Positions 1 through 37,313 of a DNA stretch of 37,313 nt are shown here, in pieces; the stretch's first letter is position 1, and each line of letters starts with the position of its first letter. The position numbers and the translations under genes were made by a program. The stretch lies in contig QHVT01000037.1 of NCBI GenBank assembly GCA_003223645.1, positions 1-37,313 on the forward strand, given 5' to 3'. This stretch comes from Acidobacteriota bacterium (GTDB lineage Bacteria; Acidobacteriota; Thermoanaerobaculia; Gp7-AA8). Under the pieces are notes generated by a model. That model had not been told where the DNA came from, made no database searches, and saw only the letters and a list, made by a program, of their open reading frames with translations.

Positions 1-1
1 T

Positions 2-142
2 GGCAACAACACTCCTCGTGGAGCGAAGGCTCAGGCAACTCTGATGACCGTTCTGCACAGTGCACGAAAACGTTCCGCCGACACGATCGCACTCGTTGTT
101 GATGCCCTCCAAAATCCCACCGCCGTCCAACGACTCCTGTAG
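2..142 (+). CDS. C-terminal fragment of a transposase (IS66-like?)
   Basis: The frame is open from the window edge to a TAG at 140-142, so only the last 46 residues are seen. They include GNNTPRGAKAQATLM followed by a helical tail. A run of the type 'N-R/P-x-G-A-K-x-Q-A-x-L-M' followed by a basic helix is what I remember at the end of many IS66-type transposases; this is recognition from memory, not a search. The fragment ends 30 bases before the attC-like repeat at 172, consistent with an accessory region. It could instead be the tail of another protein; no catalytic residues are in view. Confidence 0.35.
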   Translation, partial: GNNTPRGAKAQATLMTVLHSARKRSADTIALVVDALQNPTAVQRLL

Positions 143-171
143 CGGCGGTAAACAATTACCTGTAGGGCGCC

Positions 172-368
172 GCCTAACTCGAGCCAGAAGCCGACACGGC
201 CCGGCGCTGGCCCGGCAGCCGAGCTGCCTCGTCAACATATTAGTTTGAGGGGCGGCACGCCAGCCGCAATCGCTCCCGCCGACTGCGCGTTAGTCGCTGC
301 GGCCGCCGTGCCGCGTCGGCTTCGGCACGTGGGCCCTGGCCGTGCAGCTTAGGCTCAAGCCGTTAGCC
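172..368 (+). other. attC-like recombination site, copy 1
   Basis: The outer ends are GCCTAAC (172-178, fits the R'' consensus RYYYAAC) and GTTAGCC (362-368, one base off R' GTTRRRY). Inside them GAGCC pairs with GGCTC, and AAGC plus CACGGCC pair with GGCCGTG plus AGCTT, giving the interrupted-stem architecture of integron attC sites. The sequence around AAGCCGAC also resembles the aadA-type attC. The 197 bp length is above the usual 57-141 bp because of an extended central part with further hairpins. A closely similar copy lies at 1531-1717 in the same orientation. An alternative is a MITE-like repeat. Confidence 0.5.
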
Positions 369-1711
369 GGGCCAAAATGCAGCCAAAGCCAACCTTAGCC
401 AGGAAGCCTGGCTTTGCCTGTCGTCCGCTTTATTTCCAGATGCCGCCGATCGGTCGCGCCCTTGCCTCCTCTGTGGCCGGAAGCGGCGTCACTTTCAGAA
501 GCGCCGCGATCGTGACAAACAAGTCCTCGTGATCGTAAATGTCGTCATTCACTCCCTGCAGAACATGGTCACCCCAAAGGACTGCATAAACTCGGTTGGG
601 ATGATCCGCATCTTCGTTATCGTCTTCGTCGAATGTGAGCACAAAAACTGTGTCGGTGGTGAACGCCGTATCCTTCAGAAGAGGCGCTATGTATCTCACT
701 AACCAGTCGTTTGCGTTCGCCATGTTTGATCGGGAATGACCATCATCCGTAAGGTTGGGAATGATCATCACAAATGCCGGTAGCGTACCGCCAGCAAGGT
801 CATCGCGTAGTGCTTGCGTAACCTTCACAACGTCGCGCGGAGCGGGGAGGCTGGAACTTACTATCTGTGGTGTCTGGTCCGAGTTCAGCCGGACGATTGC
901 ACTACAATCAACGCCCTTGAAATTCAGAAATGGCACATGGCGTCGCACGTAGGTGCCCGCCTGTCGCGACGAACTGCAGGTATTCGGATTATTCGGGGTC
1001 GGGTAGTCTTCTGCGTACACCTTCCAGCGAGCCGGTAAGTGTTTGCCCAGATGATCACGGTCAAGCGTACCTGTCCAATCGCCATTCGTACCCGCCAGGC
1101 TGCCGGAGATCAGCGCTATGTAATTTGGCTGGCTCGGGTGCGCAACGGCGAAGTATTGCCTGAGCACCATCCCCTCCTTTGCGCGATCAATCATGAATTG
1201 CTGGCTTTCAGCTCGCTCCGGATTACCGTTCTCCAGAATAATCATAACGACCCGCTGAACACCTACCGGCGAGAACTCTGGAACTGCATTTCGCGAGGCG
1301 GGGAGTGGTGTACGGATCGTTCCACGGCCAAACAGGGAGAGCAGGCCGTGCCCGACTCCGGCTTGCAATGGGCCAGCATGCAACGCGAAAACGACTGTGA
1401 TCAGCAGAATGGCGCGGCGCTCGAACAAGGTGACCTCCAGCGAATGGAGTGATGAAAAACCCATTCTATATATGGAGGGCCACCGCGCCGGATTTCCCTA
1501 CCCCTGCACTGGCAGGCCAGTCGCGGGCCGCGCTAACTCGAGCCAGAAGCCGACACGGCCCGGCGCTGGCCCGGCAGCCTAGCTGCCTAGTCAACACACT
1601 AGTGTGGGCGGCGGCACGCCGCCAGCATCGCGCGAGGTTACATGCGGGCAGGCGGCGTGCCGCGTCGGCTTCGGCACGTAGGCTCTGGCCGTGCAGCTTA
1701 GGCTCAAGCCG
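363..1711 (+). mobile_element. candidate integron gene cassette carrying a phosphoesterase
   Basis: The interval runs from the crossover position in the first GTTAGCC (after the G at 362) to the equivalent G at 1711 in the second, which is how an integron cassette is delimited. It contains a single gene, reading opposite to the attC orientation, plus the attC-like site. No integrase or attI is present in the window. If the repeats are not attC sites, the interval is simply a gene flanked by about 190 bp direct repeats. Confidence 0.4.
430..1428 (-). CDS. secreted phosphoesterase (acid phosphatase / phospholipase C-like)
   Basis: The protein belongs by motif to the phosphoesterase family (PF04185-type), metal-dependent hydrolases of phosphomono- or diesters. 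Visible signatures are the early ILENGN metal-ligand region, HPSQPNYIALISGS, a downstream DEDDNEDADH acidic cluster and YDHEDLF near the C-terminus. The N-terminus is a clear signal peptide (basic MFERRA, hydrophobic ILLITVVFAL, cleavage near LQA), so it acts outside the cytoplasm. I chose a TTG start at 1428 because GGAGGT sits 4-5 bases upstream; an in-frame ATG at 1464 adds 12 residues but has no Shine-Dalgarno and spoils the signal peptide. It is alone between two attC-like repeats, reading against their orientation. Exact substrate is unknown. Confidence 0.8.
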   Translation of the reverse strand: MFERRAILLITVVFALHAGPLQAGVGHGLLSLFGRGTIRTPLPASRNAVPEFSPVGVQRVVMIILENGNPERAESQQFMIDRAKEGMVLRQYFAVAHPSQPNYIALISGSLAGTNGDWTGTLDRDHLGKHLPARWKVYAEDYPTPNNPNTCSSSRQAGTYVRRHVPFLNFKGVDCSAIVRLNSDQTPQIVSSSLPAPRDVVKVTQALRDDLAGGTLPAFVMIIPNLTDDGHSRSNMANANDWLVRYIAPLLKDTAFTTDTVFVLTFDEDDNEDADHPNRVYAVLWGDHVLQGVNDDIYDHEDLFVTIAALLKVTPLPATEEARARPIGGIWK

Positions 1712-1717
1712 TTAGCC
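1531..1717 (+). other. attC-like recombination site, copy 2
   Basis: This is the second copy of the repeat at 172-368. Left end CGCTAACTCGAGCCAGAAGC and right end GGCTCAAGCCGTTAGCC are nearly identical to copy 1, while the middle third has diverged and here forms a strong palindrome around GGCGGCACGCCGCC. Conservation of both ends with a variable middle is how attC sites behave. It fits the left-end consensus less well (CGCTAAC rather than GCCTAAC). The 1718-1903 stretch after it holds no gene I can support. Confidence 0.45.
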
Positions 1718-1903
1718 GGTCGGAATAGCGCCTGCCGCAAATGCATGAGCGAAAGGACCCGAAGGGCAGGGCAGTTCGAGCCCACGGTCAGTTTCGCGTC
1801 GGTAGAATGCCGATAGTCACTGTACGCGATACCACAGAACCAACCGCAGGCTTTTGGTCGTGAGAGCAAACCGGGTTCGGAGTTAGTTGTCAAGTGTGCG
1901 GGA

Positions 1904-3043
1904 TCATCGGCTGTAGATGCCATCGATTTCAGGAACGAAGGTGTGCTCGTAGTACTCGATGCTGGTGCGGAAGTTCTCGATGATCTTTCGCCATACCGTC
2001 GCATCGACGATGGGGTAGCCGGCGTAGTTGTTCTTCCAGCCTGTGACCAGAAGAATGACGCTCGCGAACCAGCCTTCGCCGCTCATCGAGAGTGAGCCGC
2101 AAGCGGAGCGGCTGTAGCTCCCGATGTCGAAGGAGAGCTCGATCTCGTAGCCCACCGGGCTCCGCTTCGACAGCTTGAACACTCCGTTGCCGCTGCGACT
2201 CGATTCGTATCGATACCCGATCGCGCCGAGGACCTCAGTAAGCGCTGGCTTGTACGAGCCGATCTTTGCTGGCGGCCATGTCATCGATTCCTGAGCGTTC
2301 GTTGGATGCGGCAGCAGGTTCGGGAACGCGAGACGCGCGGCGATGTCCTCCAATGATGTGCCGTACCGCTGCATCAGCTCCGACGCCTTCTCGTTCTTCG
2401 ACGTGAGCGCCGCATGCTCCGCGTCGCTCAGATACGACTCGAGCTCACCCTTCTTATGGCGTCCCAGTTCCTTGAGCAGCGCTGCAATCGCCGGCGGTAG
2501 ATCCTCCGGTTTTCCCGCGGCTCCAAGCGGAACTTCGATACTCGCGTGCATTCCCTGCATCCGACTCGAAGTCCACCAGTGGTTGAAGACGGTGATCGCG
2601 CCATGGCAGCCGTCGATCGCAGAATCGGGAATGACTGCTTCGGCAGCATCTGGAAACTGCGAAATGACCGACCATGGGATCTCATGGATATAGACGACGG
2701 CGTGCGCGAGGGGAAACCTGCGCGCGATACCCTCGAAGACCTCACAGAGCATGCCGGCGGTTTCGCCGCCGACGGTTGCCGGCGCGCCGTCGATCGTCGC
2801 GCGCTGCACGGCGTTGTCGAGTTGCTCGTGCGCTTTCTCCCTGACGTGAAGCTGTAACGCCGGGAACTGCCTACTGATGCGATCGCTCCCGGAGCTATCG
2901 CGATTGGGCATATCCTCGAAGCGATAGCTGATGAGCGCCTCGCCGAGACCGTTCTTGCGGAGGGTGTCGACACAGCGGCGCAGCGCGGCGGCCGCCGTGT
3001 CGGGCTTACGGATCATGTAAGCAAATTCCCGGAAGTAGCGCAC
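1904..3043 (-). CDS. hypothetical protein, 379 aa
   Basis: I do not recognise this protein. It has no signal peptide or membrane segment and looks like a soluble mixed alpha/beta protein: a helical start, an acidic/helical centre (about residues 190-235, rich in E, K and A) and an aromatic C-terminal third containing GWFASVILLVTGWKNNYAGYP. The start used is a GTG at 3043; an ATG at 3016 (MIRKPDTAAAAL) is an equally good alternative because neither has a strong Shine-Dalgarno. It lies on the same strand as the phosphoesterase but is separated by the attC-like repeat, and it has no obvious operon partner. Codon use looks like the rest of the window. Confidence 0.6.
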   Translation of the reverse strand: MRYFREFAYMIRKPDTAAAALRRCVDTLRKNGLGEALISYRFEDMPNRDSSGSDRISRQFPALQLHVREKAHEQLDNAVQRATIDGAPATVGGETAGMLCEVFEGIARRFPLAHAVVYIHEIPWSVISQFPDAAEAVIPDSAIDGCHGAITVFNHWWTSSRMQGMHASIEVPLGAAGKPEDLPPAIAALLKELGRHKKGELESYLSDAEHAALTSKNEKASELMQRYGTSLEDIAARLAFPNLLPHPTNAQESMTWPPAKIGSYKPALTEVLGAIGYRYESSRSGNGVFKLSKRSPVGYEIELSFDIGSYSRSACGSLSMSGEGWFASVILLVTGWKNNYAGYPIVDATVWRKIIENFRTSIEYYEHTFVPEIDGIYSR

Positions 3044-3243
3044 GTGCGAATTGTAGGCGACACTGACTCACCCCCAACCCGACTTCATTCGTCCGGTTAC
3101 GCGCCGACGTAGTCGTGCGCGATCCGGTCATATCTATGATCGCTTGTCGTCCGTGGACGATGTCTTCGTTACGATTTGATGAACGGCCACCCTATTTGAA
3201 CGGCTGCGTGAGTTGAACCCTTCCGAACCCTTACGCCGATTGA

Positions 3244-3558
3244 AGCTTTCGGCCAGAAGCACGATGCGGTGGTATCGCGATCGGAAACACGCCGAATCTG
3301 TTTGCTGAGCGAGTATCGGGTGCGAACATTTTCGCGTTCGGGATTGCGGCTCTGGCTGGTGCCTACCGCCTACAGCGGATTCGAAAATTCTTGCCACTTC
3401 GCCTGCTGGCCTATGCAGCGGTCACGACAATGGTGATTGCAGTTTGGTCGCTCCGTTTAGTGAAGTTCCCAAGTGCATGGTTCGCTGTGGCGATTGCACT
3501 CATTGTTCCCGTAATACCGCTGCTCCTGGTGTCGAGACGCAGTGCGGATGCTGCCTGA
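3244..3558 (+). pseudogene. possible remnant of a small membrane protein
   Basis: A frame open from the stop at 3241-3243 to TGA at 3556-3558 encodes about 100 residues with two strongly hydrophobic stretches, LLAYAAVTTMVIAVWSL and WFAVAIALIVPVIPLLLV, ending in a basic tail. No ATG, GTG or TTG occurs before position 3391, so the front of the gene is missing or frameshifted; an ATG at 3430 would give a 42-residue single-span peptide. Composition is persuasive for a membrane segment, but I cannot name a family. The surrounding 3044-3568 stretch contains nothing else I can support. Confidence 0.35.
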
Positions 3559-3568
3559 CTGACGTTGG

Positions 3569-4131
3569 TCAGCGGCGCTTGTGTGGAGTCGCGGGCATCC
3601 GAAACACCTTCCTCAGCCTCTTATTCACCAAGTCCTTGTCGAACAGTTCGGCGTCATAGTCGGTGCCGATCCATTCTCGCAGTTCGTCATCGTCATCGCC
3701 TTCGGGATCTGCTACGGCGCGCAGTTTATCTGCATAACCCCACGGGCCGCCGCTGTCTTCAGGCGGGCACGCGCGTGCTCCATCAACGCAAACAGGACGG
3801 CAAGCGCAGCGTCGTCGACGACTCGTTCTACGAGTAGCGAATGATTCCAGCTGTCTCCGAAGTCATACTGGTAGAGAAATTTGCTGCGCGATCGGACGAC
3901 GTCGCACAACCGGACGTCGCGCTCGTCCCGCGGACCATCGTAGTCTTCCACGTGAGGCGTCGTGTATCGCTGTCGTTTGATCGTGAAGTCGTGCAAGTGG
4001 CAGTCTTCCCAACCCATGGCGGTCTGGATCACATCGTGTAGATCGAACAGGGTGAATTGGGATGGCACCAGGACACGCCGCCAGATCGACGGCTCTACGT
4101 CCAGCAACTCGATCTTGATCTGATAGTGCAT
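3569..4131 (-). pseudogene. frameshifted plasmid pRiA4b ORF-3 family gene
   Basis: From ATG 4131 the protein reads MHYQIKIELLDVEPSIWRRV, then FDLHDVIQTAMGWEDCHLHDF and YQYDFGDSWNHSLLVERVV, the hallmark N-terminal motifs of the IS1096 TnpR / pRiA4b ORF-3 family (PF07929). Near 3797-3803 the frame is lost and the annotated frame ends early at 3712. The next frame then supplies the expected remainder: PVCVDGARACPPEDSGGPWG, an acidic linker, LREWIGTDYDAELFDKD and VNKRL, ending at TGA 3571-3569. One missing base in the GCCGTCCTG stretch restores a full-length 187-residue protein. Function of the family is unknown; members often sit in mobile regions. Either a true pseudogene or a single sequencing indel. 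Confidence 0.75.
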
Positions 4132-4318
4132 GCGAAGAGAGTAGCTTACGTTTGCTCGCCGCCGCCGCGGTGGGTCGGCACCCGCGTCGCTTCCCGCGGC
4201 CCGAGCGCGCAGGCTCGTTGCTCCGAGCAAAATGATGGCGAATGACCGGTTGCCGCGGCCGCCTTGTTGGCTCAGCCCGCTCGCGCCAGTTGGCGCCGTG
4301 CACCCCGCCATTCCATGC

Positions 4319-4324
4319 GAGAAT
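4319..4324 (+). promoter_or_regulatory. candidate -10 element for the KTSC gene
   Basis: GAGAAT lies 7 bases before the ATG at 4332, four of six matches to TATAAT, and no Shine-Dalgarno precedes the ATG. No good -35 is seen. It is one of several such arrangements in this window suggesting leaderless mRNA. Confidence 0.25.
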
Positions 4325-4331
4325 ACTGCAC

Positions 4332-4580
4332 ATGCCTCGCGCAAAAAAGCGCACCAACCGCCAGCGCGTGAAGTCGTCGGTGATCGCGACGGTGGGATAT
4401 GACGCGGGGGATCGGCGGTTGGAGGTGGCGTTTCATAATGGGCGGGTATATGCGTATCTGGATGTCCCCGCTTCTGTTTATGAGAAGCTGGTGACGGCGG
4501 AGTCGGTGGGGAAGGTCTTTAACGAAGAGGTTCGGCCGCATTACAAGGCGGAGTTAGTCGAGGATGCGGTGAGGGTATGA
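4332..4580 (+). CDS. KTSC-domain protein
   Basis: This 82-residue protein matches the KTSC domain (PF13619-type): VKSSVIATVGYDAGDRRLEV, then VYAYLDVPASVYEKL and SVGKVFNEEVRPHY. In the family, conserved residues of the name-giving motif lie in a short beta-rich fold; some members are fused to or encoded near nucleic-acid-acting proteins, but the biochemical role is unknown. I start at ATG 4332 (MPRAKKR), giving a basic N-terminus typical of the family; the frame extends upstream to 4242 without homology. Its stop overlaps the next start by four bases (ATGA), so the two are translationally coupled. Confidence 0.8.
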   Translation: MPRAKKRTNRQRVKSSVIATVGYDAGDRRLEVAFHNGRVYAYLDVPASVYEKLVTAESVGKVFNEEVRPHYKAELVEDAVRV

Positions 4581-4879
4581 AGATGTACGTCATCAGGGAT
4601 GTGTTTCGTTGTAAGCCGGGGAAGGCGAAGGAGCTGGTCGCAAAGTTCAAGCAGTCCATTGGCTCGATGGAGCAGGTGGATGGGTTTGTGAACGTCCGGT
4701 TGATGGTGGACGTCGTAGCGGATTATTGGACGGTGGTGTTGGAGTCGGACGTCGCCTCGCTGGAGCAGTTCGAGAAGCATATGAGTGAGTGGTCGTCGCG
4801 CGCGGAGGTCCGGGAGGCGATGGCCGGGTATATGGATCTCGTCGAGGGCGGGCGGCGGGAGATTTTCCGGATCGTTTAA
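4577..4879 (+). CDS. ABM-like dimeric alpha/beta-barrel protein
   Basis: The 100-residue product has the ferredoxin-like pattern of antibiotic-biosynthesis-monooxygenase / NIPSNAP-type proteins: strand YVIRDVFRC, helix GKAKELVAKFKQSIGSM, strand VNVRLMVDVVADYWTVVLES, then helix LEQFEKHMSEWS and a final strand REIFRIV. Such proteins form dimers with an interior ligand cavity; some are oxygenases, many are of unknown role. The ATG at 4577 overlaps the KTSC stop; a second ATG two codons on is possible. Its TAA shares its last base with the ATG of the penicillin acylase (TAATG), making a three-gene coupled unit. Confidence 0.65.
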   Translation: MKMYVIRDVFRCKPGKAKELVAKFKQSIGSMEQVDGFVNVRLMVDVVADYWTVVLESDVASLEQFEKHMSEWSSRAEVREAMAGYMDLVEGGRREIFRIV

Positions 4880-7051
4880 TGCGTGTGGTTTTGCGCATTG
4901 TCCTCGTACTCGTCGTGCTAATGGCGCTGTTGTGGTTTGGAGGGCGCTGTTATCTGGCGCGCTCGGTGGCGCAGGATGACGGCGTGATTACGACCGGCGT
5001 CGCGGCTCCTGTGGAGATTACGTTCGACGGGAAGGGTGTGCCGCAGGTTTGGGCGAAGACGGACGGCGATGCGTTCTTTGCCATTGGGTGGCTGCACGCG
5101 TCGGAGCGTTTGTTTCAGATGGAGCTGGTGCGGCGGCTCTCTCGTGGGGAGTTGTCGGAAGTGTTCGGCGCCGTTGCATTGGAGACCGACATCGCGCAGC
5201 GGCGTGCCGGATTTGCCCGACGCGCACATGCGGCTGCGGCGCCGGCGGTGATGCAGCGGTACGTGGACGGGATTAATGCCTGGATTGTGCAGGCGAAGAT
5301 ATTGCCACCCGAATTCGTGGTTCTGCGATTGAAGCCGCGCAAGTGGACGATTGAGGATTGTCTGGCGATCAGCGGGTATCAGACGTGGTTTTCCCACGAG
5401 CTGATGGACCAGGACCGGAAATATCAGTCGCTGATGGAGAAAATCGGGATGCCGGCGTCCGTGCTGGCGCATGCGGGGCATCCGTGGTCTCCCTCGACGG
5501 TGCCGGAATATCGGATGACCAATGCGTCGAATTCGTGGGTGCTGTCTCCCTCGCGCTCCGCTTCGAAGGCCGCATTGCATGCATCCGATCCGCATTTGTC
5601 GATCGATCAGGTGCCGGGGCTCTGGTATCTGGCGGGGTTGCACTCGGATGAGGGACTGAATGTCGTCGGCGTGACCTACGGCGGAGCGCCGTTTGTGGTG
5701 ATGGGTCACAATGACTCGATTGCGTTTTCTTTTACGGTTGCGTCGGTCGACGTCATTGATTACTACGAGGATGCGCCGACGTCCGTCATTGCGCGAGAGT
5801 CGATTCGCGTAAAGGGGGAGGAAAGGCCGCGCATTGTGGAGTTTAAGAGGGGTGGCCGAGGAGTGATGATCGACGAGAAGACGTCGATGCATTGGGCGGG
5901 GTTTGATTTTGCGCCGAATGAGATCACGGATGCCGGGTACCGCCTGCAGAAGGCGAAAACATTCGATGATTTTCGCAAGGCGGTTACGCGCTTCGGCGCG
6001 CTGGATGCGAATTGGATTTACTCCGATCGGAACGGAAATATCGGTTATCAGCTCGGAGCGCCGGTTCCGATTCGCGACTATGACTCTTATGTGTGGCAGA
6101 AGGCGTCCGATCCGAAGAGCGCGTGGCGCGGATATCGTGCACTCGACGACACGCCGCATGCGTTGAATCCGGCGCAGGGGTTTCTCGCGAGCTGCAACAA
6201 CCAGATCGTCCCGCCGGCCTGGCCCTATCCCGTGCCCGGCTTTTACGACCCGTATCGCATCGTGCGTGCAACGGCGCTGCTTCCGACGAAGCACACGCGC
6301 GACGACATGCACGCGATGCAGCTCGACCTCACGTCCACGATCGCGATGCGCTGGAAATCGCTCGCCGTCGACGGCGCGCAGGCGGCAAATCTGCCGAGGG
6401 AGTCGCGCATGCTGCGCTCGTGGGATGCGCGAATGTCGGACGACAGCCGCGCGGCGACGCTGTTCGAGGCGTGGTGGCGGATGCTGCCGCGCGCGATCTT
6501 CGAAGACGAGCTGGGCGGCGACTGGAACACGGGACGCGTGCTGCTCGATGAGGCGCTGACGACCAACTCGCCGGTGATCGACGACAAACGCACGAAGCGG
6601 GTCGAAACAGCGACAGATATTTCCGCGCGGGCGATGAAAGATGCAATCACGATCGCGAAGAATCGCACGTGGGGCGAGGCGTCGACGCTGACGGTCCGTC
6701 ATCCGCTTTCGCGCATGAAGCTGCTCGAGAAGTGGCTGCGTCTCGATCGCGGGCCCCGATCCTGCTCCCGGCGACGCGGGCACGCTGCACGCGAACTTTT
6801 TTTCGTACGACGAAACATCGAATTCGTTCCGCGCGCGCGTCGGGCCGAGCATGCGCTTCGTTCTCGACTGGTCGGACGTCGACGGCTTCATGTTGAACGG
6901 CGCGCTGGGGCAGTCGGGCAATCCGTTCAGTCCGCACTATGACGACTTTCTTTCGATGATGCGCCGCGGCGAGGAGTGGAACGTGCCGTTTTCGCGCGCG
7001 AAGGTTTACGCGAAACGCGCGTCGCTGCTGCGCCTCGTGCCGAAACATTGA
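4879..7051 (+). CDS. penicillin acylase family hydrolase, frameshifted near 6751
   Basis: The protein is a membrane-anchored or exported Ntn-hydrolase of the penicillin acylase family (PF01804-type), which cleaves amide bonds of acyl compounds such as beta-lactam side chains or acyl-homoserine lactones. A hydrophobic segment at residues 3-20 is followed by VPQVWAKTDGDAFFAIGWLH ASERLFQMEL, and the autoprocessing site N-A/S-N-S-W places the catalytic nucleophile at Ser217, starting the beta chain. DPHLSIDQVPGLWY and GHNDSIAFSFT are further signatures. The uninterrupted frame from 4879 runs to 6942 but loses homology after LRLDRGP. One extra base in the GGGCCCC run at 6751-6757 explains this: the next frame continues PDPAPGDAGT and ends properly with LDWSDVDGFML to VPKH at 7051. 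Total about 723 residues, normal for the family. Substrate not predictable. Confidence 0.85.
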
Positions 7052-7080
7052 AATTCCGGCCGAAAATCGCGAAAAATCCG

Positions 7081-7108
7081 TTGCGTCGGAGACCGTTCGT
7101 CGCTACAT
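7081..7108 (+). promoter_or_regulatory. candidate promoter of the HU gene
   Basis: TTGCGT (7081-7086), 16 bases, then TACATT (7103-7108) gives a plausible sigma-70 promoter upstream of the HU start at 7161, leaving a leader of about 45 bases that contains AAGGAG. Confidence 0.35.
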
Positions 7109-7160
7109 TGCGTCGGCTCCGAAAAGGACGCGACTTCGAAGAAGGAGAATCAACACACCA

Positions 7161-7454
7161 ATGGCAGCAGGTCCGATGACCAAATCGCAGCTCATCAACT
7201 ACATTTCCGAAGAAGCTGAAGTTCCGCGCAAGACGGCGACGAAGATGCTCGAGGCGCTCGGCGCGTGCGCGTATCGCGAGGCGAAGAAGGGCTTCACGCT
7301 TCCCGGCCTCGGCAAGCTGGTTCTCGTGAACCGCAAGGCGCGCATCGGCCGCAATCCGGCCACCGGCGAGTCCATCAAGATCCCGGCGAAGAAGGTGCTG
7401 AAGTTCCGCATCGCCAAGGCCGCGAAGGACGCGATCCTCGGATTGAAGAAGTAG
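7161..7454 (+). CDS. HU-family DNA-binding protein
   Basis: A 97-residue nucleoid protein of the HU/IHF family, which binds and bends DNA as a dimer. It shows the family order: MTKSQLINYISEEAEVPRKT dimerisation helices, GFTLPGLGKLVLVNRKARI leading into the beta arm, and the arm-tip signature GRNPATGESIKIPAKKVLKF with the conserved DNA-intercalating region around RNPATG. Two starts are possible, 7161 (MAAGPMTKS) or 7176 (MTKS); the AAGGAG at about 7142 is rather far from both, nearer to 7161. It appears to be monocistronic. The gene is followed at once by half of a palindromic repeat (7466-7496) that could act as a transcript 3' end hairpin. Confidence 0.95.
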   Translation: MAAGPMTKSQLINYISEEAEVPRKTATKMLEALGACAYREAKKGFTLPGLGKLVLVNRKARIGRNPATGESIKIPAKKVLKFRIAKAAKDAILGLKK

Positions 7455-7465
7455 CGAGATCGTGG

Positions 7466-7496
7466 GACGGCGGCCGAAGCGGCCGCCGCTCCACTC
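7466..7496 (+). repeat. palindromic element family A, half copy
   Basis: GGCGGCCGAAGCGGCCGCC followed by GCTCCAC is the right half of the element seen complete at 9627, 25966 and 30171. On its own it forms a short strong hairpin between HU and the acetyltransferase gene. Confidence 0.8.
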
Positions 7497-7509
7497 TGGA
7501 GGTTCGTCC

Positions 7510-8046
7510 TTGCCACATCGTTATCCGCAGGAGGCGGCGCTGCGCGACGGCCGCCGTGTGCTGCTTCGCCCGTTCGGGGAGCGCGACGTGAATGCGCTCC
7601 ACGATTTCTTTCATCGCATGCCGGTCGAGTACCGGCGCTTCGCGTGGGACAACGTCGACAACCGCGCGCTGATCGAGGCGTGGGGCCGCGAAGTCGACTA
7701 CGACAAGGTGTTCCCGCTGATGGCGTTCGACGGCCATCACGTCGTCGCCGATGCGACGCTGCACATGCGCGAGGGTGGTCCGCTGCGTCTGGTCGGCCGC
7801 ATCAAGTGGATGCTCGATCCCGAGTATCGCGGCGCGGGACTCGGCACGACGCTGGTCAATCACCTGATCAACATCGCGCGCGAGCGGGGACTGCGTCACG
7901 TGAATGCGATGCTGATCTCCGATCTCGAGGCGGACGCGGTGAAGACGCTGGAAGGACTCGGATTCGCGTCGTCGCTGCTGCCGGCGTACGGAACCGATCC
8001 GGATGGGAACCAGCACGATATGACGCATCTGGTGTTGAAGCTCTGA
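7510..8046 (+). CDS. GNAT-family N-acetyltransferase
   Basis: The 178-residue product has the GNAT fold: an N-terminal LRDGRRVLLRPFGERDVNAL strand-helix, central beta strands around VVADATLHM and, at about residue 112-125, the acetyl-CoA pyrophosphate loop DPEYRGAGLGTTLVNHLI (Q/R-x-x-G-x-G/A type). It resembles the GNAT domain found at the end of acyl-CoA synthetase-type protein acetyltransferases (Pat-like), but the substrate is unknown. I place the start at TTG 7510 because GGAGG precedes it by seven bases; the frame extends to a GTG at 7462, but that stretch is translated palindrome. It ends 2 bases from the convergent trmJ with no terminator between them. Confidence 0.85.
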   Translation: MPHRYPQEAALRDGRRVLLRPFGERDVNALHDFFHRMPVEYRRFAWDNVDNRALIEAWGREVDYDKVFPLMAFDGHHVVADATLHMREGGPLRLVGRIKWMLDPEYRGAGLGTTLVNHLINIARERGLRHVNAMLISDLEADAVKTLEGLGFASSLLPAYGTDPDGNQHDMTHLVLKL

Positions 8047-8048
8047 AG

Positions 8049-8753
8049 TCAGTCGTGAAGGCGCCGGGACATTAATCGCACCATCGCGAGCAGCAGCGAC
8101 GCTTCGCGCATGGTGAGCGCGGCGCGGCCGGTGAGCGCCTGCAATTCGGCGCACATGCGATCGGGACTCTTGTCGCCGAAATAGCCGATCTCCTGCAGCA
8201 GCGATCGCGCCTGCGCATTCAGTTGATGAATGAGCTGCTGCGGCGCGGGATCGGGCGCGGATCCGTGCGGGCGCAGTCCTTTGCCGAGCTCGTAGCAGAA
8301 GATCGCGACGGATTGCGCGAGGTTCATCGTCGGGAACTCCGGCCACGTCGGGATCGACGCCGTGCGCTGGCAGAGCATGACTTCGCGTCCGCTGAGTCCC
8401 CACGTCTCGCGTCCGAACACGATTGCGAGTCGATGTTCATCCTGCAGTGATTCCTCGGCGAGACGTGCGACGTCGAACGGCGAGAGTTGCTCGGAGACCT
8501 GCCGTGCGCGGACAGCAGTCGTCGCGATCGTGAGATGACAATCGACGAGTGCTTCTTCGAGCGTCGCGACGCGCGTGGCGTTGCCGACGACGTCGATCGC
8601 GCCGACGGCCCACCAGCTCGAGATGTCGTCGACGCGCTCCTGTTTTCCGCCGGCGATCCACAAATCAGTGATGCCGAAGTTCTTCATCGCGCGCGCGGCG
8701 GCGCCGACGTTTCCCGCCTCCTGCGGCTCGACCAAAACAATTCGGACGTGCAC
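8049..8753 (-). CDS. trmJ: tRNA (cytidine/uridine-2'-O-)-methyltransferase TrmJ-like
   Basis: A 234-residue SpoU/TrmD-superfamily (SPOUT) enzyme that 2'-O-methylates position 32 of the tRNA anticodon loop using S-adenosylmethionine. All three class motifs are visible: motif 1 VLVEPQEAGNVGAAARAMKN with the catalytic Arg region, motif 2 VFGRETWGLS, and motif 3 IPTWPEFPTMNLAQSVAIF, which together make the trefoil knot. The C-terminal helical extension (about 160-234) matches the TrmJ type rather than shorter SpoU proteins. The start is GTG 8753; it has no Shine-Dalgarno but a CATTAT hexamer 9 bases upstream on this strand. It is divergent from the phosphodiesterase gene with only 20 bases between starts. 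Confidence 0.88.
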   Translation of the reverse strand: MHVRIVLVEPQEAGNVGAAARAMKNFGITDLWIAGGKQERVDDISSWWAVGAIDVVGNATRVATLEEALVDCHLTIATTAVRARQVSEQLSPFDVARLAEESLQDEHRLAIVFGRETWGLSGREVMLCQRTASIPTWPEFPTMNLAQSVAIFCYELGKGLRPHGSAPDPAPQQLIHQLNAQARSLLQEIGYFGDKSPDRMCAELQALTGRAALTMREASLLLAMVRLMSRRLHD

Positions 8754-8761
8754 GCGCGCAG

Positions 8762-8768
8762 CATAATG
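8762..8768. promoter_or_regulatory. symmetric -10 element shared by two divergent genes
   Basis: GCATAATGC (8761-8769) is a perfect odd palindrome. Read rightwards it gives CATAAT, six bases before GTG 8774; read leftwards it gives CATTAT, nine bases before GTG 8753. Both would yield almost or fully leaderless mRNAs. No strong -35 is present on either side. Confidence 0.4.
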
Positions 8769-8773
8769 CGAGC

Positions 8774-10129
8774 GTGCGTCGAGTCCCTGTCGTTCTGACG
8801 ATCCTGACGCTTCTTCTGTTCACGTGCGCGCATCGCAATGAAAAGCGCGTGATCTTCATCGGCCTCGACGGCGCGGACTGGCGTCTGCTCGACCGCTTCG
8901 TCGCCGACGCCACGATGCCGCAGCTCGGCGCGATCCTCGAGCACGCGGAGCGGCGCGTCCTGCTCACGCAGCATCCGCCGCTCTCGCCGCTCGTGTGGAC
9001 GACGATGATGACGGGCGTCTCGCCGCTGCGGCATCGCATCCTCGACTTCACGCGCTACTCGCCAGCGACGCGCGCGCAGGAGCCGATCACGTCCGACGAG
9101 CGCGCGGTGCCGGCGATCTGGAACATGGCCGCGTCGCACGGAAAACGCGTCGGCGTGTTCGGCATGTGGGCGACGTATCCGCCCGAGCCGGGAATCGTGT
9201 TGACCGATCGCGATCTGCCGCGCGATTACGTCGCGGCCACGGAGCTCATTCACAGCAAAGCGAGAGCATGGATTCGCGCGAACGAGCCCGATCTCGCGAT
9301 CGTCTACTTCCAGGGCACGGACGAGATCGGACACTTCACGTCCGGCGACGTCGAGAAGTCGCGCGCGTACTTTCATCGCATCGACGAGATCCTCGGCGAC
9401 TATCGCGCGCTCGCCGAAGAGCTGCACGCGCAACTCGTGATCGCGAGCGACCACGGTTTCGACTGGGGCGGCAAACACGACGAGTCGAGCACCGCGACCG
9501 CGACCGCGGCGAAGTGGCATCGCAACGAAGGAATCTTCGTGCGATGGCCGCACGCGAAAGCGATCAAAGAGCCGATGCGCGTCGATCAGATTTGTTCGAC
9601 ACTGCTCGAGATTCTCGACATGCATGGTGGAGCGGCGCCCGCTTCGGGCGCCGACCTCTCGCGAGAATCCGGCGGCCGAAGCGGCCGCCGCTCCACAGGA
9701 GACGAGCAGGTGGCGAAGTTGAAGGCGCTCGGCTACCTGTCATCCACCGCCCCCGCCCCGAAAACTACAACCGGCACGCGCACGCCGCAGTCGTTCAACA
9801 ACGAAGGGCTCATCCTTCGCGAGACGGGACGCGACGATGCCGCCGAGCGCGCGTTCATGCAAGCGCTGACGCTCGATCCAAACTACGCATCCGCAAAACA
9901 GAACCTCGACGATCTGCTCGCGAAGCGCGGCATCGAGAAGCTGAGAGCGCGCGATTGCAAAGGCGCGGTTGCGGATCTCCGTCGCGTCGCGAAGGAGAGC
10001 GCGCTGTTGTGGGCGTCGATCGCGGCCGCGGAAGGATGCCTCGGCAACGACCGCGCGGCGGAAGACGCGGTGCGCCGTTCGCTCGCGTTGAATCCGAATC
10101 AACCCGAGCTTCGTCGTTTAGTAGACTGA
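8774..10129 (+). CDS. alkaline-phosphatase-superfamily phosphodiesterase lipoprotein with TPR tail
   Basis: The N-terminus is a lipoprotein signal (LTLLLFTCAH, lipobox Cys about residue 15). Residues 20-280 form a type I phosphodiesterase / nucleotide pyrophosphatase domain: VIFIGLDGADWRLLD holds the first metal Asp, PPLSPLVWTTMMTGVSPLRH the Thr nucleophile region, FQGTDEIGHF and ASDHGFDWGGKHD the second metal cluster. Residues about 325-450 are tetratricopeptide repeats. This arrangement is common in proteins annotated as alkaline phosphatase family with TPRs; the natural substrate is unknown. Residues about 285-308 are encoded by a complete family A palindromic element (9627-9696), inserted in frame exactly at the end of the catalytic domain. 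The GTG start has no Shine-Dalgarno. The gene is followed 18 bases later by the TonB receptor. Confidence 0.85.
   Translation: MRRVPVVLTILTLLLFTCAHRNEKRVIFIGLDGADWRLLDRFVADATMPQLGAILEHAERRVLLTQHPPLSPLVWTTMMTGVSPLRHRILDFTRYSPATRAQEPITSDERAVPAIWNMAASHGKRVGVFGMWATYPPEPGIVLTDRDLPRDYVAATELIHSKARAWIRANEPDLAIVYFQGTDEIGHFTSGDVEKSRAYFHRIDEILGDYRALAEELHAQLVIASDHGFDWGGKHDESSTATATAAKWHRNEGIFVRWPHAKAIKEPMRVDQICSTLLEILDMHGGAAPASGADLSRESGGRSGRRSTGDEQVAKLKALGYLSSTAPAPKTTTGTRTPQSFNNEGLILRETGRDDAAERAFMQALTLDPNYASAKQNLDDLLAKRGIEKLRARDCKGAVADLRRVAKESALLWASIAAAEGCLGNDRAAEDAVRRSLALNPNQPELRRLVD
9627..9696 (+). repeat. palindromic element family A, complete, inside a CDS
   Basis: Seventy bases bounded by GTGGAGCGGCG and CGCCGCTCCAC with a central TCTCGCGAGA palindrome, so three nested dyads. 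It is translated in frame within the phosphodiesterase as a Gly/Ala/Ser/Arg-rich linker. Related copies lie at 25966 and 30171, a half at 7466. Confidence 0.9.
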
Positions 10130-10147
10130 GCCGTACAGGAGGCGTCC

Positions 10148-12940
10148 ATGCGTTCTCTCCGGGTCTTTTCCCTGGCGATTCTTCTCCTCATCTCCACCGC
10201 GGCGCTCGCGCAGCTGACCACGGGCAATCTGACCGGCACCGCCGTCGACAACCAGGGCGCGTCGTTGCCGGGCGTGACCGTCACGCTCATGAGCAGTCCG
10301 CCGCAGGTGCAGGTGACGAATGCCGAAGGGGAGTTTCGATTCTTCTCGCTCCCGCCGGCCACGTACACCATCAAAGCGCAGCTGGAAGGATTCGGATCGA
10401 CGCAGCAGCCCGTGACGGTGAACCTCGGCCGCACGACGTCGACCGTGATCACGATGTCGCCGGCGATCCAGGAAGACATCACCGTGACCGCCGAAGCGCC
10501 GCTGCTCGATACGAGATCGGCCTCGATCGACACGAACCTCGGCGCGGTCGCGATCGAGACGCTGCCGACGGGACGCAACTACTCGTCCATCGCGCAGGTC
10601 GTTCCCGGTGTTGCGTCGGACGCAAATCCGGGGAACAAAGATCAGAACACCATCACCGTCTACGGCTCGTCGGGCGCGGAGAACGCGTACTACGTCGACG
10701 GCGTGAACACGACGAATCTCGAGTACGGATTTCAGGGGAAGGAGCTGAACTTCGAGTTCATCCGCGAGGTCAACGTGAAGACCGGCGGATACGAAGCGGA
10801 GTTCGGACGCGCGACCGGCGGCATCGTCAACGTGATCACGAAGTCGGGCGGCAACGAGCTGAGCGGCGACGTGTTCGGATACCGCGACTCCGACTCGCTG
10901 CAGACCGACGCGAAGGAGGTCGTCGACGCGACGCTGGCCGGCTTCACGCGCAGCGACTACGGCGCCGACGTCGGCGGATTCATCGTCCACGACAAGCTGT
11001 GGTTCTTCGCCGCGTACGACCGCGTGCAGAACTCGATCGACAACATCCTTCCCGAAGGTCCGCGCGCGGGCAGTATCGAAACGTCGGACAGCGCTCGCGA
11101 TCTCGGATCGGCGAAGCTCACGTACAACGCCGCAGCCGGACAATCGCTTGTCTTCACGTTCCTGCAAGACCCGCGCATCGATACCGGTGCGATCAACGAC
11201 GCGAGCCACACGCTGATCGGCGATCCGAGCACGTACCTCGGGCGCCAGGATTTCGGCGGCCACGACTACGCGCTGCGCTACGACGGCGTGATCGGCTCCG
11301 CGTGGGTGTTGAGCGCGCAGGCCGCGCGGCATCAGGAGAGCAACTCCGTCGGTCCGTCGACGTCGACCGGCGACACCGTGCAGTTCCGCGACGCGGCCAA
11401 CAAGTTCTATCAGACCGGCGGATTCGGTCTGATCCAGGACAAGAACTTCGACCGCCATCACTACACCGGCTCGGCGATGCGCCTCCTCGGCAATCACGAG
11501 CTCAAAGGCGGCATCGAGTACGAAGACGACAAGGCGGAAGTCACGAAGCGGATGTCCGGAGGGCAGCAGGTCACGATCTTCACGAAGGACGTCAACCCGT
11601 CGAAGAAGATCTACAGCCACTTTTACTGGACGACGCCGAGCGCGACGATCGGGAACGCGCCGGTCTCGCAGCTCAACGCGTCGCCCGAGCACAAGATCAC
11701 GAGCCTCTATCTGCAGGACCGCTGGAGCGTGAACAGCAATCTCGTGCTCACCTACGGCGTGCGCTGGGATAAGCAGGAGATCATCGACGCGTCGGGCGTC
11801 ACGCAGATCAATCTCGACAAAGACTTCGCGCCGCGCCTCGGCCTCGTGTGGGACCCGGACGGCACGCATCGCTCGCGCGTGTTCGCGTCGTACGGCCGCT
11901 ACTACGAAGAGATCCCGATGGATCTCGTCATCCGCTCGTTCTCGTACGAGCGGCAGCCGCGCATCATCAATTACTCGCCGACGAGCACGACGCCCGATCC
12001 GGCGGCCGAAGCGGACCTCGATACCGACTCGGCGATCCTCGGCGGATTCACCGAGCCGTCCGATCCCGATCTCGAGAACCAGTACATCAACGAATACCTC
12101 CTCGGATACGAGCGCGAAGTGCGCAACGATGTCTCGATCGGCGTCAAAGGCATCTATCGCAACTACGGACAGGTCATCGAAGACTTCCTCTGCGACAAGG
12201 ACGGCACGTACTGCATCGGCAATCCCGGCGAAGGGATCATGAAGCAGGCGTTTACGCTCGACTACAAGCACCAGTTCGACGTACCGAAAGCAAAGCGCGT
12301 GTTCAAGGGCGTGCAACTCACCGCCACGAAGCGCTTCTCGAATCACTGGCAGGCAATCGCGTCGTATCTCTACTCGAGGCTCGACGGCAACTTCGACGGC
12401 GAGTACGCGCCGTTCACGAACGTCGGCGCCGATCCGAACATCACCGCCGCGTACGACTACTACGACTTCTTCACGAACGGCGACGATCTGACGAAGATCA
12501 CGAACCGCGGTCCGCTGTCGAATGACCGGCGTCATTCGTTCAAGATGTCGGGCACGTACGAAACGCCGTGGAAGCTCTCGATCGGCGCGTCCGCGTACTG
12601 GCGCAGCGGAACTCCGGTCACGCGCTACGGCTTCTCCGACGCGTACGGACGCTACGAATTTTTCCTGACGACGCGCGGCGCGGAAGGACGCACGCCGAGC
12701 AACTACGACGTCGACGTGCACCTCGGATATCCGATCGAGCTCGCCCGCGGCGTGCGCGTGAATCTGCTGCTCGACGTCTTCAGCCTGCTCGACACGCAGC
12801 GCGCCGTCCTGCTCGATCAGCGATACGCATTCGAGGAGGCGGACAACTTGAAACCGATGTCGTCGAATCCCGACTACAGGAACGCGGTGCTGCGAACGCC
12901 GCCGACGAGCGCGCGGCTCGGGGTGAGGATCAGCTTCTGA
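10148..12940 (+). CDS. TonB-dependent receptor with carboxypeptidase-regulatory-like domain
   Basis: A 930-residue outer-membrane transporter energised by TonB. A signal peptide (LAILLLISTAALAQ) is followed by a CarboxypepD_reg-like Ig fold at about 25-105 (GTAVDNQGASLPGVTVTLMS, EFRFFSLPPATYTI), a TonB-box-like ITVTAEAP near 120, a plug domain at about 135-235 (YYVDGVNTTN, EVNVKTGGYEAEFGRATGG, VNVITKSGGN) and a beta barrel ending with the terminal aromatic of RLGVRISF. Family members with this layout import oligosaccharides, peptides or chelates; the ligand cannot be told. A strong AGGAGG lies 6 bases before the ATG. It follows the phosphodiesterase by 18 bases, so the two are probably co-transcribed. 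Full length, no disruption seen. Confidence 0.95.
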   Translation: MRSLRVFSLAILLLISTAALAQLTTGNLTGTAVDNQGASLPGVTVTLMSSPPQVQVTNAEGEFRFFSLPPATYTIKAQLEGFGSTQQPVTVNLGRTTSTVITMSPAIQEDITVTAEAPLLDTRSASIDTNLGAVAIETLPTGRNYSSIAQVVPGVASDANPGNKDQNTITVYGSSGAENAYYVDGVNTTNLEYGFQGKELNFEFIREVNVKTGGYEAEFGRATGGIVNVITKSGGNELSGDVFGYRDSDSLQTDAKEVVDATLAGFTRSDYGADVGGFIVHDKLWFFAAYDRVQNSIDNILPEGPRAGSIETSDSARDLGSAKLTYNAAAGQSLVFTFLQDPRIDTGAINDASHTLIGDPSTYLGRQDFGGHDYALRYDGVIGSAWVLSAQAARHQESNSVGPSTSTGDTVQFRDAANKFYQTGGFGLIQDKNFDRHHYTGSAMRLLGNHELKGGIEYEDDKAEVTKRMSGGQQVTIFTKDVNPSKKIYSHFYWTTPSATIGNAPVSQLNASPEHKITSLYLQDRWSVNSNLVLTYGVRWDKQEIIDASGVTQINLDKDFAPRLGLVWDPDGTHRSRVFASYGRYYEEIPMDLVIRSFSYERQPRIINYSPTSTTPDPAAEADLDTDSAILGGFTEPSDPDLENQYINEYLLGYEREVRNDVSIGVKGIYRNYGQVIEDFLCDKDGTYCIGNPGEGIMKQAFTLDYKHQFDVPKAKRVFKGVQLTATKRFSNHWQAIASYLYSRLDGNFDGEYAPFTNVGADPNITAAYDYYDFFTNGDDLTKITNRGPLSNDRRHSFKMSGTYETPWKLSIGASAYWRSGTPVTRYGFSDAYGRYEFFLTTRGAEGRTPSNYDVDVHLGYPIELARGVRVNLLLDVFSLLDTQRAVLLDQRYAFEEADNLKPMSSNPDYRNAVLRTPPTSARLGVRISF

Positions 12941-12948
12941 CGGCGCCG

Positions 12949-13461
12949 GTGCTCACCACGCCGCGCCTTCGCATGCGGATGCTCGAGGCGCGCGACTTCG
13001 AAGAATACGCGGCGCTGCACAGCGACTTCGAAGTCACGCGCTTCACCACGCGCACGCAACTTTCACGGATGGACGCGTGGAAGCATCTGGCGATGATCGT
13101 CGGGCACTGGCACCTGCGTGGCTTCGGGATGTGGGGCGTCGAGGAGCTTGCGAGCGGAAAGCTCGTCGGGCGTGTTGGATTTCACGAGCCCGACGGCTGG
13201 CCGGACTTCGAATTGGGATGGACGATTGGCCGCGAGTTCTGGGGCAAGGGATATGCGACCGAGGCGGCGCGGGCAGCGTTGAAGCACGCGTTTGGTGAGA
13301 TGGGACGCGATCGCGTGATCAGTCTCATCGATCCGCTGAACGCGCGCTCGCTGAGCGTCGCACAGAAACTCGGCGAGACGATCGAAGATCACTTCGATCT
13401 CGACGGACATCGTTTGATCGTGTACGGAATCAGGAAGGAGACGTTCGATGCGCAACTATGA
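12949..13461 (+). CDS. RimJ/RimL-type GNAT acetyltransferase
   Basis: About 170 residues with the RimL-like GNAT pattern: LTTPRLRMRMLEARDFEEY at the N-terminus, GFGMWGVEELASGKLVGRVG in the centre, FELGWTIGREFWGKGYATEA as the acetyl-CoA loop, and SLIDPLNARSLSVAQKLGE as the conserved C-terminal Asn/Ser motif. Such enzymes acetylate protein N-termini or small amines. The start is uncertain: a GTG at 12949 begins right where homology begins, with no Shine-Dalgarno, 8 bases after the receptor's stop; the frame is open far upstream inside the receptor gene. Its end overlaps the DinB start by 14 bases, so the pair is likely coupled. Confidence 0.82.
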   Translation: MLTTPRLRMRMLEARDFEEYAALHSDFEVTRFTTRTQLSRMDAWKHLAMIVGHWHLRGFGMWGVEELASGKLVGRVGFHEPDGWPDFELGWTIGREFWGKGYATEAARAALKHAFGEMGRDRVISLIDPLNARSLSVAQKLGETIEDHFDLDGHRLIVYGIRKETFDAQL

Positions 13462-13933
13462 ATTCTTCGCCGCGCGTTTGGAGCAGGAGATCCCGGCATT
13501 CGTGAAAGTGTTGAAGGCGATTCCGCCGGACAAGTTCGACTTCCGGCCGCACGAGAAAAACACGCCGGCCGGCGCGCTGGCGAGACAGATCGCGACGGAG
13601 ATCGATTGCCTCACCGGTTTGTTCAGGAACGGCACCGCTGATTTCAAATCCGCCGGCGGCCCGGAAACGCTCGACGAGATCGTCGCGATGTTCGAGAACG
13701 GCGCGAAAAGCGTCGTCGCCAGCGCAAAGTCGACGAACGAAGATCTCTGGCGCGGCCCCGCGAAGTTCGTCTTCGACGGCCACGTCGCGTGGGAAGCATC
13801 GGCGGCCGACATCGCCTGGGGATTCCTGTTCGATCTCATCCACCATCGCGGACAGCTCAGCGTCTACCTTCGCCCGATGGGAGCGAAGGTGCCGGCGATT
13901 TACGGGCCCTCGGCGGATGACCCGGGGGTGTAG
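13448..13933 (+). CDS. DinB-family protein
   Basis: A 161-residue four-helix-bundle protein of the DinB/YfiT superfamily. The diagnostic C-terminal motif LIHHRGQLSVYLRPMG followed by VPAIYGPSADDPGV is clear and carries two of the metal-ligand His positions. The first His, usually in a 'x-x-H-x-A' at the start of helix 2, appears replaced: the aligned region reads AGALARQIATEID. Some family members are thiol-dependent S-transferases, others are uncharacterised. It overlaps the upstream acetyltransferase by 14 bases. The stop is followed directly by a tandem-unit hairpin (13934-14043) facing a convergent gene. Confidence 0.85.
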   Translation: MRNYEFFAARLEQEIPAFVKVLKAIPPDKFDFRPHEKNTPAGALARQIATEIDCLTGLFRNGTADFKSAGGPETLDEIVAMFENGAKSVVASAKSTNEDLWRGPAKFVFDGHVAWEASAADIAWGFLFDLIHHRGQLSVYLRPMGAKVPAIYGPSADDPGV

Positions 13934-14043
13934 AGGCTCAGAGGCTCATAGGCGCACAGGCTCATAGGCGCACAGGCTCATAGACTTCTTTGAGCCTCTG
14001 AGCCTCTGAGCCTCTGAGCCCATGAGCCCATGAGCCTTGCCTC
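13934..14043. repeat. hairpin made of tandem units (GGCTCATA family)
   Basis: The left arm is built of units such as AGGCTCAT and AGGCGCAC (a 16 bp unit repeated about 2.5 times), the loop is ACTTCTTT, and the right arm repeats GAGCCTCT three times and GAGCCCAT twice. The arms are imperfect complements of about 50 bases. It fills the whole gap between convergent genes and could be a bidirectional terminator. The same units recur at 21059-21229, also between convergent genes. Confidence 0.85.
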
Positions 14044-15021
14044 CTAGGGCTTCGCTTTCAAGCTCTCCACCAGCGCCTGCAGCCGCGTGCGCGCCTCGGT
14101 CTGCTGATCCACCGTTCCGCTCGAGAGCGTCGAGATCGAGATCAGCTCGTTGACGACGTCGGGTGTGGCGTCGCCGGTCGCGATCGAGCCTTTCGTTTCG
14201 CCGGTCGCCATCAGCCGGCGGCGCTCTTCCATCGCGCGCTGCTGTTCGCTCGTCCGCTTCTCCAATTCGCCGGGAAGGGCGAGCTTTGCTTCGTCGACGG
14301 CGTTTTTCAGATGACCGCGATCGATGGTTTTCGCGGCGATGAAGTCGCGGATCTGCAGTAAGCGCTTCGCGGCCGGAAAGTACGGACTGTTCGGATCGTC
14401 GATGAGCTTCGCCTGCACGACCGCGACCTGCGCGACCGCGGCTTTGTTGCCGCTCTCGACGCCCAGCTCCGCGGTCGCTTTCACTGACTTCCCGATCTCC
14501 GCCAACGCGACTCCGTTCGCGTCTCCGGGATTCACCCACGCGTTGACCGGAATCTCCTGATGCGTCGTCTTGCCGTCGAAGCCGGTCGAGTCGACGAGCA
14601 CGTTGCGGATGTACACGCGATTGTTCGCGCTGAACGTGCCTTTCTTCTTCGGCACCGTGACTTCGACGCGATATCCGTTGGAGCCGGTGACCGTCACGTA
14701 GCGCAGTTCTTTTTCGGTGGAGACGTATTCGACCGTCTTCTCGTCGGAAACGCGTCCGCCTTCTTCGCGCTGCAGCGACGCCCATTTGTACGAGCCGTCG
14801 CCGCGCGGCTCGCGGATCGTCTCGATGTCGTTGTCGACGATCGCCAGCAGCACCTGCCGCTCGTCATTGAGATCCTTCGCGACGTCGGTGACTCGTCCGA
14901 CGGCGTGGAGATCGCGGGCGAGCATCTCGTTCTTGTCGTCGGGCTGCGCGGGCGGCGATGGTTGCTGCGCGAGCGCGGCGGTGGTGAGGAGAAGCAGGGC
15001 GGCGCCGATGATGTTACGCAT
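14044..15021 (-). CDS. hypothetical exported protein
   Basis: I do not recognise the family. The 325-residue product has a signal peptide (MRNIIGAALLLLTTAALAQQ) and then a region rich in strands (VNDNIETIREPRG-like, YRVEVTVPKKK, YIRNVLVDSTGF) and an alpha-helical C-terminal half with heptad-like stretches around LPGELEKRTSEQQRAMEERR, suggesting a coiled segment. It is likely periplasmic. I start at ATG 15021 rather than the upstream in-frame codon at 15114 because the signal peptide begins there; TATATT lies 7 bases upstream and there is no Shine-Dalgarno, so the message may be leaderless. It is divergent from the MerR regulator with the operator between them, so it may be a regulated target. 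Confidence 0.7.
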   Translation of the reverse strand: MRNIIGAALLLLTTAALAQQPSPPAQPDDKNEMLARDLHAVGRVTDVAKDLNDERQVLLAIVDNDIETIREPRGDGSYKWASLQREEGGRVSDEKTVEYVSTEKELRYVTVTGSNGYRVEVTVPKKKGTFSANNRVYIRNVLVDSTGFDGKTTHQEIPVNAWVNPGDANGVALAEIGKSVKATAELGVESGNKAAVAQVAVVQAKLIDDPNSPYFPAAKRLLQIRDFIAAKTIDRGHLKNAVDEAKLALPGELEKRTSEQQRAMEERRRLMATGETKGSIATGDATPDVVNELISISTLSSGTVDQQTEARTRLQALVESLKAKP

Positions 15022-15028
15022 GGGCGCG

Positions 15029-15034
15029 AATATA
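15029..15034 (-). promoter_or_regulatory. candidate -10 of the exported-protein gene
   Basis: On the minus strand TATATT lies seven bases before ATG 15021, five of six matches to consensus. The MerR-type operator at 15043-15061 would sit in its spacer and -35 region. Confidence 0.4.
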
Positions 15035-15038
15035 CCTC

Positions 15039-15069
15039 TTGCACCTCTCGTAGCGTGAGGTTCTAGGCT
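15039..15069 (+). promoter_or_regulatory. MerR-type promoter with 19 bp spacer and operator dyad
   Basis: TTGCAC (15039-15044) and TAGGCT (15064-15069) are separated by exactly 19 bases, the overlong spacer characteristic of promoters activated by MerR regulators. The spacer carries the dyad ACCTCTCG-TAG-CGTGAGGT (15043-15061), 7 of 8 bases symmetric. The regulator's ATG is at 15078, so transcription would begin within a base or two of it. Autoregulation by the adjacent gene is inferred. Confidence 0.7.
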
Positions 15070-15077
15070 GTGCGGCG

Positions 15078-15788
15078 ATGAACAAAACGCACTGGAAAAT
15101 CGGCGAGCTGGCAAAGCGGACGGGTGTGTCGATCCGGACGCTGCACCACTACGACGAGATCGGACTTCTCTCTCCGTCGCACCGCACGGAGTCGGGCCAC
15201 CGGCTGTACGGCCGCGAAGAAGTCGTCCGGCTGCAGCAGATCCTCTCGCTGCGGCAGTCAGGGTTCTCGCTCGAAGAAATCCGCTCGATGCTCGCCCGCC
15301 GGCATTCCAACGCGCAGCAATTCATCACACAACACATCGCGCGACTGCGGCAGCAGATCGCCGCGCAGCAGGAGCTCTGCGCGCGGCTGGAGCGAATCGC
15401 GGAGCGCTACGAATCGGCGAGCGCCGAAGAATTCATTGAAGCAATCGAGGTGATGACGATGTTCGAAAAGTACTACACGAAAGAGCAGCTCGAGACGCTG
15501 CGCCAGCGCGCCGAGACCCTCGGCGACACGCATATCAAGGAAGTGGAACAGGAGTGGCCGCGCCTCATCGCGGACGTCCGCGCCGAAATGCAGAAGGGCA
15601 CCGACCCGAAAGACCCGCACATCCAGGCGCTCGCGACGCGATGGATGGAGCTCGTGCACGAGTTCACCGGCGGCGATCCCGGCATCACGCAGTCGCTGAA
15701 GAACCTCTACGCGGGCGAGCCGGAGCTCACTTCGCAGCAGGCGCTCGACAGCGAGATTTTTTCCTACGTTCGCAAAGCATTGTCGTAG
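15078..15788 (+). CDS. MerR-family transcriptional regulator with TipAS domain
   Basis: A 236-residue regulator. Residues 6-75 are the winged-helix MerR domain (KIGELAKRTGVSIRTLHHYD, then GHRLYGREEVVRLQQI), residues 75-120 a coiled dimerisation helix, and about 125-236 a TipAS ligand-binding domain (YYTKEQLETLRQRAE, EWPRLIADVRAEM, ELVHEFTGGD, YVRKAL). TipAS domains of TipAL and relatives capture antibiotics or other hydrophobic ligands and switch on promoters with 19 bp spacers; such a promoter lies directly upstream. The ATG has no Shine-Dalgarno. Stop is followed at once by a tandem-unit hairpin. Confidence 0.92.
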   Translation: MNKTHWKIGELAKRTGVSIRTLHHYDEIGLLSPSHRTESGHRLYGREEVVRLQQILSLRQSGFSLEEIRSMLARRHSNAQQFITQHIARLRQQIAAQQELCARLERIAERYESASAEEFIEAIEVMTMFEKYYTKEQLETLRQRAETLGDTHIKEVEQEWPRLIADVRAEMQKGTDPKDPHIQALATRWMELVHEFTGGDPGITQSLKNLYAGEPELTSQQALDSEIFSYVRKALS

Positions 15789-15916
15789 TTAGTTACGCGG
15801 TTGCGCGGTTGCGCGGTTGCGCGGTTGCGCGGTTACGCGGTTACGCGGTCGCGCGGCATAAGACGCGGTATAACCGCCGAGTGACCGCGCAACCGCGTAA
15901 CCGCGCAACCGAGGTT
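15789..15916. repeat. hairpin made of tandem units (GCGCGGTT family)
   Basis: The left arm repeats the 8-mer TTGCGCGG/TTACGCGG about eight times; after a spacer of about 25 bases the right arm repeats its complement (ACCGCGCA, ACCGCGTA). The right arm runs into the GluQRS reading frame. A related hairpin is inside menD at 27987-28050. Confidence 0.88.
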
Positions 15917-16702
15917 GGCCGCTTCGCACCCTCGCCCACCGGCCCGCTCCACCACGGCAGTCTCGTCGCCGCGGTCGGATCGTGGCTGCATGCAAGAGCA
16001 GCGGGCGGCCGGTGGCTCGTGCGCATCGAGGACATCGACACGCCGCGCATCGTTCCCGGATCGGCGGACGAGATCCTCGCCGCGCTGCAGCGCTACGGAC
16101 TCGAATGGGACGGCGAGGTTGTGTGGCAGTCGCGGCGCACGCATTTGTATGAGCGCGCGCTCTTCGAACTGCGCGAAAAAAATCTCGTCTTCGACTGCGC
16201 GTGTTCCCGCGCGGATTTGCAGCGCGCCGCATCCGCGCCGCTCGGCGAAGAGCCGCGATATCCCGGCACGTGCCGCAACGGACTTCCGCCCGGACGTCCC
16301 GCGCGCGCGATTCGCTTCCGCGCGCCCGACGGCGACGACTTCATCGTCCGCCGCGCCGACGGCCTCTTCGCATATCAACTCGCCGTCGTCGTCGACGACG
16401 CGGAGCAGGGTGTGACGCAAGTCGTGCGCGGCGCCGATCTGTTGTCATCGACGCCGCGACAGATCGCGTTGCAGCAGGCCCTCGACTATCCGACGCCCGA
16501 GTACATCCACCTTCCGCTTGTCTACGGACCGGACGGCGCGAAGCTCGGAAAACGCGACGGCGCGCTGCCGCTGCCGACGCTCGACGACGCACGCGTTCGC
16601 GAGACGCTCGCGCTCGCGCTGCGGCACCTGGGATTCGACGTCGAAGTCGCCGAACCGCGCCGCATGCTCGATCAAGCTACTATTCTTTTGAGGTCCCGTT
16701 AG
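15881..16702 (+). CDS. gluQ: glutamyl-Q tRNA(Asp) synthetase
   Basis: A truncated glutamyl-tRNA synthetase paralogue that attaches glutamate to queuosine of tRNA-Asp. It has the class I signatures FAPSPTGPLHHGSL (HIGH region) and KLGKRDGA (KMSKS-like), the RIEDIDTPR substrate loop, and zinc ligands in CACSRADL and YPGTCR. Length 273 residues, without an anticodon-binding domain, fits GluQRS. The only start codon close to the domain is GTG 15881, which places the first ten residues (TAQPRNRATE) in the right arm of the tandem-unit hairpin, so the original start seems to have been overrun by the repeat. The stop abuts another palindrome at 16703. Confidence 0.9.
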   Translation: MTAQPRNRATEVGRFAPSPTGPLHHGSLVAAVGSWLHARAAGGRWLVRIEDIDTPRIVPGSADEILAALQRYGLEWDGEVVWQSRRTHLYERALFELREKNLVFDCACSRADLQRAASAPLGEEPRYPGTCRNGLPPGRPARAIRFRAPDGDDFIVRRADGLFAYQLAVVVDDAEQGVTQVVRGADLLSSTPRQIALQQALDYPTPEYIHLPLVYGPDGAKLGKRDGALPLPTLDDARVRETLALALRHLGFDVEVAEPRRMLDQATILLRSR

Positions 16703-16799
16703 CCGTCATCCTGAGCCGCGAAGACGGCGAAGGATCTCTAAATGCGAAACGGTTGCGTAACTCGAGATCCTTCGGCGTCTTCGCGCCTCAGGATGACGG
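16703..16799. repeat. palindromic element family B, complete
   Basis: CCGTCATCCTGAG at the left and CTCAGGATGACGG at the right, with inner arms GAAGGATCT and AGATCCTTC, form a long stem directly after the gluQ stop codon. A second copy is at 25862-25962. It may serve as a transcript 3' end. Confidence 0.9.
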
Positions 16800-16802
16800 T
16801 TC

Positions 16803-16850
16803 ATTTCTGCTTTCTGCTTTCTGCTTTCTGCTTTCTGCTTTCTGCTTTGC
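16803..16850 (+). repeat. single-arm tandem repeat of TTTCTGC
   Basis: The 7-mer TTTCTGC is repeated about six times. The same unit, in both orientations, makes the two-armed hairpin at 31577-31681; here only one arm is present, just upstream of the Shine-Dalgarno of the next gene. Confidence 0.9.
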
Positions 16851-16867
16851 TTTGAACGGAGGTTCGC

Positions 16868-18145
16868 GTGCTTGATTTGGGCGTGCTCGACAACGTCATC
16901 GGCGTCGTCGTCGTCATTCTTCTGCTCAGCATGGTCGTGCAGTCCATCCAGACCTTCGTCAAGAAACTCTCGAATTTCAAATCGAAGCAGATCAAGAAAT
17001 CACTCGAGAACCTGTTCGCGCAGACCGCCGCCAGCGCGCCGCCGCAGGGCGCCGCGACCGCGCAGAGCGTGCTCGATCACTTCGCGAGCCTCGGCCGCGT
17101 CACCGCGCTGAACAACAACGCCGTCGAATCGATCACGAAAGCCGACCTTACGAAAGTCGTGACCACGATTGAAGGCAACGCCCTGCTGCCGGCGAAGGCA
17201 AAGGCGACGCTGACCTCGCTCGTCGGCACGATCCAGGAGGCGCAGACCGCGATCGATGCGCTGGCCAATACGCCGATGCCGGCCCAAGCGATGGCGAAGC
17301 TCGCGGAGCTGCGGACGGCGGTCGCGCCGATGCTCGTGCACGCGGCGCAGGTGATCGACAACGAAGGAAAGTTGAAAGGGGAGCTGATCGTCAACGACGT
17401 CAGCGCAATGCGCGACTACGCGACCGCGGACGCGCTCGAGATCGCGAACGAGTTGCAGAGCACCATCGCGTCGACTGCCGTCGCCTCGCCCGCGAACGCC
17501 GCGCTGCAGGAAGCAGCGAAGGCCGCGACTTCGCTCGCGAACATCGTCGCGAACTTCAATGCGCACGCGACCGAGCTCGGCGCGCGGTTGCGCGAGCGGC
17601 TCGACGCGATCGAAGCGTGGTACGACCCGATCATGCAGGGATTCGAAGAACGCTACTCGCGCCACATGCGGACGTGGGCGTTCATCATCAGCGCGGTCGT
17701 CACGGTGATGGTCGACGCCAACCTGCCGCGCCTCTACAAGCGGATGGCGACCGACGATGTGTCGAAGCAGCGCGTGCTCGCCGAGGCGAAAACGATCCAG
17801 GATCGATACCTGAGCCAGATCGCGCAGGCGCGAGCCACGAGCGACCAACCGCAGTTGCAAGAGCTCACGAGACGCTTGAACGACGAGCTCGACGAAGCAA
17901 CGGCGTCCTATCCCGCCCTCGGCCTGGAGCTCCTCGACGTCGACGCGTTCTGGAACCGCACCACGGCGCCGGAGAAAGTGAAGATCATCCTCGGCTGGAC
18001 TCTCATGGCCTTCCTCCTCAGCCTCGGCGCCCCCTTCTGGCACGACACCCTCCAGTCCCTCTTCGGCCTGAAAAACTTCCTGCGCACGAAGACCGAGACG
18101 AAAAACGTGGAGCAGGAGAGCGGAGAGGGCGCGACAGCGTCGTAG
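16868..18145 (+). CDS. hypothetical membrane protein with a long helical domain
   Basis: I do not recognise this 425-residue protein. It starts with a membrane helix (VIGVVVVILLLSMVVQSI), followed by about 240 residues of Ala-rich predicted helix, a second hydrophobic stretch (WAFIISAVVTVMV, about 270), another helical segment and a third membrane segment near the end (ILGWTLMAFLLSLGAPFW) before a short polar tail. The architecture suggests a membrane-anchored helical bundle on one side of the membrane. The start is GTG 16868, supported by GGAGG five or six bases upstream. Neighbours (GluQRS, CstA) give no functional hint; palindromic repeats flank it on both sides. Confidence 0.75.
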   Translation: MLDLGVLDNVIGVVVVILLLSMVVQSIQTFVKKLSNFKSKQIKKSLENLFAQTAASAPPQGAATAQSVLDHFASLGRVTALNNNAVESITKADLTKVVTTIEGNALLPAKAKATLTSLVGTIQEAQTAIDALANTPMPAQAMAKLAELRTAVAPMLVHAAQVIDNEGKLKGELIVNDVSAMRDYATADALEIANELQSTIASTAVASPANAALQEAAKAATSLANIVANFNAHATELGARLRERLDAIEAWYDPIMQGFEERYSRHMRTWAFIISAVVTVMVDANLPRLYKRMATDDVSKQRVLAEAKTIQDRYLSQIAQARATSDQPQLQELTRRLNDELDEATASYPALGLELLDVDAFWNRTTAPEKVKIILGWTLMAFLLSLGAPFWHDTLQSLFGLKNFLRTKTETKNVEQESGEGATAS

Positions 18146-18153
18146 CGTTTTTC

Positions 18154-18227
18154 TTTGGACTGCGGCGGCTGCTCCGCCGCTTTCCCACACGTATACAAAA
18201 GCGGCAGCGCAGCTGCCGCAGTCCAAA
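18154..18227. repeat. inverted repeat with 30 bp arms (family G)
   Basis: Arms at 18154-18183 and 18198-18227 begin and end with TTTGGACTGCGGC and GCCGCAGTCCAAA, with about four mismatches, and a 14-base loop. It lies between the helical membrane protein and cstA and may terminate the former. Confidence 0.88.
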
Positions 18228-18238
18228 GGGTCCAACGC

Positions 18239-18244
18239 TACAAT
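18239..18244 (+). promoter_or_regulatory. candidate -10 of cstA
   Basis: TACAAT, five of six matches to TATAAT, lies six bases before ATG 18251 and there is no Shine-Dalgarno, so the transcript would be leaderless. The -35 position falls inside the family G palindrome and is not a recognisable hexamer. Confidence 0.4.
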
Positions 18245-18250
18245 CCCCCT

Positions 18251-19927
18251 ATGCAACTAGCGCTGATCGCGATCATCTTTCTCGCCGTCATCGGAATCGG
18301 GTACTGGTTATACGGCTCGTGGATTTCACGACTGATGGGCCTCGATCCGGATGCGACGACGCCGGCGAATGCGGTGAATGACGGGATCGACTATGTGCCG
18401 ACGCGTCCGTTCTATTTGTTCGGGCAGCATTTCGCCGCGATTGCGGCGGCGGGGCCGATTGCGGGGCCGATCATTGCGTGTCAGGCGTTCGGGTGGCTGC
18501 CGTGTTTGCTGTGGATCGGGTTGGGCGTCGTCCTGATCGGCGCGGTGCACGACTTTCTTGCGCTCGCTGCCTCGGTGCGGCATGGCGCGCGGTCGATTGC
18601 GGACATCACGCGCGAGCATCTCGGGCCGCGCGCGGGCATTGCGATGATGGCGTTCATCTGGCTCGCGCTCGTCTACGTGATCGTCGCGTTCGCGGACATC
18701 ACGTCCTCGAGCTTCGTCACCGGCACGGAAGAGATGGCGTCGGCGGCGATCAACTTTCATCCCGGCGGTGCGGTCGCGGCGGCGAGCATCTTCTATCTGC
18801 TGCTCGCGGTGATCATGGGATTCGTGCAGAAGTTTCTGAATCCGCCGCTGTGGCTCGTCACCGTCATCTTCGTCCCCGCGACGTTCGGCGCGGTGTGGCT
18901 CGGCACGCAGGTCTCGACGCACTTCGTGATGAACGCGAAATGGTGGGCGCTCCTGATCCTCGTCTATTGCGCGGTCGCGTCGATGGTTCCGATGTGGTCG
19001 CTCTTGCAGCCGCGCGGATACCTCGGCGGCTACGTTCTCTACTTCGCGCTGGCTCTCGGCGTCATCGGCGTCTTCTTCGGCGGCTACACGATCAAGCAGC
19101 CTGCGTTCAAAACGTGGAACGCGGGCGGGATGACGGGAATGCTCTTCCCCTTTCTCTTCGTCACGATCGCCTGCGGCGCGTGCTCCGGGTTTCATGGTCT
19201 CGTCTGTTCCGGCACCACGTCGAAGCAGATCGACCGCGAGACGCACATCCGAGCGGTCGGCTACGGCGGAATGCTGGCGGAAGCGTTCGTCGCGCTGATC
19301 GCAATGGTCACGGTGATGAAAGTCTCGCAGGCCGATCTCACTGGACTGAAGCCCGGCACGATTTACGGCAACGGCGTCGGCGATTTCCTGACGCTGGTGA
19401 TCGGCGAGAAGCATCGCAACTACGCGATCACGTTCGGCGCGATGGCGTTCTCGACGTTCGTCTTCGACACCGTCGATGTCTCGACGCGCCTCGGCCGCTA
19501 CATCGTGCAGGAGCTTTTCCGCTGGCAGTCGCGCCTCGGCGCGCTCGTCGGCACGGTGATGACGATCGCGATGCCGGTCTACTTCGTCTCCTTCGCGCCT
19601 GCCGGCAGCTGGGTGAAGTTCTGGACGCTCTTCGGCGCGTCGAATCAGCTCCTCGCCGCGTTGACGCTGCTCTCGATCACGGTGTGGCTGCATCAGCGGC
19701 GGCAGCACGTCGCGTTCACGCTCTGGCCGATGCTGTTCGTACTTGTCACGACGCTCTACGCGCTGGTGAAACTGACGATCGCGAACTTCGCGACCGCGAC
19801 GCACGATCCGGTGGCGATGGTGAACGGCGTGACGTCGGCCTCGCTGATCGTGCTCGCGCTCTATCTCGTCATGCGCGCAATCGTACGCGTGCGCGGCGAA
19901 GGCCGGCGACAGCCCGCGCTGGCATGA
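18251..19927 (+). CDS. cstA: carbon starvation protein A family transporter
   Basis: A 558-residue polytopic inner-membrane protein of the CstA family, which includes peptide and pyruvate uptake systems of carbon-starved bacteria. Characteristic segments are the N-terminal YWLYGSWISRLMGLD, the YVPTRPFYLFGQHFAAIAAA motif, GPIIACQAFGWLPCLLWI, and ACGACSGFHGLVCSGTTSKQ. It has about 14-16 hydrophobic segments. The length is shorter than the about 700-residue enterobacterial CstA, but shorter homologues are common. The start ATG 18251 is preceded by TACAAT at leaderless spacing. Its stop overlaps the start of a tiny ORF (ATGA). Confidence 0.93.
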   Translation: MQLALIAIIFLAVIGIGYWLYGSWISRLMGLDPDATTPANAVNDGIDYVPTRPFYLFGQHFAAIAAAGPIAGPIIACQAFGWLPCLLWIGLGVVLIGAVHDFLALAASVRHGARSIADITREHLGPRAGIAMMAFIWLALVYVIVAFADITSSSFVTGTEEMASAAINFHPGGAVAAASIFYLLLAVIMGFVQKFLNPPLWLVTVIFVPATFGAVWLGTQVSTHFVMNAKWWALLILVYCAVASMVPMWSLLQPRGYLGGYVLYFALALGVIGVFFGGYTIKQPAFKTWNAGGMTGMLFPFLFVTIACGACSGFHGLVCSGTTSKQIDRETHIRAVGYGGMLAEAFVALIAMVTVMKVSQADLTGLKPGTIYGNGVGDFLTLVIGEKHRNYAITFGAMAFSTFVFDTVDVSTRLGRYIVQELFRWQSRLGALVGTVMTIAMPVYFVSFAPAGSWVKFWTLFGASNQLLAALTLLSITVWLHQRRQHVAFTLWPMLFVLVTTLYALVKLTIANFATATHDPVAMVNGVTSASLIVLALYLVMRAIVRVRGEGRRQPALA

Positions 19928-20100
19928 CCCCTTGCAGTTCTTCCGGCATGTTGAAGAAACTGAAAGCAAAGCGGCGGCGGGCGAAAGTGAAGAGACTGCT
20001 GAAGGACCACGCGTCGGAGATCCTCATCGGCGCGCTGGTCGGTCTGCTGACCGACATCCTCACCGACGTCGCGCAGCGCAAATTGCGGCGCGTGTTTTAG
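19924..20100 (+). CDS. small basic protein with one membrane helix, coupled to cstA
   Basis: A 58-codon frame whose ATG overlaps the cstA stop; a second ATG at 19948 gives 50 residues (MLKKLKAKRRRAKVKRLLKD followed by EILIGALVGLLTDILTDVAQ). It has a strongly basic amphipathic start and a moderately hydrophobic helix. In enterobacteria cstA is followed by a short YbdD/YjiX gene, but this sequence does not look like that family. Translation is suggested by the four-base overlap and the protein-like pattern, not by homology. Confidence 0.5.
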   Translation: MTPCSSSGMLKKLKAKRRRAKVKRLLKDHASEILIGALVGLLTDILTDVAQRKLRRVF

Positions 20101-20101
20101 T

Positions 20102-20557
20102 CTAAAAGCGCAGCCCCACCGTCAGCGCCCACTCGTGGCCGCTGTCGCTGTTCTCGATCGAGCGCGAGTATTTCGCCTGCGCGTACGGCTTCAGAAAATC
20201 GAGATCGAACTGCACGCCGCCGATGAGATTGCCCAGTGTGTCGGTGTTGCTGCTGCCGAGGTCGGGATCGACGTAGAGCAGTCCGACGCCGGCGCCGACG
20301 TACGGCTTCACGCGCGACGAGCCGAAGTCGAACGTCACGTCGAGATTGGCAGTGCCTTCGGTCGCGCCGTCGACGAGCCAGTATTCGATATTGGGATTGA
20401 GATTGATCGTGCCGAGGTCGAACAGCATCTCGGCGCCAACGAAGTTCTCGTTGGCCCGGTCGAGCCGGCCAGCGCGCACGCCGAAGTCAGCGGCGAATGC
20501 CGCGGGAGCGAGCACGAGAAACAGGGTGATGAGTACGGTGAACCGAAACGACTTCAT
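20102..20557 (-). CDS. outer-membrane beta-barrel protein
   Basis: A 151-residue exported protein: signal peptide (VLITLFLVLAPAAFAA), then alternating strands typical of a small eight-stranded barrel (FVGAEMLFDLGTINLNPNIE, ANLDVTFDFG, VKPYVGAGVGLLYV, GGVQFDLDF, PYAQAKYSRS) and the C-terminal signature ALTVGLRF with final Phe for BAM recognition. Role unknown. I choose ATG 20557 rather than the TTG two codons earlier because GGAGGT then lies 9 bases upstream. Its stop is 1 base from the end of the small cstA-linked ORF (convergent). A 21 bp-arm hairpin lies just upstream in what may be its leader. Confidence 0.8.
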   Translation of the reverse strand: MKSFRFTVLITLFLVLAPAAFAADFGVRAGRLDRANENFVGAEMLFDLGTINLNPNIEYWLVDGATEGTANLDVTFDFGSSRVKPYVGAGVGLLYVDPDLGSSNTDTLGNLIGGVQFDLDFLKPYAQAKYSRSIENSDSGHEWALTVGLRF

Positions 20558-20582
20558 GAGCAACTACCTCCATGCAGATGGT

Positions 20583-20653
20583 GGATGGCAGATGGCGGAT
20601 GGCGAAGTCGTGAATGTCTGGTTTTGCCGTCTGCCATCCGCCATCTGCCATCC
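20583..20653. repeat. hairpin made of tandem units (GGATGGCAGAT family)
   Basis: Perfect 21-base arms at 20583-20603 and 20633-20653, each composed of units GGATGGC/AGATGGC, with a 29-base loop. It lies between divergent genes. A single-arm version made of the same units is inside menF at 26955-26988. Confidence 0.9.
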
Positions 20654-20714
20654 AAATGATCGGGCCACACGGCCCGCGCTGTGCAGATGCGAGGCCAGAG
20701 CGTTTCGTTCCGGT

Positions 20715-20744
20715 TTGACGGCGACGCGTCAATCGGCACAGAAT
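20715..20744 (+). promoter_or_regulatory. candidate promoter of the SWIB gene
   Basis: TTGACG (20715-20720), 18 bases, then CAGAAT (20739-20744), giving a leader of about 25 bases with AGAGGTG before the TTG start at 20777. Confidence 0.45.
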
Positions 20745-20776
20745 CGCCCCAAACGAAATTTGCGAGAGGTGACGAA

Positions 20777-21052
20777 TTGGCTACGAAGAGTCCATCCAAA
20801 GGCGGCGGAAAAGGTTTGGCGGCGGAGGTCCAGCCGAGCTCTGATCTGGCCGCCATCGTCGGCGACAAGCCGATTCCGCGAAGTGAAGTGACGAAGCGCG
20901 TGTGGGACTACATCAAGGAAAAAGGTCTCCAGGACAAAGAGAACAGGCGGATGATCAACGCGGACGACAAGCTGCGCGTGATCTTCGGCGGCAAGAACCA
21001 GGTCTCGATGTTCGAGATGACCGCGCTGGTCAACAAACACCTGAAGGCCTAG
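20777..21052 (+). CDS. SWIB-domain protein
   Basis: A 91-residue protein with a Lys/Gly-rich N-terminus (ATKSPSKGGGKG) and a SWIB/MDM2-type domain from about residue 25: PSSDLAAIVGDKPIPRSEVT, KRVWDYIKEKGLQDKENRRM, INADDKLRVIFGGKNQVSMF, EMTALVNKHL. SWIB domains occur in eukaryotic chromatin remodellers and in small proteins of chlamydiae and several other bacteria, where roles in nucleoid structure have been proposed. The TTG start is chosen because AGAGGTG precedes it at good distance and the domain begins soon after; the frame extends to 20681 without homology. A tandem-unit hairpin follows the stop. Confidence 0.9.
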   Translation: MATKSPSKGGGKGLAAEVQPSSDLAAIVGDKPIPRSEVTKRVWDYIKEKGLQDKENRRMINADDKLRVIFGGKNQVSMFEMTALVNKHLKA

Positions 21053-21058
21053 CGGCCG

Positions 21059-21229
21059 GGGCGCAGAGGCGCACGGACTCGGCCGGGGCGCAGAGGCGCA
21101 CGGGCTCATGGGCTCATAGGGTTTTCTATGCGCCTGTGAGCCTATGAGCCCATCGAGGCGCAGAGGCGCACAGGCTCAGCGGCTCATAGTTTTCTATGCG
21201 CCCGTGAGCCTATGAGCCCATGAGCCTTT
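21059..21229. repeat. two hairpins made of tandem units (GGCTCATA family)
   Basis: Two successive copies of the pattern GAGGCGCAC-GGCTCAT-AG, a TTTTC loop, CTATGCGCC-TGTGAGCC-TATGAGCCCAT. Units are shared with the hairpin at 13934. It lies between convergent genes and its right end contains the last codons and the stop of thrC. Confidence 0.88.
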
Positions 21230-22403
21230 GCTCGACCGCGTCGAGCGTCGCGTCGATCTCCAGCACCTTCTCGGCCCGGAAGTTCGCTTCCGGGTCTTTG
21301 AGGATGTGTCCCGTGAGCACGCAGACGATGCGCTCGCCGTCTTTCATCACGCCTTTCGCGCGCAGCTTCTGCACACCCGCGAGCGTGGTCGCCGACGCGG
21401 GCTCGCATCCGATTCCCATTCCGTCGATCGTCCGTTTCGCCGACATCAACTCGTCGTCGGTGACTTCTTCGACGATGCCGTTCGTGTCGCGGATCGCGGC
21501 GACGGCTTTGTCGTGGCTGACGGGATCGCCGATGCGGATCGCGGTGGCGATCGTTTCGGCGGTGACGGTGTGTCGCGTCGCGAAACCTTCGCTGAAGCTG
21601 CGATAGAACGGGTTCGCGCCGCACGCCTGGATCGACGCCAGTCGCGGCACGCGTGCGATCCAGCCGCGTTTGTGCGCTTCGCGCAGCGCCTTGCCGAACG
21701 CGCTCGTGTTGCCGAGGTTGCCGGCGGGGACGACGATCCAATCGGGCGCGTCCCACTGCAGGTCCTGCAGGATCTCCCACACGATCGTCTTCTGTCCTTC
21801 GATGCGAAACGGATTGATCGAGTTGACGAGATAGATGTTGAAGCGCGCGCACGCCTCGCGCACGAGACGCATCGCCGCATCGAAGTCGCCGCGAATGGCG
21901 AGACAGGTCGCGCCGTAGGCGAGCGTCTGCGCGAGCTTGCCGCTCGAGATTTTTCCCGCGGGGACGAACACGATCGCTTTGAGTCCGGCCTGCGCGGCAT
22001 ACGCGGCAAGCGACGAGCTCGTGTTGCCGGTCGACGCGCACGCGACCGCGGTCGCTTTCAGTCGCACGGCCTGCGTCACCGCGACGGTCATGCCGCGATC
22101 CTTGAACGAGCCGGTCGGATTCTCGCCTTCATGTTTGAAGAAGATTCCGTTGCGCTCGTACAAGCGCGTCCCGCCTTCGGGGTGCGTGATCGCGCGATCG
22201 ACGTTGAGCACGCCCTCGCGAAAACGCCACACGCCGCTCTGATCGATCGGCGCATGCGACGTGCTGCGGTCATCGAACGAATTGCGGTCGATGAGGTGAT
22301 CGCGTTCCACCTCCAACAGATCGCCGTCGTGATCGCACGTGTAGCGGATCTCGTCGATCGGGAAGCGATGCTTGTTGGCGATGCACTGCAGCCACTCGCT
22401 CAT
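21210..22403 (-). CDS. thrC: threonine synthase
   Basis: The PLP enzyme that converts O-phosphohomoserine to threonine, last step of the pathway encoded by this operon. The PLP lysine is in NPTGSFKDRGM, the phosphate-binding loop in ACASTGNTSSSLAAYAA, and the NSINPFRIEGQKTIVWEI stretch is typical. The N-terminal rubredoxin-like knuckle of many homologues (CxxC ... CxCGG) is degenerate here: LQCIANKHRF and YTCDHDGDLL keep one Cys of each pair. Start ATG 22403 overlaps the thrB stop (ATGA); upstream frame to 22487 is not coding. The last residues EQRLMGS and the TAG stop lie within the tandem-unit repeat, so the C-terminus is repeat-derived. 397 residues. Confidence 0.95.
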   Translation of the reverse strand: MSEWLQCIANKHRFPIDEIRYTCDHDGDLLEVERDHLIDRNSFDDRSTSHAPIDQSGVWRFREGVLNVDRAITHPEGGTRLYERNGIFFKHEGENPTGSFKDRGMTVAVTQAVRLKATAVACASTGNTSSSLAAYAAQAGLKAIVFVPAGKISSGKLAQTLAYGATCLAIRGDFDAAMRLVREACARFNIYLVNSINPFRIEGQKTIVWEILQDLQWDAPDWIVVPAGNLGNTSAFGKALREAHKRGWIARVPRLASIQACGANPFYRSFSEGFATRHTVTAETIATAIRIGDPVSHDKAVAAIRDTNGIVEEVTDDELMSAKRTIDGMGIGCEPASATTLAGVQKLRAKGVMKDGERIVCVLTGHILKDPEANFRAEKVLEIDATLDAVEQRLMGS

Positions 22404-23302
22404 GCTCTGCGCACTCCTTCTTTCGCGATCGGCGCCACGTGCATCGCCGCGATCTCTCCGAACGCGCGCTGCATCGCGTCCGCGCACGCCTGCGCGCTCA
22501 CTTCGCTCGCTGCGATCGCGAACAGCGTCGGTCCCGAGCCGCTGATCGAGCAGCCGAAGGCGCCGGCGTCGAGCGCGGCGCGTTTCACTTCGTAGAAACG
22601 CGGGATCAGAGGCGCGCGGCGCGGCTCGGCGTAGCGATCATCGAGCGCGCGGCGCAGCAGCTCGCCGTCGGCGACGGCGAACGCGTGCGCGAGCGCCGTC
22701 GTGTTGGCCATCTGCGGAATCCATTCATCGAATTGACCGGGCAGCAGCGCGCGGGCGTCTTTCGTCTGGATGCGCACGCGCGGCGTGACGAGCGCGATCC
22801 ACCAGTCGGCTTTCACCGGGAGCTTGATCACGTCGATCGGATCGACGGAGCGCGACAGCGCGAGACCGCCGACGACACTCGGCGCGATGTTGTCGAGATG
22901 CCGTCCCGCCACCGCGGCTTCGCCTTCCAGCGCGGCCGCGATGACTTCGCGCGGACTCGGCGATTGTCCGAGCGCGAGCGCGGCCGCGTACGCGCCGGCC
23001 GCGCTCGATGCCGCGCTCCCGCCCATCCCGCCGGCGAGCGCGAGTCCTTTTTCGATCGACACGATGGCGCGATAGCCGAACGGGCGGAGATACGCATTCG
23101 CCGCGATCGCCGCGCAATTACGGTCGGCATCGCGCGGCACGAGGTCCGCGTCGCGGCCGGTGACGTCGACGACTTTCGAGTCGCCCTTCGTCAACTCGAC
23201 GGTCACGCGATCGCCGATGCCGTCGACGGCGAGGCCGAGGACGTCGAAGCCAGGGCCGACGTTGCCGATCGATCCGGGGGCAAAGGCGGTGGCGCGTGTC
23301 AT
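22400..23302 (-). CDS. thrB: homoserine kinase
   Basis: A 300-residue GHMP kinase that phosphorylates homoserine. Motif 1 is near the start (FAPGSIGNVGPGFDVLGLAV), the ATP-binding motif 2 is LALAGGMGGSAASSAAGAYA, and motif 3 is GAFGCSISGSGPTLFAI. Length and motif spacing fit ThrB. Both ends overlap their neighbours by four bases (thrA stop/thrB start and thrB stop/thrC start), so thrA-thrB-thrC is a translationally coupled operon read leftwards. Confidence 0.95.
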   Translation of the reverse strand: MTRATAFAPGSIGNVGPGFDVLGLAVDGIGDRVTVELTKGDSKVVDVTGRDADLVPRDADRNCAAIAANAYLRPFGYRAIVSIEKGLALAGGMGGSAASSAAGAYAAALALGQSPSPREVIAAALEGEAAVAGRHLDNIAPSVVGGLALSRSVDPIDVIKLPVKADWWIALVTPRVRIQTKDARALLPGQFDEWIPQMANTTALAHAFAVADGELLRRALDDRYAEPRRAPLIPRFYEVKRAALDAGAFGCSISGSGPTLFAIAASEVSAQACADAMQRAFGEIAAMHVAPIAKEGVRRA

Positions 23303-25836
23303 CGCGTTTTCCTGCGACGCTCGGTCATCGTGATCGCGACAATGTCATTCAGCACGCCCGCCGCGGTCACGCCTGCGCCTGCGCCCGGACCCGTGACGAT
23401 GAGCGGATTGGTCGCGTAGCGTTTGGAGTGAATGACGACCGTGTTGTCGGTGCCGCGCAGTCGTCCGAGCGGCGAGGCCTGGTCGACGGCTTCGATGCCG
23501 ACTTTGATCGCGCGCTTCGTGATCTTGGCGACGTAGCGCAGCACTTTGCCTTCGTTCTTCGCGCGTGCGACGCGCGCGGCCATTTCGTGGTCGAGTTGTC
23601 CGAGGTTCGCGACGAAGCGCGCGGGATCGGCGTCGTCCACTTCGGGCGTGTAGAGCGAGTCGAGCGCGATGTCGTCGAACTCGAGTCTGCGTCCGAGGGT
23701 GCGCGCGAGGATGAGCGCCTTGCGCGCAACGTCTTTGCCGGAGAGGTCGTCGCGCGGATCGGGCTCGGTGTAGCCGAGCTTCCACGCGTCGCGCACCGCG
23801 TCGCTGAATCGTTTGCCGTCTTCGAGCGCGGTCATGATGAAGCCGAGCGTGCCGGAGAAGCAGCCGAGGATCGTCTCGACGCGATCGCCGGCCTCCTGCA
23901 ATTTCGCGAGCGTGTCGAGCACCGGCAAGCCTGCGCCGGCAGTCGCCTCGTAGCGCAGCGCGAGTCCGCGATCCTTCGCGGTCTTCAGCAATTCATCGAA
24001 CGCGAGCTGCGAAACGGCGAGCGGCTTCTTGTTCGCGAGGACGATGTTGAATCCGTTCTCCAGCGCTTTCTGGAGGAGCGGCGCGGTTTCTTCGGATGTG
24101 AGATCGACGAGGATCGGCCGATGCGACGGCAAGAGCCACAGCTCCTGCTCCATCTTCGACTGCAGATCGTCGATCGACAGCGTCGAGTCGCGATCGAAGA
24201 GCCGCGCGCCCGCGGCTTTCTGCTTCGCGAGTTTCTGCAGTGCCGCGCGGCTGAATCCTTTCTCCTCGACCTTCACGCCGGAGCGATCGGCGAGCGCGAC
24301 GATCTTGATGTCGAGGCCGAGCTCCTGCCGCAGATGTTTGTCCTGCGCGATGAGCTGCGCGGCGAGCTCGCGTCCGATCTGTCCGAAGCCGAGCAGTGTC
24401 AGCTTCGACTCGCGTCCGGTCGTGTCGGCGAGCGGACGCACTTTCTCGAGTTGATACTCGCTGTGCAGCGCCTGCAAGGCGCGCGTCGCGTCTTTTTCGG
24501 AGACGGCGATCGTGATGTTGAGCTCCGAGGATCCTTGCGCGATTGCGACGACATTCACGCTCGCGCCGGAGAGCGCGGAGAACGTGCGCGCGGCGATGCC
24601 GGGACGTCCGCGCATGCCCAGGCCGACGACGGCAATGAGCGCGATCTCGCGCTCCGCGCGCACGCGATCGATCAACTTCGATTTGCGCTCGAGGAGAAAC
24701 GCTTCGTCGAGCGCGGAGACGGCGTGATTCGCTTCCGATTCGGGAACGACGAAGCAGATGCTGGCCTCGCTCGACGCCTGGCTGATCATCGACACCGAGT
24801 GACCGGCTTGCGAGAGCGCGCTGAACGCGCGGCCGGCGACGCCCGGCACGCCGATCATGCCCGAGCCTTCGATCGAGATCAGCGCCTGGCGACGAATCGC
24901 GGTCAGCGCTTTGACCGGATACGCGCCCGGCTTCGCGTCATCGCAGATGCGCGTGCCGCCGGACTCGCGAAAGATGTTCCGCACGTAGAGCGGGATCTTG
25001 CGATCGACGAGCGGGATCATCGTCCTCGGGTGCAGCACTTTCGCGCCATAAAACGCGAGCTCCGCTGCCTCTCGGTAATGCAGCTCGCCGAGGAGCCGCG
25101 CGGACGGAACGCTCTTCGGATCGGCGGTCATCAGGCCGTCGACTTCCTTGAACAGCGTGACCGCGCTTGCGTTGATGCTGCGCGCGAGAATCGCCGCCGA
25201 AAAATCCGTCCCGCCGCGTCCGAGCGTGACGACTTCGCCGTCCGGACCGCTGGCGAGATAGCCCGGCATCACCACGACGCGTCCGCTTTCGAGAATCGGC
25301 AGCACGTTCTTCTTCGCCGCGCGCTCGCAGCGCAGGAAGTTTGGCCACAGACTGCCGAGGCGACGCTCGGTGAAGATGACGTCGTGCGCATCGATGAATT
25401 GCGCGTCCACGCCGCTGTCGTTCAGCACCGCCGTAAAAATCTGCGCGAGCATCCGCTCGCCGCGCGCAACCAGCGCATCCGTTGCGCGCGTCGTCAGCTC
25501 GCGCAGGACGGCAATGCTCTCCGCCATCGACCGCATCTCGTGCGCAGCGTCCGCAACGACATTCCGCAGCTCCTCGGCGCGCGCGCGATTCGCGATCACC
25601 GCGTCAATCAGCTCGTTGTGCCGCACCTCGAATTTCTTCGACGCCGTAATGTACGCGATGCGATCGCCGCGCAACGCCGCGTGTCCCGCGTCCAGCAGCA
25701 AATCGGTCACGCCGTTCGCGGCCGAGACGACGGCCGCGACATTCGGCGCCGCACGCCTCACATGCGCGGCCGCGCTGCGGATCGCTTCAGGACTCCCGAC
25801 GGCGACGCCGCCGAATTTGTAGACGTTGATGGGCAT
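23299..25836 (-). CDS. thrA: bifunctional aspartate kinase / homoserine dehydrogenase
   Basis: An 845-residue fusion catalysing the first and third steps of threonine synthesis. Residues 1-about 290 are aspartate kinase (INVYKFGGVAVGSPEA at the N-terminus, TLGRGGTDFSAAILA, FKEVDGLMTADP), about 300-470 are two ACT regulatory domains (LISIEGSGMIGVPGVAGRAF, IALIAVVGLGMRGRPGIAAR), and about 475-845 are homoserine dehydrogenase (LLGFGQIGRELAAQLI for NADP binding, LANKKPLAVSQLAFDELL, YTEPDPRDDLSGKDVARKAL). The kinase signature is usually KFGG(T/S)S; here KFGGVAV lacks the hydroxyl residue. Allosteric control by threonine is expected from the ACT domains. Start ATG 25836; no clear promoter found between it and the upstream palindromes. 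Confidence 0.95.
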   Translation of the reverse strand: MPINVYKFGGVAVGSPEAIRSAAAHVRRAAPNVAAVVSAANGVTDLLLDAGHAALRGDRIAYITASKKFEVRHNELIDAVIANRARAEELRNVVADAAHEMRSMAESIAVLRELTTRATDALVARGERMLAQIFTAVLNDSGVDAQFIDAHDVIFTERRLGSLWPNFLRCERAAKKNVLPILESGRVVVMPGYLASGPDGEVVTLGRGGTDFSAAILARSINASAVTLFKEVDGLMTADPKSVPSARLLGELHYREAAELAFYGAKVLHPRTMIPLVDRKIPLYVRNIFRESGGTRICDDAKPGAYPVKALTAIRRQALISIEGSGMIGVPGVAGRAFSALSQAGHSVSMISQASSEASICFVVPESEANHAVSALDEAFLLERKSKLIDRVRAEREIALIAVVGLGMRGRPGIAARTFSALSGASVNVVAIAQGSSELNITIAVSEKDATRALQALHSEYQLEKVRPLADTTGRESKLTLLGFGQIGRELAAQLIAQDKHLRQELGLDIKIVALADRSGVKVEEKGFSRAALQKLAKQKAAGARLFDRDSTLSIDDLQSKMEQELWLLPSHRPILVDLTSEETAPLLQKALENGFNIVLANKKPLAVSQLAFDELLKTAKDRGLALRYEATAGAGLPVLDTLAKLQEAGDRVETILGCFSGTLGFIMTALEDGKRFSDAVRDAWKLGYTEPDPRDDLSGKDVARKALILARTLGRRLEFDDIALDSLYTPEVDDADPARFVANLGQLDHEMAARVARAKNEGKVLRYVAKITKRAIKVGIEAVDQASPLGRLRGTDNTVVIHSKRYATNPLIVTGPGAGAGVTAAGVLNDIVAITMTERRRKTR

Positions 25837-25861
25837 GGACGATTCACGAACTCCACACGAC

Positions 25862-25962
25862 CCGTCATCCTGAGTCGGCGAAGCGCGACGAAGGATCTCA
25901 AAATGCGAACTCGCCTGCAATTTCGAGATCCTTCGCCGTCTCAACGCGGCTCAGGATGACGG
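25862..25962. repeat. palindromic element family B, complete
   Basis: Same outer arms as 16703-16799 (CCGTCATCCTGAG / CTCAGGATGACGG) and inner arms GAAGGATCTC / GAGATCCTTC. It occupies the thrA upstream region next to a family A element. Confidence 0.92.
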
Positions 25963-25965
25963 CTT

Positions 25966-26036
25966 GTGGAGCGGCGGCCGCTTCGGCCGTCGGCCTCTCG
26001 CGAGAAATCGGCGGCCGAGAGCGGCCGCCGCTCCAC
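25966..26036. repeat. palindromic element family A, complete, intergenic
   Basis: Seventy-one bases from GTGGAGCGGCGGCC to GGCCGCCGCTCCAC with central TCTCGCGAGA. Directly adjacent to the family B copy, so the 25837-26055 gap between menG and thrA is almost entirely repeats. Confidence 0.92.
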
Positions 26037-26055
26037 TGTTTCGGTTACACCCTCC

Positions 26056-26748
26056 CTACCCCCTCACTCCCCGATACAAATACGCAACCCCCATCGTCAG
26101 CGCCTTGTATTCAATTGACGCGAACTCCGCGCTCGCGCGCATCAGGGCGACGAAATCGTCGCCGCACGGAAATCGGCCGGCCGATTTCTGCAGGTATTCG
26201 TAGGCGGCGCGGTCGCCGGTCAGCGTGCCGCCGAGGCGGGGGAGGATGTGGCGCGTGTAAAGGTTGTAGGCGGCGCCGAAGGCGCGGCGCTGCGGCTGGC
26301 CGAACTCGAGCACCATCACGCGTCCCCCTTTTTTGACGACGCGCGCCATTTCGGCGAGACCTTTTTTCGGATCGGCGACGTTGCGGATGCCGAACGAGAT
26401 GCTGGCGATGTCGAACGTCGCGTCGTCGTACGGAAGGTTCGTCACGTCGGCGACTTCGAAGTAGACGTTCTTCGATTTCTCGCGCGCGAGCTGGATCATC
26501 TCGGGCACGAAGTCGGTGCCGGTCGCGTTGCCCGTCACTTTGTGAAATGCGATCGCGAGGTCGCCGGTGCCGGTCGCGCAGTCCAGGACGCGATCGCCCG
26601 GCTGCGCGTCCGACCAGCGCACGGTCTTGCGCCGCCACAGATGATGGATCCCGGCGGAGAGGACCGTGTTCGTACGGTCGTAGCGCGTCGCGATCGACGC
26701 GAACATCGAGTGAATCTTCTCGGGATCGGGACCGGTGTGGTGCGTCAT
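26056..26748 (-). CDS. menG: demethylmenaquinone methyltransferase
   Basis: A 230-residue SAM-dependent methyltransferase of the UbiE/MenG family, performing the last step of menaquinone synthesis. Markers are IHSMFASIATRYDRTNTVLS at the N-terminus, the SAM motif VLDCATGTGDLA, the acidic region FEVADVTNLPYDD, SISFGIRNVAD, and VMVLEFGQPQ. With the full men set next to it and no ubiquinone genes, MenG is the sensible name. It is transcribed leftwards, divergent from menF with 14 bases between the start codons, and ends before a block of palindromic repeats. Confidence 0.95.
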   Translation of the reverse strand: MTHHTGPDPEKIHSMFASIATRYDRTNTVLSAGIHHLWRRKTVRWSDAQPGDRVLDCATGTGDLAIAFHKVTGNATGTDFVPEMIQLAREKSKNVYFEVADVTNLPYDDATFDIASISFGIRNVADPKKGLAEMARVVKKGGRVMVLEFGQPQRRAFGAAYNLYTRHILPRLGGTLTGDRAAYEYLQKSAGRFPCGDDFVALMRASAEFASIEYKALTMGVAYLYRGVRG

Positions 26749-26753
26749 ACAAT
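26748..26753 (+). promoter_or_regulatory. candidate -10 of the men operon
   Basis: TACAAT, five of six matches to consensus, lies nine bases before the menF ATG at 26763, and its first base overlaps the menG start codon. No good -35 is present. The transcript would be leaderless or nearly so. Confidence 0.4.
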
Positions 26754-26762
26754 CACGCGCGA

Positions 26763-27839
26763 ATGCGCGACTTCGCTTTCGTGCAAATCGCTCCGGGACG
26801 CGTCTTCGTCGGCTGGGGCCCGTTCGAACAGCTCCCATTCCGCCGCCCGGAGCGGCCGGCATTCTACGTGACCGACTTCTTTCTCGACGACGCGCATCCG
26901 TGGCGGCATCCCGTGGAGTGGGAGGAGCTGTCGATCGAGGAGTTGATTCGCGCTCTGCCGTCCGCCATCCGCCATCCGCCATCCATCGAATGGGATTCGC
27001 CGTCGATCGACGAATTCGCTCCGCTGTTTCAGTCTGCGCAGGATGCGATGCAGCGCGGCGACTTCACGAAGATCGTCCCGGTGATCTTCGAGCACGGCAC
27101 GCTGCGACATGACGGGTTGCTCGCGCATCTTCTCTCGCAACTCACGCTGCTCCCGCCGGGATTGTGGGCGTACGGTTACGCGTACAAAAATCACGGCCTG
27201 ATCGGCGCGACACCGGAGCTGTTGTTCCGGGCGGAAGCGCGCGCGTATCGCACGATGGCGCTCGCGGGGACAGCCGTGGTTGCGCGCGCCGAGGAGCTGC
27301 TGACGGATGCGAAAGAACGGCGCGAGCACCGGCTCGTCGTCGACGACATCGTTCGTCGCCTCGCGCCGTTCGGCAACATCGAAGTCGGTCCGCTGGGACT
27401 CTTGCGGCTGCCGGCCATCGCGCATCTCATCACGCCGATTTTTTTCGCGGAGAGCGGCGGCAACGAGAAGATGTCGTTCGCCGAAATGGTGCGCCGTCTT
27501 CATCCCACCGCTGCGCTCGGCGTTTCGCCGCGCACGCCCGCCGGCGAGCGCTGGCTGCGCGAAGCGGATCGCGGCGTGAAGCGCCGCACGTTCGGCGCGC
27601 CGTTCGGCATCGAGCGCGAAGACCGCACCTCGCTCGCGCTCGTCGCGATCCGCAACGTGCAGTGGCAGAGCGATCGCGTGCGCGTCGGCAGCGGGGCGGG
27701 CCTGCTTGCGGAGAGCCGCCTCGAGCGCGAGTTCGAGGAGATGCGGCAAAAGCGCGATCAGGTGAAGGCGCTGTTCGGAATCGAGCCGGCACGGCCGGCT
27801 GCGTTGGTTGGCCAAGCCTCCTTCAGGAGTGCAAGCTGA
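26763..27839 (+). CDS. menF: isochorismate synthase
   Basis: A 358-residue chorismate-binding enzyme (MenF/EntC family) that makes isochorismate, the entry to menaquinone synthesis. Visible signatures are FTKIVPVIFE, GATPELLFRAE, LAGTAVVARAEELL, EHRLVVDDIVRRL, LHPTAALGVSPRTPA, VAIRNVQ and GAGLLAESRLEREFEE with its metal-binding acidic residues. The N-terminal domain is short. Residues about 64-76 (LPSAIRHPPSI) are translated from a tandem-unit repeat at 26955-26988, placed in the variable region before the catalytic domain. First gene of the rightward men operon; menD begins 22 bases downstream. Confidence 0.92.
   Translation: MRDFAFVQIAPGRVFVGWGPFEQLPFRRPERPAFYVTDFFLDDAHPWRHPVEWEELSIEELIRALPSAIRHPPSIEWDSPSIDEFAPLFQSAQDAMQRGDFTKIVPVIFEHGTLRHDGLLAHLLSQLTLLPPGLWAYGYAYKNHGLIGATPELLFRAEARAYRTMALAGTAVVARAEELLTDAKERREHRLVVDDIVRRLAPFGNIEVGPLGLLRLPAIAHLITPIFFAESGGNEKMSFAEMVRRLHPTAALGVSPRTPAGERWLREADRGVKRRTFGAPFGIEREDRTSLALVAIRNVQWQSDRVRVGSGAGLLAESRLEREFEEMRQKRDQVKALFGIEPARPAALVGQASFRSAS
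26955..26988 (+). repeat. single-arm tandem repeat (CCGCCAT units) inside menF
   Basis: CCGTCCGCCATCCGCCATC and a further CGCCATCCATC are the same units as the right arm of the hairpin at 20633-20653. It is translated in frame in MenF. Confidence 0.8.
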
Positions 27840-27861
27840 CGGGATCGTGCATCGTGTCGCC

Positions 27862-29394
27862 ATGGGCAACCTCGACGTCGCGCGGCGCCTGATCGACGAC
27901 GTGCGCGCCGCCGGCGCTCACGAGTTTTGCGTCTGCGCGGGCTCGCGCAATTCGCCGTTGCTGGCGGTGCTTGGAGAACAGTCGCTCGGTCACGCGGTCA
28001 CGCAGTCGCGCGGCGAGTCGACGACTGCAACACCGCGCGACCGCGCGACCGAGCAACTGCGCCTCTACTCCTTCGTCGACGAGCGCTCCGCCGCTTTCTT
28101 CGCCCTCGGCCGCGTGAAGCTGCACGGCCATCCCGTCGCGGTCGTGACGACGTCCGGCACCGCGGTCGCGGAGATGCTGCCGGCCGCGATCGAGGCGTAC
28201 TACTCCGGCATTCCGCTGATCCTCATCTCCGCGGATCGTCCGGCGCGCTTCCGCGGCACCGGCGCGCCGCAGTCGATCGAGCAGCTCGGACTCTTCGGCG
28301 TCTACGCCGAGACGTCGCTCGACGCGTGGACGCGCACGAAGCCGCTGCACCTCAACGTTGAATTCGATGAGCCGCTGCTTGACGGGCCCCTCATCCGCCC
28401 TTCGGGCACCTTCTCCCCGCAAGCGGGGAGAAGGGCAACGAACGACGAGCGTGTTGAGTTGCCCCTCGCCCCGCCTGGCGGGGAGAGGGTGGCCGAAGGC
28501 CGGGTGAGGGGTCGCCCGCTCGTCATCATCGGCGGCCTTGCCGCGAAACATCGCCCGCTCGTGCTCGAGCGCGTGCGCCACGCCGCGTTTTACGCGGAGC
28601 CGCTGTCCGGTTTGCGCGAGCACTCCACGATCACAGCCGGCGAGCGGATGATCGCGCGCGGCGACTTCGACGGCGTGATTCGCATCGGCAATGTGCCGAC
28701 GCTTCGCTACTGGCGCGATCTCGAGTCGCTCGATCTGCCGGTCGAGCACTACAGCGATCTCCCGTTCACCGGCCTCACGCGCGGCGCGTTGCATCCGATC
28801 GAGGCGCTGCCGGCGATCCATTCGGATGCATCGTTTCCCGGCGACGCCGGGTTGCGCGCGCGCTTCGAACAAATCCTCGACGATGAGCCGCGGTCTGAGC
28901 TCGCGATGATCCGCTCTTTGTCGCGCGAGCTCGCTCCGCACACGCGCGTCTACCTCGGCAACAGTCTTCCGATTCGCGAGTGGGACCTCGCCGCCGAGCG
29001 AAAGCCGTTCGAATACGAGGCGAACCGCGGCGCGAACGGCATCGACGGACAACTCTCGACCTTCTTCGGCTGGTGCGATCCGAATCGCGACAACGTCTGC
29101 GTGATCGGCGATCTCACCGCGATCTACGACCTCGGCGCTCCATGGATCGTCCCCCAGCTCGGCCACAAACGCGTCCGCATCGTGGTCATCAACAACGGCG
29201 GCGGCCGCATCTTCGGCCGCGTCGCGTCGCTACAGTCGCTCGATGGGTCACTGCGCGAGCGCATCATCGAGAACGCGCACGACGTCCGCTTCGATCACTG
29301 GGCCGCGATGTGGAACATTGACGTGACGGAGTTGCGGCCGGATGCCGGCGCATCACAACGCGTCTGGGAAAGGTATGACGAGCTGTGGATTTGA
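27862..29394 (+). CDS. menD: SEPHCHC synthase (MenD)
   Basis: A 510-residue thiamine-diphosphate enzyme that joins isochorismate and 2-oxoglutarate. Family features are FCVCAGSRNSPLLAVL at the N-terminus, SFVDERSAAFFALG with the catalytic Glu region, VVTTSGTAVAEMLPAAIEA, LISADRPARFRGTGAPQSI, and the C-terminal ThDP/metal motif GDLTAIYDLGA ... NNGGGRIFG. Two repeat-derived stretches are inserted in frame: residues 42-63 (tandem-unit hairpin, AVTQSRGESTTATPRDRAT) before the LYSFVDERS strand, and residues 176-217 (family E palindrome) in the linker after LHLNVEFDEPLL. Both sites are variable loops in MenD. Start ATG 27862 fits homology; the frame extends to 27808. Confidence 0.94.
   Translation: MGNLDVARRLIDDVRAAGAHEFCVCAGSRNSPLLAVLGEQSLGHAVTQSRGESTTATPRDRATEQLRLYSFVDERSAAFFALGRVKLHGHPVAVVTTSGTAVAEMLPAAIEAYYSGIPLILISADRPARFRGTGAPQSIEQLGLFGVYAETSLDAWTRTKPLHLNVEFDEPLLDGPLIRPSGTFSPQAGRRATNDERVELPLAPPGGERVAEGRVRGRPLVIIGGLAAKHRPLVLERVRHAAFYAEPLSGLREHSTITAGERMIARGDFDGVIRIGNVPTLRYWRDLESLDLPVEHYSDLPFTGLTRGALHPIEALPAIHSDASFPGDAGLRARFEQILDDEPRSELAMIRSLSRELAPHTRVYLGNSLPIREWDLAAERKPFEYEANRGANGIDGQLSTFFGWCDPNRDNVCVIGDLTAIYDLGAPWIVPQLGHKRVRIVVINNGGGRIFGRVASLQSLDGSLRERIIENAHDVRFDHWAAMWNIDVTELRPDAGASQRVWERYDELWI
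27987..28050. repeat. hairpin made of tandem units (CGCGGT family) inside menD
   Basis: CGGTCACGCGGTCACGC on the left and GCGCGACCGCGCGACCG on the right, with a short spacer; the same style of unit as the hairpin at 15789. Translated in frame as MenD residues 42-63. Confidence 0.82.
28387..28511. repeat. palindromic element family E inside menD
   Basis: CCCCTCATCCGCCCTTCGG at the left and CCGGGTGAGGGG at the right, with inner hairpins CTCCCCGC-AA-GCGGGGAG and CCCCGCC-T-GGCGGGG. About 125 bases, translated in frame as MenD residues 176-217. Hairpins of this style are familiar to me from other bacterial genomes, but I cannot name the family. Confidence 0.88.
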
Positions 29395-29646
29395 TCAGGG
29401 CGGTTTGATCTATTCATCTGACTAAGCCGAGCTCTTATCGAAGTGTCCCGATCTATTCCTCGGGCCCGCTCATAATCATTAATCAGTGGATCAAACCTCT
29501 TCATCGAATGACTATAACAATTCATCTGAGTCATACAGTATCATCATCATATGCTCTAGAACATTAGTTCTTGAGCAGCTATTAAGAAGTTCTGACGTAT
29601 CTTGATTTTTAATCATGAGGCTTCATTGAATTCATCAGGGAGGGGT
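29395..29646. other. AT-rich intergenic island with repeated TTCAT motifs
   Basis: This 250-base gap in the men operon is far richer in A and T than its surroundings. TTCATC or TTCATT occurs at least five times, GATCTATTC twice, and TGCTCTAGAAC-ATTA-GTTCTTGAGCA (29552-29577) forms an 11-base stem with one mismatch and a four-base loop. No convincing gene is present. It could carry a promoter or operators for the genes downstream, or be foreign DNA. Confidence 0.45.
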
Positions 29647-30102
29647 ATGGTTTCCGACCAAATCGATCCCGAAACGATCATCGAGACGCTCCGGGAATGG
29701 CAGTCGCGCGTCCCGGACTTCCGCCCGCTCACCAACGCGGAGATCATTCAGCTGCGCCGCGCCGCGACGATGCCGGACGATTGGACCAACACCGCCATCA
29801 ACACCGCCGGCGCGTCCCCCGCGGTGGAGTCGGCCATCCAATCGACCGCCGAGGAGATGCGGAAGGAGAAACAGAACAACCTGCTCTGGGCAGAAGCCGA
29901 GCAGGAGTTGCGCGTGTTCCTCAAAGGAGTCGCCGACGGAAATCTCATCCGCCGGCATCGCCTCGGACTCAAGACGCTGCAGATCTACGGGATCAGCCGC
30001 CATCTCATCCGGCAGCCCGAACATCACGACCTCCTCACGTTCGTCGAGACGATGAAGAACATGAGAAAGCTCGGCAAGCGGAAGCCGAAGGGCGAGAAGT
30101 GA
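29647..30102 (+). CDS. hypothetical protein within the men operon
   Basis: A 151-residue soluble protein I do not recognise. It is mostly helical: IDPETIIETLREWQSRVPDF, then FRPLTNAEIIQLRRAATMPD, a variable middle, and a basic C-terminal half (EAEQELRVFLKGVADGNLIR, KTLQIYGISRHLIRQPEHHD) ending in KRKPKGEK. The middle part with TAEEMRKEKQ and the helical rest could be a small DNA- or protein-binding bundle. ATG 29647 is chosen over the frame start at 29602 because GGGAGG precedes it closely. It overlaps menH by four bases (GTGA), so it is coupled to menaquinone genes, yet no known men enzyme is missing, so a regulatory or unrelated role is possible. Confidence 0.65.
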   Translation: MVSDQIDPETIIETLREWQSRVPDFRPLTNAEIIQLRRAATMPDDWTNTAINTAGASPAVESAIQSTAEEMRKEKQNNLLWAEAEQELRVFLKGVADGNLIRRHRLGLKTLQIYGISRHLIRQPEHHDLLTFVETMKNMRKLGKRKPKGEK

Positions 30103-30734
30103 TCCGGACTCTATCCGGGTTCCTCGGCCTGGAATCGGATTGGGACTTCCTCCCCTGGCCGCATGTGGAAGTGGAGCGGCGGCCGCTTCGGCCGCCGACC
30201 TCTCGCGAGAATCCGGCGGCCGGGAGCGGCCGCCGCTCCACTGACGTCTTGCTCGGCTACTCCATGGGCGGTCGCCTCGCTTTACGCATTCTCGAGGAAA
30301 GTCCATTTCACAAAGCCATCATCGTCTCCGCGGGTTTGAACGCGTCCGACGAAGAACGGCGTGCGCGCGACGAATCATGGGCGCGCCGATTCGAGTCCGA
30401 CGATTGGTCGACGCTCATGCGCGATTGGAACGCGCAGCCCGTCTTCGGCGGCCACGTGCTCGATCGCCGCGAAGCGGACTACGACCGCGCGGAGCTTGCG
30501 CGTCAGTTGCGCGAGTATTCGCCGGCCGTCCTTCCGCCGCCCGAGCTCGAGCGCATCGAGACGCCGATTCTCTGGATCGCCGGCGAGCGCGACGCAAAGT
30601 ACGTCGACTTCGCGAAACGCGCGGTCGCGCGTCTGCCGCACGCGGAATTGTGGATCTGCCCGAACGCGGGACATCGCGTTCCGTGGGAGCAGCCGGACTC
30701 ATTCGTCAGTCGTTTGCGCGCCTTCATCGAATGA
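30099..30734 (+). CDS. menH: MenH-like alpha/beta hydrolase with a palindrome-encoded segment
   Basis: Expected SHCHC synthase, removing pyruvate from the MenD product. It has an N-terminal [14 protein letters not shown], the nucleophile elbow [14 protein letters not shown], an acid candidate in [10 protein letters not shown] and the catalytic His in [11 protein letters not shown]. It is only 211 residues against about 250-270 in typical MenH. The part that normally holds the second and third strands (the DLPGHG region) is gone, and residues 25-48 are instead translated from a complete family A palindrome (30171-30241). Whether the enzyme is still active is doubtful. The GTG start overlaps the upstream stop; menB follows 16 bases later. 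Confidence 0.78.
30171..30241 (+). repeat. palindromic element family A, complete, inside menH
   Basis: Seventy-one bases from GTGGAGCGGCGGCC to CGCCGCTCCAC with central TCTCGCGAGA, nearly identical to the copies at 9627 and 25966, translated in frame. Confidence 0.93.
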
Positions 30735-30742
30735 ACTATGTT
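30714..30742 (+). promoter_or_regulatory. candidate internal promoter before menB
   Basis: TTGCGC (30714-30719), 17 bases, TATGTT (30737-30742), eight bases before the menB ATG, which lacks a Shine-Dalgarno. Weak -35; could give a leaderless menB message. Confidence 0.3.
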
Positions 30743-30750
30743 CCCGCGCC

Positions 30751-31575
30751 ATGGCAGAGACCTGGCAGAAAATCCACGATTTCCAAGACATCAAATACGA
30801 GCGCACGGACGACGGGATCGCGAAGATCACGATCAATCGCCCCGAGGTGAGGAATTCGTTTCGGCCGCTCACGGTGAGAGAGCTGAAGGAAGCGTTCGAC
30901 CTGGCGCGCGACGACGAGGCGATCGGCGTCGTCATTCTCACCGGCGAAGGTCCCGACGCGTTTTGCGCGGGCGGCGATCAGAAAGTGCGCGGCAAGGGCG
31001 GCTACGTCGATCCGAAAGAAAAAATCCCGCGCCTCAACATCCTCGACGTGCAGAAGCAGATTCGCAGTTTGCCGAAGCCGGTCGTCGCGATGGTCGCGGG
31101 CTACGCGATCGGCGGCGGCCACGTGCTGCACGTCGTATGCGACCTCACGATCGCCGCGGAAAACGCGCGCTTCGGACAAACGGGCCCGCGCGTCGGCTCG
31201 TTCGACGCGGGACTCGGATCCGTATACCTCGCGCGCATCATCGGACAGAAAAAAGCGCGCGAGATCTGGTACCTCTGCCGCCAATACGACGCGAAGCAGG
31301 CGTTGGAGATGGGACTCATTAATACGGTAGTCCCGCTCGATCAGCTCGAAGCCGAGACGCTCAAGTGGTGCCGCGAGATGCTCGCGCTCTCGCCGATGGC
31401 GCTGCGCTTTTTGAAAGCTGCGATGAACGCCGACTGCGACGGACAGATCGGCCTCCTCGACTTCGGCGGCAGCGCGACCCTGCTCTATTACCTGTCGGAA
31501 GAAGCGCAGGAAGGACGCGACGCCTTCGTCGAGAAGCGGAAGCCGGACTTCGGCAAGTTCAAGAGGTTTCCGTGA
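30751..31575 (+). CDS. menB: 1,4-dihydroxy-2-naphthoyl-CoA synthase
   Basis: A 274-residue crotonase-fold enzyme closing the naphthoquinone ring. It has the MenB-specific [15 protein letters not shown] loop, the oxyanion-hole [38 protein letters not shown], and [20 protein letters not shown], all diagnostic of MenB rather than other enoyl-CoA hydratases. Full length with no repeat insert inside. It sits between menH and menA; after its stop comes a two-armed AGAAAGC hairpin before menA. Confidence 0.97.
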
Positions 31576-31576
31576 A

Positions 31577-31681
31577 AAGCAGAAGGCAGAAAGCAGAAAG
31601 CAGAAATGGCCCGGGGATTTCCTCACAGCCTCGCACGATGACGAACGCCATTTCTGCCTTCTGCCTTCTGCTTTTTGCTTT
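31577..31681. repeat. hairpin made of tandem units (AGAAAGC family)
   Basis: The left arm is AAGCAGAAGGCAGAAAGC extended to AGAAATGGC, the right arm is GCCATTTCTGCC and further TTCTGCC/TTCTGCT units, about 35 bases each with a 36-base loop. It fills the menB-menA gap and its right end reaches the menA ATG. Single-arm copy at 16803. Confidence 0.9.
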
Positions 31682-32533
31682 ATGAACAGCTGGTTCCTCG
31701 CCGCGCGCCCCAAGACCCTTTCCGCCGCGATCGTGCCGGTGCTCATCGGCACGTCGCTCGCGGCGCCGCACATTTCGTGGCCGCTCTTCGCGTGCACATT
31801 GATTGGTGCAGTGCTGATTCAGATCGCGACGAACTTCATCAACGACGCGTTGGATTTCAAAAAGGGCACTGACACCGCCGAGCGACTCGGACCGATGCGC
31901 GTCACGCAAGCGGGCCTGCTCAGCGCTGACGCGGTTCTGCGCGGCGCATGGATCTGCCTCATCGGCGCAGCGCTCTGCGGCATCCCGCTGATCGTGCGCG
32001 CCGGCTGGCCGCTCCTCGCGATCGGACTCGCGTCGATGCTGCTCGCGTACGCGTACACCGGCGGCCCGATGCCGCTCGCCTATCACGGACTCGGCGAGCT
32101 GTTCGTCATCCTCTTCTTCGGCGTCATCGCCGTCGGCGGCACGTTTTACGTGCAGACGCTGCGCTACACGCGCGAGGCATTGCTCGCCGGTCTCGCGGCC
32201 GGCTCGCTCGCGACCGTGTTGATCGTGATCAACAACCTGCGCGACATCGAAGGCGATCGCCGCGGCAACAAGCGCACGCTTGCCGCGCGATTCGGCGAAA
32301 CGTTCGCGCGGATCGAGGTCGTCGTCTTCGCGCTCGCGCCGTTCGCGCTCGTTTTCACGATCGCGTGGCTGCCGCTCATCGCGCTGCCGCTCGCGCTCCT
32401 CGCCATCGCCTGCGCCACCCGCGGTCGCGGCGCCGCCCTCAATCGCTGCCTCGGCATGGCCGGCGCGCTGCAGTGGGCGTTCGGTATCCTGTTCGTCATC
32501 GCATGCAGCTTTGGATTTGGCGCTACACGCTGA
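31682..32533 (+). CDS. menA: 1,4-dihydroxy-2-naphthoate polyprenyltransferase
   Basis: A 283-residue membrane prenyltransferase of the UbiA superfamily that attaches the isoprenoid tail. The two Asp-rich motifs are present: NFINDALDFKKGTDT with its following RLGPMRVTQAGLLS, and NNLRDIEGDRRGNKRTLAARFG. The N-terminal ARPKTLSAAIVPVLIGT is typical of MenA. About eight or nine membrane helices are visible. The ATG lies directly after the right arm of a tandem-unit hairpin with no Shine-Dalgarno. Its end overlaps menC by 31 bases. Confidence 0.95.
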   Translation: MNSWFLAARPKTLSAAIVPVLIGTSLAAPHISWPLFACTLIGAVLIQIATNFINDALDFKKGTDTAERLGPMRVTQAGLLSADAVLRGAWICLIGAALCGIPLIVRAGWPLLAIGLASMLLAYAYTGGPMPLAYHGLGELFVILFFGVIAVGGTFYVQTLRYTREALLAGLAAGSLATVLIVINNLRDIEGDRRGNKRTLAARFGETFARIEVVVFALAPFALVFTIAWLPLIALPLALLAIACATRGRGAALNRCLGMAGALQWAFGILFVIACSFGFGATR

Positions 32534-33336
32534 AGCCGCGACGGCGTTTGAGCGCGGTCGCGTTTCCGGGCCCGCGTCACGGCGCGCTGCTCCGCGCGTA
32601 CGACGGTTTTGCGGACATCCATCCGTGGTCGGAGCTCGGCGACGCACCGCTCGACGAGCAGCTCGCGCGACTTGCTCGCGGCGAGACCACGCCGCTCACG
32701 CGCGCGTCGCTGCATCACGCGCAGGTCGACGGCCGCGCGCGCACGTACGGCGTGTCGCTCTTCGCCGGCCTCACGATTCCGGAGAGCCACTGGCCCGGCG
32801 ACAATCCGCCGCCCGCGTTCGACACCGTGAAGCTGAAAGGCGTGAGCTCGATCCCGCCGCGCGTGCGACTGCGCATCGACTTCAATGCGACGCTGACGCC
32901 GGATGAATTCGTGCGCGTCGCCGGCATCCTTCCGCACGACCGCATCGACTTCATCGAAGATCCCGTTCCGTACGACGAGACGACCTGGATCGAACTGCGG
33001 CAGCGCACGAAGCTGCGGCTCGCGCTCGATCGCGGCGAGGGCATTGCCGCCGACGTGCTCGTGCACAAGCCCGCGCTGTCCGGCGAGTTCCCGCGGTTCG
33101 ACGGCGAGATCGTCGTGACGTCGTACATGGATCATTCGGTCGGACAATTTCATGCCGCGTACGTCGCCGCGTCGCACGACGTTAGCGATCGCTGCGGACT
33201 CTTCACGCATGTGTTGTACGAGCCGAACGAATTCATCGAGGCGATCCAGACCGTGGGCGCGCGACTCGTTGCGCCGCGCGGCGGGGGCATCGGATTCGAT
33301 GAGATTCTCGAGCGCCTTCCATGGCAGCGACTCTGA
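32503..33336 (+). CDS. menC: o-succinylbenzoate synthase
   Basis: A 277-residue enolase-superfamily enzyme that dehydrates the MenH product. Although divergent, the catalytic series is visible: Lys in TVKLKG, metal ligands Asp in RIDFNA, Glu in FIEDPVPYD, Asp in LALDRG, and the second Lys in VHKPALSG. Short N-terminal capping domain. The start ATG 32503 lies within the end of menA (31-base overlap) and the stop overlaps the next gene by 16 bases. Position between menA and menE supports the call, since MenC homologues are often too diverged for sequence alone. Confidence 0.9.
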   Translation: MQLWIWRYTLKPRRRLSAVAFPGPRHGALLRAYDGFADIHPWSELGDAPLDEQLARLARGETTPLTRASLHHAQVDGRARTYGVSLFAGLTIPESHWPGDNPPPAFDTVKLKGVSSIPPRVRLRIDFNATLTPDEFVRVAGILPHDRIDFIEDPVPYDETTWIELRQRTKLRLALDRGEGIAADVLVHKPALSGEFPRFDGEIVVTSYMDHSVGQFHAAYVAASHDVSDRCGLFTHVLYEPNEFIEAIQTVGARLVAPRGGGIGFDEILERLPWQRL

Positions 33337-35732
33337 TCTTCGTCGCCGTCTCGCTCGCGCTCGTCCTCGTTTGGAACGCGCTGTTTCGTCCCGTGCCGTG
33401 GCTGATCGTGTTCGCGATTTACGCCGCGATCGCGATCTACCAGGGCGACTCACTCTTCACTCATAAAGTCGATCTGCCGGGACGCCTCGCGTATTACGCG
33501 TATCCGTGGAAAGCGCTCGGCCGCGAGCCCGTGCGCGCGAACACCGGCATCGCGTTTCAGCAGCTGATCGCCTGGACCGAGACCGCGCGCGAGATCGTGA
33601 AAGCCGGCGAGGCGCCGCTCTGGAATCGCCGCATCGGCTCCGGCACGCCGCTGCTCTCCGATCAGCAGTCGACGATCGCACATCCATTCACGCTCCTCGG
33701 ACTCTACCTCTCGATCGGGAAAGCATTCACGCTCTCCGTCGCGCTGCGCCTCTTCTTCGCGCTCTTTTTCTTTTTCGTCTTCCTGCGCAACTGGGATTTC
33801 CGCGACGGTCCCGCGCTCTTCGGCGCGATCGCCTACGGCTTCTCCACCTTTCACATCGTCACGCTGCTGATGCCCCTCGGCCTCACGATGATGTCACTGC
33901 CGATGGCGCTCGCGACGACCGATGAGCTGATGCGCCGCCCGCGCGGACGCTCGTTCGCGTTTCTCGTGATCGCGCTGACGATGACGGTGTTGTCGGGACA
34001 TCCCGAAGCGGAGATGTGGGTCGGACTGACGGCCGGCGCGTACGCGCTGTTCCTGCGCCGATGGAAGCCGCTGATCCTCGCCGCGTGCGCCGCGCTCGCC
34101 GCCATTCTCCTCACCGCGTTCTTCTGGTATCCGACCGTCGCGCTGGTAAAGCTCAGCAATCGCTACGCGCTCATGCACGCGCTGCTCGAACAGCCGCCCC
34201 AACATCACATCAGCGCGCCATGGTTCGAAGCGCTCGTCGCGCCGAACATCCTCGGCACGGTGCACGGCGGCACCTACAAACCGCCCGAGCCGCGCTTCCC
34301 CGATCTGCTCGACGACTACGGCGAAGTCGCCTGCGGCTACACCGGCATCATCACACTGGCTTTGGCGCTGGCGCTGGGGATTGTCGGGCTGCCTCTTCTG
34401 AGAGCTGGAGTGGTGCGCGCCTCCGGCGCGCCTCTGGGCGGGGGCGCGCCGGAGGCACGCACCACTCCAGTTCCCCTCGGCATCTTCGCTGTCGCCTGCA
34501 TCGCGATCGCGCTGCTGCTCATCACCGAGCCTCCGTTTTTGCGAAGCGTGCCTGTCCTCAACATCTCGCTACTGCAACGCTTCCGCTTCCTCTGGAACCT
34601 CGGCGTCGTCATCCTCGCCGTCATCGCCCTCGACGCGCGCATCCCCCGCAAACAAATCACCCTCGCATCGCTATCCGTCCTACTAGTCCTATCCGTCCTA
34701 TTGATCACTTCCTTTCCTCACGCAATCTCTTCCTTCGAGGTCCTACAACTCCTAACCCCCCTCGCGTTCCTCATTGCGTTGCCCTTCTTCCACTGCCGCG
34801 CGGTCCCGCTCACGCTGCTCGTTCTGGCCGATCTGTTGCTGACCACGTGGCGCTACAACCCCCCCTCGTCACCCGAAGACGTGCTGCCGATGACCGGCGC
34901 GATCGCGGCGATGCAACGCGAGGCGCCGCCGTACCGCATCGTCGCGCGCGGCTGGTCGCTGCTTCCCGACACGCCGGGCTGGTACGGACTCGAAGACGTG
35001 AAGTCGACGAGTCCATTCACGACGCCGGAGTATCTGCGGCTCTTCAGCGGCTACTTCGCGGCGAGCGGATTCGAGCAGATCATCGGCGCGACGAAATATC
35101 CGTTCTGCGACTATCTCAATGTCCGCTACATCTACGTCCCGCCGGGCGACGTCCCGCTGCGCGACGACGTCGTCGAGATTTATCGCGGCGCCGACGGCGC
35201 GGTCTTCCGCAACGACCGCGCGCTGCCGCGCTACTTCCTCGCGCGGCACTTCGACGTCGAGCCCGACTTCGGAATGACCGTCGCGCGGATGAAAAACGAG
35301 ATCACCGACTACCGCGCTCGCACGCTCGTCGACCATATCCCCGACAAAGTCGCGCGCCTCGCCGGCGCGATTCCAAATGACGCGCAGGGTGGTGAAGTGC
35401 GTCTCGTGAACTACGGACCGAATGAAACGAAGCTCGACGTCGTCAGCCGCGGATGGAACCTTCTCGTGTCGAGCGACGAATGGTTTCCCGGCTGGCGCGC
35501 GTACTGGAACGGCCGGCGCATGCCGCATGTGCGGGTCAACGGCGCGTTCGTCGGCGTGTTCGTTCCGCCCGGACGCGGTATCGTCCGTCTGCGCTATCAG
35601 CCGAAGGAATTCGACGACGGCGTGAAAGCCGCGGCGGCGACATTCTTGATTCTCGTCCTCGCGGCAGCGATTCATGTTGGACTTCGAAAGCGACGACACG
35701 CATCTGCTGCTCAATCCGCGCCTGCCGCCTGA
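33321..35732 (+). CDS. YfhO-like multi-spanning membrane protein
   Basis: An 803-residue protein resembling the YfhO family, large membrane proteins of GT-C-like topology linked in other bacteria to glycosylation of cell-surface polymers. It has about 12-13 N-terminal membrane segments (VSLALVLVWNALF, FFFFVFLRNW, LLTAFFWYPTVALV) and a large extracytoplasmic part from about 520 (RIVARGWSLLPDTPGWYGLE, YLNVRYIYVPPGD, SSDEWFPGWRAYWNGRRM), then a final helix. Residues about 362-384 are translated from a complete family C palindrome (34405-34470, 66 bases) in a loop between two membrane helices. It overlaps menC by 16 and menE by 59 bases, so it is embedded in the men operon although no men function is known for the family. 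Confidence 0.82.
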   Translation: MAATLIFVAVSLALVLVWNALFRPVPWLIVFAIYAAIAIYQGDSLFTHKVDLPGRLAYYAYPWKALGREPVRANTGIAFQQLIAWTETAREIVKAGEAPLWNRRIGSGTPLLSDQQSTIAHPFTLLGLYLSIGKAFTLSVALRLFFALFFFFVFLRNWDFRDGPALFGAIAYGFSTFHIVTLLMPLGLTMMSLPMALATTDELMRRPRGRSFAFLVIALTMTVLSGHPEAEMWVGLTAGAYALFLRRWKPLILAACAALAAILLTAFFWYPTVALVKLSNRYALMHALLEQPPQHHISAPWFEALVAPNILGTVHGGTYKPPEPRFPDLLDDYGEVACGYTGIITLALALALGIVGLPLLRAGVVRASGAPLGGGAPEARTTPVPLGIFAVACIAIALLLITEPPFLRSVPVLNISLLQRFRFLWNLGVVILAVIALDARIPRKQITLASLSVLLVLSVLLITSFPHAISSFEVLQLLTPLAFLIALPFFHCRAVPLTLLVLADLLLTTWRYNPPSSPEDVLPMTGAIAAMQREAPPYRIVARGWSLLPDTPGWYGLEDVKSTSPFTTPEYLRLFSGYFAASGFEQIIGATKYPFCDYLNVRYIYVPPGDVPLRDDVVEIYRGADGAVFRNDRALPRYFLARHFDVEPDFGMTVARMKNEITDYRARTLVDHIPDKVARLAGAIPNDAQGGEVRLVNYGPNETKLDVVSRGWNLLVSSDEWFPGWRAYWNGRRMPHVRVNGAFVGVFVPPGRGIVRLRYQPKEFDDGVKAAAATFLILVLAAAIHVGLRKRRHASAAQSAPAA
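34405..34470. repeat. palindromic element family C inside the YfhO-like gene
   Basis: Arms of 28 bases (34405-34432 and 34443-34470) with one mismatch, starting CTGGAGTGGTGCG, and a 10-base loop; total 66 bases, a multiple of three, so the frame is preserved. A half copy is at 35981-36019 in menE. Confidence 0.95.
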
Positions 35733-36774
35733 CGAGCGCGCGCGGCTCGAGCAAATGCACGCGGCTGCGCCTCCATTGCGCGCACACGTCTGGCTCTCGA
35801 CTTCGGGCACGACCGGCTCCTTGAAGCTCGTCGCATTGTCCAAGCGCGCGATCCTCGCGTCCGCCGCCGCCGTCAATCGCCACCTCGACTCCACCGCCCG
35901 CGACGTCTGGTGCTGCGTCCTCCCCACCTTCCACGTCGGAGGCCTCGGCATTTACGCACGAGCATTCCTGAGCGGTTCACGAGTGGTGCGCGCCTCCGGC
36001 GCGCCTGTGGGCGGGGGCTGGAATCCCCAATCATTCATTGAACTATGCGACTCCGAACGCGTCACGCTCGCGTCCCTCGTTCCCGCACAAATCCGCGATC
36101 TTCTCGGGTTGCGCGTTCCCGCCTCGTTGCGCGGCATTGTGGTCGGCGGCGGCGCGCTCGCGCCTGAGCTATACGAAGCGGCCGCGGACTGGCCGTTACT
36201 GCCGAGCTATGGCATGACCGAGACCGCCTCACAAGTCGCGACCGCCAGGCTCGGCAGTCCCGATTTGCTCTTGCTTGATCACGTGGAAGCCCGTACTGAG
36301 GATAGTCGCATCGCCCTGCGCGGAGAATCGCTCTTGACCGGGTATATGGAGGAGAGCGGGCGTCCCGCCCGCCCACCGGGGGCGGGCGGGACGCCCGCTC
36401 TCCAGGACCCGAAGCACGATGGCTGGTTCGTGACGCCCGACATTGGATCGATCGAAGGCCGCGTTCTGCGCGTCGCCGGCCGCGCAGGCGACTTCGTCAA
36501 GATCGGCGGCGAGTCCGTCGACCTGAGCCGACTGGACAGGATTCTGGCCGCGATCGAGCCAAACGCGGCGATTGTGGCCGTTCGCGACGAACGGCTGGGC
36601 TTCGTCATCCATTTAGCGATCGCCAGCGGCGATTCGGACCGTGTTGTGGCTGCTTTCAACGAGCGGGTTCTGCCGTTCGAACGGATCAGGGCGGTGCATC
36701 AGGTCGACGCCATCCCCCGCACGTCCCTTGGCAAACTGCGCCGCACCGAGCTTGCCCGCGCGCTCGGAATATGA
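35674..36774 (+). CDS. menE: o-succinylbenzoate-CoA ligase
   Basis: A 366-residue adenylate-forming enzyme that activates o-succinylbenzoate for MenB. Core motifs: A3 WLSTSGTTGSLKLVALS, A5 LPSYGMTETASQVA, A7/A8 FVTPDIGSIEGRVLRVAGR GDFVKIGGE, and A10 RTSLGKLRRTEL with the catalytic Lys. It is shorter than typical MenE (about 450), lacking much of the N-terminal subdomain. Two repeat-derived stretches lie in frame: residues 103-115 (half family C, VVRASGAPVGGG) and 226-243 (family D, SGRPARPPGAGGTPAL) between the A7 region and the domain hinge. It overlaps the previous gene by 59 bases and closes the operon. Confidence 0.92.
   Translation: MLDFESDDTHLLLNPRLPPDERARLEQMHAAAPPLRAHVWLSTSGTTGSLKLVALSKRAILASAAAVNRHLDSTARDVWCCVLPTFHVGGLGIYARAFLSGSRVVRASGAPVGGGWNPQSFIELCDSERVTLASLVPAQIRDLLGLRVPASLRGIVVGGGALAPELYEAAADWPLLPSYGMTETASQVATARLGSPDLLLLDHVEARTEDSRIALRGESLLTGYMEESGRPARPPGAGGTPALQDPKHDGWFVTPDIGSIEGRVLRVAGRAGDFVKIGGESVDLSRLDRILAAIEPNAAIVAVRDERLGFVIHLAIASGDSDRVVAAFNERVLPFERIRAVHQVDAIPRTSLGKLRRTELARALGI
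35981..36019 (+). repeat. palindromic element family C, half copy, inside menE
   Basis: GAGTGGTGCGCGCCTCCGGC and the following loop match the left arm and loop of the element at 34405; the right arm is missing. In frame with menE. Confidence 0.88.
36351..36403. repeat. palindromic element family D inside menE
   Basis: Perfect 23-base arms (36351-36373, 36381-36403) beginning GGAGAGCGGGCGTC and a seven-base loop CACCGGG, 53 bases. Translated in frame with menE. Only copy in this window. Confidence 0.93.
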
Positions 36775-36926
36775 ACGTGGCCCTGTCAGTTATCCGATGT
36801 CCCGACACGGGAAACACGATCTTTGATGAGGTTAACTCACGGCTGAGCAGTAACTTACGATGCCGGATGAGGCTGCGAAATAAGCGGGTCCCGGCATCAG
36901 TTAATAGAGTTCCCTGCGCGACGAAG

Positions 36927-36956
36927 TTGACAAACGGCGCGCACGGCTCCTAGAAT
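36927..36956 (+). promoter_or_regulatory. rRNA operon promoter P1
   Basis: TTGACA (36927-36932), 18 bases, TAGAAT (36951-36956), a near-consensus promoter about 310 bases before 16S. The 36775-36926 stretch before it holds no gene I can support, only a GATGCCGG/CCGGCATC inverted repeat (36859-36898) and a short TCCCG/CGGGA stem just after menE. Confidence 0.75.
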
Positions 36957-37030
36957 CGCCGTTCCCTGCAGTACCGCTCCTCGCTCTTTTCACGTCCGCA
37001 GTTCCCCGTGGTATACGTGTCCGGGTCAGA

Positions 37031-37065
37031 CGGAATGCGTTCTTCGCAAGAACGGAAGCATTCCG
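37031..37065. promoter_or_regulatory. two-part hairpin between rRNA promoters
   Basis: Outer arms CGGAATGC (37031-37038) and GCATTCCG (37058-37065) and inner arms GTTCTT-CGC-AAGAAC (37039-37053), with an asymmetric GGAA bulge. It ends one base before the P2 -35 hexamer, so it could be an operator, a cruciform or an attenuator on the P1 transcript. Confidence 0.65.
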
Positions 37066-37066
37066 C

Positions 37067-37096
37067 TTGACACGGCTGGGAGGGTCTGGCAATCTT
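37067..37096 (+). promoter_or_regulatory. candidate rRNA operon promoter P2
   Basis: A perfect TTGACA at 37067-37072 is followed after 18 bases by AATCTT (37091-37096), a poor -10, then a GC-rich discriminator TGCCGCCC. Tandem P1/P2 promoters are usual for rRNA operons. Confidence 0.5.
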
Positions 37097-37118
37097 GCCG
37101 CCCTTTCTGCGAGGCCGG

Positions 37119-37130
37119 TTCTTTGACAAC
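37119..37130 (+). promoter_or_regulatory. boxA antitermination element
   Basis: TTCTTTGACAAC closely matches the boxA consensus (TGCTCTTTAACA) of rRNA leaders, where NusB/NusE and the antitermination complex load. Its place between P2 and 16S fits. Confidence 0.7.
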
Positions 37131-37169
37131 TGAATAGGAAAGCAACGAAGGCAAACGTGATTCCTTTTG

Positions 37170-37188
37170 AGATTCGCTTGTCGAATCT
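37170..37188 (+). other. leader hairpin upstream of 16S
   Basis: AGATTCG and CGAATCT form a seven-base stem with a CTTGT loop in the transcribed leader, about 80 bases before 16S. It may help rRNA folding or processing. Confidence 0.5.
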
Positions 37189-37266
37189 TGAAACACAAAA
37201 AGCAGTAACCGAATAAATAGCATCAGTCGTTCACGATTGATGTCAGAGCTTCAAGCTTATTCAGTT

Positions 37267-37313
37267 CAACTGGAGAGTTTGATCCTGGCTCAGAATGAAC
37301 GCTGGCGGCGTGC
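37267..37313 (+). rRNA. rrs: 16S ribosomal RNA, 5' end
   Basis: GAGTTTGATCCTGGCTCAG (37275 onward) is the universal 5' end of bacterial 16S; aligning it to E. coli position 9 puts the mature 5' end near 37267. The sequence goes on with AATGAACGCTGGCGGCGTGC to the window edge. Only 47 bases are present, too few to name the phylum. Confidence 0.97.

Follow-up and report, generated by a model that had tools for sequence, protein, structure and literature searches.

What are the two long direct repeats at the start of this contig, and do they bound a mobile gene cassette? The window, i.e. the whole stretch of 37,313 nucleotides that was analysed (contig C34:1-37313), belongs to a draft genome of 6.38 Mb in 51 contigs that is 96.67% complete. 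A first-pass annotation of its sequence had proposed an integron cassette between two attC sites with R''/R'-like boxes, flanking a single reversed phosphoesterase gene. Both direct repeats are present on the plus strand, at 172-368 (197 nt) and 1531-1717 (187 nt). Their ends are similar (a 95-nt block is 89% identical and a 72-nt block 93%), and their middles are unlike in sequence and length, as that annotation had also noted. Copy 1 reads R''-L''...L'-R' on the top strand and carries both of the proposed boxes, R'' as GCCTAAC (172-178), which fits RYYYAAC, and R' as GTTAGCC (362-368), which is one base off GTTRRRY. Copy 2 carries the same R' box (1711-1717), whereas its R'' box (1531-1537) is CGCTAAC, off RYYYAAC at the first two bases. 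The core YAAC and the core GTTR are present in both copies. The cut in the first site we take, from established integron knowledge, to fall after G362; the R' boxes would then delimit a gene cassette of 1,349 bp between two expected cut points (363-1711). The single long open reading frame between the repeats lies at 430-1464 on the minus strand, reversed with respect to the attC orientation as had been claimed, and encodes a phosphoesterase-family protein of 344 aa (Pfam PF04185, E 3.3e-19). An Rfam scan of the window gave no match at gathering scores.

The repeats were evaluated with a strict attC rule that comprises R boxes, an asymmetric spacer, L boxes and two extrahelical bases six pairs apart. 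This rule was adopted after two others had been tried, a relaxed finder and a finder for the full R-box consensus (RYYYAAC/GTTRRRY), the latter of which missed both window sites and is satisfied by several sites of relatives. On the 37,313-base window the strict rule gives two matches only, i.e. the two repeats (score 17 each), and it gives none on 20 windows simulated from a first-order Markov model. A looser rule without the extrahelical bases gave 39 matches at a score of 9 or higher in six simulated windows (best, 14.0), and in the window it scored the repeats at 13.5 and 13.0 and found four other matches; since this rule yields chance matches, loose resemblance alone is insufficient. As a positive control, the strict rule gave 30 matches in 23 of 80 named IntI loci. 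On the fitting side and strand were 28 of these, 22 in the classical arrangement (minus strand, left of intI) and six in the inverted one (plus strand, right of intI); two fit neither. Both window copies have paired L boxes, an unpaired asymmetric spacer and two extrahelical bases on the R''-L'' arm. The first site has the L box GAGCC, the first extrahelical base AG/A, the six-base block AAGCCG and the second extrahelical base A, and the L box and extrahelical bases of the second site are the same. The interrupted inner stems that had been read from the sequence, with the extrahelical bases needed by IntI six pairs apart, are thus found in both copies. Known attC sites have these bases 6-8 nt apart, according to the excerpted text of PMC2727003.

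The same plan extends to other sites. In 36 sites from this genome and its relatives, the first 38 nt were aligned to the last 38 nt in reverse complement. Most of these sites follow the order R box, asymmetric spacer, L box, extra base in the 5' arm, six pairs, second extra base and further stem; clear exceptions were C7a, C4a and G012d. It was from this plan that the strict rule was drawn up. For an arm-swap control, 31 sites were chosen because their own arms pass the strict rule (the 36 aligned sites without C7a, C7b, C4a, C41, G012d, G012s1 and G013b, and with C47 and G014z added). These passing sites contain 22 L-box strings, about a dozen after nested strings are merged. Swapped arms satisfied the rule in 11 of 768 combinations between genomes, and in 55 of 930 between any two sites. 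Within a set that was selected for passing with its own arms, the 5' and 3' arms appear to co-vary, as compensatory change would have it. In all 31 family sites the first extrahelical base, read on the top strand, ends in G, and a top-strand G at this position occurs in other named IntI loci as well.

Predicted folding was less uniform. The bottom-strand MFE structure of copy 1 has the R and L boxes paired (z -3.4), and that of copy 2 does not contain the R/L-paired form (z -4.7). The pfold of the recombinogenic form is 0.32 for the bottom and 0.10 for the top strand of copy 1, and 0.059 and 0.033, respectively, for copy 2; other sites with a low probability of this fold include C51b (3e-5) and C7b (0.008). 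Among 24 sites, folding favoured the bottom strand in 10 and the top strand in 13, with one tie, and by itself modelled folding gives no argument for use of the bottom strand. In known attC sites the choice of strand is set by the extrahelical bases, as described in the excerpted text of PMC2727003.

The repeats are not confined to the window. A DNA search of the genome with the repeat gave at least 40 matches (scores were computed for 40 of 93 candidates). Of the searches with half-elements, one gave at least 31 (with 40 out of 71 candidates scored) and the other 26 (with all 38 scored). Merged, these represent at least 41 full or partial elements in 29 clusters, the weakest with E near 0.01. 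All 11 clusters with multiple copies have them on the same strand; the other 18 clusters contain a single recognisable site. Many of the approximately 41 copies are partial, split or decayed, and the strict rule, which misses decayed copies, passes seven of them (two in the window and five in the 28 loci fetched from this genome). Repeat matches at E 0.001 or better were found in 10 of 60 genomes, its own included.

The window harbours further repeats of other types. GC-rich palindromic repeats (GTGGAGCGGCGGCCGCTTCGGCC..., with CTCTCGCGAGA at the centre) occur at 9627-9699, 25966-26038, 30171-30243 and 7468-7494. Inverted arrays of an 8-nt unit (GAGGCTCA/AGGCGCA type) with the potential for long hairpins lie at 13925-14032 and 21084-21238. 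At 15784-15911 the 8-nt tandem repeat GTTGCGCG and then its inverse make up a hairpin array, and one like it lies near 37.6 kb of contig C8 (L193, about 5580-5730). A long palindrome and 7-nt CTTTCTG-type repeats are seen at 16703-16851 and 31576-31684.

The first-pass annotation had left a choice between the edge of a chromosomal array and a lone dispersed cassette. No integron integrase was found over the cut-off in this assembly; 11 weak matches were obtained, none of which covers IntI model positions 187-236. The best IntI-like match, a 342-aa frame on contig C35, falls into two pieces of 99.5 and 87.8 bits, where the cut-off is 265, skips model positions 181-236, and was rejected. No recombinase matches lie on the window contig. 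A complete integron, i.e. intI and attI beside the sites in the same genome, is thus not seen, and the two sites of the window instead correspond to a CALIN (two or more attC sites with no IntI nearby). With no integrase found here, the window represents a CALIN-type cluster and not the edge of a demonstrated array.

Related genomes do carry integrases. The 18 relatives comprised 17 genomes of the family and one of the order; nine of them, all family members, have a TIGR02249 match above the cut-off, as against none of 14 control genomes. Homologous sites in the relatives were located with a profile built on 19 copies of the present genome. In G002, intI ends at L093:5031, and long sites stand 0.9 and 2.4 kb past it, at 5935-6128 (194 nt; partial match, E 1e-6) and 7426-7620 (195 nt; E 1.8e-16). 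On contig C130 of G012, intI (which covers only model positions 30-313) is followed by nine loose-rule sites in steps of 350-690 bp, seven of which pass the strict rule. Two of the nine are 135-nt homologues of the window sites (L083:6911-7045, E 2.5e-10; L083:4023-4157, E 2.1e-5), and the remaining ones are ordinary attC sites of 98-104 nt. The same-genus genome G001 has an array of five strict sites (175-198 nt) on contig C9, and its intI lies apart on contig C25. On the seven IntI-bearing contigs of the family, one of which (G014:C165) has an intI that is broken over two frames and below the cut-off, all 17 strict sites are located 3' of intI and on the intI strand. Further copies near an integrase, which would be expected of attC sites, are hence found in relatives (G002, G012), and in this genome no IntI was found for them to adjoin.

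In G001 (L081:7421-8476), intI directly follows a trehalose-synthase-like gene. At the corresponding place of the present genome (L193:4918 onward), other reading frames come after the matching gene and intI is absent; the location of the integron platform thus differs within the genus. Homologues of the phosphoesterase (E 1e-10 or better) were found in three of the 17 family relatives and not in G001. Within approximately 1.5 kb of the three homologues there is no strict attC and one loose-rule match, and they therefore do not demonstrate mobility of the window cassette.

In a tree built from 10 IntIs of the family and 31 of the 80 named IntIs, G001, G002 and G012:C130 form one clade (100/97), and G004, G005, G009, G011, G012:C61 and G015 a second (98/93). 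The fetched intI contigs of the second clade have sites of approximately 105 nt in G005, G009 and G012:C61, and none were seen on those of G004, G011 and G015. That the type of attC goes with the clade of IntI is no more than suggestive, because G015, from the second clade, has elsewhere in its genome a 58-nt match at 80% to the window site, and because G003, represented by an IntI fragment only and showing a 44-nt match at 93%, was left out of the tree. Outside the family, the window-type profile gave nothing credible against the 80 named IntI loci (best E 0.081), and short DNA matches (24-45 nt) were observed in three genomes from other families of the class.

A complete sedentary integron may nonetheless belong to this genome, with its integrase and array core in assembly gaps. 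We consider this possible, though the less probable history, and it would be compatible with the attC identity of the repeats. It is favoured by the 13 of 29 clusters that lie within 1 kb of a contig end, by the relatives, in which 7 of 10 intI contigs above the cut-off stop within approximately 1.5 kb of intI on the array side, and by the inflation of CALIN counts in draft genomes (excerpted text of PMC9024848). On the other hand, the assembly is 96.67% complete with no recombinase match across IntI positions 187-236, and nine of the 29 clusters are more than 20 kb inside contigs, so the clusters are not one array. Dispersal of some 41 copies, many of them partial, over 29 places could also be that of a REP- or MITE-like palindromic repeat family which is moved by a transposase and resembles attC only in its terminal boxes, and several other palindromic repeat families do share the window. 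This is very improbable: the 11 multi-copy clusters are all same-strand, the extrahelical bases and co-varying L boxes would go unexplained, and the IntI-linked homologues in G002 and G012, those of G012 amid ordinary attC sites of about 100 nt, contradict it.

Under the attC reading, the feature that stands out is length. The lengths of 197 and 187 nt had been described as above the usual maximum, and they indeed exceed the published range of 57-141 bp, in which sedentary attC sites are mostly 120-129 bp (excerpted text of PMC5371416). Strict sites in named IntI loci span 61-162 nt. In this genome, six of the seven strict sites measure 185-200 nt. The seventh, the copy C47 (L032:5606-5702), is 97 nt long, has the same arms as the sites of about 190 nt but no branched tip, and passes the strict rule; the terminal structure thus accounts for the length excess, which the arm plan can do without. 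The unfamiliar type that had been proposed is therefore an ordinary core plan in which the terminal structure alone is unusually long. Sites of 175-200 nt occur in two genera (that of the window genome and G001, and that of G002), and the 135-nt form in a third (G012). A second short copy of approximately 105 nt (L040 from 5054), with the same or similar arms and no branched tip, fails the strict rule. In the copies at L038:151-339 and 433-621, L032:4601 and L045:193, the arm is joined to another tip, which contains an ACTTAAG or TTAAGT motif and may represent a second terminal-structure type or a nested site. The sites extend the size of attC beyond the published range with the core geometry kept, and the forms of 97 and 185-200 nt with the same arms offer a natural pair for asking how far a terminal structure can grow and still work.

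The tip is also where the least expected part of the finding lies, i.e. its use by an intron. Across the 28 loci fetched from this genome, there are nine contig ends that fall within a sequence that begins with GTGCGCC and ends with CTACCCGAC. Four of them are 5' junctions, with the exon ending in GGTTG (L027:5943, L028:8782, L037:5252, L038:244), and five are 3' junctions, with the exon beginning with C (L029:159, L031:169, L034:5016, L035:5059, L042:5302); combined, they give the insertion site GGTTG|C, and the same string is present in uninterrupted copies. Rfam identified a group II intron domain in this sequence (RF02005, 84.2 bits), with further matches slightly under gathering scores (RF02005, 46.8 bits; RF00029, 38.1 bits). 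The intron is oriented with the cassettes at seven of the nine junctions and opposite at two, where it sits in the stem's mirror copy. The introns probably caused the contig breaks. Three RVT_1 matches were obtained, on contigs whose fetched stretches carry none of the attC-borne intron ends. We tentatively suggest that the branched tip of approximately 100 nt, absent from the 97-nt copy with the same arms, is a distinct attC module of one lineage, and that it serves as a sequence-specific home for a group II intron which may enter either strand at GGTTG|C, the stem being near-palindromic, and which would thereby travel on cassettes by another route than IIC-attC introns. That the repeats are primarily landing hairpins of this intron (terminator-like targets) and not recombination sites would account for nine junctions at one place in the element, but is the least probable reading of all, as the intron uses the terminal structure only, the two window copies and the IntI-linked sites of relatives are intron-free, and the R and L boxes, the extrahelical bases and the IntI link are left unexplained.

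Ten proteins of this genome and G012 were searched in Pfam, which gave matches to TIR, CAP12-type TIR, FRG, ParE-like, zinc dehydrogenase, methyltransferase and HicB, one PIN match just under the cut-off, and two proteins without a match. TIR, CAP12/Pycsar-type TIR, FRG, ParE-like and HicB proteins are cargo of the kind that cassettes carry, which favours the attC reading. The TIR, CAP12/Pycsar-TIR and FRG proteins (L024:7536-8714, L028:4304-5410, L028:7817-8680), in or beside attC-bounded stretches, are defence-like cargo of the scattered cassettes. Of the open reading frames of at least 60 aa between sites, many of which are probably not genes, 32 of 46 follow the attC orientation; the window gene does not.

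Taken as a whole, the repeats are almost certainly attC sites with an enlarged, branched and variable terminal structure, which bound one cassette (363-1711) that carries the phosphoesterase gene in reverse and lies within one of the 29 clusters scattered over an assembly in which no IntI was found. The attC reading first made from the letters has held up in structure and through homologues beside IntI in relatives of the same family, and, as far as comparison of sequences reaches, attC identity is strongly supported by sequence, structure and association and appears secure. Points against it are that no IntI was found here, nor at the place where G001 has its intI, that the R' box GTTAGCC of both copies and the R'' box CGCTAAC of copy 2 are off consensus, that only 7 of about 41 copies pass the strict rule, that the recombinogenic fold has a low predicted probability in copy 2 and some other sites, and that the window gene is reversed. 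In integrons, the R and L boxes are the contacts through which IntI binds the bottom strand of attC, single and folded; IntI reads the extrahelical bases, and one strand is exchanged at G/TT of R', by which cassettes are inserted in a fixed orientation. Copies of the window type may once have been moved by such an IntI, which would now be lost from this genome or lie within an assembly gap; they could have been scattered when cassettes inserted at secondary sites of the genome, or when an older array was rearranged. How cassettes leave arrays could be explored in this genome, over which attC-like sites are scattered by the dozen and in which no integrase is visible.

The finding is a long-tipped form of a known kind of site. 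None of the open-access titles and abstract openings examined dealt with attC sites this long, with an intron inside the attC terminal structure, or with Thermoanaerobaculia integrons. The closest relations are the attC sites of sedentary chromosomal integrons (e.g. VCR of Vibrio cholerae), which likewise have R and L boxes, an asymmetric unpaired spacer, two extrahelical bases about six nt apart, a variable terminal structure, same-strand clusters and similar sites within a genome; the window sites differ from them in their length of 187 and 197 nt. They differ also from the attC sites of PMC2727003, the excerpted text of which describes a conserved G on the bottom strand at the first extrahelical base, whereas a bottom-strand C is found here. 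CALINs, as characterized in the excerpt of PMC9024848, share the two or more attC sites with no IntI nearby, but here 29 small clusters, 18 of them single-site, are spread over one draft genome. The intI genes of the relatives are read towards the array, as in the sub-clade of inverted-integrase integrons (excerpted text of PMC8352920); this layout is already known and not new, and is here observed in a family assigned to the Thermoanaerobaculia, within the Acidobacteriota. Group IIC-attC introns, finally, are likewise group II introns inside attC; their insertion point is TTGT/T of R'' on the bottom strand, and they run counter to the cassettes (excerpted text of PMC7923331). The present intron, known here as group II only, departs from this pattern, with all nine junctions inside the terminal structure, at GGTTG|C, and seven of the nine in cassette orientation; its recurrent insertion at a single point in the tip suggests that group II introns have a second means of exploiting integrons.
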